From Aquabacterium sp. (lineage in GTDB: Bacteria > Pseudomonadota > Gammaproteobacteria > Burkholderiales > Burkholderiaceae_C): 64,000 bases of DNA. A model generated the notes under the pieces. That model ran no database searches and was not told where the DNA came from. It saw only the letters and a program-made list of their open reading frames with translations. This document shows positions 1 to 64,000 of this stretch, one piece after another. Numbering within the stretch: the first letter of the stretch is position 1; the number at the start of each line of letters is the position of its first letter. Location: the NCBI RefSeq assembly GCF_029946005.1, contig NZ_JAQSDR010000012.1:124001-188000 (forward strand), read 5' to 3'. The translations under genes and the position numbers were made by a program.

Positions 1-562
1 TCACCTTCTCCAGGATCTCCATGCGCGTGGCGCCCATGGTCTGCGCGGCCTCGATTTGCGGCAAGGGCACGCGGCGCACGTCTTCGGCCACCATCAGCAC
101 CATCTGGAAGAAAGTGCCGATGAAGATGATGGCGATCTTGGCGCCCTCATCGATGCCCACCCACACCATCACCAGCGGCACAAAGGCCACGGCGGGCATG
201 TAGCGCACAAAGTCCATCAGTGGCTCCAGCAGGGCCTGCACCGAGCGCCAGGTGCCGATGAACAAACCCAGCGGGATGGCGAGCAGCGCCGACAAGGCCC
301 AGCCCACCACCACGCGCATCACGCTGATGCCCATGTCGCTCATCAACCCGTCGGCCCACCAGGCTTGGGCGCGGTCCAGCACCAATCCGGGGCCGGGCAG
401 GAAGACCGGGTCCAGCGTGCCCATGGCGGCCAGCGCAGCCCACAGCAGCATGGGAAAGATCAGGCCCACGCCCGCCAGCGTCCAGTACACCGGCGAGGGA
501 ATGGCTTGGCGGATGGCCCACAGGCCGGGCGACCTGGGTGGTGATGAAGTGGCTTGCGACAT
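1..562 (-). CDS. ABC transporter permease, SsuC/TauC/NrtB type (partial)
   Basis: Inner-membrane permease of a binding-protein-dependent importer of the nitrate/sulfonate/taurine group. About 187 residues are visible; the C-terminus lies beyond the window start. The visible part has a hydrophobic segment at residues 26-46, a loop, and then the typical core with helices near residues 80-100 and 120-165. The coupling loop includes the EAAQTMGATRMEIL stretch, the EAA motif that contacts the ATPase subunit. The start is taken at the ATG at 562; an in-frame ATG at 601 would add 13 residues and lies only 9 bases after the preceding small frame. Neither has a strong ribosome-binding site. The substrate cannot be read from the permease alone. 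Confidence 0.88.
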   Translation of the reverse strand, partial: MSQATSSPPRSPGLWAIRQAIPSPVYWTLAGVGLIFPMLLWAALAAMGTLDPVFLPGPGLVLDRAQAWWADGLMSDMGISVMRVVVGWALSALLAIPLGLFIGTWRSVQALLEPLMDFVRYMPAVAFVPLVMVWVGIDEGAKIAIIFIGTFFQMVLMVAEDVRRVPLPQIEAAQTMGATRMEILEKV

Positions 563-610
563 GGCTTCGGCTTGTTGTTGCGTGGAGTGATGGGCAGGCA
601 TCCGCAAGCT

Positions 611-790
611 TCAGGCCGTGCTGGGCTGGCCAAAAGGCAGCGCAGGGACGACGCGGTGGTGCGGGGCGGGCGAGGGGGTGAGCAGTTGCGCCGTGGTGTC
701 GGGCAGGTGTGCTGTCAGCGCCTCAATCGCGGCGACCGCAACCAAGGCGCTGAGCACTGAACGCTTGAGAGATGGCAAGACACGGCGCAT
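611..790 (-). CDS. small hypothetical protein upstream of ABC permease
   Basis: A 59-residue frame with ATG at 790, preceded by GGAG seven bases upstream. It begins basic (MRRVLPSLKR), continues with a hydrophobic alanine/valine/leucine stretch to about residue 28, and ends proline-rich, so it could be a short secreted or membrane-inserted peptide. It ends 9 bases before the alternative ATG (601) of the permease and lies on the same strand, which fits a first gene of that operon. I recognise no family. It may instead be a chance frame in a leader. Confidence 0.4.
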   Translation of the reverse strand: MRRVLPSLKRSVLSALVAVAAIEALTAHLPDTTAQLLTPSPAPHHRVVPALPFGQPSTA

Positions 791-921
791 GGGGGCTCCA
801 GGTGAGACAAAGCGAGAGAGAGCACTTCAGCAATCGAAGCGAATCTCCCGGGCTTTTGTCCCGCCGTGGAGCCTGCGTTGGTGAATGTGCCAACTCAGGC
901 CGATGGCTCTCGGACCAGACA

Positions 922-1047
922 TTTGGTTTGCACCAAACCGGAACCCTAGCCACCCTTTCGAGTCAACGATCGACGACATCGTTTCTCTCGCAACTTGGGT
1001 ATGCAAGCTTGATGCCAGACCATTTGCACTGCTTTGGTGAAGCTTGC
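922..1047. promoter_or_regulatory. cluster of inverted repeats between divergent genes
   Basis: The 291-base gap between the ABC operon (start 790, leftward) and the flavin oxidoreductase (start 1082, rightward) contains three dyads. TTTGGT/ACCAAA lies at 922-927/932-937, overlapping GGTTTG/CAAACC at 925-930/934-939. AACGAT/ATCGTT lies at 965-970/978-983. GCAAGCTT/AAGCTTGC lies at 1003-1010/1040-1047. Their position suits operators controlling either or both genes. This is inference; no regulator gene is next to them. Confidence 0.35.
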
Positions 1048-1081
1048 ACAATCGCCAGTCACCATGTGAAGGTCCCCAGCC

Positions 1082-2182
1082 ATGAGCCATTTGTTCCAGC
1101 CCCTGCAGATTGGGCCTTTGACACTGCCCAACCGCATCGTCATCGCGCCCATGTGTCAGTACTCGGCCACGGACGGCAATGCCAGCGATTGGCACCTCAT
1201 CCACCTGGGGCACTTGGCCTTGTCAGGCGCTGGCCTGTTGATCCTGGAGGCGACCGGGGTGTCGCCTGAAGCTCGAATTTCGCCGCAAGACCTGGGCCTG
1301 TATTCGGACGACAACGAAGCCGCCTTGGCCCGTGTCCTCAAATCGGTGCGTGCGTACTCAGGCATCCCCATTGGCCTGCAGTTGGCGCACGCGGGGCGCA
1401 AAGCCTCCACCCGCGTGCCTTGGGAGGGTGGCGCCCAGATCCGCCCCGATCAAGCCACCGGCTGGCACACCGTGGCGCCCTCCGCCGTGCCGCACAACGA
1501 GGGTGATGCGGTGCCTCAGGCCCTGGACGAAGCTGGCCTGGCCCGCGTCAAGTCTGATTTTGTCCAGGCGTCAAACCGTGCCGCGCGCCTGGGCATCGAT
1601 GGCATCGAGGTTCACGCCGCGCACGGCTACTTGCTGCACCAGTTTCTGTCACCGCTGGCCAACCAGCGTCAGGACCAGTACGGTGGCAGCCTGGAAAACC
1701 GCATGCGCTTTCCGCTGGAGGTGTTCGAGGCGGTGCGCGCCGCTTTTCCGGCCGACAAACCCGTCTGGGCGCGCATCTCGGCCACCGACTGGGTGCCCGG
1801 CGGCTGGGACATCGAAGGCAGCATCGCTTTCACCCAGGCCTTGAAAGAGCGGGGCTGTGCGGCCATCCACGTCAGCTCGGGCGGTGTGTCGCCCGCCCAG
1901 GACATCAAGTTGAGCGCTGGCTACCAGGTGCCCTACGCGCAACGCCTCAAGGCCGAAGTGGGCATGCCCACCATCGCCGTGGGCCTGATCACCGAGCCCG
2001 AGCAGGCCGAGGCCATCCTGGCCCAAGGCGAAGCGGACGCCATAGGCCTGGCGCGTGCCATGCTCTACGATCCACGCTGGCCATGGCATGCCGCGGCCAA
2101 ACTGGGCGCGCAAGTCACGGCGCCGCCGCAATACCTGCGCTCTCAGCCGCGCGAGTTCAAGAACCTGTTCAAAGCGCGATAG
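1082..2182 (+). CDS. NADH:flavin oxidoreductase, Old Yellow Enzyme family (YqjM-like)
   Basis: FMN-dependent ene-reductase that reduces activated C=C bonds of enones and similar electrophiles using NAD(P)H; cytoplasmic. At 366 residues it has the size of the YqjM/thermophilic-like class. Family markers visible: PMCQYS with Cys25 and Tyr27 near the flavin, the substrate-binding His178/His181 pair with Tyr183 in EVHAAHGYLLHQF, and the C-terminal phosphate-binding GLARAMLYDPRWPW region. The ATG at 1082 has GAAGG nine bases upstream. It is a single gene, divergent from the ABC operon, with a 94-base gap to the next gene. Physiological substrate unknown. Confidence 0.93.
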   Translation: MSHLFQPLQIGPLTLPNRIVIAPMCQYSATDGNASDWHLIHLGHLALSGAGLLILEATGVSPEARISPQDLGLYSDDNEAALARVLKSVRAYSGIPIGLQLAHAGRKASTRVPWEGGAQIRPDQATGWHTVAPSAVPHNEGDAVPQALDEAGLARVKSDFVQASNRAARLGIDGIEVHAAHGYLLHQFLSPLANQRQDQYGGSLENRMRFPLEVFEAVRAAFPADKPVWARISATDWVPGGWDIEGSIAFTQALKERGCAAIHVSSGGVSPAQDIKLSAGYQVPYAQRLKAEVGMPTIAVGLITEPEQAEAILAQGEADAIGLARAMLYDPRWPWHAAAKLGAQVTAPPQYLRSQPREFKNLFKAR

Positions 2183-2276
2183 GTCGAGCGCATCGCGCTT
2201 TGCACTTCTTAACCGCGTCCGCCGGCCGCATCTTCGGGTAGGCTGGCGGGTTTCGCGCTAGACCACAAGGACCCCC

Positions 2277-3464
2277 ATGAACAACATTGGCTCAGCCAAG
2301 CCCCGCTGGAAGATCGCCATCGCGGTGTTCACCGCCTGCTTCACCGCGTCGGTCGTCACCCCGACCCTGGCCGCGATCGCCATCGCGCCTGCGCCCACCT
2401 TGGAGAACACCGCCTACGTGGTGATGGACTTCGAATCGGGCCGCATCCTGTCGCAGGTCAATGCCGAGCAGCCCTTGCCGCCCGCCTCGCTCACCAAGAT
2501 GATGACCAGCTACATCGTTGAGCAGGCCTTGAAGACCGGCCGCCTCAAGCCCACCGACATGGTCAGCGTCAGCGAAAACGCCTGGTGCCGCGGCACCAAC
2601 GCCGAATCCTGCATGTACCTGCCGGTGCACGGCTCCGCCTCGGTCATCGACATCCTGCGCGGCATCATCGTGCAGTCGGGCAATGACGCGTCCAAGGCCA
2701 TCGCCGAACACATGGCCGGCAGCGAAGCCTCTTTCGCCGTCTTGATGAACAAGGAAGCCGAACGCCTGGGCATGAAGAACACCCACTTCGCCAATGCCAC
2801 CGGCCTGCCCGACCCCACGCACCGTGCCTCGGCGCACGACCTGGCCCTGCTGGCCCGCGCCATCATCCGCGACAGCTCGGACTACTACAAGATCTACTCC
2901 GAGAAGGAGTTCAAGTACAACGGCATCAAGCAGGGCAACCGCAATGCGCTGCTGTACACCGACTCGTCCGTGGATGGCTTGAAGACGGGCCACACCGCCG
3001 AAGCAGGTTTCTGCCTGACCGCCTCCAGCAAGCGCAATGACATGCGTTTGATCTCGGTGATCATGGGCGCCAAGAGCATGCAGGCGCGCGCCGACCAGAC
3101 CCGCGCGCTGTTCAATTGGGGCTTTGGCTCGTTTGAAGACGTCAGGCCCGTGGCCGCGAACGTGTCCCTGGCCACGCCCAAGGTGCGCTTCGGCAAGGCC
3201 GACGTGGTCAACGTGGGCCTGCTGGCCCCGATGGTGGCCACCATCCCGCGTGGCCAGGCGGCCAACGTCAAGACGGACATCCAGCTCACCCCCGGCATCA
3301 CCGCACCGATCGCCAAGGGCGCGGTGCTGGGCAAGGTCGTGATCACGCTGGATGGCCAAAGCCATGGCGAGCAGGCCCTGGTGGCACTGGAGCCAGTCGA
3401 AGAAGCTGGGTTCTTCGCGCGCCTGTGGCAGCGCATCAAGGAATTCTTCAGCAGCAGCAAGTGA
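2277..3464 (+). CDS. dacC: D-alanyl-D-alanine carboxypeptidase, PBP5/6 type
   Basis: Low-molecular-weight penicillin-binding protein that trims the terminal D-Ala from peptidoglycan stem peptides in the periplasm. Its 395 residues match the family. An N-terminal hydrophobic segment (about 12-33) is a signal peptide. All three active-site motifs are present: SLTK with nucleophile Ser71 and Lys74, SGN at 134-136, and KTG at 236-238. The C-terminal PBP5-type beta domain is followed by a short amphipathic tail (FFARLWQRIKEFF) that should anchor it to the inner membrane. The start has AAGGA five bases upstream. dacA would be an equally fair symbol; paralogues cannot be separated from this sequence alone. 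Confidence 0.93.
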   Translation: MNNIGSAKPRWKIAIAVFTACFTASVVTPTLAAIAIAPAPTLENTAYVVMDFESGRILSQVNAEQPLPPASLTKMMTSYIVEQALKTGRLKPTDMVSVSENAWCRGTNAESCMYLPVHGSASVIDILRGIIVQSGNDASKAIAEHMAGSEASFAVLMNKEAERLGMKNTHFANATGLPDPTHRASAHDLALLARAIIRDSSDYYKIYSEKEFKYNGIKQGNRNALLYTDSSVDGLKTGHTAEAGFCLTASSKRNDMRLISVIMGAKSMQARADQTRALFNWGFGSFEDVRPVAANVSLATPKVRFGKADVVNVGLLAPMVATIPRGQAANVKTDIQLTPGITAPIAKGAVLGKVVITLDGQSHGEQALVALEPVEEAGFFARLWQRIKEFFSSSK

Positions 3465-3472
3465 GCAACACG

Positions 3473-3513
3473 CGGGCAGGCATCAACGCTTCACGGTTGA
3501 TGCATCCTGCCCG
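3473..3513. terminator. bidirectional hairpin between convergent genes
   Basis: CGGGCAGG-CATCAAC (3473-3487) pairs with GTTGATG-cat-CCTGCCCG (3496-3513), a 15-bp stem with one 3-base bulge. It lies 9 bases after the carboxypeptidase stop and covers the last codons of the convergent glutathione transferase. There is no clear U tract on either strand, so termination is inferred from position. Confidence 0.5.
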
Positions 3514-4187
3514 AACAAGTGCTGGCGTGAGCTTTCGTCCACGGTCGGTTTGGCTGCAGGGTTGACCTCTTCCGCGCGGGCATAGGCGCGCACGGTGGCC
3601 GGCCGAGCCTTGATGGCCTCGAACCAGCGCTTGACGTTGGGGAAGTTGTTCAAATCCTGCTGCTGGCGCTCGTGAGGCACCACCCAGGGGTAGCTGGCCA
3701 TGTCGGCGATGGAGTACTCGCCCGCCAGGAACTCGCGGTCGGCCAGGCGCTTGTCCATCACGGCGTACAGGCGAGCAGTTTCCTTCACGTAGCGCTCAAT
3801 GGCGTAGGGCAGTTTCTCAGGCGCGTACTGGCTGAAATGGTGGTTCTGTCCGGCCATGGGGCCCAGGCCACCCATCTGCCAGAACAGCCATTGCAGCGTG
3901 TCATTTCGGCCGCGCAAGTCTGGCGCCATGAACTGGCCGGTCTTGTCCGCCAGGTACAGCAAGATGGCGCCTGATTCGAACAAGGGCAGGGGCTCGCCGC
4001 CATCCGTGGGCGCGTGGTCCACGATGGCCGGGATGCGGTTGTTGGGCGCGATGCGCAAAAAATCAGGCGCGAATTGCTCACCCTTGCCAATGTGAACGGG
4101 CTTGATCCGGTAAGGCACCTGCGCCTCTTCCAGGAACAGGGTGATCTTGTGGCCGTTGGGCGTGGTCCAGTAGTAAAGGTCGATCAT
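3483..4187 (-). CDS. yfcG: glutathione S-transferase, YfcG-like disulfide reductase
   Basis: A 234-residue cytoplasmic glutathione transferase closely resembling E. coli YfcG, which has GSH-dependent disulfide-bond reductase activity. The N-terminal thioredoxin fold starts MIDLYYWTTPNGHKITLFLEE with the YfcG-typical Thr9/Asn11 in place of a catalytic Tyr/Ser/Cys. It continues with the cis-Pro NNRIPAIVD segment, GSH-binding FESGAILLYLA, then the helical C-terminal domain with QWLFWQMGGLGPMAGQNHHF. The start is the ATG at 4187 because similarity begins exactly there and AAGAG lies 7 bases upstream; the frame stays open upstream but that part has no family resemblance. Convergent with the carboxypeptidase gene. 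Confidence 0.92.
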   Translation of the reverse strand: MIDLYYWTTPNGHKITLFLEEAQVPYRIKPVHIGKGEQFAPDFLRIAPNNRIPAIVDHAPTDGGEPLPLFESGAILLYLADKTGQFMAPDLRGRNDTLQWLFWQMGGLGPMAGQNHHFSQYAPEKLPYAIERYVKETARLYAVMDKRLADREFLAGEYSIADMASYPWVVPHERQQQDLNNFPNVKRWFEAIKARPATVRAYARAEEVNPAAKPTVDESSRQHLFGQDASTVKR

Positions 4188-4327
4188 GTCGGGTCTCTTT
4201 GGAAGTGGCGCCGCCAGTGTGCCCTCCTTGCGGATCACCCAAGGCTGACTGGGGGTACTCTGCGGGCGCGCTGATTGCTCAAGGGCTGAGGGCACTCCTG
4301 CCCGGCTTGAATCAGGGGATCCGCGAG

Positions 4328-4966
4328 ATGCTCGAAAAACTTCCCGGTGTGATCGGCCACGTTCTGCTCGACCAGCGTGCCGGGCTGGACAAGCTGGCAT
4401 TCAACAAGGTGGGCTTGCGCTCTGGCATGGCGGCCATCACGGTGTCCAGCCTGGCCTTTCAAGACCATGCGCCCCTGCCTGTTTTGTACACGGCCGATGG
4501 TGCGGGCACCTCGCCCTCCTTGCAATGGACCGGCTTGCCCGCACAAGCCCAGTCGGCCGTGTTGATCGTGGAGGACGCTGACGCGCCCACGCCCCAGCCG
4601 CTGGTCCATGCCATCGTGGTTGGCCTGCCGCCAGGGGATGGCGCTCTGCGCGAGGGCGCCCTCGATGAGGATGAGGGGCACGCACCGGAGTGGGCGTGCG
4701 GGCTGAACTCATTCCTGCAAGCCCATTGGCTGCCACCGGATCCGCCGCCCGGGCATGGGGTGCACCGCTACGCCTTCCAGTTGTTCGCGCTGTCGACCAT
4801 GCCGGCTTGGTCTGCCAAACCTGGGCGAGAAGAAGTGCTGGAGATTTTGCAAACCCATGCCGTTGCCAGTGGCTGCCTGATCGGCACCTACGAGCGCCCA
4901 GATGGTTCGCAAAAGATTGAACAAGCCGAGCCAGCCGCAGTGCCTTTGGGCGCTTCGGCCGTTTAG
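4328..4966 (+). CDS. YbhB/YbcL family Raf-kinase-inhibitor-like protein
   Basis: Phosphatidylethanolamine-binding-protein fold, 212 residues from the chosen ATG. Visible family signatures are LVEDADAP-type sequence (IVEDADAPTPQPLVH) around residues 80-94, the phosphate-pocket histidine in LVHAIVVGLP, and HRYAFQLFAL followed by a GCLIGTYER ending. The N-terminal 35 residues (MLEKLPGVIG...) are an extension seen in betaproteobacterial members. The start at 4328 is placed by that resemblance, with AGGGG nine bases upstream; the open frame continues back to 4199. The molecular role of bacterial members is unknown. Convergent with the next gene. Confidence 0.82.
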   Translation: MLEKLPGVIGHVLLDQRAGLDKLAFNKVGLRSGMAAITVSSLAFQDHAPLPVLYTADGAGTSPSLQWTGLPAQAQSAVLIVEDADAPTPQPLVHAIVVGLPPGDGALREGALDEDEGHAPEWACGLNSFLQAHWLPPDPPPGHGVHRYAFQLFALSTMPAWSAKPGREEVLEILQTHAVASGCLIGTYERPDGSQKIEQAEPAAVPLGASAV

Positions 4967-4989
4967 GCGCTGAGATCTGGCCGGGCGGT

Positions 4990-5220
4990 TCAGCGCAGCA
5001 AGCGGTCGATCACCAGGCCCGTGGCAAAGGCGATCAAAACGCTGCGCAGCGGCCGTTTTCGCACATGGTCACCGGCGGAAGCCAGCCACGCCTGGCGTGT
5101 TTCGCTCAAGGTTTCCGCTTTCGCTGCGGCACGGTCCACGGCATGGTGGGCCGCCCGGGCCAGGCGTTCAACTGCCTCGTTCGCCCTGATTCGTTCTGTG
5201 GCGGGAATGGTGTGGGTCAT
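4990..5220 (-). CDS. ElaB/YqjD/DUF883-like small membrane-anchored protein
   Basis: 76 residues from the ATG at 5220 (AGGAG eight bases upstream). It is a helical charged N-terminal part (RIRANEAVERLARAAHHAVD) followed by the family's C-terminal layout: a basic RKRPLRS segment and one hydrophobic helix with glycine (VLIAFATGLVIDRLLR). E. coli ElaB and YqjD are tail-anchored inner-membrane proteins that bind ribosomes in stationary phase, so a similar location is likely. Family membership is judged from layout and motif; function is inference. Confidence 0.7.
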   Translation of the reverse strand: MTHTIPATERIRANEAVERLARAAHHAVDRAAAKAETLSETRQAWLASAGDHVRKRPLRSVLIAFATGLVIDRLLR

Positions 5221-5281
5221 GGCCGAGTCTCCTGATGTGAAAGAGATGCCTTCGACGCGGCAAACCACATGCCTGCAGGGC

Positions 5282-5749
5282 TTAATCCTTCACAGGAATG
5301 CGCTTGGCGCGGTCCACCGCCACGGCCGTGACGCTGTTCTGTGGTGAACCCTCAATGACGCGGTCCGAGTAGGTCAGGTAGACCAGGGTGTTGCGCTTGA
5401 CATCCACCATGCGCACGATGCGCAGCTTCTTGAAGATCAGCGAGATGCGTTCGCTGAACACCTCCTCCTGGATGGGCAGCGGGCCGCTGATGGTGATGGG
5501 GCCCACCTGGCGGCAGGCGATGGAGGCTTCGGACCGGTCTTCGGCCAAGCCCAGCGCCCCCTTGATGCCGCCCATCTTGGCCCGCGAAACGTAGCAGGTC
5601 ACGCCCGCCACCTTGGGGTCATCGTGCGCGTCGATCACGATCTTGTGATCAGGCCCGATGAACTTGAACACGGTGTCGACTTCGCCAATGGATTCAGCGT
5701 GAACCCAGGCCGAACAGGCCAGCAGGGCCAAGGCCAGGATTCTCTTCAT
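5282..5749 (-). CDS. creA: CreA family protein
   Basis: 155-residue periplasmic protein of unknown biochemical role (CreA family). A signal peptide [18 protein letters not shown] is followed by [43 protein letters not shown] and [13 protein letters not shown], all characteristic of CreA, with two conserved cysteines. The start is the ATG at 5749 with AGGAGA five bases upstream; the start codon overlaps the stop of the upstream lipoprotein gene (ATGA), so the two are probably translated together. Length and motifs look intact. Confidence 0.9.
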
Positions 5750-6081
5750 GGCTTCTCCTGAACAGGTGGGCAACGGTAGGTTTTGGCCACGACGGTGGTG
5801 CTGGTGTAGCCAGCGTCGGGGCGGTCCCACACCACGTGGGTGGCGCCCTGCACATCGGCCCGGCGCAGCAGCTCCTGTCTGATGTCGTCGGCGCCCTTCA
5901 GCGCGAAAAAGCCGGACAGGCCAGAGCTGCCGCTTATCTCGCCCAGGTACTGGCAGCGCGCCATGGCGCCGATTTCGCTGGCCACCACCGATCCGGCGTA
6001 ACGTGGGTGGGACATGGTGCCGCAAGCGGCCAGACCGCCTGTGGCGGCCAAAAGGAGGAGGGTGAGGCGCAGGTGTGTCAT
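5746..6081 (-). CDS. DUF4156-like lipoprotein
   Basis: 111 residues from the ATG at 6081. The N-terminus is a lipoprotein signal, [20 protein letters not shown], with lipobox LAAC, so it should be lipid-anchored. The mature part has [12 protein letters not shown] and [10 protein letters not shown], a pattern like YjeI/DUF4156 lipoproteins. It overlaps creA by 4 bases. An upstream in-frame start would add ten residues before the signal peptide and is less likely. Function unknown. Confidence 0.75.
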
Positions 6082-6123
6082 GCGCCCACTGTAGCCTGAT
6101 AAAACCAAGCCGTCAGCCCACCC

Positions 6124-6498
6124 TCAGCCTTGGGTTAACCACAGCGTGACGCTGATCAAGCCCGTGACGGCGCCGAGCAGCGCAACGCCTGTCAGCCACA
6201 TCACCCTCACCCGATTCGTCTCAATGCCTTGGATGAGTTGGGCGTTCTGCTCTGCCAGGGCTTTGATCAACTCTGACGAAGCCACCAACTGCTCGTGTGT
6301 CTGGGCTACGGTGGCTTCCAAGGTCGACACGCGGCTTTCCAGCGCCGACGCTGAGGGAGGCGCCTCAGGTGTGGCCGTGGCCGGCTTCTTGGACACGGTG
6401 CTCCACAGCTTCTTGGCCCCTTCTGCCACCTTTGGCGCGTTGCTGATCACGTCCGACCAGGGAACCGCTTGCAAGACCGAGAGCCAACCAATCGCCAT
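6124..6498 (-). CDS. hypothetical coiled-coil membrane protein
   Basis: 124 residues from the ATG at 6498. A central predicted coiled coil (ESRVSTLEATVAQTHEQLV through LAEQNAQLIQGIETNR) is followed by one C-terminal transmembrane helix (VMWLTGVALLGAVTGLISVTLWL), suggesting a tail-anchored inner-membrane protein with its coiled coil in the cytoplasm. The stretch between residues 30 and 55 is low-complexity Ala/Pro/Thr. I do not recognise a named family. It is divergent from the EamA transporter. Confidence 0.65.
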   Translation of the reverse strand: MAIGWLSVLQAVPWSDVISNAPKVAEGAKKLWSTVSKKPATATPEAPPSASALESRVSTLEATVAQTHEQLVASSELIKALAEQNAQLIQGIETNRVRVMWLTGVALLGAVTGLISVTLWLTQG

Positions 6499-6632
6499 GA
6501 GGACGTCCTTCAGTGAGTTTGCGTGAGCTTGAAGGGCCCATTCTGGCACCGTGCGCCCATTTTTACTTTTGCACCGAAACCACTCAAGCAGGCAACGTGG
6601 AAGCGTTCAAACTGCAGGCTGCTTGGTTCTCC

Positions 6633-7706
6633 ATGGTTTTCATGCGCAAATTTTCCTTGTCAGGCCACCAACGCCTGCCCGCCCTGCGCGGTGGCTTCAT
6701 GGCGTTGGTGGCGGCCGTCCTCTTTGGCGTTAGCACCCCTTTGGTTCAACGTTGGGGCTTGCACATCGGCACGTTTTCGACCGCCGCGTTGTTGTACGCG
6801 GGCGCTTCGCTGATTGGTTTTGGCTTGCGGCGAAAGGTTGACCGCGAGGCCCAGGTGCAAGGCGGCGATGTGCCTCGCCTGGCGCTGATGGCCCTCTTTG
6901 GCGCCATGATCGGGCCGGTGGCCTTGGCTTGGGGCTTGCAGAACACCAGCGGTACCAGCGCATCGCTGATGTTGGCACTGGAAGCCGTGTTCACCGCCGT
7001 GCTGGCCTGGCTTTGGTATGGCGAAACCATCGACCGCCGGGTGATGTCGGCGATGACCTTGCTGACGCTGGGGGGCATGGTGTTGGTGCTTGACCGCACC
7101 GATGCCGGCGGCAGTGAGGTGGCGGGTTTGTTGGCCGTCATGGCCGCCACGGCGGCATGGGGCGTGGACAACGCCTTGTCACGCGCCCTGGCGCAGCGAG
7201 ATCCTGGTCAGGTGGTGATGCTCAAGGGGGCCATCGGGGCCACGGCCACGGCTGCTTTGGCCGTGTTTTTTGGCGAGCCCGTGCCCGCAGCGTGGCCGGC
7301 CCTGGGTTTGCTCCTGGTGGGGGCCAGCGGTTACGGCCTCAGCTTGCGCTTTTACCTGCTGGCGCAGCGTGCTTTCGGGGCGGCCAGGACGGGCTCGGTC
7401 TTCGCGTTTGCGCCCTTCATCGGCGCCTTGTTGGCGGCCACCTTGGGCGAGGGCATCAACCTTTGGATGCTGGGCGGTGCGGCGCTGATGATGGGAGGGC
7501 TGGTGCTGCATCTGGCCGAGACGCACGCGCACGAACACGAGCACGCGCCGATGGTGCATGAACACGCGCACTCGCATGACGATGGGCACCATGGGCACGA
7601 GCATGATCCGATGCCCGTGGGGATGCACAGCCATCCTCATCGCCACGAACTGGTCCGGCATTCGCATGCACACGTGCCCGATGAGCACCATGCGCATCCG
7701 CATTGA
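6633..7706 (+). CDS. EamA/DMT family exporter with histidine-rich C-terminal tail
   Basis: Drug/metabolite-transporter superfamily permease with two EamA repeats, each about five helices, the first starting near GGFMALVAAVLFGVSTPLVQRWG and the second near GLLAVMAATAAWGVDNALSRALA. After the last helix (MLGGAALMMGGLVLHLAETH) comes a tail of about 60 residues containing 23 histidines, which suggests metal binding or sensing on the cytoplasmic side. The start is uncertain: ATG at 6633 or 6642, or a GTG at 6513; none has a good ribosome-binding site. Transport of a metal or metal chelate is inferred only from the tail. Confidence 0.85.
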   Translation: MVFMRKFSLSGHQRLPALRGGFMALVAAVLFGVSTPLVQRWGLHIGTFSTAALLYAGASLIGFGLRRKVDREAQVQGGDVPRLALMALFGAMIGPVALAWGLQNTSGTSASLMLALEAVFTAVLAWLWYGETIDRRVMSAMTLLTLGGMVLVLDRTDAGGSEVAGLLAVMAATAAWGVDNALSRALAQRDPGQVVMLKGAIGATATAALAVFFGEPVPAAWPALGLLLVGASGYGLSLRFYLLAQRAFGAARTGSVFAFAPFIGALLAATLGEGINLWMLGGAALMMGGLVLHLAETHAHEHEHAPMVHEHAHSHDDGHHGHEHDPMPVGMHSHPHRHELVRHSHAHVPDEHHAHPH

Positions 7707-7735
7707 GGGGCAGATGCCTTGGCTTCGAACTTGGA

Positions 7736-8077
7736 CTACTTGGCAGCCGCATAGAAGCGCTGGATTGTGGCGCTGCGAAGGATGTAGGTGCCCACGCCTA
7801 TCACGAGTGATGCCCAAAGCAAGGCCGCCACAAGGTGGACACCGGAAACGTCAGCCCGCAGCAGCTGAATCAGCGCATCAGCCCCAAGGACGATGCACAG
7901 CCAAGCCAATGCCTGGGCGGCAGCGCGCTTGCGCAGCAAGGCGGCCACGCTCAACCCACCCAGCAAGGCCGACCAGGCCAGGGCCGTGGCCAAGGGGCTG
8001 CCGACCACGAACACGATGGCCACCCTGGCGATGACCACCGTGGCCAGCAGGAAGACGAGCAAGCGCGGTGCGGCCAT
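7736..8077 (-). CDS. hypothetical integral membrane protein
   Basis: 113 residues with four predicted transmembrane helices (about 4-26, 31-48, 54-75 and 82-102) and very short loops. No family recognised. The ATG directly follows the stop of yggL (TGA-ATG, no gap) with AAAGG just upstream, so translation is likely coupled and both genes share a transcript. It is convergent with the EamA exporter, 29 bases apart. Confidence 0.7.
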   Translation of the reverse strand: MAAPRLLVFLLATVVIARVAIVFVVGSPLATALAWSALLGGLSVAALLRKRAAAQALAWLCIVLGADALIQLLRADVSGVHLVAALLWASLVIGVGTYILRSATIQRFYAAAK

Positions 8078-8425
8078 TCAGCCTTTGAGCTTGGTCCGCT
8101 GTTGTGCTGCTGGGGTGGAGTACCACATGTCCACCAAAGCTGTGGCAGACAAGGTGGCCACTTCAGGGCGTGCGGCGAGCCAGGCAAGCACCTCGGAGCG
8201 CTCTTCTTCCGTCACGCTTTGCGGGCCAAGCTTGTCAATGGCGCCACCTGTGGCCCATCCACCAAAGCTCAGGCTGCGGGGCTCAATGGCTTGGGCCAGG
8301 AAGGCGTCCACCAGGGCCTCGTCGTCTGCGTCCTTGGCCAGTTCTGCCTCGAACAGGAATCCCAGTTGCTGGAACTCGCCGACGCGCAGTTTCTTGCGCA
8401 AGCGCCGACTTCTTGTTTTTGCCAT
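8078..8425 (-). CDS. yggL: YggL family 50S ribosome-binding protein
   Basis: 115 residues, the DUF469/YggL family whose E. coli member associates with the large ribosomal subunit. It starts MAKTRSRRLRKKLRVGEFQQ, the diagnostic basic N-terminus, followed by LGFEV-like and DAFLAQAIEPRSLSFGGW segments. The start is the ATG at 8425; the frame extends upstream but similarity does not. The C-terminal 20 residues are more variable. First gene of a two-gene unit with the small membrane protein. Confidence 0.88.
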   Translation of the reverse strand: MAKTRSRRLRKKLRVGEFQQLGFLFEAELAKDADDEALVDAFLAQAIEPRSLSFGGWATGGAIDKLGPQSVTEEERSEVLAWLAARPEVATLSATALVDMWYSTPAAQQRTKLKG

Positions 8426-8506
8426 GTTTTCTTTCTGTTTTGAAGGGATCTGGGTATTTTGAGGGGTCCAGTCAAGGATCATCCGCGTGGGCCCTCGCCA
8501 TCGTCC

Positions 8507-9085
8507 TCAGAATCCGAACTTGGAGCCTGCGCCCAGCAAGGTCGCCACGCCCAAAATCGCAAAGATGGCAGCGGCCATCGAATGCACCAGCTTCATCGGT
8601 ATCCTGCCGGCCAGCTTGTTGCCCACCAACACGGCGGGCACATCGGCGATCAGCATGCCCAGCGTGGTGCCCATCACCACCATCACAGGCGCCGCGTAGT
8701 GGGCGGCCATGGCAATGGTGGCGATCTGGGTCTTGTCACCCATCTCTGCCAGGAAAAAGGTGATCAGCGTGGCGCCAAAGACGCCAAAGCGCGCGGCGAC
8801 CTGGGTCTCTTCTTCCTCAATTTTGTCGGGGATCAGGGTCCAGATGGCCATGCCGATGAAAGACGCCCCCAGCACCCAGCGAAGAACTTCGGGGCTGACA
8901 GAACTGGTGATCCAGGCCCCCAAGGCGCCCGCCAGACCGTGGTTCACCACGGTGGCCGCCAAAATGCCCAGAATGATGGGCACGGGCTTCTTGAAGCGCG
9001 CGGCGAGAATGAACGCCAGGAGTTGAGTCTTGTCGCCAATTTCTGCAAGGGCGACGACTCCTGTGGAGACGAGCAAAGATTCCAT
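8507..9085 (-). CDS. mneA: TMEM165/GDT1 family manganese exporter
   Basis: 192-residue inner-membrane protein of the UPF0016/GDT1 family, which exports Mn2+ (MneA in Vibrio) or moves Ca2+/Mn2+ in eukaryotes. Both signature repeats are present, EIGDKTQ at residues 15-21 and EMGDKTQ at 114-120, each at the start of a three-helix bundle. An acidic loop (IEEEET) separates them. The start is the ATG at 9085 with GGGGA upstream. It lies directly behind a yybP-ykoY manganese riboswitch, which strongly supports manganese as substrate. Symbol given by family analogy. Confidence 0.92.
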   Translation of the reverse strand: MESLLVSTGVVALAEIGDKTQLLAFILAARFKKPVPIILGILAATVVNHGLAGALGAWITSSVSPEVLRWVLGASFIGMAIWTLIPDKIEEEETQVAARFGVFGATLITFFLAEMGDKTQIATIAMAAHYAAPVMVVMGTTLGMLIADVPAVLVGNKLAGRIPMKLVHSMAAAIFAILGVATLLGAGSKFGF

Positions 9086-9113
9086 GAAATTTCCCCAGGC
9101 CGGATACAGACGA

Positions 9114-9158
9114 TTGACCACCACGCATCCCCGGCCAGGTCGGAGGCGTGGTGGTCAA
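9114..9158 (-). promoter_or_regulatory. expression-platform hairpin after the manganese aptamer
   Basis: TTGACCACCACGC (on the minus strand from 9158) and its exact complement at 9114-9126 form a 13-bp perfect stem with a 19-base loop, between the 3' end of the aptamer and the gene's ribosome-binding site. The left edge of this stem touches the aptamer's last bases (CTTTG), so aptamer folding and this hairpin could compete. No U tract follows, so control of ribosome access is likelier than termination. The mechanism is inference. Confidence 0.55.
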
Positions 9159-9256
9159 AGGTCTTGCCAGGTGCGGGACTGCTGACGCCATGGCCTGCGG
9201 GCCAAGTGTGTTGACGTCAGCCTCTTCGAGGCGAAGAGCGGCTACTCCCCAATGAC
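9156..9256 (-). ncRNA. yybP-ykoY manganese riboswitch aptamer
   Basis: Read on the minus strand, the leader of the exporter holds the conserved elements of this aptamer in order: GGGGAGTAGCC at the 5' side, GTCAACACACTTGG and CATGGCGTC in the two internal-loop strands, and CTGGCAAGACCTTTG at the 3' end. Between them are self-complementary variable stems such as CTCTTCGCCTCGAAGAG. The family senses Mn2+ and turns on export genes such as mntP and TMEM165-type exporters, exactly the gene that follows. Boundaries are approximate. Confidence 0.9.
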
Positions 9257-9358
9257 CCTGAGATGGTAGCAGTCAATCCATCGCTGACCCGGCAGTTGTT
9301 ACCCGGTTATTTCGGTTGGTGCCGCTGGCTTCCTGCACCTTGGCCATTGAGACGAAAA

Positions 9359-9417
9359 AAATCCCTAAGTCGTTGATTACTTAGGGATTTTTGGGTCTCA
9401 AGAATCGTCTTGAGACC
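9359..9417 (-). terminator. tandem hairpins, probably the displaced original ssrA terminator
   Basis: Two stems lie just left of the left attachment repeat. GGTCTCAAGA/TCTTGAGACC (9394-9403/9408-9417) is a perfect 10-bp stem with a 4-base loop. ATCCCTAAGT/ACTTAGGGAT (9361-9370/9379-9388) is a perfect 10-bp stem followed, on the minus strand, by a run of T. That makes the second a good leftward intrinsic terminator. There is no gene immediately upstream of it except, across the mobile element, ssrA. Confidence 0.7.
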
Positions 9418-9423
9418 ATTGAA

Positions 9424-9440
9424 TGGTGGAGCCGGGGGGA
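9424..9440. repeat. distal attachment-site repeat of the element
   Basis: TGGTGGAGCCGGGGGGA, identical to the 17 bases at 15354-15370. It is the complement of the tmRNA 3' terminus including CCA. Past base 9440 the sequence no longer matches the tmRNA T arm, so this is a duplicated core rather than a second tmRNA gene. Confidence 0.9.
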
Positions 9441-9728
9441 GGCGAACCCGTGCCCAGTTTTCCAATCAAATCAGCGACTTAGCCAAGTTGCGACGTGTAA
9501 GTGGCACACCTAAATGGCACACCGACCTGATCCTACACGGTTCGGTTCCGTTTGTGGGAATTGAACCGGCGTCCTGATGTTGGACGCTTTGCCCAATGCG
9601 CATCCCAGCAGACTGCCTTAGAAGCCCGTAGGTTCGCTTATTTTTATTCCCCAAGGGGTAGGGGTGGAGAGTTGTCCGAATCGCCGTAGGCGAGGAAAAG
9701 AGAGGTGCAAACCGGTTGCAAACCAGTG
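9441..9728. other. non-coding left end of the mobile element
   Basis: Apart from the paired repeats this stretch holds no convincing gene. A tRNA-like fragment occurs at about 9556-9600 on the minus strand: a 6-bp stem GCGTCC/GGACGC with a 7-base loop, followed by GGTTCAATTCC as in a T arm. The T stem does not pair properly and position 33 is not T, so it is at best a degenerate tRNA. Confidence 0.5.
9502..9523 (+). repeat. paired 9-bp repeats, candidate integrase arm sites (left end)
   Basis: TGGCACACC-taaa-TGGCACACC, two direct copies with a 4-base spacer, 61 bases inside the left attachment repeat. The same pair with the same spacing and orientation recurs at 15269-15290, 63 bases inside the other end. 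This is the arrangement expected of arm-type sites of a tyrosine integrase. Inference from symmetry of position. Confidence 0.7.
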
Positions 9729-10958
9729 TCAAACTGGACGGGGTTTTTTTAACCGACCTTGTGTAAGGATCGGCGTTTTTAAAAAAGTGCCCGAGTAGAA
9801 AACGACCAGGGTCGATGTTTGACCGTTTTTCTCTAAGACTTCGTCTTTCCGTAGGGCAGGCGCCTGCGCCGCCCGACCTGTTGAAGGTGGAATGATATTT
9901 GTTGATGGATGAGAGAAGCGCGTAGCGGTTCGAGCTTTCATCAACAAAGCTTCTTCTTGTTTGGAGTGATGTTGATCCTGTATGGTTCTTGTATATGTAT
10001 TAATAGTATTTAGAGTTGCAATGCCGCTCCCTATGGGCAGGGGTGAATTTTTGACGTAAATTCCCGGTAAACATGCATGCGCTGCCTTCTTGCTGCGAAC
10101 TGAGCGGGTGAGGTTTCTAAGCGCATCGGCGGCGGATTTGTTCAGTTTCGAATCGGCTTCCAAACAGCTTCGCGATTGACGCTCATGATTGGCTTTTTTT
10201 GTTGCGTCTCGTGGCTGGCCAAGAATTGTAATTTTCTTGAGTGCGCTTCGTTCGTCCTCTCCAATATCAGGCCGTTCTTTCAGCCACTTGAAGTAACAAG
10301 CGAGGGAGGCGAAGTTGAAGGCTTCCATTTCCTCAAGTGTCTTAAAGGGGACTTGTCCACCCTGAAGTCTTACCTCAACTCTGGCGCGATACTGGCTAGT
10401 AGGAAGCGGAATTCCATTATCTTTTGTCTTGACGTAAATGCGCATAATCAGGTCCGCGTCTATTTTACCCATGAAAAGAGTGCGCCCTTCATTCAGGTAA
10501 GGTATTAAAATTGGATGCATCGGGCTACCCCAAACTCTGCGCCCTCGCATGGCGAGTAGCCTGTGGGCGGCCCTTGGTGCTACAGGGTGCCGCAGGTATT
10601 TATAGCGGCTAAATGCTATTTTGGCCAATACCAAAGTATCAGGATGATAAGTGTCTACAGCGACTTCAATGCCTGAGATCAGGATAGGTCCAGCAAGGGG
10701 GAACTTCTGGTTTAACTTGGCCTCAATTTCTCTGCAACAAGCTATTGATTTCGGATTTTGAAGACGCAAGATAAATCTCTTAGTGGGTGTGTTTTCGCCT
10801 TGTCGGCCTTCCTCGATATCAAGCGGCTTGACATGGCTAATCCCCAAATCTTTGAAATGCTTCCATATATTGAATGCCACATGCCTACCCAGAGCATTGA
10901 TTTCAAGATCAATCCAATCTAGGCATGCTCTTGTTGGCCCCGTTGCGTTATAATTCAT
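9729..10958 (-). CDS. putative replication-initiator-like protein of the mobile element
   Basis: 409 residues. Residues 159-200 (RTLFMGK..., then MRIYVKTKDNG and ARVEVRLQG) follow the pattern of Rep_trans-type initiators (RstA of filamentous phages, RCR plasmid Rep, Tn916 Orf20): a gsr-like strand, RiYdK, then RvElrlrg. An N-terminal DWIDLEI segment also resembles the start of such proteins. The last 120 residues are basic and low-complexity, unlike a folded domain. It would nick or open the element's own origin; three hairpins stand just upstream. The match is by eye and modest, so another element-specific DNA-binding role is possible. Confidence 0.5.
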   Translation of the reverse strand: MNYNATGPTRACLDWIDLEINALGRHVAFNIWKHFKDLGISHVKPLDIEEGRQGENTPTKRFILRLQNPKSIACCREIEAKLNQKFPLAGPILISGIEVAVDTYHPDTLVLAKIAFSRYKYLRHPVAPRAAHRLLAMRGRRVWGSPMHPILIPYLNEGRTLFMGKIDADLIMRIYVKTKDNGIPLPTSQYRARVEVRLQGGQVPFKTLEEMEAFNFASLACYFKWLKERPDIGEDERSALKKITILGQPRDATKKANHERQSRSCLEADSKLNKSAADALRNLTRSVRSKKAAHACLPGIYVKNSPLPIGSGIATLNTINTYTRTIQDQHHSKQEEALLMKARTATRFSHPSTNIIPPSTGRAAQAPALRKDEVLEKNGQTSTLVVFYSGTFLKTPILTQGRLKKPRPV

Positions 10959-10973
10959 TGCGTTTATTTGTCG

Positions 10974-11064
10974 CCATGTTTCAGCATGGTTTATTAAGTC
11001 ATTACTGACTTATGTTCTTAAGGCCGCTTGGATAGCGTTGGTCGCGCTATCCAAGTGACCTTAA
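10974..11064. other. three-hairpin cluster, candidate origin region of the element
   Basis: Three successive dyads fill the gap between the Rep-like start (10958) and the 57-residue gene. They are CCATG/CATGG at 10974-10978/10985-10989, TAAGTCA/TGACTTA at 10995-11001/11006-11012, and a 20-bp stem at 11018-11037/11045-11064 with only two G-U pairs and a 7-base loop. No U tract follows the large stem on either strand. Rolling-circle origins often sit beside the initiator gene and contain such hairpins. Confidence 0.45.
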
Positions 11065-11069
11065 ATTAC

Positions 11070-11243
11070 TTAGATGCCATGTTCACTTAGCAAAATAGAT
11101 TTCCCGTGCAAGTCATTGATAATCAAAGACTTGATTCCGTCGCTGTTGATGAGGTGAACAATAGCGAATCCGGCATCAATGGTTTGTTCAATATTTGCCG
11201 CTTCCAAAAAATCAGCGGCTTCGCTCAAAGTCATTTCACGCAT
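11070..11243 (-). CDS. small hypothetical protein of the mobile element
   Basis: 57 residues, beginning MREMTLSEAADFLEAANI and ending in ILLSEHGI. The composition is acidic and mixed helix/strand, like a small folded cytoplasmic protein, and the frame is clean in an AT-rich stretch. It has TGGAAAA upstream of the ATG at 11243. It lies between the two overlapping small genes and the hairpin cluster, on the same strand, so probably in the same transcript. No family recognised; a copy-control or accessory role is guesswork. Confidence 0.55.
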   Translation of the reverse strand: MREMTLSEAADFLEAANIEQTIDAGFAIVHLINSDGIKSLIINDLHGKSILLSEHGI

Positions 11244-11290
11244 TTCATTTTTCCAGGTGGTGGGCGCATGGTCCCGGCGCCCCGTGCGGG

Positions 11291-11704
11291 TTAGTTAATG
11301 AATGAATTTTTCGAAGTGTGACTTCGATAGGGTGCCCGAGGGGGAATGCAACGAGCGACCGGACTGTGGGAGCATTTCGGTGTTTCCTTGATTTCCGGTA
11401 GCACGCGATATTTCCAATACGTAGTGTCCGCTGGACTTAGATTCACAATCTTGTATTGCACTTTTGTTGCGGGGGGACTGCAAGATATCGCCTTTTCAAC
11501 AAATTCGGCGACATCTTTCGGAAGGTAATGCGGACGTTTAACGCGCTCGTCTTTGACGTATACGCAAGGTAAAAGTTCCAGTCCATGAAAAGTTGTTTTA
11601 TTGCGAATACAGTCAGCTAGAAAATCTGCCCAAGCTCGTTGTGCCCCCAGTTTCTTGTAAAGAATCCGGACAACTTCGGTTTGTGGAAGAACTATTGTTT
11701 TCAT
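11291..11704 (-). CDS. hypothetical protein of the mobile element (137 aa)
   Basis: 137 residues. The middle (GLELLPCVYVKDERVKRPHY and then LPKDVAEFVEKA) looks like an excisionase-type winged-helix motif, where a P-C-V-x-V strand and an R-Y-x-x-x-D-V-x-x-F helix recur, but the resemblance is weak. The C-terminal 35 residues are proline/serine-rich. Its start codon overlaps the stop of the upstream gene (ATGA), so both are co-translated. No firm function. Confidence 0.55.
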   Translation of the reverse strand: MKTIVLPQTEVVRILYKKLGAQRAWADFLADCIRNKTTFHGLELLPCVYVKDERVKRPHYLPKDVAEFVEKAISCSPPATKVQYKIVNLSPADTTYWKYRVLPEIKETPKCSHSPVARCIPPRAPYRSHTSKNSFIN

Positions 11705-12258
11705 TTTCGTTCTTTCAGTCGCATCACTTTCATGTTCGCGTTGTCAGTGACGGTCTCATAGTTTTCAGAAAAATCTGTTCCCTGAGGGTTTTCCTTCCGC
11801 TTAAGATAATCGCCCACTTCGGTGAGTTCTTTCCCGAACTTAATGGCTTGCTCTGGCGTGATCGTGAAAACCATTAAAGGTTCGTCAATGATCATCCGGA
11901 CGTAGTGGCCGGTGAGGCGATCGTATTGAGCGGTGACACTTCCGCCCTTGAAGACTCTCCCTCGAGATGAGCCGCTGTCGTCAATAATCCCAAATGCCTG
12001 TAAAACCTGGGCGGTTTGCCCCGTCAGCGTGATAGTGCCCAGCTTGCGCATTTTTTCCCATTCGACATATTTTGATAATTCTTCCCGTTTGTAAAAGATG
12101 CCTCCTGCAAGGCGTTCAAACGGGATTCGATAAGAAACGCGGCGCGTTTGGTTTCTGTTGTTCTGCAACCATGCGGCCCACTGCACTGGGTCCTTTTCAG
12201 GTAGCAGTTCTGAAAGAGCATCGGCGGACACGCTATTGCTCAGGAGTTCTGTAATCAT
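11701..12258 (-). CDS. hypothetical protein of the mobile element (185 aa), possible DNA-binding
   Basis: 185 residues from the ATG at 12258; a TTG at 12285 would add nine. Residues 45-75 (RVSYRIPFERLAGGIFYKRE, then ELSKYVEWEK) resemble the helix-turn-helix/strand layout of AlpA/MerR-like excisionase proteins. The rest shows mixed alpha/beta character. It is the first gene after a good sigma-70-like promoter (12270-12298) and overlaps the next gene by 4 bases. A regulatory or excision role is inference. Confidence 0.55.
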   Translation of the reverse strand: MITELLSNSVSADALSELLPEKDPVQWAAWLQNNRNQTRRVSYRIPFERLAGGIFYKREELSKYVEWEKMRKLGTITLTGQTAQVLQAFGIIDDSGSSRGRVFKGGSVTAQYDRLTGHYVRMIIDEPLMVFTITPEQAIKFGKELTEVGDYLKRKENPQGTDFSENYETVTDNANMKVMRLKERK

Positions 12259-12269
12259 TTGTATTGATT

Positions 12270-12298
12270 TAATTAAGTTGCCCAATGGTAATTGTCAA
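12270..12298 (-). promoter_or_regulatory. sigma-70-like promoter for the leftward element operon
   Basis: On the minus strand a perfect TTGACA (12293-12298) is followed after exactly 17 bases by TAATTA (12270-12275), just upstream of the 185-residue gene. Because the -10 box is only 11 bases before that ATG, its message would be nearly leaderless. Confidence 0.6.
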
Positions 12299-12347
12299 TC
12301 AACAAACAGTCAATCACGAAAGATTTGCGTCTGAGTCCCTGCAGGTG

Positions 12348-12460
12348 TGGGCGAAACTCAAGCATTTCGCCCACCTTCAAAGCCCCTGGGCGAAAGATAG
12401 CCCCTAAGGACTTTTGTCCTATGCTACATTTCGCTCATGACATTCGCCCACTTTGGGCGA
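12348..12460. promoter_or_regulatory. six TGGGCGAAA half-sites, candidate res/operator region
   Basis: Between the divergent 185-residue gene and the serine recombinase lie copies of TGGGCGAAA in both orientations. Forward copies are at 12348-12356, 12387-12395 and 12454-12460 (7 of 9). Reverse copies are at 12365-12373, 12443-12450 (8 of 9) and 12429-12437 (one mismatch). The first two make a perfect 9-bp inverted repeat and 12444-12460 makes another. An AGGAC/GTCCT dyad lies at about 12406-12420. This looks like a recombinase recombination/autoregulation site. Confidence 0.6.
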
Positions 12461-12466
12461 TAGGGG

Positions 12467-13063
12467 ATGAAAGTGCGTTTGTTTGCCTACTGCCGCGTTT
12501 CGACAACCGGACAAGACACCGAGGGCCAGATTGCAGAGATTGCCGCCGCTGGCTTCAACATTGAGTCACAGAGGGCAGTTGCAGAACAAGTGTCCGGCTC
12601 AGTCGCCGCCCGACTTAGAAAAGGGTTTGCGAAGCTTTTGGACCGCTTAGAAGGCGGTGATGTGCTTGTTGTGACAAAGCTTGACCGATTGGGTCGAGAT
12701 GTCATTGACGTATGCCAAACCGTTCAGGACTTGCAGCAACGGGGGGTGAGGGTCCACTGCCTTCAATTAGGGGGCATGGACCTTACAAGCTCATCGGGGG
12801 CGATGGTGATGGGGGTCATGGCGTCGGTCGCTCAGTTTGAACGCGCGCTAATTTTGGAAAGAACCGACGCCGGTAGGAAACTGGCGAAGGCGAAGGGCGT
12901 GAAATTTGGAAGAAAATCCGCCCTCACTGAGGCTCAGCAAGCCCAGGCAAACGAACTACTTGCGGCTGGCCAGACAGTTTCAGGTGTGGCGTTGCAATTC
13001 AAGACCAGCCGGAAGACCATTCAACGGGTCAAGGCAAAATATGAAGATATCGTATCTCTCTAA
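12467..13063 (+). CDS. serine recombinase, resolvase/invertase family
   Basis: 198-residue small serine recombinase. The catalytic domain begins MKVRLFAYCRVSTTGQ with nucleophile Ser12, continues with VVTKLDRLGRD (arginine active-site motif) and MASVAQFERALILERTDAG (E helix), and ends with a helix-turn-helix near residues 165-190 (TVSGVALQFKTSRKTIQRVK). This is a complete Tn3-resolvase-like layout. The ATG has AGGGG directly against it with no spacing; the GTG at 12473 has the same AGGGG at a proper six bases, so that start (Ser10) is also plausible. Its likely role is dimer resolution of the excised element. It is transcribed against the rest of the element. Confidence 0.92.
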   Translation: MKVRLFAYCRVSTTGQDTEGQIAEIAAAGFNIESQRAVAEQVSGSVAARLRKGFAKLLDRLEGGDVLVVTKLDRLGRDVIDVCQTVQDLQQRGVRVHCLQLGGMDLTSSSGAMVMGVMASVAQFERALILERTDAGRKLAKAKGVKFGRKSALTEAQQAQANELLAAGQTVSGVALQFKTSRKTIQRVKAKYEDIVSL

Positions 13064-13071
13064 ATACCATT

Positions 13072-13623
13072 CTAGTTGGCTTCTACTATAAGACCGGGCT
13101 TAAGAGAGCAGCTATACCCTTTTGGTTCCTTCATTGGGCCTGACAAAGTGTCTCGCGTGAACATTATTGCGTAGCTTAAATTCAATGCGAAAAAAAGGTC
13201 AGGAGATTTATTTTGGCGCCGGTTTAGGAAGGTTTTAAGACGTTCGTCCGTGCTGCTAGTCGATCCGCTTCCGGATATATACGCGGTTGCTTGATATGTG
13301 TCCGCCGAATGTTCGTCGACAAGAAAAAACCCGAAATTTGATATGTTTTGTTCCTTTGCCAGCTTAAGTATTTCTTCTTTGCACGTAATGTAAAGTGATC
13401 GAAGCTTTTTCTCACTGGCTTTCATTAATTCGCTTTCAATCGTTGCTTGCTCAGCTTTGTATTCTCGTAAGAATTTTTCGTCTGCCAATTCTTTTATTCT
13501 AATTTGTTCAGCCGTTTTTGGTGGTGGATATTCCTTTTGCTCACTACATGCCAACAAAATGAGCGCCGTGGCAGCAACGAAAAGTGAAATTGTCGCACCT
13601 TTGAAAATCATTGACCAATGCAT
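13072..13623 (-). CDS. hypothetical lipoprotein of the mobile element
   Basis: 183 residues with an N-terminal signal and lipobox (ATALILLAC, Cys about 26), then a lysine/glutamate-rich predicted helix (residues 37-95) and a mixed C-terminal part. It should be anchored in the cell envelope facing the periplasm. The coding sequence is AT-rich compared with the chromosome. It lies between the integrase and the serine recombinase (convergent, 8 bases apart). No family recognised; surface lipoproteins on small elements are sometimes exclusion factors, which here is only a guess. Confidence 0.6.
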   Translation of the reverse strand: MHWSMIFKGATISLFVAATALILLACSEQKEYPPPKTAEQIRIKELADEKFLREYKAEQATIESELMKASEKKLRSLYITCKEEILKLAKEQNISNFGFFLVDEHSADTYQATAYISGSGSTSSTDERLKTFLNRRQNKSPDLFFALNLSYAIMFTRDTLSGPMKEPKGYSCSLKPGLIVEAN

Positions 13624-13650
13624 TTGGTTCCCCCCAATGTTATGTTGCTA

Positions 13651-15252
13651 TCAGGCGGCACAGGGGCCTTTATGAGATGGCTTCCGCCCCGGAGCGTCGG
13701 TGAATTTAACCTCTTCAACCGTTGGTAGCATGGCTATCACCTCTTTGGGCAAGTTGAACGCATCCACGGTCGGTTTTCTCATGGATGCGTCTCGCTTGTT
13801 CCAATAAACTTTACCGGTCACTAAATCGGCTTCGTGTCCGACTATCGGCGCAAGTAAATGGGGCGTTATGCCAGCATCCATTATCTTTGTAATAAAAAGG
13901 TGCCGGAAGCTGTGGAAGACGGTCTGTTGTTTTCCAGTGATGCCAACTTTAGCGCGATACCGCTGGAACCAGTTTGACGGCGCATGACCCGGGCCGTCCC
14001 GTCGCTCAAGGTTGAGTTCGGGAAAGAGGTTCGTTTCTCCTGCGAGCCTTTGCTTTTCTACGTGCCTCAATAGCCCGATGCGGATCAGTTCGGGATGGAT
14101 TGGCACTAGTCGTTTAGCGCTTGGTGTCTTGACGCGCTTTTTCCGATTCCCGGACTCTCCTTCTGTGTTCGACGCTTTGTCGTTGATGTCAATGCATGGG
14201 ATGCCGTCCACTTCAACAAAATCTCCCAGTTCGAGCTGGCAAAGCTCGCCTAGCCGCGCTCCAGTGAACAGCGCCAGAGGTATCAGCCAAAAGCTGTAGG
14301 AGGATTTGAATTTTTTCTTTAGAAAATCAGGATGGCTAAGCAATACCCGTAGTTCGTCAACAGTGAACGGGCGCCGCTTTTCATCGCCCGTGTCTTGCTG
14401 GCCAAAACCTTTAAAGGGGTTGGAATCGATTCCCCATTTACGTTTTTCCTCAAGCGCCCATTCGAACATAGAGCTGATCCGCTCCATCTTCTTGCTTGCA
14501 TTGGCTTCGGTTTGAGGGGGGGCCTTTAGGTCAAGTAGCTCCTGAATGCTTTTGCCTCGATATTCGGCCTTCCTGCTAAGGTTGGCCGGTAACTGTTTCA
14601 GGATGCCGAAGTATTCGCCCGCTACCTCTCTATCAATGGCCCCGATGTGCACATCTTCCATAACCGTGATGAAGAAGCCAATTTCGGCTCGATAGGCTTC
14701 TAGCGTCTTCTCGGTGGGCGGTTTCTTTACTCCGCCCTTTGGCCGACGCAGAAGACTGGCGAGATAGGCCTCCTGAAGCGCAGAAAACAGGGGCGATTCT
14801 TCTGGAGGGGGAGGAAAAACGAGGGCGCGTTCCAACTCTTTCTTGCCCTCAAGCTGCCCCCTCTCGTGCATTCGTATGGCAACTTGTTGGACGTGCTGAC
14901 GCGGGACCATCCGCTCAATCTGTGCTCGCAGCTCCGTGACCTCATGCTGAAGCAGGCTGATTCGCGCTTTCTTGACCGCTCCTTGAAGCAGTTCGCTACG
15001 CCACTTGGCGAAGTAGTCTGCGGGAGGCGCCTCGTCGTTTACTGCCATGTTGTGAAGGTCCGCCATCAGTAGGGGGATGGCGGAAATTAGCGGAAGCGCT
15101 AAGTCTATGGCTAGTTCACGTTGTTCGGTGTGCAGGCTAAACCGAAGTTCGCTGCGGTTGGCTACGCTTCGAAGCTGTGAAGGAATCACGATACGGAAGT
15201 AGAAGATTCCGTGACGGTTCCGATAGATGCGTGATGCGACCCGTATGGGCAT
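13651..15252 (-). CDS. int: tyrosine recombinase/integrase with DUF6538-like N-terminus
   Basis: 533 residues. The N-terminus (RNRHGIFYFRIVIPSQLR, residues 11-28) matches the arm-binding DUF6538 type. The catalytic domain has all expected residues: Arg333 in TGARLGELCQL, Lys380 in the beta-hairpin, His447 and Arg450 in HSFRH, His473 in GHE, and Tyr483 in KVYWNKRD. The start is the ATG at 15252 with GGAGG five bases upstream; the frame is open further up but runs into the attachment region. The gene begins 17 bases from the paired repeats at 15269-15290, so the integrase may repress itself. It catalyses integration of the element into ssrA. Confidence 0.94.
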   Translation of the reverse strand: MPIRVASRIYRNRHGIFYFRIVIPSQLRSVANRSELRFSLHTEQRELAIDLALPLISAIPLLMADLHNMAVNDEAPPADYFAKWRSELLQGAVKKARISLLQHEVTELRAQIERMVPRQHVQQVAIRMHERGQLEGKKELERALVFPPPPEESPLFSALQEAYLASLLRRPKGGVKKPPTEKTLEAYRAEIGFFITVMEDVHIGAIDREVAGEYFGILKQLPANLSRKAEYRGKSIQELLDLKAPPQTEANASKKMERISSMFEWALEEKRKWGIDSNPFKGFGQQDTGDEKRRPFTVDELRVLLSHPDFLKKKFKSSYSFWLIPLALFTGARLGELCQLELGDFVEVDGIPCIDINDKASNTEGESGNRKKRVKTPSAKRLVPIHPELIRIGLLRHVEKQRLAGETNLFPELNLERRDGPGHAPSNWFQRYRAKVGITGKQQTVFHSFRHLFITKIMDAGITPHLLAPIVGHEADLVTGKVYWNKRDASMRKPTVDAFNLPKEVIAMLPTVEEVKFTDAPGRKPSHKGPCAA

Positions 15253-15268
15253 GATGACCTCCGCACAC

Positions 15269-15290
15269 TGGCACACCGAAGTGGCACACC
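15269..15290 (+). repeat. paired 9-bp repeats, candidate integrase arm sites (right end)
   Basis: TGGCACACC-gaag-TGGCACACC, the same pair, spacing and orientation as at 9502-9523. It sits between the integrase start and the right attachment core and would overlap the integrase promoter. Confidence 0.7.
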
Positions 15291-15316
15291 TGTGTGGAAA
15301 AGGCCAAGCCGCAATG

Positions 15317-15349
15317 AAAAACGCCAAGTGAAATCAATCACTTGGCGTT
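15317..15349 (-). terminator. intrinsic terminator directly after ssrA, carried by the element
   Basis: AACGCCAAGTG/CACTTGGCGTT (15320-15330/15339-15349), a perfect 11-bp stem with an 8-base loop, followed on the minus strand by TTTTTCATT. It begins 4 bases after the CCA end of tmRNA. Since it lies inside the element's boundary it was brought in with the element and now ends the ssrA transcript. Confidence 0.85.
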
Positions 15350-15353
15350 CAAT

Positions 15354-15370
15354 TGGTGGAGCCGGGGGGA
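15354..15370. repeat. proximal attachment-site repeat inside ssrA 3' end
   Basis: The same 17 bases as 9424-9440, forming the acceptor-stem 3' strand and CCA of the tmRNA. The gene continues intact to the right, so integration preserved tmRNA. Confidence 0.9.
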
Positions 15371-15725
15371 ATTGAACCCCCGTCCGCAAACCATCACCGA
15401 GCAGTTCTACATGTGTAGCCGTCTGATTTGGATCTCACCGACTCTGTCGCGCAGCGGCACGCTACAGAATCCGCCAGTCACTTAATCTTGTTCTCTACCG
15501 AGTGACCCGGCAAAGAACCAGCCAATGTGTATGACCTCACAGTCCTTGTCTTACGACTCAGACCCAGCCCATCGGCCAACTGTTGTGAGGCTCACCGGTT
15601 TTAAGCGGCGAGTGCGAACTTTTGATCGTTTGCAGTTAGTTTGTTTCCAGCCGGATTTACGAGCAAACTGGAGCTCGACATGCCCTACTTCGGATCCGCA
15701 TCCACGTCGAAACCTGGTCGGCCCC
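15354..15725 (-). ncRNA. ssrA: transfer-messenger RNA
   Basis: tmRNA for trans-translation and rescue of stalled ribosomes. The 5' end GGGGCCGACCAGGTTTCGAC pairs with the 3' end CGGCTCC-ACCA over seven acceptor pairs (one G-U). The T arm is GGGGGTTCAATTCCCCC. The resume frame GCA AAC GAT CAA AAG TTC GCA CTC GCC GCT TAA encodes the tag ANDQKFALAA followed by a stop, close to the usual betaproteobacterial tag. Total 372 bases including the encoded CCA. The last 17 bases are the insertion core of the mobile element. Confidence 0.97.
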
Positions 15726-15742
15726 TTGGGAAAAGGTGTCCC

Positions 15743-15748
15743 ATTGTA
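15743..15748 (-). promoter_or_regulatory. -10 box of ssrA
   Basis: TACAAT on the minus strand, 17 bases before the mature tmRNA 5' end, leaving room for a short precursor leader. I see no convincing -35 box at 16-18 bases. Confidence 0.5.
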
Positions 15749-15783
15749 GGCTCAATCGCCAAAACCTGCTCGCAAATGCGGGA

Positions 15784-17013
15784 TCAACTCCGGTAGTCGG
15801 CGTTGATGGTCACGTAGTCGTGCGACAAGTCACAGGTCCACACGGTCACCTTTTCAGCGCCCCGCGCCAGGCCCACGCGCACGGTGATTTCGCTCTGCTT
15901 CATCACGCGCTGCCCGTCTTCCTCTCGATAGGCCGGGTGGCGGCCGCCCTTGGTCACCACGTGCACGTCGTCCAGGTGCAGCTCGATCAGGGTTTGGTCC
16001 AAATCGCCAATGCCCGCGTAGCCCACCGCGGCCAGGATGCGGCCCAGGTTGGGGTCGCTGGCGAAGAAGGCGGTTTTGACCAGCGGCGAGTGGGCGATGG
16101 CGTAGGCGGCCAGCTTGCATTCGTCCTCGGTGCGGCCACCTTCGACCGTGATGGTGATGAACTTGGTGGCACCTTCGCCGTCGCGCACGATGGCCTGGGC
16201 CAATTGCTGCGACACGGCGATCACGGCGGCGCGCAGGGCGCGGCCCTCGGCGCTGTCCAGGCTGGTGATCTCGTCGTGCGCGGCCTGGTTGGTGGCGATC
16301 AGCACGAAGGAGTCGTTGGTGGACGTGTCGCCATCGATGGTGATGCGGTTGAACGAGGCGTCGGCCGCTTCGGTCACCAGGGCTTGCAGCAGGCCGGGTG
16401 CAATCTTGGCGTCGGTCGCCAAAAAGCCCAGCATGGTCGCCATGTTGGGGCGGATCATGCCCGCGCCCTTGCTGATGCCAGTGATGCTGACCGTGGCGCC
16501 GCCAATGCTGATCTGCCGCGAGGCCGCCTTGGGCAAGGTGTCAGTGGTCATGATGCCTTCGGCGGCCACGCCCCATTGGTCGGCCTTCAAATCAGCCAGG
16601 GCGGCGGGCAGGCCGGCCTGGATGCGGTCCGTGGGCAAGGTCTCCATGATCACGCCGGTGGAAAACGGCAGGACCTGTTCGGGGGCGATGTTCAGATGGC
16701 GGGCCAGGGCCACACAGGTAGCGTGCGCGCGCACCAGGCCGTCTTCGCCGGTGCCCGCGTTGGCGTTGCCCGTGTTGATGAGCAGGGCGCGGATGCCGTA
16801 GTTGGCAGCCAGGTGCTTCTGGCACAGTTGCACCGGAGCGGCGCAGAAGCGGTTCTTGGTGAAGACGCCAGCCACCGCGCTGCCTTCGTCCAGGGTGATG
16901 ACCGTCAGGTCGCGGCGGTTGACCTTGCGGATGCCCGCCATGGTGATGCCCAGCTTGACGCCAGGAACAGGGTGCAGGTCTTGGTGATTGGGGGCGGACA
17001 GATTGACGGGCAT
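15784..17013 (-). CDS. argJ: bifunctional ornithine acetyltransferase / N-acetylglutamate synthase
   Basis: 409 residues. ArgJ transfers the acetyl group from N-acetylornithine to glutamate in the cyclic arginine pathway and can also make N-acetylglutamate from acetyl-CoA. The proprotein self-cleaves before a catalytic threonine; here the site is Ala192-Thr193 in [12 protein letters not shown]. Other conserved parts are [24 protein letters not shown], and the end [16 protein letters not shown]. The start is the ATG at 17013 ([10 protein letters not shown]). It is the last gene of a leftward run after the two-component genes. Confidence 0.97.
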
Positions 17014-17044
17014 GGTGAGTGGGCTCCAGCGAAGGCTGTGATTT

Positions 17045-17863
17045 TCACATGGCCTTGAACTGGTAGGCGTACATCCGGCTGACTTCCAGGGTTTCCGGGC
17101 GGCCCCGCAGGTGCACGCGCATGCGGCCGTTGACGCGGCTGACGCGCTCAATGGCCTTGAGGTTGACCACGGCGCTGCGGTGCACTTGCCAGAAATGCTG
17201 GGGGTTCAGCCGGGGCACCAGCTCGCGCAGGGGGGTGCGGATCAGCACCTCCGAGCCGATGGTGCCGGTGCTGAGGGTGATCACGCGGACGTATTTGTCA
17301 GCGGCTTCGAAATACTGAACCTCTTCGATCGGGATCATGAGCAGGCCCGAGCCCATGGCGGCCTGGATCACGGTCAAAGGGGCCAACGACGGGGCGAGGT
17401 CAGCCTGCCGTTCCTGGTTCGCACTGCGCAGGGCTTGCAGGGTGCCCGCCAGGGCGCCGTCGTCTTGCGCAAGGGCGCGCAGTTTGAGCTGATCCTTCAG
17501 TCGCTGGCAGGTGGCAGCCATGCGCGTGGTCTGAACCGGCTTGAGCACGTAGTCGACAGCGGCGCGCTCGAAGGCGGCCAAGGCGTACTGGTCGTAGGCC
17601 GTGACGAACACGATCAGTGGCAAAGGCTGATCGGCGGGCCAGGTTTCGACGATGGCTTCGGCCGCATCCAGGCCGTCACGGTCAGGCATGTGAATGTCAA
17701 GAAACAGGATGTCGGGCAACTCGGCCAGGGCTCGGGTGATGGCTTCGCCGCCATCGCGTGCGGGCGGCAGCAGCGTCAACTCGGGCCACAGGGTGGTCAA
17801 CATCGCGGTCAGGGCTTGGGCCAGCACGGGTTCGTCTTCGGCGATCAGGGCGGTTGCGTTCAT
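17045..17863 (-). CDS. LytTR-family response regulator
   Basis: 272 residues. The receiver domain (about 4-125) has the acidic pair Glu9/Asp10, phospho-acceptor Asp56 in FLDIHMP, Thr88 and Lys108. A linker is followed by the LytTR DNA-binding domain (about 165-270) with [21 protein letters not shown] and [11 protein letters not shown]. It acts as a transcription factor for direct-repeat targets. It overlaps the sensor gene by 4 bases (ATGA), so they are a pair. Likely targets are the TRAP permease upstream or genes elsewhere. Confidence 0.94.
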
Positions 17864-19032
17864 GGCAGGGCAATGGCGTTGATGAGGGCCGGGTGGGCCA
17901 CGGGCAGGCGCAAGGTCACGTGGGTGCCAGCGCCCGCGGGCTGGGTTTCCAGGCTCAGGCTGGCGGTGCTGCCGTACAGCGATTGCAGGCGATCGCGCAC
18001 GCAGCTCAGGCCGAAGCCACCAACGCCGCGCCGGGTCAGCGGAGTGCTGGTCTGAAGGCCTTGGCCAGTGTCGTTCACGCACAGGATGAGGTGCTGGCCA
18101 TCGTGGCGGGCTTGCACGGTCAATTGCCCACCTTGGCGGCTGGGCTCCAGGCCATGCTGGATGGCGTTCTCCACCAGGGGCTGCAGCAACATGGGTGGCA
18201 CAGGGAGGGCGGCCAATTCGTCGGGCAACTCCAGTGTCACGCGCAAACGCGGTCCCATGCGGATTTGCATCAAGGCCAGGTAATCGGCCACCCGGGTGAA
18301 CTCTTCCGACAAGGGGTGGGCGGGGATGCGGGTGGCGCTCAGGGTGGCGCGTAAAAATGCAATCAGGTGGGTCAGCATGTCTTGCGCACGCGGTGGATCG
18401 CTCAGGATCAGGGCGTGCAGGTTGGCCAGGGTGTTGAACAGCATGTGCGGTTCCAACTGGGCTTGCAGCAATTGCAGTTGGGCTTCGACCGCCTGGCGTT
18501 GCGCGGCTTCGGCGCGCAGCTCGCTGGCAGCCAGGCGCACGCGCAGGTAATCGACGGTGAAGGTGACCAGGGCCGAGCTGTAGCTCAGCACCATCGACAC
18601 GCCAATGGGCGGGCGCTGCTCGGGCACCGGGAAAGGCCAAGGCAGGGCCAGCGCAGCCTTGGCCATGGCGATGCCCATGATGCCGGCCAAGGGGATGCCA
18701 AACAGGATGCACAGCACGATGGCGGGCCAGCCCACCAAGCCATACACGCCGCTGCGGTCAAAGCGCTCTCGGGCATCGGGCAGTTGCTTCCAGCGGCGGC
18801 GCGCTTCGCTCAGCCACACGATGCCCAGCAAGGTCCAGCACCAGTAACCCAGGCACAAGGCGTAGGTCATGTTGACCAGGAAGCCGTAGCGGTGCAAAGA
18901 TTCGCGGCCCAGTGCCCACTCCATCGCCCACATCACCAAGGCGATGGACACGCTCCACAGCAGGTTGAACCGCCCGGTCCGGGGGATGGATCCGTGGACG
19001 ATCAGGTCGCTGGGGTATTCGCTGTCGGACAT
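17860..19032 (-). CDS. LytS-like sensor histidine kinase
   Basis: 390 residues. Four predicted transmembrane helices (about 22-45, 52-74, 97-125, 143-163) without a recognised sensing domain are followed by a short coiled coil and the His_kinase domain. The phosphoaccessible His196 lies in QLEPHMLFNTLANL. ATP-binding N box QPLVENAIQHGLE and G boxes DTGQGL and GGFGLSCVRDRL follow. It phosphorylates the partner LytTR regulator. It starts 10 bases after the TRAP permease gene stops, so the three genes probably form one transcript. Stimulus unknown. Confidence 0.93.
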   Translation of the reverse strand: MSDSEYPSDLIVHGSIPRTGRFNLLWSVSIALVMWAMEWALGRESLHRYGFLVNMTYALCLGYWCWTLLGIVWLSEARRRWKQLPDARERFDRSGVYGLVGWPAIVLCILFGIPLAGIMGIAMAKAALALPWPFPVPEQRPPIGVSMVLSYSSALVTFTVDYLRVRLAASELRAEAAQRQAVEAQLQLLQAQLEPHMLFNTLANLHALILSDPPRAQDMLTHLIAFLRATLSATRIPAHPLSEEFTRVADYLALMQIRMGPRLRVTLELPDELAALPVPPMLLQPLVENAIQHGLEPSRQGGQLTVQARHDGQHLILCVNDTGQGLQTSTPLTRRGVGGFGLSCVRDRLQSLYGSTASLSLETQPAGAGTHVTLRLPVAHPALINAIALP

Positions 19033-19042
19033 CAGCAGCGTT

Positions 19043-21193
19043 CTACCTTAAAAACCGCAGCCACTCCACATGCTGCACGATCAGCGGCCCAAAGCCCACG
19101 ATCACCAGGCTGATGGACATGACCGCGATGGGCAGTAGCCAGCGTTCATACCGATGCACGAAGCTGGCGTGCTGGACCTCGTGGTCAGAGGCGTCGATTT
19201 CGTCTTCGCCCACCACCTGGCGCGTCAGCAACTGGTTCAGCGCCACGGGTGGCAGCAGGTAGCCCAACTCAAAGGCCACCAGCACCATCATCCAGAAGTG
19301 CACCGGGTCGATGCCATTGCGGTAGGCGATGGGGGCCAGCGTGCCTGACACCAGGAAGATGGCGCCGATGGGTTCCATGAACATGCCCAGCACCACTTTG
19401 GCGATCATCAGGAAGGCCATGGCGGCCCAAACACTGGAGAAATGGTGCGGCGCCAAATCGATGATTTCGGAGCGTTCCACCACGCCACCCACGGTCTGCG
19501 ACAGCATCATCAGGCCGATGTAGGCACCGATGTGAGACACCGTTTCGGTGGTGGCCGCGCGGATGGCGGGTTCAACGCCGTCCTGCCGGTGTGCGGCATA
19601 GCTGGGTTGCTGGGACGAAGCCTTGACCGGGGCCCTCGAAGCCAGGATCTTGTCGAGCGTCAGCACCACGATCATCAGCACGGGGATGATCGTGGGCGCC
19701 GAGATCTCGTTCAGAGGCGTTTCAAGTGCATAGGTGTAGAAACCCACCACCGCGATCACCGCCGCCACGTGCGGCAGCAGGGGCACGATCTGGCGCAGCA
19801 TCTCGGGCAGCGCCACCTTGGGCGATTCGATGTTCACGCGTTGCGTGCGGCGCATTTGCGAGGCGATGAAGAACATGGTCGAGGTCAGCACGAACACGTA
19901 ACCACCCCAGTGGAAGAGCTGGTCGGACGTGACCTCCTTGTTGAGCATGGTGATGCCGACCACCAGCAGGCTGGGCCGCAGCACCACGCCCAGCGAGCCC
20001 GACATGGCTGTGGCTGCCAGCGCGTACTGGCTGCTGCCACCCACCGCGCGCACCTCGTGGTAAATGATGGCGCCCGCCGCGATGACGAACACGCCGGAGG
20101 CGCCGGAGTAGGCGGTGGGCAGGGCGGCGGCGAGCAAGATCAGGTAGGTCAACAGCTCTGGCGAGAACTTCCAGGGCCGCAGCGTGTTCATGAACAGGTC
20201 TACCAGTCGGCTCTGCTTGAGCAGCATGCCCGCCCAGATGTACAGCGCCAGTTGCAAGGGCAGGTTGGGGATGTCCATCAACTTGCTCACGTAGATGGCC
20301 AGTCCGGACGGATGGTTGTGCAGCAGGAAATAGACGCCGGAAATGATGCCCATGCTGGCGAAAAGCGGGATGGACTGCAGGGACTCGGCCCAGGTGCCCA
20401 GTCCCTTGGTGCCCTCGGTCACGGGCTTGGCCACGCGGTAAACGCTGATCGCCATCAGCACGCCGAACAGCAGCATCCACAGGTAGTACATCCAGGGCGC
20501 CTCCAGGGGCACGCCTGCGTCGACCGAGACCTGGTGGTATTGGACCGCGGACAAGAACAGCAAGGCCGAAGCGATGCTCATCGTGATCGCCTGCATGCGG
20601 AAGTCGCGCACGAACTTCGGCGGGCGCAGGCAGATGTGGTGAAAGCCCAGCGTGGTGGCGATGGAGGTCACCGTCAGCAGCAGCAGCAAAATCAGCGGGC
20701 GGTTCTCGCTGCCAAAACTGAACAGGCCGAAGAAGCTGGTCTCGACCGTGCGATAGGCCACGACAACCGGGGTGATGTGCTTGACCACCTGCTCGTACAG
20801 CGCGTGCCTGGACTGGCACTGCGCCACCGTGGACACGACCGCCTGGCGAAGCATGGCCGGGTCCATGGCCTGCTCGGCGAAGAGGTCGTCGATGTCATCG
20901 TCGGGCGCGCTTTTTTGAGCGCGTGCGGCCTGCAGGCGGGCCACCTCGGCCTCGACGTTCATGCTCGGATTGCAAGTCGGCCGCACGGGGTCGGCCCGCA
21001 TCATGAAATACTGAACATGCCCACGGTCGTCGTGGAACATGATCTCGCCGAATTTAAGCAATTGGCCGTGGATCATCTCGCCAGTCCCAATGAGCAGGAT
21101 CAGGAGCAGCAGTGAGATGGTGGGCAGGCTGATCAGCCATTCAGGGGCGGTTCTCCCCAGCAGGCGTGGGGGTGCCATGGTGATGGTCGTCAT
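19043..21193 (-). CDS. TRAP transporter large permease-like protein (DctM family)
   Basis: 716 residues, a many-helix inner-membrane protein. The C-terminal two thirds have the DctM-like arrangement: a tandem of helical bundles with glycine-rich turns such as PTAYSGASGVFVIAAGAIIYHE, GSLGVVLRPSLLVVG and MFMEPIGAIFLVSGTLAPIA. The N-terminal 250 residues add a periplasmic loop and extra helices, perhaps a fused DctQ-like unit. No gene for a DctP binding protein or separate DctQ is nearby. The start is the ATG at 21193 with AGGAG eight bases upstream. Substrate unknown. It is followed closely by the sensor kinase. Confidence 0.8.
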   Translation of the reverse strand: MTTITMAPPRLLGRTAPEWLISLPTISLLLLILLIGTGEMIHGQLLKFGEIMFHDDRGHVQYFMMRADPVRPTCNPSMNVEAEVARLQAARAQKSAPDDDIDDLFAEQAMDPAMLRQAVVSTVAQCQSRHALYEQVVKHITPVVVAYRTVETSFFGLFSFGSENRPLILLLLLTVTSIATTLGFHHICLRPPKFVRDFRMQAITMSIASALLFLSAVQYHQVSVDAGVPLEAPWMYYLWMLLFGVLMAISVYRVAKPVTEGTKGLGTWAESLQSIPLFASMGIISGVYFLLHNHPSGLAIYVSKLMDIPNLPLQLALYIWAGMLLKQSRLVDLFMNTLRPWKFSPELLTYLILLAAALPTAYSGASGVFVIAAGAIIYHEVRAVGGSSQYALAATAMSGSLGVVLRPSLLVVGITMLNKEVTSDQLFHWGGYVFVLTSTMFFIASQMRRTQRVNIESPKVALPEMLRQIVPLLPHVAAVIAVVGFYTYALETPLNEISAPTIIPVLMIVVLTLDKILASRAPVKASSQQPSYAAHRQDGVEPAIRAATTETVSHIGAYIGLMMLSQTVGGVVERSEIIDLAPHHFSSVWAAMAFLMIAKVVLGMFMEPIGAIFLVSGTLAPIAYRNGIDPVHFWMMVLVAFELGYLLPPVALNQLLTRQVVGEDEIDASDHEVQHASFVHRYERWLLPIAVMSISLVIVGFGPLIVQHVEWLRFLR

Positions 21194-21334
21194 CGTTTTG
21201 TCTCCTGGCGACGGCACATCAAGGCGCCGCCTGTTGTCATGTCTCCGGCAATATAGAGACGTGGGGCGGCTTGTTCCAGCGCCGTGGGACGAGTGACCGC
21301 TGCGCTTCGCGAACGGCATGTGGGCGTCGCGATC

Positions 21335-21360
21335 AAAAAAAAGAGCCCCGAAGGGCTCTT
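21335..21360 (-). terminator. intrinsic terminator of secA
   Basis: Minus strand AGAGCCC-TTCG-GGGCTCT followed by eight T, a textbook stem with UUCG loop, 31 bases after the secA stop. Confidence 0.92.
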
Positions 21361-21390
21361 GATCATCTTTGCCTGGGCACGTGATTCAGT

Positions 21391-24135
<2,745 letters not shown>

Positions 24136-24226
24136 GGAAGCGTTTAGAGAGAACCGGAGCCAAAAAGTGTAGCACCAGGGTGAGGCCAGCCTGTGTCCAA
24201 GGGTTGGCCCCTACAATGACGCCGCC

Positions 24227-24589
24227 ATGCGATCCCCCCGCCTCCGCGGCGCTGCCGCGTCGTCCACCAATGCCGTGCGAGCCCTTTTGCTCGCTGCGGC
24301 CTTGCTGTGCGCGCAGTGGGCGGGTTTGCTGCACCGGATCGACCACGCCGCTGGCCAGGGCGATCTGCAGGCCCATGGCCAATCAGACCGTTCTCCGGCC
24401 AGCCCGTCTTCACTGTCGCATTCTTGCGTGGTGTTCGATGGCGCTTACCTGGCGGATTTGCTGCCCGCCGCCCTGGTGGGCCCCCTGGCGACGCACGTGG
24501 TTCATGTGCAGCCGTCTGCCCTCGGCTTCGCGTCGTGGCAAGGCCTGTTCTTCGGCCATTTTCAGCCGCGTGCGCCGCCGACTGCCTGA
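24227..24589 (+). CDS. small DUF2946-like protein upstream of a TonB receptor
   Basis: 120 residues with an N-terminal hydrophobic segment (about 17-36, VRALLLAAALLCAQWAGLLH) and histidines in LHRIDHA, then SHSCVVFDGAYLADLL and a histidine-containing end. Layout and position recall the short DUF2946-type proteins often found beside metal-related outer-membrane receptors, but the match is loose. It lies 101 bases upstream of the receptor on the same strand and probably shares its transcript. Confidence 0.6.
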   Translation: MRSPRLRGAAASSTNAVRALLLAAALLCAQWAGLLHRIDHAAGQGDLQAHGQSDRSPASPSSLSHSCVVFDGAYLADLLPAALVGPLATHVVHVQPSALGFASWQGLFFGHFQPRAPPTA

Positions 24590-24690
24590 AGGTTCTTCGA
24601 CCCCAGCCCGACCGTGTCAGCCCGTTGCCTTCCTTCATGAGGACGCGCGCCGCTGCCGGTCGCTGATTTGTCCTTCAAGGAATTCTCTTC

Positions 24691-26685
24691 ATGCAGCTCC
24701 AACGCACTTTGTTGGCCAGCGCGGTTTTGTCCGCCCTGGCTTCGACCTCCTTTGCCCAAACGGCATCCCCCGTACCCACCACCACGCCACCCGTGCCACA
24801 GCAAGAGGTGGCCTTGCCCACGGTGACCGTCACCGCCACGCCTTTTGGCGCCAGTGAAGGCGCCCAGATCCTCGCCCCCGCCAAAGTCTTGTCGGGCGAT
24901 GAACTCCGCAACAAGATGGGCGCTTCTCTGGGCGATACCCTGTCCCATGAGCTGGGTGTGTCGGCCTCGGCCTTTGGCGCGGGCGCTTCGCGGCCCATCA
25001 TCCGTGGCCTGGAAGGCTCGCGCGTCAAGATTCTGCAGAACGGCATGGACGTGTCCGATGTGTCCGGCCTGTCGAACGACCATGGCGTGACGATCGACGG
25101 CCCCACGGCCCGCCAGATCGAGATCCTGCGGGGCCCCGCCGCGCTGCTTTACGGATCGGGCGCCATCGGCGGCCTGGTCAATGTGGTCAACGACCGCATC
25201 CCCACGGTGCTGGAGCCGGAGCCCACGGGCGAGGCCGAATTGCGTCATGGCACGGTGGACAAGAGCGCCACGGCTTCCGTTTCGGCCACCGGTTCCGCCG
25301 GGGCCATCGGCCTGCACGTGGATGGCAGCGCGCGCAGCGCCAGCGACTACAAGATTTCCGATGACCGCCGTTTGCCTTGGTCCTACGCCCGCCAGCACAG
25401 CGTGGGCGTGGGCGCTTCTTACATCCAGGGCTGGGGCCACATTGGCGCTTCGGTGGGGCAGGTAGAGAGCCGCTACGGCATCCCCACCGAAGAAGGTGCG
25501 CAGATCGACCAGAAGCAAACGCGCTACGACCTCGACACCTTGGTCAAGAACCCGTTCGCGTCCTTCGAAACCTTCAAGTTCAAGCTGGGCTACACGGACT
25601 ACCAGCATTCAGAGCTGGACCTGGAAGGCGTGCCCGAGACCAACTTTGCGAACCGCGCACTCGAGTCGCGCTGGGAACTGACGCATGCGCCCATCGCTGG
25701 CTGGCATGGCACCTTCGGCCTGCAAACCGAAGACAGCAAGTTCTCGGCCCTGAGCGCCGATGGCGGGGCCCCCGACACCGTGCCGGTCACCAAATCGACC
25801 TCGGCTGCTGGATTTTTGGTGGAAGAGCGCGACTTTGGCCCGGTGCGCATGAACGCTGGCTTGCGGTATGAAAACGTCAAGCGTCGGCCCGTGACGGGCG
25901 AAGACCGTTCGTTCGGCCTCACCTCGTATTCCGTGGGCGGCTTGTGGCCCTTCACGCCGGGCTATGGCTTGGGCCTGACCGTTTCGGTGGCCGAGCGCGC
26001 ACCCGCCACCGAAGAGCTCTACTCAAACGGCCCGCACGATGCCACTGGCACCTTCGATGTCGGCAGCGCCGCGTTCAAGAAAGAGACGTCGCAGAACTTC
26101 GAGTTGTCGCTGCAGAAGACCCTCGGCCTGATTCGATGGAAGGCCAACGTCTTCGAGAACCACGTCAAGGATTTCATCTACGGCCAGATCACCGGCAACT
26201 TGGTGGACGAGGATGGTTTGCCTGGCGGTGACCTGCGTGAACGCGTTTTCGGCCAGGCCGACGCCGTCATCCGTGGCGCCGAGGCTGAGCTGAGCTACAA
26301 CCAACGCGGGCAGGGGCTGTCATGGCGCGGCTTTGCCGACACCTCACGTGGTTCGCTGAACGATGGTGGCAGCTTGCCACTGCAGCCCGCCACCCGTTTC
26401 GGGGCCGACATTGGCTTCAAGCAAGGGCCATGGCGCACGGGGGCATCGGTGATCCATGCGCAGTCGCAAGACCGCCTGGCCGCGTCTGAAACGCCCACGC
26501 CTTCTTACACGCAGCTGGATGCCAACCTGGCTTATGTGCAGCGCATCGGCAGCAACGATGTGACTTGGTTCCTGCTGGCCAAGAACCTGCTGAACGAAGA
26601 CATCCGCCTATCGACCTCGGTGCTCAAGGACGTGGCGCCCTTGCCGGGTCGCAACTTCATCGTGGGAGTGCGGACGCGGTTTTGA
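24691..26685 (+). CDS. TonB-dependent outer-membrane receptor, ZnuD-like
   Basis: 664 residues. A signal peptide ends at ...STSFA; a TonB-box-like LPTVTVTATP stretch follows. The plug domain (about 50-165) has RPIIRGLEGSRVKILQNGMD, DHGVTIDG and EILRGPAALLYGSGAIGG, the wording of ZnuD-type zinc receptors. The beta barrel ends in an aromatic-terminated strand (IVGVRTRF). Unlike Neisseria ZnuD there is no histidine-rich loop, so zinc is likely but not proven. The last 29 bases overlap the convergent M23 peptidase gene. Confidence 0.88.
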   Translation: MQLQRTLLASAVLSALASTSFAQTASPVPTTTPPVPQQEVALPTVTVTATPFGASEGAQILAPAKVLSGDELRNKMGASLGDTLSHELGVSASAFGAGASRPIIRGLEGSRVKILQNGMDVSDVSGLSNDHGVTIDGPTARQIEILRGPAALLYGSGAIGGLVNVVNDRIPTVLEPEPTGEAELRHGTVDKSATASVSATGSAGAIGLHVDGSARSASDYKISDDRRLPWSYARQHSVGVGASYIQGWGHIGASVGQVESRYGIPTEEGAQIDQKQTRYDLDTLVKNPFASFETFKFKLGYTDYQHSELDLEGVPETNFANRALESRWELTHAPIAGWHGTFGLQTEDSKFSALSADGGAPDTVPVTKSTSAAGFLVEERDFGPVRMNAGLRYENVKRRPVTGEDRSFGLTSYSVGGLWPFTPGYGLGLTVSVAERAPATEELYSNGPHDATGTFDVGSAAFKKETSQNFELSLQKTLGLIRWKANVFENHVKDFIYGQITGNLVDEDGLPGGDLRERVFGQADAVIRGAEAELSYNQRGQGLSWRGFADTSRGSLNDGGSLPLQPATRFGADIGFKQGPWRTGASVIHAQSQDRLAASETPTPSYTQLDANLAYVQRIGSNDVTWFLLAKNLLNEDIRLSTSVLKDVAPLPGRNFIVGVRTRF

Positions 26686-27628
26686 CCGGTGCCTTGCCCT
26701 GCCCGGCCAGGAACTTGGCCGGGTTTTGCTGCACGCCCTCCACCAGCACCTCAAAGTGCAGGTGGGGCCCGGTGGATCGGCCCGTGGTGCCCACTTCAGC
26801 GATGGGCTGGCCGCGTTTGACCAGGTCGCCTTGATGCACCAGCATCTTGGAGGCGTGCGCGTAGCGGGTCACCAGGCCATTGCCATGGTCCAGCTCCACC
26901 AGCAAGCCATATTGCGGATGGGGCCCGGCCGACAGCACCACGCCACCAGCGGCCGCGTTGATGACCGTGCCCACGTCGGCGGCAAAGTCCAGGCCGGTGT
27001 GCAGGGCCGGTGCGCGCGTGAAAGGGTCGCGGCGGAAGCCAAAGCCCGAGCCCACCGGGCCTTCAATCGGGGCGCTGCTGGGCACCATCAAGGCCTCCAG
27101 CCGCTTTTCAAACAGGCGCGATTCGATCAGCGTGAGGACGTCGGCATTGCGGTCGCTCAAGGTGCCCATTTGCGCCATCTGCTTGTTCAACGCTTCCAGC
27201 GTCGTGCTGGACGGGGTGGGCGGCTGGCGCAAGGGCACCAGGGGGCCACCACTGGCCGAAGCTGGCAAGCCCTCCATGTGTTTCAGCTCTTCGGGTTTGA
27301 TGCCCGCCAGGCCGGCCACACGTTCGTTGACGGCTTCCAGGCGCAGCAGGCGGGCCTGCATTTCGCCCACGCGCTCGGCCATGGCGTCCAGGTTCTCGCG
27401 CATGAAGCGGTCGCGCTGGGCCAACTCCTTGCGCTCAACGTAGCGAACGGCTTCAGAGATGATGGGCCAATGTTCATGCGCCGCCTTGAGCACGATGGCG
27501 TGGTAAAAGCCCAGAGACGCCAGCATCAGCGGCACCAGCAAGGCCAGCACGGCCAAGCCCAGCGACCATGGTGTGAACTGCAGGACCCGGGTGCGTGCCA
27601 GGGGACTGGTGGTGATCAGAATCTGCAT
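26657..27628 (-). CDS. M23 family metallopeptidase
   Basis: 323 residues. One transmembrane helix (about 22-46), a coiled-coil region (about 60-190), and a C-terminal LytM/M23 domain with HTGLDFAAD and HLHFEV, the zinc-binding histidines being present. It is predicted to be an inner-membrane-anchored periplasmic peptidoglycan endopeptidase or a regulator of amidases. The 3' end overlaps the TonB receptor by 29 bases in opposite orientation. The DciA-like gene diverges from it, 30 bases away. Confidence 0.9.
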   Translation of the reverse strand: MQILITTSPLARTRVLQFTPWSLGLAVLALLVPLMLASLGFYHAIVLKAAHEHWPIISEAVRYVERKELAQRDRFMRENLDAMAERVGEMQARLLRLEAVNERVAGLAGIKPEELKHMEGLPASASGGPLVPLRQPPTPSSTTLEALNKQMAQMGTLSDRNADVLTLIESRLFEKRLEALMVPSSAPIEGPVGSGFGFRRDPFTRAPALHTGLDFAADVGTVINAAAGGVVLSAGPHPQYGLLVELDHGNGLVTRYAHASKMLVHQGDLVKRGQPIAEVGTTGRSTGPHLHFEVLVEGVQQNPAKFLAGQGKAPVKTASALPR

Positions 27629-27658
27629 GCCATTGAACCTTTCGCCGACCTGTTTTTC

Positions 27659-27988
27659 ATGAGCCGCAAAACCACCTTCAACTTCAAGCCCAGCGTGCCC
27701 GATGTGCCTGGGTTGACGGCTGCCTTGTCAAAGGCCACACCCTTGGTGAGCTTGTTGCAACGGCTGGAAGCCTCCAAGCAGTGCCTGGAGGCCGTGCGGA
27801 CAGTCCTGCCAGTCGGCTTGGCTGCCCATGTGCGTCCTGGCCCTCTGGATGAAGAGGGCTGGACCTTGCTGGCCGCCAATTCGGCAGTCTCGGCCAAATT
27901 GCGGCAGTTGCAGCCGCATCTCATGGAGGCGCTGCGTCAGAAGGGGCTCAAGGTTAACGCAATCCGGGTTCGCGTACAAACCCAGTGA
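27659..27988 (+). CDS. DciA/DUF721-like protein
   Basis: 109 residues beginning MSRKTTFNFK. The C-terminal part (LLAANSAVSAKLRQLQPHLMEALRQKGLKVNAIRVRVQ) has the pattern of the DUF721/DciA fold, the ancestral loader of replicative helicase DnaB in bacteria lacking DnaC. The start at 27659 is chosen because similarity begins there; the frame is open far upstream over the antisense of the M23 gene. Its location near secA and an M23 gene is usual for betaproteobacteria. Confidence 0.75.
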   Translation: MSRKTTFNFKPSVPDVPGLTAALSKATPLVSLLQRLEASKQCLEAVRTVLPVGLAAHVRPGPLDEEGWTLLAANSAVSAKLRQLQPHLMEALRQKGLKVNAIRVRVQTQ

Positions 27989-27991
27989 ATT

Positions 27992-29167
27992 TCAGAGCCA
28001 CAAAGGCGGGATCAGGGCGGCCAAAGCTTGGCGCTGGCTCACGGCCTTGCCTTGCAAGGCGAAGCCCAGCAACTTCTCGGGCTGCCCTGGTGCCGTGAAG
28101 CGTGCTTCCAGGCCATCGTCGGTGGTGGTCACGTTCCATTCGCCAGGTGCATCCAGCGGGGGCGGGCACACCACGGTGGGGCAAGCAGGTGTTTTCACGA
28201 TCACGGGCATGGCGGGGTAGGCCACCGGCGTTTTCTGCCCGGCCAAGCCCGCTGCCAAGGCGCGGGCCTGCTGCATCAGCGGCAGCACATAAGGCAGGAT
28301 GTGCCCATCGACCTCGGCGCAATCGCCCACGGCGTAGACATGCTCCGCGCTGGTGGCCAGGTGGCGGTCCACCACGATGCCCCGGTTGACCGGCAGGCCA
28401 GCACTGGCGGCCAAGGCCGTGCGGGGCTTCAGGCCAATGGCTGACAGCACCAGGTCGGTCTTGAAGGTTGAGCCGTCGGTCAAGGTGATTTGCAGCCCCG
28501 CGCCATCGCTGGCCAGGTCAACCGACTGCACGGCCACGCCAAAGCGGAAGCGCGCACCAGCGGCTTCCAGCTTGGTCTGCAGATTCAGGCTGGCGGCTTC
28601 AGGCAGCAAGCGGCCCAGGGCGCGGTCAGCCAAGTCCAGCACCGTGGGCTCGATGCCCCGGTGCAGCAAGTCGTTGGCGAACTCGCAGCCGATCAGGCCC
28701 GCGCCCAGGATGGTCACGTGCTTGACGCCATCCGGGTGGTCCAGCGCTTCGGCGAACTTGGCGAAATCCTCCAGGTCGTTCACCGACAGCACGCTGTCGG
28801 CCGCGTTGCCTTTCAAGGACAGGCGAATCGGGTCGGCGCCCATGGCCAGAACCACGTCGCGGTAAGGCAGCACTTCACCACTGTTCAGCAGCAGCGTGCG
28901 GGCCTGGGTGTCCAGTCGCTCGACCGTGCTGTGCGGCCGCACCCGCGCGTTGATTTCGGCGCCAATCTTGTCGGCAGCTTTCATCACCAGCGTGGCGGCG
29001 GTTTTCTTGCCGGCCAGGGCGTTGGACAACATGGGCTTGGAATAAAAACCGGCATGGTCGCGGCTGACCACGACGATGGGCACTTGCGCGTCCAGCTTGC
29101 GCAGTTCGCGGGCCACGTTGTAGCCCGCCAGGCCAGAACCGATGATGACGACCGAATCAGACGACAT
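27992..29167 (-). CDS. rubredoxin-NAD(+) reductase-like FAD oxidoreductase
   Basis: 391 residues. Two dinucleotide-binding folds: FAD site VVIIGSGLAGYNVARELR near the start, and the NADH site TILGAGLIGCEFANDL at about 150-165. The second FAD motif HVYAVGDCAEVDG is near 285. It should pass electrons from NADH to the rubredoxin encoded 15 bases upstream. The last 80 residues form the dimerisation-type domain. Together with rubredoxin and rubrerythrin it makes a complete peroxide-reducing chain. Confidence 0.92.
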   Translation of the reverse strand: MSSDSVVIIGSGLAGYNVARELRKLDAQVPIVVVSRDHAGFYSKPMLSNALAGKKTAATLVMKAADKIGAEINARVRPHSTVERLDTQARTLLLNSGEVLPYRDVVLAMGADPIRLSLKGNAADSVLSVNDLEDFAKFAEALDHPDGVKHVTILGAGLIGCEFANDLLHRGIEPTVLDLADRALGRLLPEAASLNLQTKLEAAGARFRFGVAVQSVDLASDGAGLQITLTDGSTFKTDLVLSAIGLKPRTALAASAGLPVNRGIVVDRHLATSAEHVYAVGDCAEVDGHILPYVLPLMQQARALAAGLAGQKTPVAYPAMPVIVKTPACPTVVCPPPLDAPGEWNVTTTDDGLEARFTAPGQPEKLLGFALQGKAVSQRQALAALIPPLWL

Positions 29168-29182
29168 GGGGTGTGTTCTCTT

Positions 29183-29347
29183 TTAGATCTCGATCATCTC
29201 GAAGTCGGACTTGCCGACGCCGCAGTCTGGGCAGGTCCAGGTGTCGGGCACGTCGGCCCACAGGGTGCCAGCGGCGATGCCTTCGCTGGGGATACCAGCG
29301 GCTTCGTCATACACAAAACCGCAAACGACGCATTGGAAGGTCTTCAT
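29183..29347 (-). CDS. rubredoxin
   Basis: 54 residues starting MKTFQCVVCGFVYDEAAG. Iron is held by Cys6, Cys9, Cys39 and Cys42, in CVVCG and CPDCG motifs. Small cytoplasmic one-electron carrier. It is placed between rubrerythrin (51 bases upstream) and its reductase (15 bases downstream), all leftward, so one operon is likely. Confidence 0.97.
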   Translation of the reverse strand: MKTFQCVVCGFVYDEAAGIPSEGIAAGTLWADVPDTWTCPDCGVGKSDFEMIEI

Positions 29348-29398
29348 TTCTCAAACTTTCAAAAACAGGGGGTGGATTCTGAGGCAAAAAGCCAATGT

Positions 29399-29884
29399 TC
29401 AGGCCGAAATCTTGTCCAGCACGGCTTGGTAAGCGTTGGCATGGCGTTCTTCTACCTTGGTGAGGGCGGCGAAACGCTTGGAGGCTTTCTCGAGCACGGC
29501 CTTGAACTGCGCGGCGTGCTCCTTCGATTCGGCGATCTGGTCGTCGATTTCCTTCACGGCGGCGTCATGCCCTTCGGCCACAGCGGCGTTGCGGAAGCCA
29601 GGGTACATGGTCGTGTACTCGTAGGTTTCGCCCTCAATGGCGAATTGCAATGCTTTGGCTGGCGTCATGTTGGCCTTGGGGAACAGTAAATCCAGGTGGC
29701 CGAAGGCGTGCATCACTTCCTGGTTGGCGGTTTCTTCAAAATGTTTGGCGGTGTCTTCGTCACCCATTTCGCGGCACAGCTTGGCGAAATAGCGGTACTT
29801 GATGTGGGCCATTGACTCGCCCGCGAAGGCGGCTTCGAGGTTCTGGATGGTGACCGAGGCGGGGTCGTGGAAGGGGCTGGCCAT
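29399..29884 (-). CDS. rubrerythrin (ferritin-like diiron domain)
   Basis: 161 residues from the ATG at 29884, with AAAGGA seven bases upstream. The four-helix ferritin-like domain has diiron ligands in AFAGESMAHIKY, ETANQEVMHAFGH, EGETYEYTTMYPGF and KVEERHANAY. The C-terminal rubredoxin domain of classical rubrerythrins is absent; the separately encoded rubredoxin probably supplies it. It reduces hydrogen peroxide. An open upstream frame lacks family resemblance. Confidence 0.94.
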   Translation of the reverse strand: MASPFHDPASVTIQNLEAAFAGESMAHIKYRYFAKLCREMGDEDTAKHFEETANQEVMHAFGHLDLLFPKANMTPAKALQFAIEGETYEYTTMYPGFRNAAVAEGHDAAVKEIDDQIAESKEHAAQFKAVLEKASKRFAALTKVEERHANAYQAVLDKISA

Positions 29885-29950
29885 GGGGTGGTCCTTTCTT
29901 GTCAGGTGGGTGGCAGAGGGTGCCAATGAGCTGACTTTAGGCTTGATGGA

Positions 29951-29970
29951 TGATTAAGAAAAGGCAATCA
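29951..29970 (-). promoter_or_regulatory. inverted repeat upstream of rubrerythrin
   Basis: TGATT-N10-AATCA in the 116-base gap before the rubrerythrin gene, about 67 bases before the start codon. The spacing is compatible with a LysR-type site (T-N11-A class, as used by OxyR), which would suit a peroxide-defence operon. Weak evidence. Confidence 0.25.
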
Positions 29971-30001
29971 GTTTAATGTTTGCGATTTGTTTTGACTATG
30001 A

Positions 30002-30915
30002 TCAATCTGAACTCATCTTCTGCAAGGCTGTCATCAGATAAGTCAAAGGCGCCGCGTTGATGTGAGGAGCCATGGGAAAAACATCCTCACCTGGATAAAC
30101 CACCCATTGGTGCGTGGCCTGAACGTCCGCGGATCCTGTGTGAAACCCTTTGCTGACGACGGGGGCTTTAGACCGCTTGATTTCAATGGCCCACCGCTGT
30201 GCGTTTGGCAAGTCCAAAACCAAATCAACCTCTGCGCCTGCCGATGTTCTGTAAAAAGTGGCGGTGGCCCCTTCAGGGGCTGCGGCGATGATGTTTTCAA
30301 TGGCCCAGCCTTCCCAGCTGCCGCCTGCAGCGGGGTGGCCCAGGATTGAATCGCGTGTAGGTAGGCCCAACAAGGCGTGGACCAGGCCGCTGTCGCGCAC
30401 GTAGATTTTTGGGGCCTTCACCAAGCGCTTGCCTTGATTCGATGCCCATGGCAACAAGCGGCGCACCAGCATCAAATCGCACAGCAAATCGACATGCCTG
30501 GCAACGGTTTGACCACTCACGGCCAGCGAGGCTGCCAGCTTGGCTGCGTTGATCAATTGGCCCTGTTCGTGGGCCAGCATGGCCCACAGCCGTCGCAGTG
30601 TTTGTGCAGGGATGCGTGGCCCCAGTTGGGGAATGTCGCGCTCCAGGTAGGTCGTGATGAACTGCTGGCGCCAGCGCATGCTGGCTGCGTCAGAGTTGGC
30701 CAAGACCGAGTCTGGAAAGCCGCCCCTGACCCACAAGCGCTCATGGGGCGTTGCTGCCAAATCGGGCGCTTCAATGGCCAGCACCGTGGGTAACTCAGCG
30801 TAGGCATTTTCAGCGCAAGCGTTGTTTATCCAACTTGGCGGGGCCCCAAGATGGCGACCGCAGAGAACTCTTGCAGCAATTGGCGAATGTGGGCAAAGGC
30901 AATGCGGTCGATCAT
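30002..30915 (-). pseudogene. decayed AAA (DUF4143) ATPase
   Basis: The ancestral start is the ATG at 30915 (MIDRIAFAHIRQLL). The frame reaches the Walker A motif LGPRQVG and then reads TAA (30826-30828) where Lys of GKTT is expected, an AAA to TAA change; TTLAL follows in the same frame. Most of the ATPase domain, including Walker B, is deleted. After a +1 shift the DUF4143 C-terminal domain continues cleanly from about 30760 (EAPDLAATPHERLWVRGGFP) to the stop at 30002, with YRTSAGAEVDLVL present. The 3' part could still be translated from a 324-codon frame opening at 30976, but it would lack ATPase function. Confidence 0.85.
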
Positions 30916-30957
30916 CCTTGCAATTGCTCCATAGCAAGGAAGAATTGCAAGGATGAT
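30911..30957. repeat. perfect 15-bp inverted repeat at the ancestral ATPase start
   Basis: ATCATCCTTGCAATT (30911-30925) and AATTGCAAGGATGAT (30943-30957) with a 17-base spacer. The left arm contains the ancestral start codon and its AAGG ribosome-binding site. It could be an operator or an RNA hairpin that hid the start of the now broken gene. Confidence 0.6.
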
Positions 30958-30966
30958 TGGCTTGTT

Positions 30967-30994
30967 TTTCATCCATGAAATGCCCCCCTACAAT
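30967..30994 (+). promoter_or_regulatory. candidate promoter and palindrome before the polysaccharide locus
   Basis: A TACAAT -10-like box at 30989-30994 lies 34 bases before the export gene. TTTCAT-cc-ATGAAA, a perfect 14-base palindrome, covers 30967-30980 where the spacer or -35 region would be, so it could be an operator. No good -35 box is visible. Confidence 0.35.
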
Positions 30995-31027
30995 CCGGTG
31001 ACGATTTCACATGGAAGAAGTGGGCTC

Positions 31028-33553
31028 ATGACTCAACGCAGGTCGCATCCGTTCCGCCAGATCATTGCTTTATTGACTTCGTTTTCAGTGCTGGTGGCGC
31101 CTTTGGCGCATGGGCAAGGGCTGGGTAGTTTTGGCAACGGTGGGGCGGGTTCCGACAAAAGAAGCGATGACCCCTATGGGGCTTCAAGTCAAGGTGGTTT
31201 TGGTGCTTCCATGGGTGGCGCCAGTCGCCAGGACTCTGGCCTGGGCCGAATGGACAGCAGCATGGGCAGCCCCCAGATCCGTCAATCGTCGGGCGATGAG
31301 CGCAGCGGGTATCCAAATCAAGGCCTGGGCGCGCAAGGGCGAAACGGCAACTCCCAGCAGATCTTCACCGGCGATCAGAATTTAAGGCCCCTGCCGCCCA
31401 ACGATTTCCAGAAGTTTGTGCTGGAAAGCACAGGGCAGTCCTTGTCCTTGTATGGCGCCACGTTCTTCTCTCAAGCGGGCAGCTACCAGCCCTTGGCCAA
31501 CACCCCGGTGTCGCCCGACTACACCTTGGGCCCCGGAGACGAGGTCCTGATCCGTGGCTGGGGCGCGGTGGACGTCGATGTCAAGGCGGTGGTAGACCGC
31601 AATGGCCTGATCCACATCCCGCGCGTGGGGGCCGTGTCATTGGGCGGCGTCAAGTCTTCGCAGGCCGAAGGCGTGATCCATGCCGCCGTGGGCCGCTATT
31701 ACCGCGACTTTCAATTGAGCGTCACGCTGGGCCAACTGCGCGGCGTGACTGTGTACGTGGTTGGTCAGGCCCGCAAGCCTGGGGCTTACACATTGGCCAG
31801 CACGTCTACTTTGGTTTCGGCGCTGTTCGCCAGCGGTGGGCCTGGCGCCAATGGCAGCTTGCGCCATGTGCAGGTCAAGCGTGCCGACCGTGTTGTGGCT
31901 GAGCTGGACCTCTACGCCTTCTTGTCCAAGGGCGACAAGAGTGCGGACATCAAGCTGCAGGACGGCGACACCATCGTGATCCCGGCCGCGCGCGGCTACG
32001 TGGCCCTGACCGGCAAGGTGAACACGCCTGGGGTTTATGAACTGGCGGGCAAGAACGACAGCATCGACAGTGTGCTGGCTTTGGCGGGTGGCTTGCCCGT
32101 GGTGGCCGATCCCAAGCGCGCTTATCTGGAGCGCGTTGATCCTTCGCGCAAGCCGTCGCGCAGTGTTGAAAGCTTTGCTCTGGATGGTGAGGGCCTGAAG
32201 CGCTCTTTGAAGAGTGGTGACTTGCTGACGGTTCAATCACTCACTGCCGAGTTTGGCAACGCCATCACCTTGCGGGGCAATGTGGACCAGCCTGTGCGTC
32301 TGCCGTGGCACCAGGGCATGAAGGTTCGGGATCTGATTCCGAACAAGGCATTTTTGATGTCGCGCGCCTCCGTGAAGCGCCAGAACGAAGTGTTGCTGAC
32401 CGAGGATGAGAAGCGGCGGATTGACCGCAATGCCTTGCGCCGCAATCGCATGGACAACGACCAGCCATCGCCAGACAGTTTGTTTGGATCAGAAGGCCGG
32501 GTGACCGACTCTGACAGCGCTGGCCTGCGCGATGTGCGTGAAACTGCGGATACGCTGGCCCAGCGCATTGGCAATCTGGTGGATGAAGTGAACCTTGATT
32601 ACGCCGTGATTGAACGGGTAGACAGCAACGACGTGTCGGTCAAGCTGGTGCCTTTCAACCTTGGCAAGGCTTTGGAAGATGCGGCCAGCCCCGAGAACCT
32701 GACCTTGCAGCCAGGCGATGTGGTGACGGTGTTCTCGGTCAATGATGTGCGAGTGCCACAGGCCAAGAGGCAGGTGTTTGTTCGGGTTGAGGGCGAAGTG
32801 CAGCGGCCTGGTATCTATCAGATGAAGCCTGGTGACAGTTTGTCTCAGTTGGTGGAGTTGGCCGGTGGCCTGACGCCGGATGCTTATCTTTTTGGATCAA
32901 GTTTTTACCGCGAAGAGGTGCGCAAGACGCAGGCGGAAAATTTGGAGCGCCTGGTGCGGCGCTTGGAGGCGCAAAGCCAGACCAAGCTTAGTTCGTCGGC
33001 AGCGAGCTTGTCGAATGTGAGCGGAGATGCCGTGGCGCAGCTGCGTGTGCAAGCCGAGGCCGCGGCTCAAAAGCAGGCTTTGGATCGCTTGCGCAATCTC
33101 AAGCCGACGGGACGCATCATGCTGGGCTTGGCGGATGATCAGGCCACTGCAGATGCACTGCCAGTGTTGAAGCTAGAAAACCAGGACCGTTTGGTCGTGC
33201 CTGCCAGGCCTGATTTCGTGCATGTGCTGGGATCGGTCAACACAGAGTCTTCGTTGATATGGCAACCGGGTAGAACGGTCCAGAACTATCTGGACTTGGC
33301 AGGCCTGACCAGTGGCGCCGACAAAGATGAGTTGTTCGTCATTCGTGCAGATGGCAGTGTGTTGTCTGATGCTGACCATTGGTTCAATCGCATCACCAGC
33401 ACAAAGGTGCTGGCCGGGGATCTGATCGTATTGCCTGAAAAGACCGACCATGAAAGTGGATGGAGTGTGTTCACACGCAATGCCAAAGACATCACGCAGA
33501 TCATCTACCAGTTCAGTCTTGGAGCTGCGGCGATCAAGACCTTGCGCGACTAG
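31028..33553 (+). CDS. polysaccharide export protein with multiple SLBB domains
   Basis: 841 residues, much longer than Wza (about 380). A signal peptide (about 10-30, IIALLTSFSVLVAPLAHGQ) is followed by a glycine/serine-rich low-complexity stretch to about 120. The Poly_export domain (DYTLGPGDEVLIRGWG) is next, then repeated SLBB-type units marked by motifs such as VYVVGQARKPGAYTL, VALTGKVNTPGVYEL, VFVRVEGEVQRPGIYQM and VHVLGSVNTES. It would form the outer-membrane/periplasmic channel. The start is ATG 31028. It opens the rightward arm, 24 bases before the chain-length gene. Confidence 0.92.
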   Translation: MTQRRSHPFRQIIALLTSFSVLVAPLAHGQGLGSFGNGGAGSDKRSDDPYGASSQGGFGASMGGASRQDSGLGRMDSSMGSPQIRQSSGDERSGYPNQGLGAQGRNGNSQQIFTGDQNLRPLPPNDFQKFVLESTGQSLSLYGATFFSQAGSYQPLANTPVSPDYTLGPGDEVLIRGWGAVDVDVKAVVDRNGLIHIPRVGAVSLGGVKSSQAEGVIHAAVGRYYRDFQLSVTLGQLRGVTVYVVGQARKPGAYTLASTSTLVSALFASGGPGANGSLRHVQVKRADRVVAELDLYAFLSKGDKSADIKLQDGDTIVIPAARGYVALTGKVNTPGVYELAGKNDSIDSVLALAGGLPVVADPKRAYLERVDPSRKPSRSVESFALDGEGLKRSLKSGDLLTVQSLTAEFGNAITLRGNVDQPVRLPWHQGMKVRDLIPNKAFLMSRASVKRQNEVLLTEDEKRRIDRNALRRNRMDNDQPSPDSLFGSEGRVTDSDSAGLRDVRETADTLAQRIGNLVDEVNLDYAVIERVDSNDVSVKLVPFNLGKALEDAASPENLTLQPGDVVTVFSVNDVRVPQAKRQVFVRVEGEVQRPGIYQMKPGDSLSQLVELAGGLTPDAYLFGSSFYREEVRKTQAENLERLVRRLEAQSQTKLSSSAASLSNVSGDAVAQLRVQAEAAAQKQALDRLRNLKPTGRIMLGLADDQATADALPVLKLENQDRLVVPARPDFVHVLGSVNTESSLIWQPGRTVQNYLDLAGLTSGADKDELFVIRADGSVLSDADHWFNRITSTKVLAGDLIVLPEKTDHESGWSVFTRNAKDITQIIYQFSLGAAAIKTLRD

Positions 33554-33577
33554 TTTCCCTTGCATGGAAAAGACCAC

Positions 33578-34750
33578 ATGACCGAGCATTCGAGCGACGG
33601 CAAATCGAGTTCCCCGTTGATTGGCCTTCTAATTACCCTTGGAGAAGGCAAGAGGCTGCTACTGGTGATCGCCCTGCTAGGGGTGGCCATATCGATTGGT
33701 TGCGTGCTGTCGATGCCGCGCTACTATGCTGCAACGACCATCATCATGCCGCCTCAACAGTCACAGACCTCAGGGGTGGGTGCGTTGGCGCAACTGGGCT
33801 TGTTGCCTGCGATGGCGGGCAACAGCCTGGGTTTCAAATCAGCGGATGACACGTACATTGCGTTCCTGAAAACAAGGCGGTTGCAGGATGTGTTGATTGC
33901 GCGCTTTCAACTCCAATCCCGATACGAGGTAAATTCGGTGGAAGCCGCTCGCTTCGCCCTGACGGATCTGGTTAATGCCGTGCCAGACAAAAAAAGTGGC
34001 CTCATCACGATCACGGTTGAAGACACGGATCCAAAGTTTGCAGTCGAACTGGCCAATGCGCATGTGAGCGAATTGCGAAAGATGCTGAGCAAGATCGCAT
34101 TGACCGAGGCCCAACAGCGACGCATTTTCTTCGAGGGGCAGGTCACTGCTGCGCGCGATGCGTTGACAAAAGCTGAGGCGCTTTTCCTGCGAGAGCAAGC
34201 ACGCAGCGGCTTTGTCGTCACACAGGCTTTCGCTGAAACCAGCCTTCGCGCGAATGTCGAGTTGCGTGCCCAGATTCTGATCAAAGAAGTGAATTTGCAG
34301 GCACTCAGTCGCTTTGCGACACCCCAGAATTCTGACATGCAGCGCCTGCGCGCAGAGTTGGCAGCACTTCGGTCTCAGCTAACCCTGCTTGAAAGTGGTC
34401 AAGGTGCAAGGGTGTCTGGCGCGACGAGTGATGCCGGTGAAAGAGATGGCGGGGCGCTTGGCGCCTTTCGGGAGATGAAGGTACGGGAAGCTGCACTGGA
34501 AGCTCTGGTCCGACAGTTCGAATTGGCCAAGCTGGATGAGAGCAAGGAAGGGCCTTTGTTCCAGCAGGTTGATGAGGCCTCTGCATCGGCCATTCCGAGC
34601 CGGCCCAAGCGTGCGCAATTTGTGGCCTTGGCAGCATTGCTGTCATTGCTGTTTGGCAGCTTTCTGGTCGTGGTACGTGCCAAGTTGCGCGGCACAGAAA
34701 CTGATGACGAGCGGGCGTGGCAAAAACTGCTGCGCGCTTGGAAGTTGTAA
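33578..34750 (+). CDS. chain-length determinant (Wzz/GNVR) family protein
   Basis: 390 residues with two transmembrane helices (about 26-47 and 343-362) around a periplasmic coiled-coil domain, the Wzz topology. It begins MTEHSSDGKSS and has a proline-containing segment (EASASAIPSRPKRAQFVAL) before the second helix, as in the family. There is no C-terminal tyrosine-kinase domain, so it is not a Wzc. It regulates polymer length in the inner membrane. The start is ATG 33578 with GGAAAAG upstream. Confidence 0.88.
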   Translation: MTEHSSDGKSSSPLIGLLITLGEGKRLLLVIALLGVAISIGCVLSMPRYYAATTIIMPPQQSQTSGVGALAQLGLLPAMAGNSLGFKSADDTYIAFLKTRRLQDVLIARFQLQSRYEVNSVEAARFALTDLVNAVPDKKSGLITITVEDTDPKFAVELANAHVSELRKMLSKIALTEAQQRRIFFEGQVTAARDALTKAEALFLREQARSGFVVTQAFAETSLRANVELRAQILIKEVNLQALSRFATPQNSDMQRLRAELAALRSQLTLLESGQGARVSGATSDAGERDGGALGAFREMKVREAALEALVRQFELAKLDESKEGPLFQQVDEASASAIPSRPKRAQFVALAALLSLLFGSFLVVVRAKLRGTETDDERAWQKLLRAWKL

Positions 34751-34762
34751 GTCGGCGTACTG

Positions 34763-35896
34763 TCAGGGTATCGATGGCAGGTGCCTCAGCAAGGCGGTGT
34801 ACATGCCGATCACCGTTTCTTCGCTGAATTCTCGTTCCACTTTCAATCGCCCTTGTTCACCCATTTCCATGCGGCGCTCTGGTGTCAGTCTTAACATTTC
34901 GGTCATTTTCTCGACCAAGTGCCCTGCATCTCTTGGACGGCATAGCAGGCCGTTGATCTGGTCTGTCACGACTTCTCGACAACCGATCCAATCCGTTGTG
35001 ATGATGGGGCGCCGGGCCGCAGCGGCTTCCAGCAGCGTGCGCGGTACACCTTCCATGTAGTAAGAAGGCAGTACGACACAATGAGCCTTCTCAAGTTCTT
35101 CTTCTATGCGATCACTGATGCCAAGGTATCGGATGACCCCCTCTGTTTCCCACGCGCGGACTTGTGCAAGCGAAACATACTTCGCATGGTTTTCGGCGGT
35201 GAATCCAACAACACAACATTCGACCTCTGGATAAGTCTGGCGCAGATGCCGGGCTGCTTCGATGAATTCTCCAACCCCTTTTTCCCAAAGCAGCCTGGCT
35301 GCCAGCAGGAAACGAAATGGCCGCTCCTGAATGGGGTGAGCTGCGTTGCACGTTCCAAAACGAACCAGATCCACGCCCGAGCCGGGTATGCGGCACGAGC
35401 GCTCCGCTTTGACGATCCCCAACTTCAGGAACATGCTGCGGTCTTGCTCGTTTTGGAAGAAGACCATTGCCGAATGCCGCAGAGCAAGCTTGTAGAGATT
35501 GGTGGCGGCCGAGGTCAACCAGTTCTTTTTTGTGAAAGCAAAACCCAGTCCGGCTACATTATTGATGACTGGTATGCCTGTGAATTTAGCGGCCAAGGAT
35601 CCGTATACGTTTGGTTTGATGGTGAAACCCAAAAATGCGGTTGGTTTTTCATTTTTGAGAAGCCGAATATATTGCAGAAGCAGTCGTATATCCTTGCGCG
35701 GGCTGGTTCCCTGGCTGTCCAGGTCAACGGCCTGGAATCGGCAACCCAATGTGGAGAGGAGATCGGCATAGTCGTCCCTGGGGGCAACGGCGACCACTTC
35801 GTAACCTTCTTGCACAAGGGCCTTGATCAGGCCAGCTCGGAAGTTGTAGAGATTCCAGGCGCTGTTGAGCGCGATAACGACTTTTCTTTCTCTCAC
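34763..35896 (-). CDS. glycosyltransferase, GT4/GT1 family (WbpL-cluster type)
   Basis: 377 residues from a GTG at 35896 (AAGGA five bases upstream). GT-B fold: the N-terminal half begins VVIALNSAWNLYNFRAGLI and has VINNVAGLGFAF. The C-terminal half has FLLAARLLWEKGVGEFIEAA and the nucleotide-sugar motif SYYMEGVPRTLLEAAAARRPIITT. It transfers a sugar onto the lipid-linked repeat unit on the cytoplasmic face. It is the only leftward gene inside the rightward arm, with its start 13 bases from that of the divergent acetyltransferase. The frame is open beyond the GTG, but that part overlaps the acetyltransferase gene. Confidence 0.9.
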   Translation of the reverse strand: MRERKVVIALNSAWNLYNFRAGLIKALVQEGYEVVAVAPRDDYADLLSTLGCRFQAVDLDSQGTSPRKDIRLLLQYIRLLKNEKPTAFLGFTIKPNVYGSLAAKFTGIPVINNVAGLGFAFTKKNWLTSAATNLYKLALRHSAMVFFQNEQDRSMFLKLGIVKAERSCRIPGSGVDLVRFGTCNAAHPIQERPFRFLLAARLLWEKGVGEFIEAARHLRQTYPEVECCVVGFTAENHAKYVSLAQVRAWETEGVIRYLGISDRIEEELEKAHCVVLPSYYMEGVPRTLLEAAAARRPIITTDWIGCREVVTDQINGLLCRPRDAGHLVEKMTEMLRLTPERRMEMGEQGRLKVEREFSEETVIGMYTALLRHLPSIP

Positions 35897-35909
35897 AAAG
35901 GTCCTTGCT

Positions 35910-36422
35910 ATGCGATTTAACAAAAAACAGGTTAGGACCGTGGGGCGCGGTGTTTTCCTGCTGAATCTTATTTTCCAAAGATTTTTTCGCATCAATGCGC
36001 AATGCGCATATAACATTCATTATACATCCAGGGTATCATTTCCGGAGCGCATTCGGCTGACAGGGACGCCGGGATGCATGGAGGCCGAAATCTGTTTTGC
36101 TTCTTCAATAGGTTGCTACATACAGGCTAGAAATGGCGTAATCATGGACAATTCTGTGCGCTTTGCTGCGGGGGTCCGATTGATATCAGCTAACCATGAT
36201 GAGGTAGATCGCGCAGTATTTTCTTCAGAGCCACCCATCACCCTCCATCGCAATGTGTGGCTTGGTGCCAACGTGGTGGTTTTGCCCGGCGTGGAAATTG
36301 GAGAGAACACCATTATTGGCGCTGGCAGTATTGTGACGCATGACATCCCTGCCAATATGCTGGCAGCTGGTGTCCCATGCAAGGTGATGCGTTCGTTACG
36401 CTCTGGTGTCGAAGCAGCATGA
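35910..36422 (+). CDS. hexapeptide-repeat acetyltransferase
   Basis: 170 residues. The left-handed beta-helix of the LbetaH family is shown by repeated hexapeptides, for instance ITLHRNVWLGANVVVLPGVE followed by IGENTIIGAGSIVTHDIP and AAGVPCKVMR at the end. An ANHD-like active-site stretch (LISANHDEVD) carries the likely catalytic histidine. It probably O- or N-acetylates a sugar of the repeat unit. The start is ATG 35910, AAAGG eight bases upstream. Its stop overlaps the flippase start (ATGA). Confidence 0.87.
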   Translation: MRFNKKQVRTVGRGVFLLNLIFQRFFRINAQCAYNIHYTSRVSFPERIRLTGTPGCMEAEICFASSIGCYIQARNGVIMDNSVRFAAGVRLISANHDEVDRAVFSSEPPITLHRNVWLGANVVVLPGVEIGENTIIGAGSIVTHDIPANMLAAGVPCKVMRSLRSGVEAA

Positions 36423-37783
36423 CAGGTTTTTTAGAGCGAGGATGGCGCCGCCATCGGCATGTCAGGTTCGCAGCACTACTGTTGGGCAAGATTGGCGCTG
36501 GCGGTCTTAATTTGCTCGCATTCATGGTGATGGCCGCAGCGGTTGGCGCAAAAGATATTTCTGCTTATGCCATAACGGTTGCTGTGATGTCTGTCCTGTC
36601 GGCCACTTCAGAGGCATCTGAATACGCCTATATTCGCGCGGTGGTGGCCAACAAGACCTTGATGAGGCCCTTGATCGCCTTGTACATGCTCAAGGCAAAG
36701 GCCATCACGGTTGCGTTGTGTGTGCTGGCTGTCGCGACGGTATTTGTGGCCAAGGGCTTGGCAGTTGATGTATTGCCTCGATGGGTGGAAATTATTCCAC
36801 TGGTATGCATGCAGGGCATCACGACAATTTTTTTGGGCTCTTACACTTCTTATATGGCAGCGGTTGACAACCAGAAATCGTTCACAAAAATAAACTTCTT
36901 GACTGCTGTAACTAGCATGGCTGCTGCTGCATATGCTTGGTTATCTGGTGGTGATATCGTTGCCTATCTTTCAGTGAATGTGTTGCTGACATTGTTATTG
37001 TTGACCCAGGTTTATAGTGGGCAACTTGCAATATTCTTTCGCATGGCCAGATTGGCCGTGGTACTCCAGCAGCGAAAGGACGTAAGATATTTGGCGATAG
37101 GGCAATCCTTTGACCCTGTCTACAGATCGGTCCTGGGTGTGGCATTTCTTTCAATCGTCAAAAACAATGTACTTATTTTTGTGCTTGGGCATCAAGGAAG
37201 TGATGAGGTTTTGGCTTATTTTGCCATTGTAAAGCGAGTTTTTGATTTTCTTCATAAAGGCATGATGGGCTTTCTTGACCAGTTGTATGTGCGACTCTCG
37301 AAAATGGCAGATGAGCAGCGTACTGAATTGGAGGTCGGCATGCTGAACGTATATATTTTCAGAATTGCTGTAGGCATTTTTGCCGCAGGCATGTTGCTGA
37401 TTTATTTCAAGGTTGCCCACGAAGGATCTCAGCAGGGTTTGTATTTGTCCCTTGCTTCTGTGGCAGTAACGTTTGTCATCATGTATTTCGTGACTGCTGC
37501 AACCCTCATGGTCTCGAAATACGAGCCTCGCACCTTACTGACGTCCTCGATCTATGCGGCTGGCGTGTATGGTATCGTTCCATTGTTATTTGCCAGCATT
37601 CGCGATCCAGCCATTACGCCGCTGGCTCACCTGATCTGCGGTTTGCTCTCCGGGCTGCCGTTGTGCATCCGAACGTTTTATCGCCATGGATTTCGTGTGG
37701 TTCTGGTCTGCTATGGTGTGACTGTGCTGTTGGTCACCTTGGGTTTGACGTGGTTCTTGATCAGCAATAATTTGAGGGGTTAG
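36419..37783 (+). CDS. Wzx-like flippase, MOP superfamily
   Basis: 454 residues with about 12 to 14 predicted transmembrane helices beginning with LLLGKIGAGGLNLLAFMVM and ending with VVLVCYGVTVLLVTLGLTWF. Such proteins turn lipid-linked oligosaccharide units across the inner membrane. Sequence between residues 180 and 420 is AT-richer than the flanking chromosome. It overlaps the acetyltransferase by 4 bases and is 6 bases before the next gene. Confidence 0.85.
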   Translation: MTGFLERGWRRHRHVRFAALLLGKIGAGGLNLLAFMVMAAAVGAKDISAYAITVAVMSVLSATSEASEYAYIRAVVANKTLMRPLIALYMLKAKAITVALCVLAVATVFVAKGLAVDVLPRWVEIIPLVCMQGITTIFLGSYTSYMAAVDNQKSFTKINFLTAVTSMAAAAYAWLSGGDIVAYLSVNVLLTLLLLTQVYSGQLAIFFRMARLAVVLQQRKDVRYLAIGQSFDPVYRSVLGVAFLSIVKNNVLIFVLGHQGSDEVLAYFAIVKRVFDFLHKGMMGFLDQLYVRLSKMADEQRTELEVGMLNVYIFRIAVGIFAAGMLLIYFKVAHEGSQQGLYLSLASVAVTFVIMYFVTAATLMVSKYEPRTLLTSSIYAAGVYGIVPLLFASIRDPAITPLAHLICGLLSGLPLCIRTFYRHGFRVVLVCYGVTVLLVTLGLTWFLISNNLRG

Positions 37784-37789
37784 GCCCTG

Positions 37790-39193
37790 ATGTTCTCGAC
37801 TGAACCAAGTTATGCCGAAAGTTTTAAGCGCTTCAAAAAATTGATGGCGAGCAGTGGTGATCCCTTTGCGCCTCTGCGGGCGCATCAAATATTTGGATGC
37901 ATCCGGCAAAGCCAAGCTCCTAGCACGAAGAGTAGTCCACTGAATTGGATAGTTCGCAGTGCATATCAGTACGTGGCACATCTGATTTTGGCAGTTTGGA
38001 CACTCGGGTGTGCTGTGCTAATTCGCGCCAGGGCATGTGGTGCAAGCGGGCATTTTTGCGTTGATCTGATGATCCAGGGGAGGCTGGATCACAGGTCTGC
38101 CTTCTTCCGAAGAGTGCTGCGGCCGGGCAGTGTGGTCGAGCTCTATCACTACGGTGATGCGTGGGCCAGCGTCAGGTCATTGCGGTCCAAGTCCATGGCT
38201 TTGTACCCAGAAGCCCTTGTGCGCGTTCTATGGCCGTTTTGGTTTGGCGCCACGGGAAGCTGGTGGAGAAAAAAGCCCGAAGGTGAGCTTGTGGCCATGC
38301 TTCAACAGCAGGCGCTGTATGGCAAGGTGTACTTTTTGGTCATCAGGGCCTTGTTGTCGTTTCTTGGCATGCGCCGTCTGCTCTTGTTGGACGACCCAAG
38401 GAATGTCGGGGTGTATTGCCACGCAGCACGGGCGCTAGGTATTCCGACGACGGGATACATGCATGGCAAATTCAATGTTTACCATGTGGGGTTGGTGGCA
38501 TCGCCTTTTGATGTCTACCTAGTGTGGAGTCCATACTTTGGCGCAAAAATAGCCTCCATGTGGGGTGAACGCTACCCCGGCAAAGTGGTGGTATGCGGCC
38601 TGATTCGGGATGCTTTGTTCATCCCTGCTCGTGAAGCATTGCCCGACAATGTGCTGCGTGTACTCTGGTTGGATGAGGACGGTGTCCCCTTGAGTGAAAT
38701 TCGTCCGTACATCGAGAAGCTGAAAGGCATGAGTCACGTGAAGGTGCTTTTCAGACCAAAGCCTCGAGCTGCCGCGGCGCATGCAAGTTTTCCTGATTGG
38801 TATTTGTCTGCTTTTCCACACGATGGTCAGGTGAGCTTTCTGCAATCATTGGCCCATCACCATGTGGATGCGGTCATCGGTTGCCATTCCACCGCATTGC
38901 TGGAGGCCGCCATGCTGGGTGTGGCGCCTGTGGCGGTCATAACCAGTTTTGATTACGCGAGGGATCTTGGCGAGGATGGGGTGGTCTTCCCATGTGGTTC
39001 TCCCGAACAGATGTTTGCTCAACTGGAGGCGTTGGCGGCCTCTCCTTCGCACTCACCCCCTTCAGACTGGCCGACGCTGAAACTCGCCATTGAGCCTTTC
39101 CAGCCCCGCGTTGCCCAGCAAGAGTTGTCTGATCAAGGGTTTGTGCTTGACGCTGCAGTTCTACACACCGGGCACACGGCATGTCAATCCTGA
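37790..39193 (+). CDS. putative GT-B-like glycosyltransferase, family not recognised
   Basis: 467 residues. An N-terminal segment may be membrane-associated (about 58-80, YQYVAHLILAVWTLGCAVLI). The C-terminal half carries GT-B-like features: IPTTGYMHGKFNVYH, a VLFRPKPR segment after a gap, then AVIGCHSTALLEAAMLGVAPVAVI, which parallels the donor-binding end of capsule and polysialic-acid transferases. I do not recognise the family from the N-terminal half. Placed between flippase and polymerase, and overlapping the polymerase gene by 13 bases, it should work on the same polymer. Confidence 0.65.
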   Translation: MFSTEPSYAESFKRFKKLMASSGDPFAPLRAHQIFGCIRQSQAPSTKSSPLNWIVRSAYQYVAHLILAVWTLGCAVLIRARACGASGHFCVDLMIQGRLDHRSAFFRRVLRPGSVVELYHYGDAWASVRSLRSKSMALYPEALVRVLWPFWFGATGSWWRKKPEGELVAMLQQQALYGKVYFLVIRALLSFLGMRRLLLLDDPRNVGVYCHAARALGIPTTGYMHGKFNVYHVGLVASPFDVYLVWSPYFGAKIASMWGERYPGKVVVCGLIRDALFIPAREALPDNVLRVLWLDEDGVPLSEIRPYIEKLKGMSHVKVLFRPKPRAAAAHASFPDWYLSAFPHDGQVSFLQSLAHHHVDAVIGCHSTALLEAAMLGVAPVAVITSFDYARDLGEDGVVFPCGSPEQMFAQLEALAASPSHSPPSDWPTLKLAIEPFQPRVAQQELSDQGFVLDAAVLHTGHTACQS

Positions 39194-40254
39194 GCGTCCT
39201 GGCGATCACGCCTTTAAAGGCCTATGTCGGTCTGAGTTTCGCATCTGCCACCCTTGCATTGGGTTTCAGAGGATCCAGCGAAGTTCGTCTGCTGTCGGCG
39301 TTGATCTCGTGTGCTGCCTTCGTGTTGATCTATGCATGCGTGGATGCCACTCAGTATCAGGATTACGCTTCTTATCAAAGTTGGCTGAGGTTGGCTGAGG
39401 TCCGACTGTATGAGCACATGGACAAGGGCTTTGGATTGATCATGCTGTGCTTGAGCACCTTATCGACCGAGCCCTGGATATTCATCTTGTTTGTGCCAAT
39501 GACCGTGGCCTTGGTCAACGCGATCTCGGCGCGCTCCTTGGGCGCCAGCGTCTCATTGTTCTTTTTGATGGTCCTGTTCAATCCGCGAGTCCATGAGTTT
39601 GTTTTCAACTCCACGCGCGCCGCTTTGGCTATCTCGGTCATCGTGGGGGCCTATGTACTGTGGATCAAAGGCCGGCATGCATGGGCGGTCGTGGTTGCAG
39701 TGATCAGCCTGTCATTGCACCTGGTGATCGGAACAGTCTGTTTGGCGATCCTGCTGCTTGGTTTCCTGGGGCCTTTGGGATTTTCAATCGCACTCTTTGT
39801 CATGGGTAGCCTGTTCCTGATCCTGGGCATCTATCCAGAGCCACTGTATGCTTGGCCGCGAGAGCAACTGACAGAGTTGGTGTTATTTACGAAGGGCGAT
39901 GCCATTGATGAGTACTTGTTCGACTCGATTCAGGGCGGCGCTTGGCTTCGGTGTTCACTTTGGATTTACTGCTCGGGACTAGTGGCTTGCGGTGCTTGCT
40001 TGTACCGCAAGCTCGATGAAATTGGTCAGTGGCTCATCAAGGGTGCTTTGGTGGCAAATGGTGTCGGCTTGTTGTTCATGTCACTGGTTCCCATTGTTGC
40101 ACGAGTACATTTTCTGGCCATACTGCTGGCGGCCATGGCCCTTGCGCGTTCGCAGCAGGCTCGTGAGGGTAAACTTGATTTTTTGATTGTTACCGTATTG
40201 GGGCTGGGGGTGTTGTCACTATCCAAGAACATGAATTTCATGCGCCTGATTTGA
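39181..40254 (+). CDS. Wzy/EpsG-like polysaccharide polymerase
   Basis: 357 residues, about ten predicted transmembrane helices. A larger loop near residues 55-75 has the DYASYQSW stretch typical of EpsG-type polymerases (D-x-x-x-Y-x-x-W), and FNSTRAALAISVIVGAYVLW resembles the family's R-containing helix. It would polymerise repeat units on the periplasmic face, partner of the flippase and chain-length protein. It overlaps the preceding gene by 13 bases. Confidence 0.78.
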   Translation: MSILSVLAITPLKAYVGLSFASATLALGFRGSSEVRLLSALISCAAFVLIYACVDATQYQDYASYQSWLRLAEVRLYEHMDKGFGLIMLCLSTLSTEPWIFILFVPMTVALVNAISARSLGASVSLFFLMVLFNPRVHEFVFNSTRAALAISVIVGAYVLWIKGRHAWAVVVAVISLSLHLVIGTVCLAILLLGFLGPLGFSIALFVMGSLFLILGIYPEPLYAWPREQLTELVLFTKGDAIDEYLFDSIQGGAWLRCSLWIYCSGLVACGACLYRKLDEIGQWLIKGALVANGVGLLFMSLVPIVARVHFLAILLAAMALARSQQAREGKLDFLIVTVLGLGVLSLSKNMNFMRLI

Positions 40255-40267
40255 AGAGGTTGTAACG

Positions 40268-41044
40268 TTGCTGAATATTTTGAAGAAAATATGCTTGTTG
40301 AGTTCGGCGCTTTGCTTTCTTTACGCGGCTAATTCTCTGCGGATGGATCTTATAGAGCGGGCAGTCTTGGCCGAGGTGGCAAAACAAGCTGCGCAAGTGG
40401 TGCCTCCCCATTCAAGTCTGCACACTCGCGTAAGTCGCATCCGTGACTATCTGCTGACGCATTACATCCTGACTCCGAAAAGCGATGAACAACGACATGC
40501 CTGGATGGCGACGCGCACCTTCCTGCGACAATCTGCGCTGAGTACCATTCAAGGCTCGCCTGCTCTGTGTGGCGAACTGGCCAGGCTTGCCATCAAGGTT
40601 TTGAAGGCTGAGGGTATCGATGCTCGTCGGATTTATTTTTACAAAAACAAAGCGACCAGCCACGTGCTTTTTGAATATTATGATAAGCAATCAGATGCGT
40701 GGCGAATGATGGATTCGTATGCATCTACGCCTTATTTGACTTCGCTGCTCAATGATCAGGCATTGACTGTGGAGCAGCTTTTTCATGCTGCTGACCCGGT
40801 TAAGCTTGTCTATGACAAATATGGGTACCTCCCAAGTGGATTGTTTTTTTACGTGGGCCAGGGTATTGCCAAGGCGGTGCCTTACAAGGTGTCTTGGTTT
40901 TACGAAGAGGTTTACGCGATTAAGTTTGTCGCGGGCCTGATCATGGGAGGCACTTTCATGGGTTTGTGGCTCTGGTGCCGACGCTTGAGTAACCGGGGCG
41001 GGCGTGATCCCCTGGCAGCCCTGGTTTCGCAACACGTTGTTTGA
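40268..41044 (+). CDS. transglutaminase-like membrane protein of the polysaccharide locus
   Basis: 258 residues from a TTG at 40268, supported by GAAGAGG eight bases upstream and because it includes the N-terminal hydrophobic helix (about 4-24). The central domain has a Cys-His-Asp order like transglutaminase-core proteins: Cys101 in GSPALCGELARL, His132 in TSHVLFEYY, Asp149 in WRMMDSYAS. A second hydrophobic segment lies near residues 216-236. The catalytic domain would face the periplasm. Such a protein is not part of standard Wzx/Wzy loci; it might modify or cross-link envelope protein or polymer. Function is unknown. Confidence 0.6.
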   Translation: MLNILKKICLLSSALCFLYAANSLRMDLIERAVLAEVAKQAAQVVPPHSSLHTRVSRIRDYLLTHYILTPKSDEQRHAWMATRTFLRQSALSTIQGSPALCGELARLAIKVLKAEGIDARRIYFYKNKATSHVLFEYYDKQSDAWRMMDSYASTPYLTSLLNDQALTVEQLFHAADPVKLVYDKYGYLPSGLFFYVGQGIAKAVPYKVSWFYEEVYAIKFVAGLIMGGTFMGLWLWCRRLSNRGGRDPLAALVSQHVV

Positions 41045-41138
41045 TGACTCTCGGCACAACTGTGATTGCCTTGCATCTGGCGGGGGATTTATATGGTCTG
41101 TATTAAATATTATTCAATTACATGGAATTGGCCAGCGC

Positions 41139-41885
41139 ATGAGAGATCTGAAAAATAAATTGCGACTTTTGATTTCGCCGTCCGATAGATTTGCCCTGAA
41201 AGAAACGCGGGAAATCATGTCGCAACTTGATTTGGCTGAGTGGAATAAAATATACTGGGAATGCGCTTCAGCAGAAACTGTATATCGCACATTGAACGGC
41301 GAGCAAAAAATAGGCGGGGCAAAAAAATACCTCAATCTGCCGCACTTTTTGCCCTTCAATATCAAGAGATTTCACGCCCTTCAACTTCCTGATAAAGCAT
41401 TGGCCATTGCCGATCTAGGATGTGGGGCAGGTTATTTTGCATACTACGCCATGCGAAATGGCCATTTCGTTCTAGCTTTGGACCGCGATGTGGGTAGTGA
41501 CCATTTTGATAGTCAGGGGCATCTGGCCTTTGATAGGATGACAGATTTTTTCAAAATATATAAGATTAAACATACCATTCTGCCTTTCCAGCCACTTCCA
41601 GAGCAAGTGAGCCAGCTGGATCTTATTACAGGGTTCAATACGTGGTTTGACGGGAGGTATGAGAGTAATCGGACTTATGTCCCTTGGGGGCTTGATGAGT
41701 GGAGGTTTTTTCTGTCTGATTGCAAAATGAGACTTCGCCCCCAAGGACGGCTTCATTTCGAGCTAAACGAGAAATGGGAAATCCAAAAAGATTACTACCA
41801 TGTTCCTGGCCTGAAGGCCGTGTTGGAGGAGTTGGGCTTTAAGGTCAACACTTTCAGCAACGGCATCATTGACGCAGAGGCCTGA
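41139..41885 (+). CDS. class I SAM-dependent methyltransferase
   Basis: 248 residues from the ATG at 41139. Rossmann motif I is AIADLGCGAGYFAYYAMRNG; motif II follows with LALDRD. The C-terminal part includes DLITGFNTWFDG and a LHFELNEKWE segment. It could methylate a sugar of the polymer or a lipid carrier-linked group. The frame is open back to 41004, but there it overlaps the previous gene and lacks similarity. The coding sequence is AT-rich. It ends the rightward arm at a hairpin. Confidence 0.75.
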   Translation: MRDLKNKLRLLISPSDRFALKETREIMSQLDLAEWNKIYWECASAETVYRTLNGEQKIGGAKKYLNLPHFLPFNIKRFHALQLPDKALAIADLGCGAGYFAYYAMRNGHFVLALDRDVGSDHFDSQGHLAFDRMTDFFKIYKIKHTILPFQPLPEQVSQLDLITGFNTWFDGRYESNRTYVPWGLDEWRFFLSDCKMRLRPQGRLHFELNEKWEIQKDYYHVPGLKAVLEELGFKVNTFSNGIIDAEA

Positions 41886-41897
41886 CCCCGGGCCTCT
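41876..41897. terminator. bidirectional hairpin between the two polysaccharide arms
   Basis: AGAGGCC/GGCCTCT (41876-41882/41891-41897), a 7-bp perfect stem with an 8-base loop, spanning the stop of the methyltransferase and just past the end of the convergent GT4 gene. No strong U tract. Confidence 0.45.
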
Positions 41898-41900
41898 ACT

Positions 41901-42977
41901 TCATTTAGATGAGCTGTGCGCTACTGATGTGAATATATCAATGTAGGCTGCAGTTACTTCGCGCCATTCAGGGGGCGTCGGCCCCGTGGGTTTGCTATCA
42001 GTTTTTGATGCTGAGCTAAGCAATTCTTCCATTTTGGTACTCAGGGCCTCAAGATCCCCGTGGTCTATCAGCCACCCATTGCCTGGCCGAATAGCCTCTT
42101 CGTTTCCGGAGTTCCTGCACCCAAGGGTGAGTGTTCCGGCCGCGATGGCTTCTGCATGGATCAAGCCATACCCCTCGAAATACAAAGGCTCTGACCGAGA
42201 CGGCAATATATTCAAAATTGACTCTTGGTAGAGCCGCAACAATTCTTTCTCAGAGACTTTTCCTGCAAACCTGATATTGACGCCATCTTTCAAGGCGTGA
42301 GACTCTACGGTGGATTTTGTGGGGCCAAACGATCCAACAATGATGAGTTCCGGTTTTAGGCCTTTCTTTTTGATGAGGCAAAGGGCATCGTAGAGAAATG
42401 AAAAACCCTTTCTGGGTTTGTCGTTGCCAATGAATAAAAACTGTGGGCGCTTGAGCACCGATTGATCTGGATAAAACTTGCTTTTATCTACACCATTCCC
42501 AATGACTTCTATGTTTGCATTTATGCCTTCCTCGTGCATGCGGCGCATGGTAAAGGCACTGACTGCGATGACCCGAGAAGCTTCGCGAAAAGCTTTCGCA
42601 AATAATCGATATCTTTTGGGTAGCACAACGCCATAGGTGCCATGCGCCGTCAATGTATATGGAATTTTATGGATTCGGGAGTAAAGCCATGCAACCACGG
42701 CAAAGTGCTCTACATTGCAGTGGATGATGTCGTACTTGCTGCCTCGGCCGTACCAGATGAGCATGAGAAGATCCCATGCTATCGCCAAAGCGCCATAATT
42801 TTCATATAAGGTGGAGCGAAGGGTTGTCTTGCCTGGACGCATGCGCCAGTACTCATCGGTTGAGAAGCAATCCACATTGCATTTGAAATTGTTCTCTAAT
42901 GTTCGCCTGATGTTTTCGCCGACAATGGCATATCCATTTGTTTGCCGCGTCTTGTCGGTCAGGAATAATATATTCAT
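41901..42977 (-). CDS. glycosyltransferase, GT4 family
   Basis: 358 residues, GT-B fold. N-terminal ILFLTDKTRQTNGYAIVGEN and HGTYGVVLPKRY form the acceptor side. The C-terminal half has FLFIGNDKPRKGFSFLYDAL and EGYGLIHAEAIAAGTLTLG, the E-x7-E donor-binding motif. It transfers a sugar in the cytoplasm. Last gene of the leftward arm; its start overlaps the stop of the methyltransferase by 4 bases. Confidence 0.9.
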   Translation of the reverse strand: MNILFLTDKTRQTNGYAIVGENIRRTLENNFKCNVDCFSTDEYWRMRPGKTTLRSTLYENYGALAIAWDLLMLIWYGRGSKYDIIHCNVEHFAVVAWLYSRIHKIPYTLTAHGTYGVVLPKRYRLFAKAFREASRVIAVSAFTMRRMHEEGINANIEVIGNGVDKSKFYPDQSVLKRPQFLFIGNDKPRKGFSFLYDALCLIKKKGLKPELIIVGSFGPTKSTVESHALKDGVNIRFAGKVSEKELLRLYQESILNILPSRSEPLYFEGYGLIHAEAIAAGTLTLGCRNSGNEEAIRPGNGWLIDHGDLEALSTKMEELLSSASKTDSKPTGPTPPEWREVTAAYIDIFTSVAHSSSK

Positions 42978-43687
42978 GACAATCTTCTTTTGTCAATCCT
43001 CACGACCATTGCTGCAGCAAAAAATCCTGGCATGATTTTATTAAGAATCGGTAAGCCTTGGTAGCAGTGAATTTCACAGTATTGGTCCAGTCCTAACTCC
43101 TGCAGCCACCATTTCATGTCTGCGACCGTCCAGAATCTCAGATGTTCACCTGGATGAGTTCGCCATTGAGCTGGAAAACGCCCGGACAGCAATCTGAGCC
43201 TGTAAGGGAAGTAGCCCGTATTCGGGACGCTGAAGAAGAGCGCTTTTCCTGCGCGGGTCAGGGCAGCTTGAATCAATGCCTCAGCATCGCGAAAGTGTTC
43301 GATGACCTCAAGCAGTAATACATGGTCGCAAACTGGCAACTGGACAACGTCCGTCAAGTTGAGAAGGTCACATTTGATGGCTCGAATGCCTTGGGAATTT
43401 AAAAATTCCAATGGCTTTTCAGCTATATCTGCAGCAAGTGCAGATATCTTGATGAGTTTGGCGAGTGCCATTATCGCTGCGCCATCTCCGCAACCCATGT
43501 CCAACACGGTATCACCAGGCTCAATGCGATCGGCAATCCATTCTATTCGGTTGATTTGATAATGGTTGAGTGTTCCAAAATTGCCGTCACGTTTTACTTC
43601 CCAATAGGCGTTGTAGTCGACGTTTGAGATGCGAATCCGAGGGCGCTTTGAAAACAAACTCCAAGCCTCTTTCAAGCTCCTCAACAT
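42974..43687 (-). CDS. class I SAM-dependent methyltransferase
   Basis: 237 residues. Motif I is VLDMGCGDGAAIMALAKL, motif II AADIAEK, and the post-I acidic DVVQLPVCDHVLLLEVIEHF. The sequence is of the Methyltransf_11/23 type often placed in O-antigen loci. It overlaps both neighbours (7 bases with the upstream gene, 4 with the downstream one), showing tight co-translation. Substrate likely a sugar of the polymer. Confidence 0.85.
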   Translation of the reverse strand: MLRSLKEAWSLFSKRPRIRISNVDYNAYWEVKRDGNFGTLNHYQINRIEWIADRIEPGDTVLDMGCGDGAAIMALAKLIKISALAADIAEKPLEFLNSQGIRAIKCDLLNLTDVVQLPVCDHVLLLEVIEHFRDAEALIQAALTRAGKALFFSVPNTGYFPYRLRLLSGRFPAQWRTHPGEHLRFWTVADMKWWLQELGLDQYCEIHCYQGLPILNKIMPGFFAAAMVVRIDKRRLS

Positions 43688-44547
43688 GTCATGCTCCGAA
43701 GCACTTTGAACGCGTCGGGGCGGACATGTTTCAAGGCGATTTCATTTTCTAGAATATGGGTGGGAATCGCGTTTGACTGCAACGCTGATTTCAGTTGAGT
43801 GAAAAAGAATGCTACCTGTCGAGGATCAGGATGCTGTCTGTAGCGGTAAGGATTACGTCCTAACAGGTAGTGAATCCATTCGCGTGGCACGATACCCCAT
43901 AACGGACGCATCTTCTTCTGCCTGAAGTCCACTGGCAGTCCAGTTTTCCAGGGTTGAGTGATTCGCATGGTGTTGTGCAGCATCTTCGTCTCGGAGCACA
44001 GTTCGTCGTAACTGTTCCAAGACGCCGACAAATTCCCGATGGAGGCGCTCTCATTTTTCAGTGTCATCTGATCGCGGTAATCAATTTTATTTGATAGAAG
44101 ATCGTTAATCAGCGCTGAGAAACGCCAATGCGTCAACCTCGCGTTGTCTAGTAGCATGACACTCGTGGCCCATTGCCCTTGTTTATGCTCTTTCATCAGA
44201 ATGGCGTTCTCGCCCATGTCACTGCCTAGCAGGTCCCAGACATCTGCATAGGTGGAAAACACATCAGGGTCGATAACCAGGGCACGGCCTTGGTACGCCA
44301 TCAGTGAGGGGGGCAGGAAGCGAGCGAGCGTAAAGGATTGCAGATCTTCTGCGGCATAAACAGTCTCCTTGCCCTCGATCAGAATGGTCTGATTCAGAAC
44401 CCGCTGAATATCCAGGTTGTCTTCCGCAACGAGGATTTCCACATCAAACTTGTCCAGGTGGCGTGAATACCGTTCGATGGTGTACTTGCTCACCATTGCG
44501 CCAAGAATCTGCTTGCGATTGGTGTGGATATATACACGGTGCTTCAT
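43681..44547 (-). CDS. GT-A-like (nucleotide-diphospho-sugar) transferase
   Basis: 288 residues from the ATG at 44547 (AAGGA nine bases upstream). KHRVYIHTNRKQILGAMVSK at the start and ALVIDPDVFSTYADVWDLL near residue 90, the latter with a DPD motif in the place of the metal-binding DxD, recall GT8-like transferases. The C-terminus has PREWIHYLLGRNPYR. No close family known to me. An additional upstream in-frame start (44613) would add an unlikely 22 residues. Confidence 0.7.
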   Translation of the reverse strand: MKHRVYIHTNRKQILGAMVSKYTIERYSRHLDKFDVEILVAEDNLDIQRVLNQTILIEGKETVYAAEDLQSFTLARFLPPSLMAYQGRALVIDPDVFSTYADVWDLLGSDMGENAILMKEHKQGQWATSVMLLDNARLTHWRFSALINDLLSNKIDYRDQMTLKNESASIGNLSASWNSYDELCSETKMLHNTMRITQPWKTGLPVDFRQKKMRPLWGIVPREWIHYLLGRNPYRYRQHPDPRQVAFFFTQLKSALQSNAIPTHILENEIALKHVRPDAFKVLRSMTC

Positions 44548-44622
44548 ATCGGCTGATCCTTTCTGGTCGATATTAGTCAAGTGTCGTTGCACTATCAGTC
44601 GATGCAACAGCAAGATGATTAC

Positions 44623-44850
44623 TTAGTTCATCGCCGCAACGATGAGCTCGGCCACTTTCCCGGCAGAGAGGCTGGAAAAATGTGAGCCGTCGTATAGCGG
44701 AAATACTCCGGCGTCATTGGCTGGGAGAATGCTGGGGGTAATGTGGTAGGTGATCACCGCCAAGACGGCCAATGCCCTCATTCCGTCTATCTCGGGCCTG
44801 TCAGCCTGGGCCTGCGCGGGCATGGACATGGACATGGACATGGACATCAT
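44623..44850 (-). pseudogene. internally deleted acyltransferase-3 (OafA/YrhL type)
   Basis: 75 codons that join the two ends of a much longer protein. Residues 18-42 (RPEIDGMRALAVLAVITYH) are the invariant N-terminus and first helix of acyltransferase-3 enzymes. The last 30 residues (PLYDGSHFSSLSAGKVAELI) match the end of the C-terminal SGNH domain where D-x-x-H is catalytic. About 550 or more residues in between are missing while the reading frame is kept. The start overlaps the asnB stop (ATGA). It opens with four ATGTCC repeats. Not expected to be active. Confidence 0.85.
44822..44845 (-). repeat. four tandem ATGTCC hexanucleotides at a gene start
   Basis: (ATGTCC)x4 directly after the start codon of the deleted acyltransferase, encoding Met-Ser repeats. 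Each unit provides an in-frame start codon, and changes in copy number would not shift the frame. Confidence 0.85.
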
Positions 44851-46805
44851 GCAGCGGATGGTTGCTTGCCAAGTGTGGGATGGGTGGTCCGGGATGTTTG
44901 GGTGCCTGCTTGGCGCTCATGCTGCGCCAGCCAGGATTGAAACATCAGGACATCCCATAGCTGGTAGGTCCAGTTACGCTTCCCGGCCTGATGCTCCTGC
45001 CATCGGCGCTGCACCAATTCAGGTACCAGAAAGCCTTGCCTTCTTAACAGGTCGCTGTCCAGCAAATCAGCAGCCCATGCCTTGAGTGGGCCCTTGAGCC
45101 ATTCTCCGACAGGAGGTGTGAAGCCTTTCTTGGAGGTGGCGATCAACGCTTCGGGAACGTATTTGCTCATGACTTGCCGCAGGATCATCTTGCCACGGCG
45201 GCCTTGGATTTTGTCAGTGAGTGGTAGACGCCAAGCTGACTCAGCCACAAGGTGATCCAGAAACGGCGCACGTGTTTCTAATCCGACTGACATTGCTGCG
45301 CGGTCTACCTTGACCAGAATGTCGTCGGGCAAATAGCAATCGATGTCGAGCAGCATCAGGTTCTGCGCGATGGAATCCATGATCATCCCCGGCTCAGGAT
45401 CCGGGCTGGCATAACCACCAATCACGATTGACTCCCGGCCGGTCTGATGTGTTGTCAATTGGGAATAAAGACTTGCCTGGGAATTGGCCGATAGTAGCTG
45501 TGCGACCTTTTGAAGTTTTTCAGCGAGGTCGCTGATCCTGGCAGGCATGGCATTCAATGCGCCCGGAGGTAGCGACTCAAGGAGCCTGCTTACACACCGT
45601 CGTGCCGAAAGTGGCAGGCGCCTGGCCAAGCTCCACAACAGCGGGCCATCCGTGTAGCGGCGATAGCCACCGAACAGTTCGTCTGCGCCATCTCCTGTGA
45701 GTGCAACAGTCACGTGTTGCTTGGCGAGCTGACATAGCAGGACTGTGGGAACCTGAGAGGCATCCGCGAACGGTTCGTCATACACATCTGCGATCCTGGG
45801 TATCGTGGACAACAATTCCGACTCATTGATGTATAGCTCGGTGTGGTGTGTCCCAAGGTATGTGGCGATGCGCTTGGCCTGGTTCGCCTCGTTGTACTTG
45901 GACTGTGCAAAGCCGATCGTGAAGGTGTTAACCGGATTAGGCGACAGACTTTGCATCAAGGCCACGACCAGTGTCGAGTCTATGCCGCCCGACAGGAACG
46001 CTCCCAGTGGAACGTCGCCGATCAACTGGCGTTGCACTGCTGATCGCAGGCGGGCATCAATGGTTTCGATCGCTGTGGCACCCTCCTCGTCCTGGCCGTG
46101 CGATGCTTGGGCGATGGTCCAGTACCTGTAAGGTGTACCAAGTACCCTGTCGGCCGGCTTGTAGGTCAGGCAGCATCCAGGCGGAAGCTTGTATATGCCC
46201 TCGTAAATCGATTGAGGCGCAGGAACATAGCCGCGCTTGAAATAGTCGGACAAGGCTGTGCGTGAAATGCGCGATGCGAAGTGAGGATGTCCCCGCAATG
46301 ACGTGAGCTCTGACGAGAACAGAAACGAGTCGCCGCACATGCCGTAGTACAGAGGTTTTTCTCCGAAACGGTCTCTGGCCAGAGTCAAAGTATTTTGTTC
46401 CCGGTCCCATACGCAAAAAGCAAACATGCCAATGCATTGCTGGAGCGTCTGTTCCATGCCAAGGGCTGAAATGGCCTCGACGAGGGTTTCGGTGTCAGAG
46501 TGGCCGACCCAGGCCATCTCGCGGTGCCGGAGCCCGACTCGAATGTCAAGATGGTTGTAGATCTCCCCATTGAAGGTGATGACGAATCGGCCGCACTGCG
46601 AGGCCATCGGTTGATGCCCTGAAGGCGATAGATCCTGAATGGACAGTCTAGCGTGGCCCAACGCCACCCCAGAATGGGGTGCCAGCCAGATGCCATCGCT
46701 ATCGGGGCCGCGATGGCGGATGAGCGCAGTCATCTGCCTACAGATATCGGACATCTCCGTTTCATGGAAGTTGCCTGGACTGATGAAACCGGAAATGCCG
46801 CACAT
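44847..46805 (-). CDS. asnB: asparagine synthase-like amidotransferase of the polysaccharide locus
   Basis: 652 residues. The N-terminal glutaminase domain starts MCGISGFISPG with nucleophile Cys2 and has RLSIQDLSPSGHQPM and FNGEIYNH. The C-terminal synthetase domain has the PP-loop LSGGIDSTLVVAL and GDGADELFGGYRRY. In O-antigen loci such enzymes (e.g. WbpS of Pseudomonas) amidate uronic acids instead of making asparagine. The dehydrogenase and epimerase of this arm fit that use. Intact length. Translation is coupled to the deleted acyltransferase downstream. Confidence 0.93.
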   Translation of the reverse strand: MCGISGFISPGNFHETEMSDICRQMTALIRHRGPDSDGIWLAPHSGVALGHARLSIQDLSPSGHQPMASQCGRFVITFNGEIYNHLDIRVGLRHREMAWVGHSDTETLVEAISALGMEQTLQQCIGMFAFCVWDREQNTLTLARDRFGEKPLYYGMCGDSFLFSSELTSLRGHPHFASRISRTALSDYFKRGYVPAPQSIYEGIYKLPPGCCLTYKPADRVLGTPYRYWTIAQASHGQDEEGATAIETIDARLRSAVQRQLIGDVPLGAFLSGGIDSTLVVALMQSLSPNPVNTFTIGFAQSKYNEANQAKRIATYLGTHHTELYINESELLSTIPRIADVYDEPFADASQVPTVLLCQLAKQHVTVALTGDGADELFGGYRRYTDGPLLWSLARRLPLSARRCVSRLLESLPPGALNAMPARISDLAEKLQKVAQLLSANSQASLYSQLTTHQTGRESIVIGGYASPDPEPGMIMDSIAQNLMLLDIDCYLPDDILVKVDRAAMSVGLETRAPFLDHLVAESAWRLPLTDKIQGRRGKMILRQVMSKYVPEALIATSKKGFTPPVGEWLKGPLKAWAADLLDSDLLRRQGFLVPELVQRRWQEHQAGKRNWTYQLWDVLMFQSWLAQHERQAGTQTSRTTHPTLGKQPSAA

Positions 46806-46818
46806 GATTCAAGTGAGG

Positions 46819-47922
46819 TTACGCTTGGTAAGCGTATGGAAAGATGGTTTTGGCTGCGTTGTCCCAGGCATAAGCCTGTTCGACGTACACGCTATCGGAG
46901 CGGACATCTGATGCGAGGTAGCTTGCCATCAAATTTGCCGCTTCAGAGGTGCTTTTCTCCAGTGGTATGACACAAGAACCAGGCGGGGCTATTTCTGGCA
47001 AAGAGCCTCTGTCGGACACCACGATCTTTCGCCCCCATTTGCCAGCCTCTACCACCGGCAGACCAAAGCCTTCGTATTGCGACAGGAGTACAAGCGCCTG
47101 CGCAAACCGGTACAGCTGATCCAGGACTTGGTCCGTCACATTGCCCATGATGAAGATGTTTGGGTAGTCTGCGGTATATCTCTCGATATCGAAGTCATGG
47201 TTGACCGGTGTGCCAACAATCACCAGCTTGCCTTCGTAGGCATGATCGCTCACCAGTCGCTTAAAGACATCGATGGTGTAACGAAGGTTTTTGTGGGGGC
47301 GTCTGTCCCCGACGTATAGCAAATACGCGCCATTGATGAGCGGCTGTTGGTCCTGTTCGTTTGCCTTGCGGGACACACCGAGATGGCAGGGATGAATATC
47401 GACACAATAGCGCGCTGGATAGATGCTGAGCATGTCATCGCGTGTAGCGCGAGAGGCGGTGAAGCATGTTCTGCGTCGCATCAGATTGAGCCGAATAATT
47501 TCTTTGAAGTATTTTTTTTTCAAGAACACCATGCGCTGAATGTAGAGGTCAATCTTCAGCGGGATGAGATCGTGCACCACGAAGGTTGTCCGCACACCAG
47601 TCAACAAGGGGGCGTCGAAGTGGGGGTAAAAGTAGTGATCCGGGCGATGCCGGTTTAGCCATCGCGAGACGGCCACCTGCTGACGGATTGAAATCGGAGG
47701 ACAGTCGATGTATTTGATGACACAGCGGCCAGCCTGGGCGGCCTGCTCGATGGCGGGAAAGTAAGGATTGCTCTCCCAGTCCAGAGAGTTCTGAAGCAGC
47801 ACTGTCAAATTGATCGACGGGTGGTCATGCGTGCGCAACAGCGCCTCAATCAGAGAGCCGCTGTAGCGCCCCAGCCCTGTGTAAGGCGCGGTGATATGGC
47901 GGGCATCGTAGACGATGTTCAT
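46819..47922 (-). CDS. glycosyltransferase, GT4 family (mannosyltransferase-like)
   Basis: 367 residues. Opening MNIVYDARHITAPYTGLGRYS is typical for GT4 enzymes related to WbpY/mannosyltransferases. VVHDLIPLKI, LYVGDRRPHKNLRYTI and LSQYEGFGLPVVEAGKWG (E-x7-E motif) follow. It builds the repeat unit on the cytoplasmic side. It overlaps the upstream GT4 gene by 4 bases. Confidence 0.92.
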   Translation of the reverse strand: MNIVYDARHITAPYTGLGRYSGSLIEALLRTHDHPSINLTVLLQNSLDWESNPYFPAIEQAAQAGRCVIKYIDCPPISIRQQVAVSRWLNRHRPDHYFYPHFDAPLLTGVRTTFVVHDLIPLKIDLYIQRMVFLKKKYFKEIIRLNLMRRRTCFTASRATRDDMLSIYPARYCVDIHPCHLGVSRKANEQDQQPLINGAYLLYVGDRRPHKNLRYTIDVFKRLVSDHAYEGKLVIVGTPVNHDFDIERYTADYPNIFIMGNVTDQVLDQLYRFAQALVLLSQYEGFGLPVVEAGKWGRKIVVSDRGSLPEIAPPGSCVIPLEKSTSEAANLMASYLASDVRSDSVYVEQAYAWDNAAKTIFPYAYQA

Positions 47923-48950
47923 GGGGTGGATGCTGGCATGGCAGCCAGGCGTTCACGGATTGCATGAAGCCAAGATGGCAGACTTTTGTAGTCTTTAACG
48001 ATGCATTCTTGGTCGTGGTCGACTGACTCTGGAAGCCCACCTGTGTCGGATACGAGCACGGGAATGCCCAGAAGCCGAGCTTCTCGAGACACGCGTCCAT
48101 AGCCTTCGATGCATTGCGAGGGCACGATCACCAGCTTGGCGCGCTGGTAGATGCGCCAGGGCTCATTGGTCCATCCGTGCCAGGTGACGTTGCGCTCAGT
48201 TTGGCTGTTCGCCACCAGGCGCGAGTAGATCGAGAACGAAGTTTCCGGCAAGTGCCTTGCCAGCGCCTGCACGATGTCCAGCCCTTTCCAAGAGCTATCG
48301 CCAACGAAGACCACATCGGTAGGCCGGCGGCCATGCAGGCGCAGCCCCTGTGCGATCGGGACTATGTCTATGCTTGGGACATTCACCTGGGAGTCGATCC
48401 CGAACCGTTGTTTGACCTGCCCTGACATGTAGTCGGAATTTGCAACAACGGTAGAGCGTGATAGTGCCAGTCGGAGGTCTTGGCGATAACGCTGGATGGC
48501 AGGCCATTGGGCTAGGTTATGCGCGTGCTTGATCAATCGTTTCAGCCCTACCTGGTAGTTCCCTGTGATGCCGATATCGCTTTCAGATCGGATGTAATAC
48601 CGCACAGGGCCTGCGAAACCGATGGCAGCCGCAGGCGCCAACGTACCGTATGTCCACAGCTCATCAAAGTCCAGCGCCGCGAAATACGTGCGCAACCGCT
48701 CTGCGTTGAGTGCGTACTCCAGATAGGCTGAGCGTGGACTGTTCACCATGTTGTCCATCTCAATGAACTGATAGCCGGCCGGCATTTTTGCCAGCGACAT
48801 GGTTTTTCCCAGAAAGGTGGCCTTGCGCTGTGAGATCACAGTGATAGCCGCGCCCTCGCCAGCTGCCTTGGCCAATAACTCCCTTGTGCTGGCCTCTGCG
48901 CCGCCCATCTCGTAGGCCAGATACTTCGAGAACGCAGCAATGCGTTTCAT
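47919..48950 (-). CDS. glycosyltransferase, GT4 family
   Basis: 343 residues. IAAFSKYLAYEMGGAEAST at the start is the acceptor-side loop with the GGAE turn. The donor side has VVFVGDSSWKGLDIVQALAR and ECIEGYGRVSREARLLGIPV-type sequence (CIEGYGRVSREARLLGIPVL). It stands in a chain of GT4 genes joined by 4-base overlaps on both sides. Sugar specificity cannot be read from sequence. Confidence 0.88.
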   Translation of the reverse strand: MKRIAAFSKYLAYEMGGAEASTRELLAKAAGEGAAITVISQRKATFLGKTMSLAKMPAGYQFIEMDNMVNSPRSAYLEYALNAERLRTYFAALDFDELWTYGTLAPAAAIGFAGPVRYYIRSESDIGITGNYQVGLKRLIKHAHNLAQWPAIQRYRQDLRLALSRSTVVANSDYMSGQVKQRFGIDSQVNVPSIDIVPIAQGLRLHGRRPTDVVFVGDSSWKGLDIVQALARHLPETSFSIYSRLVANSQTERNVTWHGWTNEPWRIYQRAKLVIVPSQCIEGYGRVSREARLLGIPVLVSDTGGLPESVDHDQECIVKDYKSLPSWLHAIRERLAAMPASTP

Positions 48951-50053
48951 GCCGTGACCTGCTTTCCCGCAGCAAAGTCCAAGATGCGCCGCGCACGGAT
49001 ATGCCAGGAATACTCCTGCTCGATTTGCAGCAAAGCCACGTTGGCACGGCGCTGTGCTTCTTTGGGAAAGGTCAGCATGGATTGCAGCGCTGAATGAATG
49101 GATGTGTGATCTTCCGGATCGAAAACGAAAGAGTTTTGGGTGTCCAGCACCTCAGAGATTGAACCAATTGCTGAGCCCAGTATGGGCGTGCCGCTGGCCA
49201 TGTACTCAAACAGTTTCAGCGGAGAGCAGCACCAATAGGTGCTGGTGTCCTTGGTGATCATGTAAAACAGGATATCTGCACAAACTTGGTAGCGTCGAAC
49301 GGCATCGGCGGTTTGTCGGGGCCGAAACAGCATGTTTTCCAACCCTAGTTGCTGATAGTGCTTGGACCAACGATCTATGTCCTCGGACTCACCCCCCACT
49401 TGTACAAACACCACATCGGGTGAGTGCCGGGCGAGATGTTCGAAAAGGTGCGCGCCCCTGCCCTCATAGAGACTTCCTGTGTGCACGATCAGGATTTTGT
49501 TCTGGGGCAGGCCTAGCTCTTCGCGAAGATCCTGCGTCGGTGTTTGTCTTAGCTTGACATAGTCCTCGGGGAATGCGCCGTCGTGAGCTGTCAGCGCACG
49601 TCCGTCAGGGATTCGGTAGTGTTGCTGGTAGAAGTTGCTGAGTGCCTGAGAGATGTAGACAAAGCGGATTGACGGCAGCCTGGCCAGCACCCATGTGCAT
49701 ATTCTGGCCGCACGCCCTTTCGGCTCCTTGTGAGCCTCATAGATCGCCTGGCCGCCTAGTGTGGCTGCCGTGAGTGCGACGAAGATATCTCGGGTGTAAA
49801 TAACGATCGGTCCTTTGCTTCCCAGCACATGCCGTCCTGCGGTCAGGCATGCGGCCAGGTAGCGTCCTTTGTCGCTGATGGTACGCAGGGGGAGCGCTTG
49901 GTGATACGAAGGGCGAGGGGCTGTTCCAACGGATGACGCCAGTGTGAAACTGGCGCCTATCTGCTGGCTGAAAGCCAAAGCCATCGCCGATATTTGCTGT
50001 GATTGAGCCACGCGGGATGGGATGCGGGTTCGGGTGACATATTTCAGAATCAA
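48947..50053 (-). CDS. glycosyltransferase, GT4 family (TTG start)
   Basis: 368 residues. The start is a TTG at 50053 overlapping the preceding stop (TTGA), with GGAGG seven bases upstream, so translation is coupled. The C-terminal half has ILIVHTGSLYEGRGAHLFEH and SPLKLFEYMASGTPILGSAIGS, the GT4 donor site. The N-terminal half contains an arginine-rich SRVAQSQQISAMA segment. Acts in the cytoplasm on the lipid-linked intermediate. Confidence 0.9.
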   Translation of the reverse strand: MILKYVTRTRIPSRVAQSQQISAMALAFSQQIGASFTLASSVGTAPRPSYHQALPLRTISDKGRYLAACLTAGRHVLGSKGPIVIYTRDIFVALTAATLGGQAIYEAHKEPKGRAARICTWVLARLPSIRFVYISQALSNFYQQHYRIPDGRALTAHDGAFPEDYVKLRQTPTQDLREELGLPQNKILIVHTGSLYEGRGAHLFEHLARHSPDVVFVQVGGESEDIDRWSKHYQQLGLENMLFRPRQTADAVRRYQVCADILFYMITKDTSTYWCCSPLKLFEYMASGTPILGSAIGSISEVLDTQNSFVFDPEDHTSIHSALQSMLTFPKEAQRRANVALLQIEQEYSWHIRARRILDFAAGKQVTA

Positions 50054-51201
50054 CGACAGACCTCCGCGTAGACATCGATGACCTTTTGCGCGTAAAGGTC
50101 CCAGGTGAAAGTGCGAACGCGTTCGCGCGCCTGTTGGCCCATGACTGCGATCTGGTCAGGGTGGCGTTTGAACCAAAGCATGTGCTCGAGAAGCGCCACT
50201 TCATCGCCAGCAGAAATGACAAAGCCATCCACTCCGTGACGCACAATGGATCCGGCGCTGTGTGTCGTGATGACAGGTAGGCCGCACGCCATGGCTTCGT
50301 AGATAGCCTTGGCCGAACCCTCACTCCAAGAAGGGAACACAAATACATCGCATTGCTGCAGGTATTGGAAGGGATCAATGAATCCTGGCGTGACGATGCC
50401 AGCATGGTTGCTATCGTGCAGAAGTTTTTTCACTGACGGGGTGAGTCGGCCGCACAGATGCAGGCGGTCTTTGGCAAAGGCAGGCTGACGCCAGCACGCC
50501 ATCAGTTCATTCATGCCTTTGCGTTGATTAATGATGCCCACAAAGGCGAAGTCAAGCTGCTCTTTGCCGCTTGGCGTGGGCAATGCCTGTTCGGGCATGC
50601 ACGTGCCGAATGCGATGACACGGATTTTCTGCTCTGGCACGCCATCCCTGATCAACTCCTCGGCCACGAAATTGGATGGTGCAATGATGATATCCGCGAG
50701 CTTGAAGGCTGCGCGCTCCAGGTCCATCTGTCTTTGGAAGAAGTTGAGGCATTCGCCACGTCCCGTTTTGTGCAGTCTGTTCACGTAACTGAATGGCGCC
50801 ACTGGTACGTCTAGCACGATCGGAATGTGATTCCTTGCCAAGGCGCGCATCGAGTCCGTGCAAATGTCCCAGAGGTGTGCAACATCGACACTTTTGAGCA
50901 GTAAAGCATCAAGGTGCTTTTCACTGTGTCTCGCAAACAAGCGCAAATCCCATTTGCGATGATCGAACCGTGGGTTCAAATAGATGTTAGCTGCGTTCAA
51001 TAGCCTCGGAACATGCCCCATCCACCCCATGTCAAGGTAGTTGTAGCCAATTTCTCGAACGGCCGCAGCGCGGCATATGCAGTATCCACTGCCACCAGCA
51101 GCAACATGCATTTTGATAATTTTGGCTGTCCTGACGCCAATATTGCCGGGCTTTCCGATGATCGTATTGGCGAAGTGGGCAATTGATATAGGGGCTCGCA
51201 T
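50050..51201 (-). CDS. glycosyltransferase, GT4 family
   Basis: 383 residues. IGKPGNIGVRTAKIIKMHV is the acceptor-side start; FAFVGIINQRKGMNELMACW and FPSWSEGSAKAIYEAMACGL (E-x7-E) form the donor site. First of a chain of four GT4 genes; a 108-base gap without visible signals separates it from the epimerase upstream. Confidence 0.92.
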   Translation of the reverse strand: MRAPISIAHFANTIIGKPGNIGVRTAKIIKMHVAAGGSGYCICRAAAVREIGYNYLDMGWMGHVPRLLNAANIYLNPRFDHRKWDLRLFARHSEKHLDALLLKSVDVAHLWDICTDSMRALARNHIPIVLDVPVAPFSYVNRLHKTGRGECLNFFQRQMDLERAAFKLADIIIAPSNFVAEELIRDGVPEQKIRVIAFGTCMPEQALPTPSGKEQLDFAFVGIINQRKGMNELMACWRQPAFAKDRLHLCGRLTPSVKKLLHDSNHAGIVTPGFIDPFQYLQQCDVFVFPSWSEGSAKAIYEAMACGLPVITTHSAGSIVRHGVDGFVISAGDEVALLEHMLWFKRHPDQIAVMGQQARERVRTFTWDLYAQKVIDVYAEVCR

Positions 51202-51309
51202 CAGATATTTTGAGTTGAATTAAATCCGGTTGCCTGATCTGATCAACACCGCACGAACGCAGTGCGCGCGGCCTTCCCCCAGGGCCTCATAATTCAATGC
51301 GGCTGAAAC

Positions 51310-52329
51310 TCATCGTGCAATGTACCAAGGCATGGCTTCGACTATGCCTTCTGCCAGCGAATGAGTAGGTGCGTAGAGCAACAGGTTTCGTGCTTTGCCG
51401 ATATCTGCTTGGCTGTGGAGCACATCACCAACACGAAAATCGCGGTAGATTGGTTCGATCTGCTGGTTGACGCCAGCACTTACCAAGTTCGCGCGGAGTA
51501 GGCTGAACAGGTCGCTCAGCGACGTGCGGTCGCCAACCGCCACGTTGTAAACCTGATTCAAGGCCTCAGAATTGCCTGTTGTGGCGGCCAATAAATTGGC
51601 TTGTACGGCATTGGCAACGAAGCAAAAATCTCGACTGGTTTCACCATCGCCATTGATGTAAATCGTTTGACCTTGCAACAGCGCAGCGGTCCATTTCGGG
51701 ATGACAGCGGCGTAGGCTCCATCAGGGTCTTGCCTTGGTCCAAAGACATTGAAATAACGCAGACCAATCGATGCAAAACCATAGCAACGGGAAAATACGT
51801 CAGCGTACATTTCGTTAACATATTTGGTCACGGCATATGGACTCAGGGGGGCGCCGATCACATCTTCGATTTTGGGAAGACCAGGGTGATCCCCGTAAGT
51901 GCTGCTGCTGGCAGCGTAGGTGAAGCTTTTGACTTTGACGTCGCGTGCGGCCACCAGCATGTTCAAGAACCCGGTGATATTGGATGCATTGGTTGCCAAG
52001 GGATCTTCAAGGCTGCGAGGTACGCTGCCTAGCGCGGCTTGGTGCAAGACGTGGTCCACACCTTGGCAAGCTTGCGTGCAATCAGTGAGGTCTCGGATGT
52101 CGCCTCTGATGAGTTTGAAATTGCGCCACTGGCGGGCACTTACAACTCCCTGAACCTCATCCAGGTTGCGCTGATCACCCGTTGCAAAGTTGTCCAGTCC
52201 AACAACTTGCTGGTCAAGCAGGAGCAAGGTTTCCAAAAGATTGCTGCCAATGAAGCCAGCCACACCTGTAATGAGCCAGGTTCTGGGCTCGACCAGCAGT
52301 TGAGCTTTCAGTTTTTCGTATGCGCTCAT
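51310..52329 (-). CDS. wbpP: UDP-N-acetylglucosamine 4-epimerase, WbpP/TviC type
   Basis: 339 residues, extended SDR fold. NAD-binding [13 protein letters not shown] (21-33), Ser142/Ser143 near [10 protein letters not shown], and the catalytic Tyr165-x3-Lys169 pair (PYAVTKYV). The sequence matches the WbpP/TviC group that interconverts UDP-GlcNAc/UDP-GalNAc or the corresponding uronic acids. The start is ATG 52329 (MSAYEKL), typical for the family; a GTG at 52335 overlapping the preceding stop is the alternative. It works with the dehydrogenase upstream. Confidence 0.93.
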
Positions 52330-52331
52330 GT

Positions 52332-53618
52332 TCACAGCCGCAGGTCAGCTTCATCGGGCGTGAACAAGTACTTGAGGTCATAGAGAACATGCGTTGGCTT
52401 GCCGAGTCGACGGATAGCCTGTGCGCCCATGCTCTTGAACTGGTGATGCGCCACAGCGAGCACTATGCCGTCATAAAAATCCGGCCGCAACTCGGTGACG
52501 GGTGTAATGCCGTACTCGTGTTGTGCTTCTTCAACTGAGGCCCACGGGTCATAGACGTCAACCTTGCAATGATATTCCTTGAGCTCTGAAACCATGTCAA
52601 CCACGCGAGTGTTGCGAATGTCCGGGCAGTTTTCTTTGAACGTGAGCCCCATGACAAGTACACGTGCGTCTTCTACCTGAATACGGCGCTTCATCATCGC
52701 TTTGATCAACTGCGAGACAACGTAGGCGCCCATGCTGTCGTTCAGCCGTCGGCCAGCCAGGATGATTTCTGGGTGATAGCCAATGGCCTGTGCTTTGTGG
52801 GTCAGGTAGTAAGGATCGACGCCGATGCAGTGACCACCAACTAGGCCAGGTCGGAAGGGCAGGAAGTTCCATTTGCTGCCGGCGGCCTTGAGCACGGCCT
52901 CGGTGTCGATGCCCATTTTGTTAAAAATGAGTGCGAGCTCGTTGATCAAGGCAATATTGAGGTCTCGTTGCGTGTTCTCAATCACCTTGGCGGCTTCCGC
53001 CACTTTGATGCTTTCGGCTTTGTGCGTGCCCGCGGTGATGATTTCGTTGTACAAGGCATCCACGATATCGGCGATGACGGGTGTCGAGCCGGAAGTGACT
53101 TTGCGAATGTTGGTGATTCGGTGTGCCTTGTCACCAGGGTTAATGCGCTCAGGGCTGTAGCCGCAGTAAAAATCATGATTGAACTTCAACCCGGAGGTCT
53201 TCTCCAGGACAGGTACGCAATCATCCTCGGTGGCCCCTGGGTATACCGTCGATTCATAGATGACAATGTCGCCCTTCTTGAGTACTTTGCCGACGGTCTC
53301 GCTGGCTTTTAACAATGGGGTCAGGTCAGGGCGATTATGTTCGTCAATCGGCGTCGGCACGGTCACGATGAACACATTACATGAACGCAGTTGGTCAATG
53401 TTCGTGGTGTATTTCAGGTGATGGGCGGCTCGGAGCTCATCGGAGGTGGTCTCGAGAGTAAAGTCTTGCCCAGAAATCAATCCATCTATGCGACGCTGGT
53501 TGATATCAAAGCCAACTACTTGGCGGATGCGGCCAAACTCTACTGCCAGAGGCAATCCTACATAGCCCAAACCAATGATGGCCAGTCTGAGATCAGACAA
53601 GTTCATGTGTTGAATCAT
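52332..53618 (-). CDS. tviB: UDP-N-acetylhexosamine 6-dehydrogenase, TviB/WbpO type
   Basis: 428 residues. NAD site [16 protein letters not shown] (14-29), middle-domain helix [15 protein letters not shown] (215-229), catalytic Cys264 in [15 protein letters not shown], and the C-terminal UDP-binding domain with [16 protein letters not shown]. It oxidises UDP-GlcNAc or UDP-GalNAc twice to the uronic acid. The best resemblance is to the Vi-antigen VipA/TviB and WbpO. The start is ATG 53618 or 53606; neither has a good ribosome-binding site. Confidence 0.94.
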
Positions 53619-53635
53619 TAAATTTCATGTTGAAA

Positions 53636-54760
53636 TTAACCGGCTTGCATCGGCTCAGTTTGTTTGTTTGTGGATTGAGGTTGACATGTTTGGTAAATCC
53701 AACCATAAATTATTGCAAAAGCAACCGCGCCAATCACTAATGGTCCGGGTTGCTCGTTGGCCGCTACAGCCACCACCTGGCAAACTACAACCAAACCCCA
53801 GATCGTGGCGGTGGCCAAGCCATGGTTGAGCCAAGCGTGAGTTAGGTATTTCCCGCCGATGAGTTGTGATTGTTTGTATAACAACTGATGAAGGTGTGCC
53901 ATGTCTGGCAAGCCGCTGCCGACATGTGCCACCACACGTCGGCGGTACACTGAGTACACCGTTTCCCATACTGGATAGAAACAGGCTAGTAAAACTGCCC
54001 AAGTGGAAACATTTGGATTTCGCGCCAGTAGCAATACGCCACATTCGGCCACCCAGAAGCCCGCCAGATAAGCCCCGCCATCGCCCAGAAAAATCCGCCC
54101 AAACGGATAGTTCAACAATAAAAAACCAACCATCGCTGCTATGCCCCAAAGGCATAGCCTCATAACCAGCGGGTCGCTGTGCAGCCATGCGATTGAAGCC
54201 AGCCCGGCAAGCATCAGCGATACGCTGCCCGCAGCCAGTCCGTTCAAGCCATCAATAATGTTAACGGAATTGGTCATTCCTCCTACTGCGAAGCAGGTGA
54301 ATAGAATGGAAGCTACTGGGTATTGGATTAAAAAATCCAGAATAGGGGTGTCAAGATTAGTGAGTCGTGCATCAAGCAACCAAATTGCCATGCCGGCAGA
54401 TACAAAAGAAGACAGCAGCCGTATCCGGATAGACACGCGTTTGGTCAAGTCTTCAATCAGGCCTGCAGCGAACACGGGTAATGCGCATGCCAACAAGATC
54501 ATTGCCGCTGAGTGCGTCTGACCTTTCATCAAAAATCCAACTGCGCCACCCATGGCGAGAGCAACGAGCAACCCCACGCCACCGATCCTTGGAACGGGAG
54601 ACTCATGAATTTTCTGTGCGCCCTCCAAATCACTGTCATGAGACAAGTGTCCGTGCCAGCGTTGTGTCATCACGAGCAGCATGCATGCTAGAAAACTGGT
54701 GCTCAATATTGCAATAGCAGGCACTACCCAAGAAGGGGTATTCATGAAAAAGTCAGTCAT
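53636..54760 (-). CDS. polyprenyl-phosphate HexNAc-1-phosphate transferase, WecA/WbpL type
   Basis: 374 residues, about 11 transmembrane helices, PNPT superfamily. Catalytic signatures: IHESPVPRIGGVGLL, the NSVNIIDGLNGLAAG loop with the aspartate, GRIFLGDGGAYLAGF, and HLHQLLYK. It puts the first sugar phosphate on undecaprenyl phosphate and so starts the repeat unit. It is the first gene of the leftward arm, 101 bases from yacG, where its promoter must lie; no clear boxes are seen there. Confidence 0.9.
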   Translation of the reverse strand: MTDFFMNTPSWVVPAIAILSTSFLACMLLVMTQRWHGHLSHDSDLEGAQKIHESPVPRIGGVGLLVALAMGGAVGFLMKGQTHSAAMILLACALPVFAAGLIEDLTKRVSIRIRLLSSFVSAGMAIWLLDARLTNLDTPILDFLIQYPVASILFTCFAVGGMTNSVNIIDGLNGLAAGSVSLMLAGLASIAWLHSDPLVMRLCLWGIAAMVGFLLLNYPFGRIFLGDGGAYLAGFWVAECGVLLLARNPNVSTWAVLLACFYPVWETVYSVYRRRVVAHVGSGLPDMAHLHQLLYKQSQLIGGKYLTHAWLNHGLATATIWGLVVVCQVVAVAANEQPGPLVIGAVAFAIIYGWIYQTCQPQSTNKQTEPMQAG

Positions 54761-54861
54761 ACTATTGGCTCCACCCAGATTTGATTTTTATCGTGATTGT
54801 AAGTCGCCAACAGTTGCGCGCATGGTCAAGACATTAGCTAACCCATCTGGATGATTACGTC

Positions 54862-55047
54862 TCACTCCCTGGGCGTATCCAGCAAGTCTTCCGTTGTTGG
54901 CTTGACTTCAACCCGAAACTGCTCACTCGCCCAAGCCCCCAAATCAATCGCCTTGCACCCCTTGCTGCAAAACGGCCGATAGGGGTTGTCGGTGCGGTAA
55001 GACGCCATGTCCCCACACGAGGGGCAGCGCACAAGGATTTCACTCAT
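54862..55047 (-). CDS. yacG: DNA gyrase inhibitor YacG
   Basis: 61 residues, starting MSEILVRCPSCGDMASY. Zinc ligands: CPSC (8 and 11) and the C-x3-C pair in FCSKGCKAIDLGAWASE. E. coli YacG binds the GyrB C-terminus and inhibits gyrase. Eleven bases after zapD, in the widely conserved zapD-yacG order. Confidence 0.93.
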   Translation of the reverse strand: MSEILVRCPSCGDMASYRTDNPYRPFCSKGCKAIDLGAWASEQFRVEVKPTTEDLLDTPRE

Positions 55048-55057
55048 GTCTCAAAAC

Positions 55058-55843
55058 TCAAGCGCAAAGGGTCAATTCAAAAGCCGCATCAATGTCTGAG
55101 GCGAGTTTCAGCTTACCCTCGATGTCCTGCCGCATCAAGCGAATGGCCACCATGAGCCTGTTGCCACTGATCTCGGGCACCAGCCCCATGCCGGGGTCGA
55201 TGCGCAGGCGCAACAGCAAAAACGGCTTGTTCTCTTTCAGGCTTTGCTGATAGCTCCCACCCGGCGCAGCCACCATGTGTGGGTGCCCCGTGTCCCGCAA
55301 CAGGCTGAGCATCAACTTCAGCGCCTCGGCCAGCGGGGTGAGGGTGGCCACCCACTGTTGCAAATCGGCCTGTCGCTTTGGGGCGGCTTCGTGTTGCCAC
55401 GCAAAGTAAGACGGCAAATCAAACTCACAAGTACCACCCGGGATGCTGATGCGGCTGCGGATGCTCATCAGCCAATCGTTGCTGGCCAAGGTTTGCCCGG
55501 CTTTGCCGGGCACTTGCTGCAAGGCGTGGTGAGTTTGCTCGATGCGGCCTAGCACTTGGTCGAGCACGGCCTCTTGAATGGCCGGGTTGCCGCGCCAGCC
55601 CATGAACTGCGATTTGAACCGGTCCAGCTCTTTGAGCAGATCAGCCTTGAGGTCGGCCCGCGAGGCCACGTCCATGATCTCGAAGATGGTGCCCAGGGCG
55701 TAGTGGTGGTCGGTCGGGTGCTCGCGCCACATCAGCAAAATCAGGCGGTTGAACAGGTGTTCAAGCCGCAACATGGTGCGGATGCTTTCGTTGAAGGGAT
55801 ATTCGTACAGAATCAACGCGCCACCTGAGCTAAGTTGGGACAC
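55058..55843 (-). CDS. zapD: cell division protein ZapD
   Basis: 261 residues from a GTG at 55843. ILYEYPFNESIRTMLRLEHLFNRL is the family opening, and PGGSYQQSLKENKPFLLLRLRID lies near the C-terminus. ZapD cross-links FtsZ filaments at midcell. The start lacks a clear Shine-Dalgarno sequence; coaE stops six bases before it, so coupling is probable. Confidence 0.94.
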   Translation of the reverse strand: MSQLSSGGALILYEYPFNESIRTMLRLEHLFNRLILLMWREHPTDHHYALGTIFEIMDVASRADLKADLLKELDRFKSQFMGWRGNPAIQEAVLDQVLGRIEQTHHALQQVPGKAGQTLASNDWLMSIRSRISIPGGTCEFDLPSYFAWQHEAAPKRQADLQQWVATLTPLAEALKLMLSLLRDTGHPHMVAAPGGSYQQSLKENKPFLLLRLRIDPGMGLVPEISGNRLMVAIRLMRQDIEGKLKLASDIDAAFELTLCA

Positions 55844-55849
55844 CAGCAG

Positions 55850-56467
55850 TCAAGCGTGATTGTTCCACAGGCGCCAGACCTTCTGGACCTCGTCCCTTAA
55901 TTCATCCAGGCTCAAGCCGTCATTGAAGATCACCTGGTCGGCCACGGCCAGGCGCATCTCGCGCGTTGCTTGCTGCGCGATGACTTTTTCCACCGCCTCG
56001 CGCGTCCAGCCCGAGCGCGCCATCACGCGGGCAATTTGCGTTTCAACGGGGCAGTCCACCACCAGCACGCTGTCGACCTTTTGCTTCCACCGCGTGCCTG
56101 ATTCGGCCAGCAGCGGCACGTCGTAAACCACGATCTGGTCGGGCTGGGCCTGGTTGGCATGCAGGTCGGCATGTTGGCCTATCAAGGGGTGCAGGATGCC
56201 TTCAAGCTGGATCAGGGCACCTGGATCAGTGAAGGCCAATTCGCGCATGCGGGTGCGGTTCATGGCGCCGTGCTCGTCCACAAAATCCGGGCCGAATTGC
56301 CGCTGAATATGGGCGATGGCCGCCCCGCCTGGCGCCGTGAGGGTGCGCGAGATGGCGTCCAGGTCGACCAGGTGGGCGCCCAGGCCGACCAGCATCTGGG
56401 CCACGGTGGATTTGCCGCTGCCGATGCCGCCGGTCAGGCCGATTGTTTTCAGGCCCAGCCCAGCCAT
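55850..56467 (-). CDS. coaE: dephospho-CoA kinase
   Basis: 205 residues. The P-loop GGIGSGKST (13-21) opens the kinase fold. [12 protein letters not shown] and [10 protein letters not shown] follow. It catalyses the last step of coenzyme A synthesis. The start overlaps the end of pilD by 19 bases. Confidence 0.96.
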
Positions 56468-57312
56468 CCCAGCACCCGCTCTGGCCCTGCCAGCATGACC
56501 ACCAGGCCTGCGCCGCCCAGGAATGGGCCGTAGGGGATGTAGTGGCCTTCACGCAGGGTGCTGGCCAGTTTCATGCCGATGCCCACGATGGCGCCAATGA
56601 TGGACGAGGCCAGCACCACCGGCAGCACCATTTGCCACCCCAGCCAGGCGCCCAGGGCCGCCAGCAGTTTGAAGTCGCCGTAGCCCATGCCCTCTTTGCC
56701 CGTGGCGAGCTTGAACAGCCAATAAACCGACCACAGTGACAGGTAGCCAGCCACCGCTCCCCACACAGCTTCGCTCAAGGGCAGCGTCCAGCCCAGCGCG
56801 GCAGCGATCAAACCGGCCCAAAGCAAGGGCAGGGTCAGGTCATCGGGGAGCAGGGTGGTGTCCCAATCAATGGCCGATGCCGCCACCAGCACGGCCACAA
56901 ACCCGCACCACAGCAAGGTGGTGGGCTGGGCGCCAAAACGCCAGCCACAGGCAGCGAAGAGCAGCGCCGTGACCAACTCGATCAAGGGGTAGCGCACGGA
57001 GATGCGCGTGCCGCAGCTGGAGCACTTGCCGCGCAAGACCAGCCAGCTGACGAGCGGGATGTTTTCGTACCAGCGGATGGCATGGCCGCAAGAGGGGCAG
57101 CGCGAGGCAGGCTTGGACAGCGTCAGTGGCGCGGCGGTATCTTCCGCTTTGGTTGGCAGTTCCAGCATGGCCGCGCTGTCGGCACGCCATTGGCGCTCTA
57201 GCATCAGCGGCATGCGGTGGATGACGACGTTCAGGAAGCTGCCGACGCACAGGCCCAGCACGGCCAATCCCCACGTTGTCGTGAGGATGGCCAACAGTTC
57301 ATGAAACTGCAT
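56449..57312 (-). CDS. pilD: type IV prepilin peptidase
   Basis: 287 residues, bifunctional leader peptidase and N-methyltransferase for pilins, in the inner membrane. The cytoplasmic zinc domain has Cys72/Cys75 and Cys97/Cys100. Catalytic aspartates: Asp149 in [12 protein letters not shown] and Asp213 in GYGDFK. About seven to eight helices. Its last 19 bases overlap coaE in a different frame. It is six bases after pilC. Confidence 0.96.
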
Positions 57313-57318
57313 GGGCCT

Positions 57319-58536
57319 TCAGACCACCTGGCCGAGTTTGAAGATGGGCAGGTACATGGAGACCACAATGCCGCCGATGATGCCGCCCAGGATCACGATG
57401 ATGAAGGGCTCCATCAGGCTGGACAGGGCCTTGACGGCTTCGTCAACTTCTTCTTCGTAGAAGTCGGCAGCTTTGCCCAGCATGTGGTCCAGCGAGCCGG
57501 ACTCTTCACCGATCGAGGCCATCTGCAGCACCATGACGGGAAACAGGTTGGCGGATTGCATGGATGTGGTCAGGCTGGTGCCGGTGGACACGTCGCGCTG
57601 GATTTGCTCGGTGGCTTCGGCGAAAACGGCATTGCCTGCGGCACCGCCCACGGAGTCCAGCGCCTCGACCAGGGGCACGCCCGCGGCGAACATGGTGGAC
57701 AGGGTGCGTGTCCAGCGCGCCACGGCGGACTTGAACATCAGGCTACCAAACACGGGCATTTTGAGGAGCAGCCGGTCCATGGTTTTCTGCATCTTTTCAG
57801 AGCGGCGCCAGGTTTGCATGAAAAAGTAGACGCTGCCGCCAATGGCCCCAAAAATGGCCCACCAGTACGCCACGAAGATCTCCGACATGGCCATCACGAA
57901 CAAGGTCGGGGCGGGCAGTTCGGCGCCAAAAGAGGTGAACACTTCCTTGAACGCGGGGATCACGAAGATCATGATCACGGCGACCACCACGAAGGCCACC
58001 ACCAGCACGGCGATGGGGTAGGTCAGGGCCGATTTGATCTTTTGCTTGATCGCGATGGTTTTTTCTTGGTAGATAGCCAGGCGTTCCAGCAGGGCTTCCA
58101 AAATACCGGCGGCTTCACCGGCTTCGACCAAGTTGCAGTACAGGGCATCAAAGTACAGCGGGTGCTTGCGGAACGCGGCCGACAAGCTCGTCCCGGTTTC
58201 AACATCCTGGCGGATGTCGTTGAGCAGTTTGGTGACGCGAGGGTTCGTGCTTCCCCGCCCCACGATGTCGAACGATTGCAGCAAGGGCACACCGGCGCGC
58301 ATCATGGTGGCCAGTTGGCGCGTGAAGATCGCGATGTCCTTTTGTTTGACCGAGCTACCACCTTTGGTGCGGCGCTTCTTGACCTTCTGCACCAGGATGC
58401 CTTGGCGGCGCAAGGTGGCGCTGACCACGGCCTCCCCGGCCGAACGCATCTCGCCGCGCACCACCTTGCCGTTGCGGTCCTTGCCTTCCCATTCGAAGAC
58501 AAATTCTTGTGCTTTAGAGGCGGTTGCCGTGGCCAT
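57319..58536 (-). CDS. pilC: type IV pilus inner-membrane platform protein
   Basis: 405 residues with two T2SSF domains. FTRQLATMMRAGVPLLQSFDI and WTRTLSTMFAAGVPLVEALD are the paired signatures, each followed by the helices typical of GspF/PilC. It forms the platform on which PilB works. Intact length. Sits 44 bases after pilB. Confidence 0.97.
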   Translation of the reverse strand: MATATASKAQEFVFEWEGKDRNGKVVRGEMRSAGEAVVSATLRRQGILVQKVKKRRTKGGSSVKQKDIAIFTRQLATMMRAGVPLLQSFDIVGRGSTNPRVTKLLNDIRQDVETGTSLSAAFRKHPLYFDALYCNLVEAGEAAGILEALLERLAIYQEKTIAIKQKIKSALTYPIAVLVVAFVVVAVIMIFVIPAFKEVFTSFGAELPAPTLFVMAMSEIFVAYWWAIFGAIGGSVYFFMQTWRRSEKMQKTMDRLLLKMPVFGSLMFKSAVARWTRTLSTMFAAGVPLVEALDSVGGAAGNAVFAEATEQIQRDVSTGTSLTTSMQSANLFPVMVLQMASIGEESGSLDHMLGKAADFYEEEVDEAVKALSSLMEPFIIVILGGIIGGIVVSMYLPIFKLGQVV

Positions 58537-58580
58537 GTGGGGAACTCCGAGGGCGCGTCGCGCTGATCTGATTTAGTTGA

Positions 58581-60314
58581 CTATTCGTTGGTGACCGAGA
58601 TCACCTCTTCCAGAGAAGTCATGCCGGCTTTGACCTTGACCAAGCCGGCCTCGCGCAAGTCTCGCACGCCTTCGCGCTTGGCTTGCTCCGCAATATCCAT
58701 GGCTGTGCCCAGTCGGAGGATGATGCGTTGTATTTCTTCACTGATGGGCATGACTTGGTAAAGGCCAACCCGCCCTTTGTAACCATTGTTGCAACTTGAA
58801 CAGCCCACAGCCTTGTAAGGACGCCATGAACCGTCGAGGTCGGCCTCTTTGAAGCCGGCCCGCATCAGTGCCTCTTTAGGATACTCCGCCGGTGCTTTGC
58901 ACACATCGCAAAGTTTGCGCGCCAGGCGCTGTGCCGTGATCAAGATCACGGCCGAAGCGATGTTGAACGGCGGGATGCCCATGTTCAACAGCCGCGTGAG
59001 CGTGGTGGGGGCATCGTTGGTGTGCAAGGTAGACATCACCATGTGGCCGGTCTGCGCTGCCTTGATGGCGATGTCGCCTGTTTCCTGGTCTCGGATTTCG
59101 CCGACCATGATGACGTCGGGATCTTGCCGCAGGAAGGCCTTAAGCGAGGCCGAGAAGGTCAGGCCCGCGCGGTCGTTCACGTTGACCTGGTTGATGCCGG
59201 GCAAGTTGATTTCAGCCGGGTCTTCAACGGTGCATATGTTGACGCCAGGCTGGTTCAGGATGTTCAGGCACGAGTACAGCGACACGGTTTTGCCCGAACC
59301 CGTGGGCCCGGTGACCAACACCATCCCGTAGGGCCGATAGATCGCATTCATCAGGCGCTCTTTTTCGGCAGGCTCGTAGCCCAAGGCCTCAATGCCCATT
59401 TTGGCCGACGCCGAATCCAGGATCCGGATCACGATCTTTTCGCCAAACAGGGTGGGCAAGGTGCTGACCCGGAAATCGATGGACTTGTTGCCGAACTTGA
59501 GTTTCATGCGGCCGTCTTGCGGCACGCGTTTTTCTGCGATGTCCAGCCGCGAGATGACCTTGATGCGCGAGGCCAGCTTGTCCTTGATGGCAATCGGTGG
59601 CTGCGTGACTTCGCGCAATTCGCCATCGACCCGAAACCGCACGCGGTAGTTGAACTCGTAGGGCTCGAAGTGCAAGTCAGACGCGCGGGCGTTGATGGCA
59701 TCGACCAGCATCTTCTGCAGGAACTTGACGACTGGGGCGTCTTCCACCTCGGTGGACAGCTCGGCCGCCTCGGGCTGGCTGGGGTTGTTCAAGTCATCGG
59801 TGATGTCGAACTCGAAATCACCGGAGGTCAGGGCATTGAGCTGTTCTTCGGCCGAGGCGGTTTGCCCTTCCAGCAGGCGCGACAGCTTGTCGTGCTCGAC
59901 GATGACCCATTCCGGGGTCAGCTGGGTGGCGAACTTGATGCGCTCAATGGCTTCCTGGTCGGTCGGGTCGGCGCCGGCCACGAACAGGCGGTTGCCGCGC
60001 TTGGACAGCACGACCACCTGGTATTGCGTCGACAGCTTGTTGTCGATCACGCCCTTGGGCAGGCGCTGCAGATCGACGGCGGCCAGGTCGAGCACGGGCA
60101 CGGCCAGGGAGGTGGACAGGGTTTGGGCCAGTTCGCTGGCAGAAATGGCACCGCTGGACATCAGCGCGCTGATGAAGCTGCGCTTTTGGTCCTTGGCAGA
60201 GCGGGTGAGGTCTCCTGCGGATTTGACGTCGAGTTTGCCGGCGTTGACCAACACGCGGGCCACGCCAGTCAACGATCCGGAGCCGGGAGCTTCTACCAGG
60301 GTGTTATCGACCAT
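58581..60314 (-). CDS. pilB: type IV pilus extension ATPase
   Basis: 577 residues. An N-terminal MshEN-type domain is followed by the GspE ATPase: Walker A GPTGSGKT, Asp box and Walker B (DPDVIMVGEIRD), His box (TGHMVMSTLHTNDA), and the tetracysteine zinc site CDVC...CSSC near residue 460-495. It powers pilus assembly. The start is ATG 60314; only a weak GGA lies upstream. Confidence 0.97.
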   Translation of the reverse strand: MVDNTLVEAPGSGSLTGVARVLVNAGKLDVKSAGDLTRSAKDQKRSFISALMSSGAISASELAQTLSTSLAVPVLDLAAVDLQRLPKGVIDNKLSTQYQVVVLSKRGNRLFVAGADPTDQEAIERIKFATQLTPEWVIVEHDKLSRLLEGQTASAEEQLNALTSGDFEFDITDDLNNPSQPEAAELSTEVEDAPVVKFLQKMLVDAINARASDLHFEPYEFNYRVRFRVDGELREVTQPPIAIKDKLASRIKVISRLDIAEKRVPQDGRMKLKFGNKSIDFRVSTLPTLFGEKIVIRILDSASAKMGIEALGYEPAEKERLMNAIYRPYGMVLVTGPTGSGKTVSLYSCLNILNQPGVNICTVEDPAEINLPGINQVNVNDRAGLTFSASLKAFLRQDPDVIMVGEIRDQETGDIAIKAAQTGHMVMSTLHTNDAPTTLTRLLNMGIPPFNIASAVILITAQRLARKLCDVCKAPAEYPKEALMRAGFKEADLDGSWRPYKAVGCSSCNNGYKGRVGLYQVMPISEEIQRIILRLGTAMDIAEQAKREGVRDLREAGLVKVKAGMTSLEEVISVTNE

Positions 60315-60393
60315 TTAATAAATCATCCGCGATTCAATACCGTCTGTAAACCACAAAAGACCGTTAATCACCCTGGATTATCGCGGTTCAGGT

Positions 60394-62124
60394 TCAATGG
60401 GCGGACTGGATTTTCACCATGCCGGCGTAAAGACCTTGCCGTGCGATAAGTTCGGAATGGGTGCCTTGCTCCACCACTTTGCCTTCGGACATGACGTAGA
60501 TGCAATCGGCGTTGCGGATGGTGCTGAGGCGGTGGGCGATCAGGATCAGGGTTTTGCTGCCGCGCAGGTCTTCGATGGAGCGCTGGACCACGGCCTCGGA
60601 TTCAGAATCAAGCGCGGAGGTGGCTTCGTCAAAAATCCAGACGGCGGCGTCGCGGTAGAGGGCGCGGGCGATGGCCAGGCGTTGGCGCTGGCCGCCCGAC
60701 AAGCGGCTGCCGTTGGTGCCCACGGCGGCGTCCATGCCTTCGGGCAGGGTCAGCACGTGGTTCCACAGATTGGCGGCTTTCAGGCAGTTCTCGACTTTGG
60801 CGCGGTCCAGGCCCAAGGGGCTGGCGTACGCGACGTTCTCGGCGATGGAGCCTTCGAACAACACGATGTCTTGCGAGACCACGGCGAAATGACTGCGCAA
60901 GCTGGCCAATTTCAACTGCTCTGTGGGCACGCCATCCAGGGTGATCTGGCCACTGCTGGGGTAGGCAAAGCGCAAGAGGGTGTTGACGACGGTGGTTTTG
61001 CCGGCGCCCGATGAGCCGACCAGGGCAATGGTGCTGCCCGGCGCGACGTGCAGGTTCAAGCCATTCAAGGCCGGGTTGGTGGCCCCGTCAAATTGAACCG
61101 TCACATCGTTGAAATCGATTCGCCCCTGGCTGGTGGGCATCTCCACCGTGCCGGCGTCGGGTTCGGGCGGGGTGTTGAGCAATTCGAACGCGCCCCCGGC
61201 CGTGATCAGGGCGCTGTTGATGGGTTGGAACACGTCTGTCAAATGGCGCATGGGCGAAATCGTCATCAACAAGGCGGTGATGAAGGAGACGAACTCACCC
61301 ACGGTGGAAGCGCCTTTGCTGGCCTGCCACAGGGCCAGGGTCAGGATGATGGACACCCCGATGGCGGCCACGATCTGTGTCAGGGGAGTCACCAGCGAAC
61401 TGGTGGCCACCTGTTTCATCGTCATGCGGCGATGCAGAGTGGCTTCTCGGTCAAAGCGCTGCAACTCAAAATCAACGGCACCAAAGGTGCGCACCACACG
61501 CCAGGCGCGGGCGTTGTCGTCCACCGTGGTCACCAGCCGCAATTGCGACTGGTACTGAGCTTGGCCCACCTTGTTCAGGCGCTTTTGCACCAGTTTCACA
61601 GTCAGCCCGAGCAAGGGCATGGACACGAAGGCGATGAGTGTCAGTTGCGGGTTGAGGTAGATCAGGTAGGCGATCAGGAAGAACAGCGTGGAGGCATCTT
61701 TCACGATGGACACGATCGCATTGCTCATCAGTGTGGAGGCGCCTTGCGGATCACTGATGACCTTGCTGACGGCCACGCCTGGGCTGATGGAAGTGAACAA
61801 CTTGGCATCGGCCTTGAGCAAGGACCGCATCAAATCGCGGCGAAGGTTCAGCACCATGGTGGATGAGGCGGAATTCATCACATAGGCGCCGCCGAAGTTG
61901 AAGGTGCCTCGGACCACGAACAAGCCGATGACCACCACGGGCACCAACCAAAGCGGGTATTTCAAGCCTTCTTGGAAGCCCGAATCGATCAGTTTTTTGA
62001 ACAAGGCGGGCAACAGGGGCTCCACCGCCGCGCCCAGCATGAAAAACACCAAGGCCATGCTCAGCATGCGCCATTGGGGGCGGGCGTAGCTCAACAACTG
62101 TTGAGCGGTGTCTTTCGATTCCAT
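60394..62124 (-). CDS. msbA: lipid A export ATP-binding/permease protein MsbA
   Basis: 576 residues. ABC half-transporter with six N-terminal helices (residues 15-310) and an ATPase domain: Walker A VGSSGAGKTT, signature LSGGQRQRLAIARAL, Walker B VWIFDEATSALD, switch His in LIAHRLST. It flips lipid A-core across the inner membrane. The ATG at 62124 overlaps the waaC stop by one base (TAATG). An open frame before it lacks similarity. Confidence 0.93.
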   Translation of the reverse strand: MESKDTAQQLLSYARPQWRMLSMALVFFMLGAAVEPLLPALFKKLIDSGFQEGLKYPLWLVPVVVIGLFVVRGTFNFGGAYVMNSASSTMVLNLRRDLMRSLLKADAKLFTSISPGVAVSKVISDPQGASTLMSNAIVSIVKDASTLFFLIAYLIYLNPQLTLIAFVSMPLLGLTVKLVQKRLNKVGQAQYQSQLRLVTTVDDNARAWRVVRTFGAVDFELQRFDREATLHRRMTMKQVATSSLVTPLTQIVAAIGVSIILTLALWQASKGASTVGEFVSFITALLMTISPMRHLTDVFQPINSALITAGGAFELLNTPPEPDAGTVEMPTSQGRIDFNDVTVQFDGATNPALNGLNLHVAPGSTIALVGSSGAGKTTVVNTLLRFAYPSSGQITLDGVPTEQLKLASLRSHFAVVSQDIVLFEGSIAENVAYASPLGLDRAKVENCLKAANLWNHVLTLPEGMDAAVGTNGSRLSGGQRQRLAIARALYRDAAVWIFDEATSALDSESEAVVQRSIEDLRGSKTLILIAHRLSTIRNADCIYVMSEGKVVEQGTHSELIARQGLYAGMVKIQSAH

Positions 62125-63071
62125 TAAAGCAACTGGTCCATTGAGGCGAGAACTTCGGTGCGCGATGGTACTTGGCCTTTGCCACCCAGGCTGATGACGT
62201 GGCCTGAGCCGGTGACGCCCGCCAAGCCAGGTTCGTGATCGCAGTAAATGCCCAGGGTGGGGCGGCCGTGCGCGGCGGCCAGGTGGGTCAAGCCCGTGTC
62301 CAGGCCCACCACCAATTGGGCATGCGCCAAGGTATCGCCGGCTTGGGCCACGGTCAGAAAGGGCGGCACCACGCCGTCGCACGCCTGGGCAATGTTTTTG
62401 GCGCGCTGCTCTTCTTCGGGGCTGCCCCACATCACGGCGATGGCGAGGCCTTTCTGACGCAACTGACTGGCGGCGACAATCCAGTCTTGTTGGGGCCAGA
62501 GTTTTTCGGGGCGGCTGGCGCAAGGGATCAGGACGGCGTAGGGGCCGGGCGCGGGAGTCCAGGCCTCGGCGCTGGCCTTCAAGCCGAAGTTGGGCGGGGT
62601 GGTGGGCAAGGTGTAGCCCAGCACCTGCGCGGCCAATTGGCGGCAGCGGTCTACCGCGTGCAGGTCGCGTGAGACACGGGCATGGCGTTTGTAAAAAAGG
62701 CTGGCCAGGGGCTCGCGGATGCTTTGGCGGTCGTAGCCTGCGCGCGGGCCTTGCGCAAAGCAGGCAAACAGCGCGCTTTTGAGCAGGCCTTGCATGTCGA
62801 TGACCAGGTCATAGCGGTGCAGCGCCATCTCGGCGCGCCAGGTTTTGATGGCCGCTTTGGTGTCGGGGGCCCGCAGGCTTTTGCGCCACTTGCGCCATTG
62901 CAACGTGATCACGCGGTTGACCGCCCGGTGCTGATTGGGCATGGCCGCAAAGCTCTTTTCCACCAACCAGTCGATCTGAATACCTGGGATCGCCTGCGCG
63001 ATGTCGCTGATGGCGGGCAGGGCGTGGACGACATCGCCCATGGAGCTGGTTTTGACGATCAGGATGCGCAT
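62124..63071 (-). CDS. waaC: lipopolysaccharide heptosyltransferase I
   Basis: 315 residues, GT9 family. MRILIVKTSSMGDVVHALPA, YDLVIDMQGLLKSAL and VVGLDTGLTHLAAAHGRPTLGIY are the family hallmarks. It adds the first heptose to Kdo of the inner core. Start ATG 63071 follows the antitoxin stop directly. It joins msbA as an LPS unit. Confidence 0.95.
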   Translation of the reverse strand: MRILIVKTSSMGDVVHALPAISDIAQAIPGIQIDWLVEKSFAAMPNQHRAVNRVITLQWRKWRKSLRAPDTKAAIKTWRAEMALHRYDLVIDMQGLLKSALFACFAQGPRAGYDRQSIREPLASLFYKRHARVSRDLHAVDRCRQLAAQVLGYTLPTTPPNFGLKASAEAWTPAPGPYAVLIPCASRPEKLWPQQDWIVAASQLRQKGLAIAVMWGSPEEEQRAKNIAQACDGVVPPFLTVAQAGDTLAHAQLVVGLDTGLTHLAAAHGRPTLGIYCDHEPGLAGVTGSGHVISLGGKGQVPSRTEVLASMDQLL

Positions 63072-63371
63072 TCAGGCATCTTTGGATGGCGTTCGTTGTG
63101 CAGGTCGCTCGGTCAAGCGGCCCGTGACGTACTTGTGCAGCACGCTGGCAATGAGCGTTTGATAAGGAATGCCTTCTTCCAGTGCTTTGACCTGAATGTC
63201 GGAGAGGTCTCCCGACGACAGCCGGATGTTGACCCTGCGGTCCTTGAGGGCCGTGGCCCTGGCTGCCGCCTTGAACTTGGCCAACTCGCTCTTGCTGGCG
63301 ATGGACTTCAGTTGGCCTTTTTCAAAGGCCTGGAGAAGTTCGCTCTCTTCGTGATCAATCTTGGTGGGCAT
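63072..63371 (-). CDS. antitoxin of a BrnT-like toxin-antitoxin pair
   Basis: 99 residues from the ATG at 63371 (AAGGAG six bases upstream). The C-terminal part DRRVNIRLSSGDLSDIQVKALEEGIPYQTLI is a ribbon-helix-helix DNA-binding domain of the CopG/BrnA kind, preceded by a helical toxin-binding portion (ESELLQAFEKGQLKSIASKS). It overlaps the toxin gene by 17 bases. It probably represses the pair's promoter. Confidence 0.8.
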   Translation of the reverse strand: MPTKIDHEESELLQAFEKGQLKSIASKSELAKFKAAARATALKDRRVNIRLSSGDLSDIQVKALEEGIPYQTLIASVLHKYVTGRLTERPAQRTPSKDA

Positions 63372-63651
63372 CATCGGCTCCTTGGGGCAAGTATTCCTTG
63401 GTCGCTTTGCGGCTAGGGATGACGGTTTTGAGAAAGAAGTATTCGTCTTCTTCGACAAACGGAACCAAGTAGGCGTAGCTGTCATGGGCGACGACAAGAA
63501 CCCGTTGTCTAGGGTATTTTTGCTCATTTGGATGAGCAAGGATGTCCAGCAGGCCACCACCTTCGATGGCGACGACCATGCTTTCGAACGACACGCCTCG
63601 TTCTTCCTTGAGCACGTTGTTCTTATCCGGGCTCCAGCGGAATGGCTTCAT
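63355..63651 (-). CDS. BrnT-like toxin
   Basis: 98 residues. It begins KPFRWSPDKNNVLKEERGVSFE, the BrnT opening (F-x-W-x-x-x-K-N), and has VLVVAHDSYAYLVPFVEEDE and KTVIPSRKATKEYL at the end. BrnT folds like RelE ribonucleases. The toxin gene comes first, then the antitoxin, as in brnTA. No strong ribosome-binding site precedes the ATG at 63651. Confidence 0.78.
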   Translation of the reverse strand: MKPFRWSPDKNNVLKEERGVSFESMVVAIEGGGLLDILAHPNEQKYPRQRVLVVAHDSYAYLVPFVEEDEYFFLKTVIPSRKATKEYLPQGADDAHQD

Positions 63652-63700
63652 CGCGTTATGCTAGCCCAATGTGTGCCTTTTGTCACCAGGCGGCTGGTGT

Positions 63701-64000
63701 TCAGCTCCTGGCCTTGTTCTGCTCCGCCACCAGCGCGGGGTTGAAGCGCGGATCGTTGTACATCTTGAACTGGCGGTAGACCTTGAAATAGGCGCGGCCT
63801 GCCTGGGTGTCGGAAATCAAGGCATCAAGGCAATCGCCCAGGTCGGCGCGCTGTTGCAGCAGTTTTTCCAGTTTGACTTGGCTGCTGCTTCGGTGATCGG
63901 CGTCCACATCGGTGCGCAAGGTTTGGGCGCGCATGGCGTGGATTTTGAGGGCCATGATGGACATGCGGTCGATGATGCTGCCGGCGGTCTCGCTGTTCAG
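63701..64000 (-). CDS. DUF4254 family protein (partial, 5' end outside window)
   Basis: The last 99 residues are visible: LNSETAGSIIDRMSIMALKI and HAMRAQTLRTDVDADH, then a coiled-coil and YRQFKMYNDPRFNPALV at the end, all typical of DUF4254 proteins encoded in LPS-core loci next to heptosyltransferases. Biochemical role not established. The gene continues past base 64000. Confidence 0.85.
   Translation of the reverse strand: MNSETAGSIIDRMSIMALKIHAMRAQTLRTDVDADHRSSSQVKLEKLLQQRADLGDCLDALISDTQAGRAYFKVYRQFKMYNDPRFNPALVAEQNKARS

Follow-up and report, generated by a model that had tools for sequence, protein, structure and literature searches.

A compact integrated element in a betaproteobacterial tmRNA gene with a Rep_trans-like predicted rolling-circle initiator

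The tmRNA gene (ssrA) in the window, by which we mean the whole 64-kb stretch of DNA that was analysed, harbors an integrated element of 5,930 bp (positions 9424-15353; Table 1). We observed its borders directly, as well as insertion-free sites in congeners, the families of its two recombinases, the recurrence of its gene unit in three other genomes and the conservation of its ends with an element of Zoogloea. With moderate confidence, we interpret it as a minimal element of the integrative rolling-circle kind, a Gram-negative counterpart of the streptococcal Rep_trans IMEs, in which excision, replication, dimer resolution and transfer would follow the scheme proposed below. A preliminary description of this DNA had recognised a 5.9-kb ssrA element with a tyrosine integrase, a serine recombinase and a Rep_trans-like protein, and the borders, the protein families and the fold and motifs now confirm this account.

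The 17 bases of the tmRNA 3' end (TGGTGGAGCCGGGGGGA on the plus strand) are present at both ends of the element, and the identity between the two copies covers exactly these 17 bases, with no extension on either side. The start proposed earlier, 9424, holds, whereas the proposed end, 15370, takes in the second repeat; the element ends at 15353. Its GC content is 0.49, as compared to 0.63-0.65 in the nearest unaffected 3-kb bins. Inward of each att copy lies an arm repeat, and in the 64 kb this repeat, allowing up to 3 mismatches, was found only at the two element ends, with 0.03 occurrences expected; we therefore rejected the idea that these are chance repeats. Since the arm repeats are confined to both ends and the gene unit recurs elsewhere, the element goes beyond what chance would produce. 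The arm repeat is present at both ends of the Zoogloea element as well, and the non-coding DNA of the right end, including its hairpin and arm repeat, hardly differs between the two.

Table 1. Features of the element and its borders (window positions; Zoogloea, the L071 element)
Feature	Position	Strand	Remarks
Flank with hairpin terminator, pre-insertion neighbour of tmRNA	9347-9423	minus	hairpin arms 9357-9370/9379-9392
Left att repeat, 17 bp of tmRNA 3' end	9424-9440	minus	common to Zoogloea element
Left arm repeat, TGGCACACC-N4-TGGCACACC, candidate integrase arm site	9502-9523	plus	motif also in Zoogloea
Rep_trans-like predicted rolling-circle initiator, 409 aa (orf409)	9729-10958	minus	predicted nucleophile Tyr175; 29% to Zoogloea
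Hairpin, 19-bp stem, candidate origin	11018-11064	minus	directly upstream of Rep-like gene
orf57	11070-11243	minus	relative in L082, tblastn 38%, E 1e-10
orf137	11291-11704	minus	relative in Zoogloea, 35%, E 5e-12
orf194 (185 aa from ATG 12258), function unassigned	11701-12258	minus	relatives in Zoogloea (52%) and L020 (N-terminal part, z 13)
Candidate recombination (res-like) region	12347-12460		repeated TGGGCGAA/TTCGCCCA, inverted pairs, between divergent genes
Small serine recombinase, 198 aa	12467-13063	plus	Pfam Resolvase E 8.4e-37, HTH_7 E 4.4e-10; 38% to Zoogloea
Lipoprotein-like protein, 183 aa, variable (cargo) slot	13072-13623	minus	lipobox by eye
Tyrosine integrase, 533 aa	13651-15252	minus	DUF6538 and Phage_integrase; 60% to Zoogloea
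Right arm repeat, candidate integrase arm site	15269-15290	plus	
Putative element-borne hairpin terminator	15320-15349	minus	directly behind tmRNA 3' end; 12-bp arms; nearly identical in Zoogloea
tmRNA gene (ssrA)	15354-15725	minus	last 17 bp, right att repeat 15354-15370

A tmRNA query matched 39 of 41 congeneric genomes, and the surroundings of the gene were compared in 18 of these 39. In three of them (L048, L049 and L060), the 77-nt flank that precedes the element in the window directly adjoins the tmRNA gene, with an identity of 91-95%. Thus, the insertion seen in the window is absent there. A fourth locus (L058) showed a 35-nt partial match to the flank at the same spacing from the tmRNA, and the remaining 14, which have no flank match, are uninformative either way. 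The element's seven proteins had no match (tblastn, E 1e-3) at any of the 18 loci. L048 contains a second copy of the 77-nt flank 5.7 kb away, without the att bases, suggesting that the flank itself possibly arrived with another element. An unrelated Arm-DNA-bind_3 integrase lies just past the flank in L048 and L060, and another integrase-like ORF was read by eye at that place in L047; the tmRNA site is a hot spot.

From the tmRNA inward, the genes are those of the integrase, the lipoprotein-like protein, the serine recombinase (on the opposite strand), orf194, orf137, orf57 and orf409. The most probable start of the integrase is the ATG at 15252 and not the TTG at 15327, because the former is preceded by GGAGG and is common to Zoogloea; by the same comparison, orf194 probably starts at the ATG at 12258. 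The slot of the 183-aa protein, which had no match in a PADLOC search, holds a different gene (98 aa) in Zoogloea. Searches of the seven ORFs against Pfam, PHROGs and NCBIfam yielded no convincing phage structural or conjugation family, bearing out what had been said of the element before. PHROGs and NCBIfam recognised the two recombinases and otherwise gave weak matches, and one weak match to a terminase small subunit (E 0.033) comes from the helix-turn-helix region at the C-terminus of the serine recombinase. The AlphaFold model of orf194 was unusable (pLDDT 38.7); a search of 389 genomes of the order with this protein returned its own genome, genome G128 and one weak match only, and plasmid records returned none. 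The likeness of orf137 to a 113-aa ORF of L020 is weak, its score being reached by 2 of 200 shuffles.

Against the Pfam Rep_trans model (PF02486), orf409 scores 16 bits, below the gathering cut-off of 29.6, and in the three genomes holding relatives nothing rose above the cut-off either. We therefore call the protein Rep_trans-like and not a member of PF02486. Fold and active-site motifs nevertheless uphold the earlier assignment at which the sequence score falls short, and they mark orf409 as a very divergent Rep_trans-like enzyme, as judged from its predicted structure. When this model was compared with the PDB (Foldseek, VIA), the top three entries were the rolling-circle initiators RepSTK1 and RepDE, with modest TM-scores (0.28-0.34 by query length), high rmsd and 11-13% identity in the structure alignments. 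On this ground we rejected an unrelated family for orf409, an outcome that would have told against the preliminary description. Among the 50 best VIA matches listed there was no other initiator or relaxase family, which excludes nothing. Orf409 keeps the catalytic tyrosine, the R-x-Y-x-K and R-x-E motifs and three acidic positions; the catalytic and motif IV residues, aligned to 4cij and to the published motif list, are R173, Y175, K177, R193 and E195. Motif I (RxD) is absent and G-x-E stands in its place, with the arginine missing and E for D. In our own reading of the strand alignment, E98 is found in 18 of 18 rows and the arginine in 0 of 18. Across a wide divergence, then, the active-site residues of the Rep-like proteins are retained.

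Relatives of orf409 are few. Protein-database searches, in each of which about 8,000 candidates were scored, yielded three homologs besides orf409 itself and then 7 and 5 rows including itself. The closest homolog, P0002 (64%), is on a contig of 5,843 bp, near the size of the integrated element, and this contig may be a free circle. No match to orf409 was found in phage records, in genome contigs, or in viral contigs queried with three alignments; plasmid records gave 28 weak matches (25% identity) from Enterobacteriaceae and one Acinetobacter. In the one region examined among these, on the Escherichia fergusonii plasmid pTB31P2 (L002, 4296-6687), the distant Rep-like protein (25%) is encoded near a serine recombinase, and this recombinase is 68% identical to that of L014.

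Whether the module exists as a unit in other genomes was checked, and it does: integrase, serine recombinase and Rep-like protein occur together in three of them (L071, L082 and L020). The integrase scan of genome contigs gave a single relative, in the Zoogloea oleivorans MAG JAOAUC010000027.1 (L071). The element there is complete, with 5,678 bp, the same gene order and orientation and the same 17 bp at both ends, and the identities of the encoded proteins range from 60% for the integrase to 29% for Rep (Table 1). The Zoogloea Rep protein had no match in phage or plasmid records. A search of 199 genomes of Zoogloea's family located the integrase in the Zoogloea MAG and in two more. One of these (L082) encodes, in 8,829 bp, the integrase, the serine recombinase, an orf57 relative and the Rep-like gene, and is flanked by 58-bp repeats of a permuted tmRNA; the other (L083) has an integrase relative at tRNA-Gly without a Rep-like gene. 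In the window's own family, L020 shows the same gene order, but its integrase is split and a transposase-like ORF has been inserted; by eye, the genes on either side are accA and tilS, and an att repeat was sought there and not found.

The element is rare and scattered. The integrase was present in 1 of 189 relatives, namely the window's own genome, and four partial matches to it occurred in plasmid records. A Rep-like gene was detected in 10 of the 399 genomes searched in the window's family, one of them the window's own, in 2 of 369 from the class and in 4 of 398 from the phylum; the three sets overlap. Of the 16 Rep-like loci counted (the window, L002, L013-L021, L025, L069-L071 and L082), seven have a serine recombinase within 2 kb of the Rep-like gene (the window, L071, L082, L020, L025, L014 and L002), L069 and L070 having been checked by eye only. 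L025 (7671-10232) is a second Rep-like gene in genome G128, which adjoins a serine recombinase, with no tyrosine integrase seen nearby. At L019 (810-9880), an element of 9,053 bp is bounded by 18-bp tRNA-Gly repeats and encodes a DUF6538 integrase-like protein, with the Rep-like gene at the far end and no match to the serine recombinase. In a scan of chosen neighbours, carried out without a control, eight of the 16 loci (L014, L015, L016, L017, L018, L021, L069 and L070) had a neighbour of a defence family; the families were PDC-S60, type I restriction genes, a DruM-like methylase, PD-Lambda-1, MzaC and a retron reverse transcriptase.

We propose that the tyrosine integrase would excise the element as a circle from the 17-bp att copies, and that the Rep_trans-like protein would nick this circle through the predicted Tyr175 and replicate it by a rolling-circle mechanism. 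The serine recombinase would likely resolve dimers, possibly using the TGGGCGAA repeats located between the two divergent genes, and the element-borne hairpin would terminate the tmRNA transcript. Spread between cells by a passing conjugative element, by a phage or through natural transformation would each be compatible with this scheme. The main argument for a replicating stage is that a resolvase would chiefly be of use to DNA that forms multimeric circles. The hairpin upstream of the Rep-like gene folds with a z-score of -7.2, none of 200 shuffles being as stable, and the res-like region with one of -5.7; four of the eight copies of TGGGCGAA/TTCGCCCA in the 64 kb lie in the gap between the serine recombinase and orf194. 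In Zoogloea, the Rep gene overlaps the adjacent gene and is not preceded by any counterpart of the hairpin, and the corresponding gaps of L071, L020 and L025 contain no 8-base word in three copies. Consequently, the origin and the res site are guesses.

Could the Rep_trans-like protein instead act mainly as a relaxase at an oriT, with a co-resident conjugative element transferring the strand, as in streptococcal Rep_trans/MobT IMEs? The size and gene set resemble those of small IMEs, the element has its own integration/excision enzyme and att sites as an IME does, and Rep_trans proteins of Firmicutes IMEs and ICEs act both as relaxases and as maintenance initiators. Nevertheless, we consider this rather unlikely. 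Pfam detected no helix-turn-helix in the 409 residues of orf409, whereas an N-terminal one is a mark of MOBT relaxases, and the first conserved strand of the model (D14) already begins at residue 9. The search for helpers covered two families, Zot and VirB4 (PF03135); no VirB4-family gene was found in the window's genome, the Zoogloea genome or G128. No oriT or packaging site was noticed either. The resolvase, moreover, suggests multimers of a replicating circle.

We regard as improbable that the element is a phage satellite which multiplies by rolling circle and relies on a helper phage, such as a filamentous one, for packaging. A DNA of 5.9 kb would fit a filamentous phage particle, an Inoviridae protein heads the matches of the orf409 model in a viral fold library (E 1.4e-6), and Rep_trans initiators occur among filamentous phages. 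However, Zot is absent from the host and Zoogloea genomes, being present in G128, Pfam and PHROGs revealed no structural, packaging or capsid-altering gene in the element, and neither phage records nor viral contigs contained a match. The suggestion that the element is a satellite borrowing a helper's transfer or packaging machinery is thus not supported so far, as the host has neither Zot nor a match to VirB4 PF03135; what stands of that first reading is the minimal ssrA element with a Rep_trans-like protein and a resolvase-type recombinase. A low-GC segment of the window (33000-54000), considered as a candidate helper prophage, looks by eye like a cluster for polysaccharide biosynthesis and was set aside. 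Least probable, in our estimation, is a decaying island, formerly mobile and no longer excising, whose genes are kept by chance. The rarity of the integrase and the disrupted L020 element are compatible with decay, but in the window all core ORFs are intact, as are the two att copies and the two arm repeats, and retention of active-site residues over such divergence also argues against it. We thus prefer the integrative rolling-circle element.

Its nearest described kind is the streptococcal IMEs with Rep_trans proteins. These are likewise small and integrated, with a tyrosine integrase, a gene 3' end as target and a Rep_trans-type protein proposed for maintenance and/or mobilization; they differ in residing in Firmicutes and targeting ribosomal-protein genes, whereas the present elements are found in tmRNA genes of betaproteobacteria. 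The window element in addition encodes a small serine recombinase, and its Rep-like protein scores well under the Pfam cut-off. RS1-type satellites, grouped with CTXphi, are Gram-negative Rep_trans-type replicons that also integrate; integration of the CTXphi/RS1 type uses host XerCD, whereas the window element has its own integrase and is without filamentous phage genes. The likeness extends to CTXphi/RstA phages themselves, which combine a Gram-negative replicon and a Rep_trans-type initiator with integration (PMC5714925). Actinobacterial AICEs such as pSAM2 also unite site-specific integration with their own rolling-circle initiator, but their initiators are RepSA of the HUH type (or of other types) and they encode an FtsK/SpoIIIE-type Tra protein (PMC3218068); Pfam showed neither kind in the seven ORFs. 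The pT181-type/pSTK1 initiators RepDE and RepSTK1 (PMC4797284) share with orf409 the catalytic-domain fold, the tyrosine neighbourhood and three acidic metal positions; they are plasmid-borne and Gram-positive, and orf409 has Glu at the position of RepSTK1 D116 and lacks the motif I Arg. Further sources were PMC6499999, PMC11389934, PMC5357655 and PMC5704250.

Searches of the open-licence literature for elements of this sort in ssrA, or for proteobacterial ones with Rep_trans proteins, listed no title or abstract on such a unit. Integrated elements with their own rolling-circle initiator are on record for Firmicutes and Actinobacteria. As a tentative extension, to which we give a little less than even chances, these elements may form an undescribed betaproteobacterial family of integrative rolling-circle plasmids specialised in tmRNA genes, both ordinary and permuted, with a new Rep_trans-like clade unrecognised by Pfam and PHROGs; the wider clade, often beside anti-phage genes, may serve generally as a carrier of small defence and surface-protein cargo. 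Such a compact element in Gram-negative bacteria, equipped with a resolvase-type recombinase and a conserved tmRNA site, would provide a small testable model for how islets amplify and spread without transfer genes, and the Rep_trans-like clade is one that present family libraries leave unnamed.

Several minor observations concern RNA-like sequences. A sequence resembling the tmRNA T-arm, GGACGnnnGTTCnATTCC, lies in the left arm of the element (9556-9574) and also at about 15470-15490 of L071; it is kept in both elements though the surrounding DNA has diverged. Rfam matches on the element were all below the gathering score, including one to tmRNA at 9424-9549 (8.2 bits). Outside the element, a manganese riboswitch (9088-9262) precedes the gene to its left, and a guanidine-I riboswitch (843-960) lies near the start of the window.
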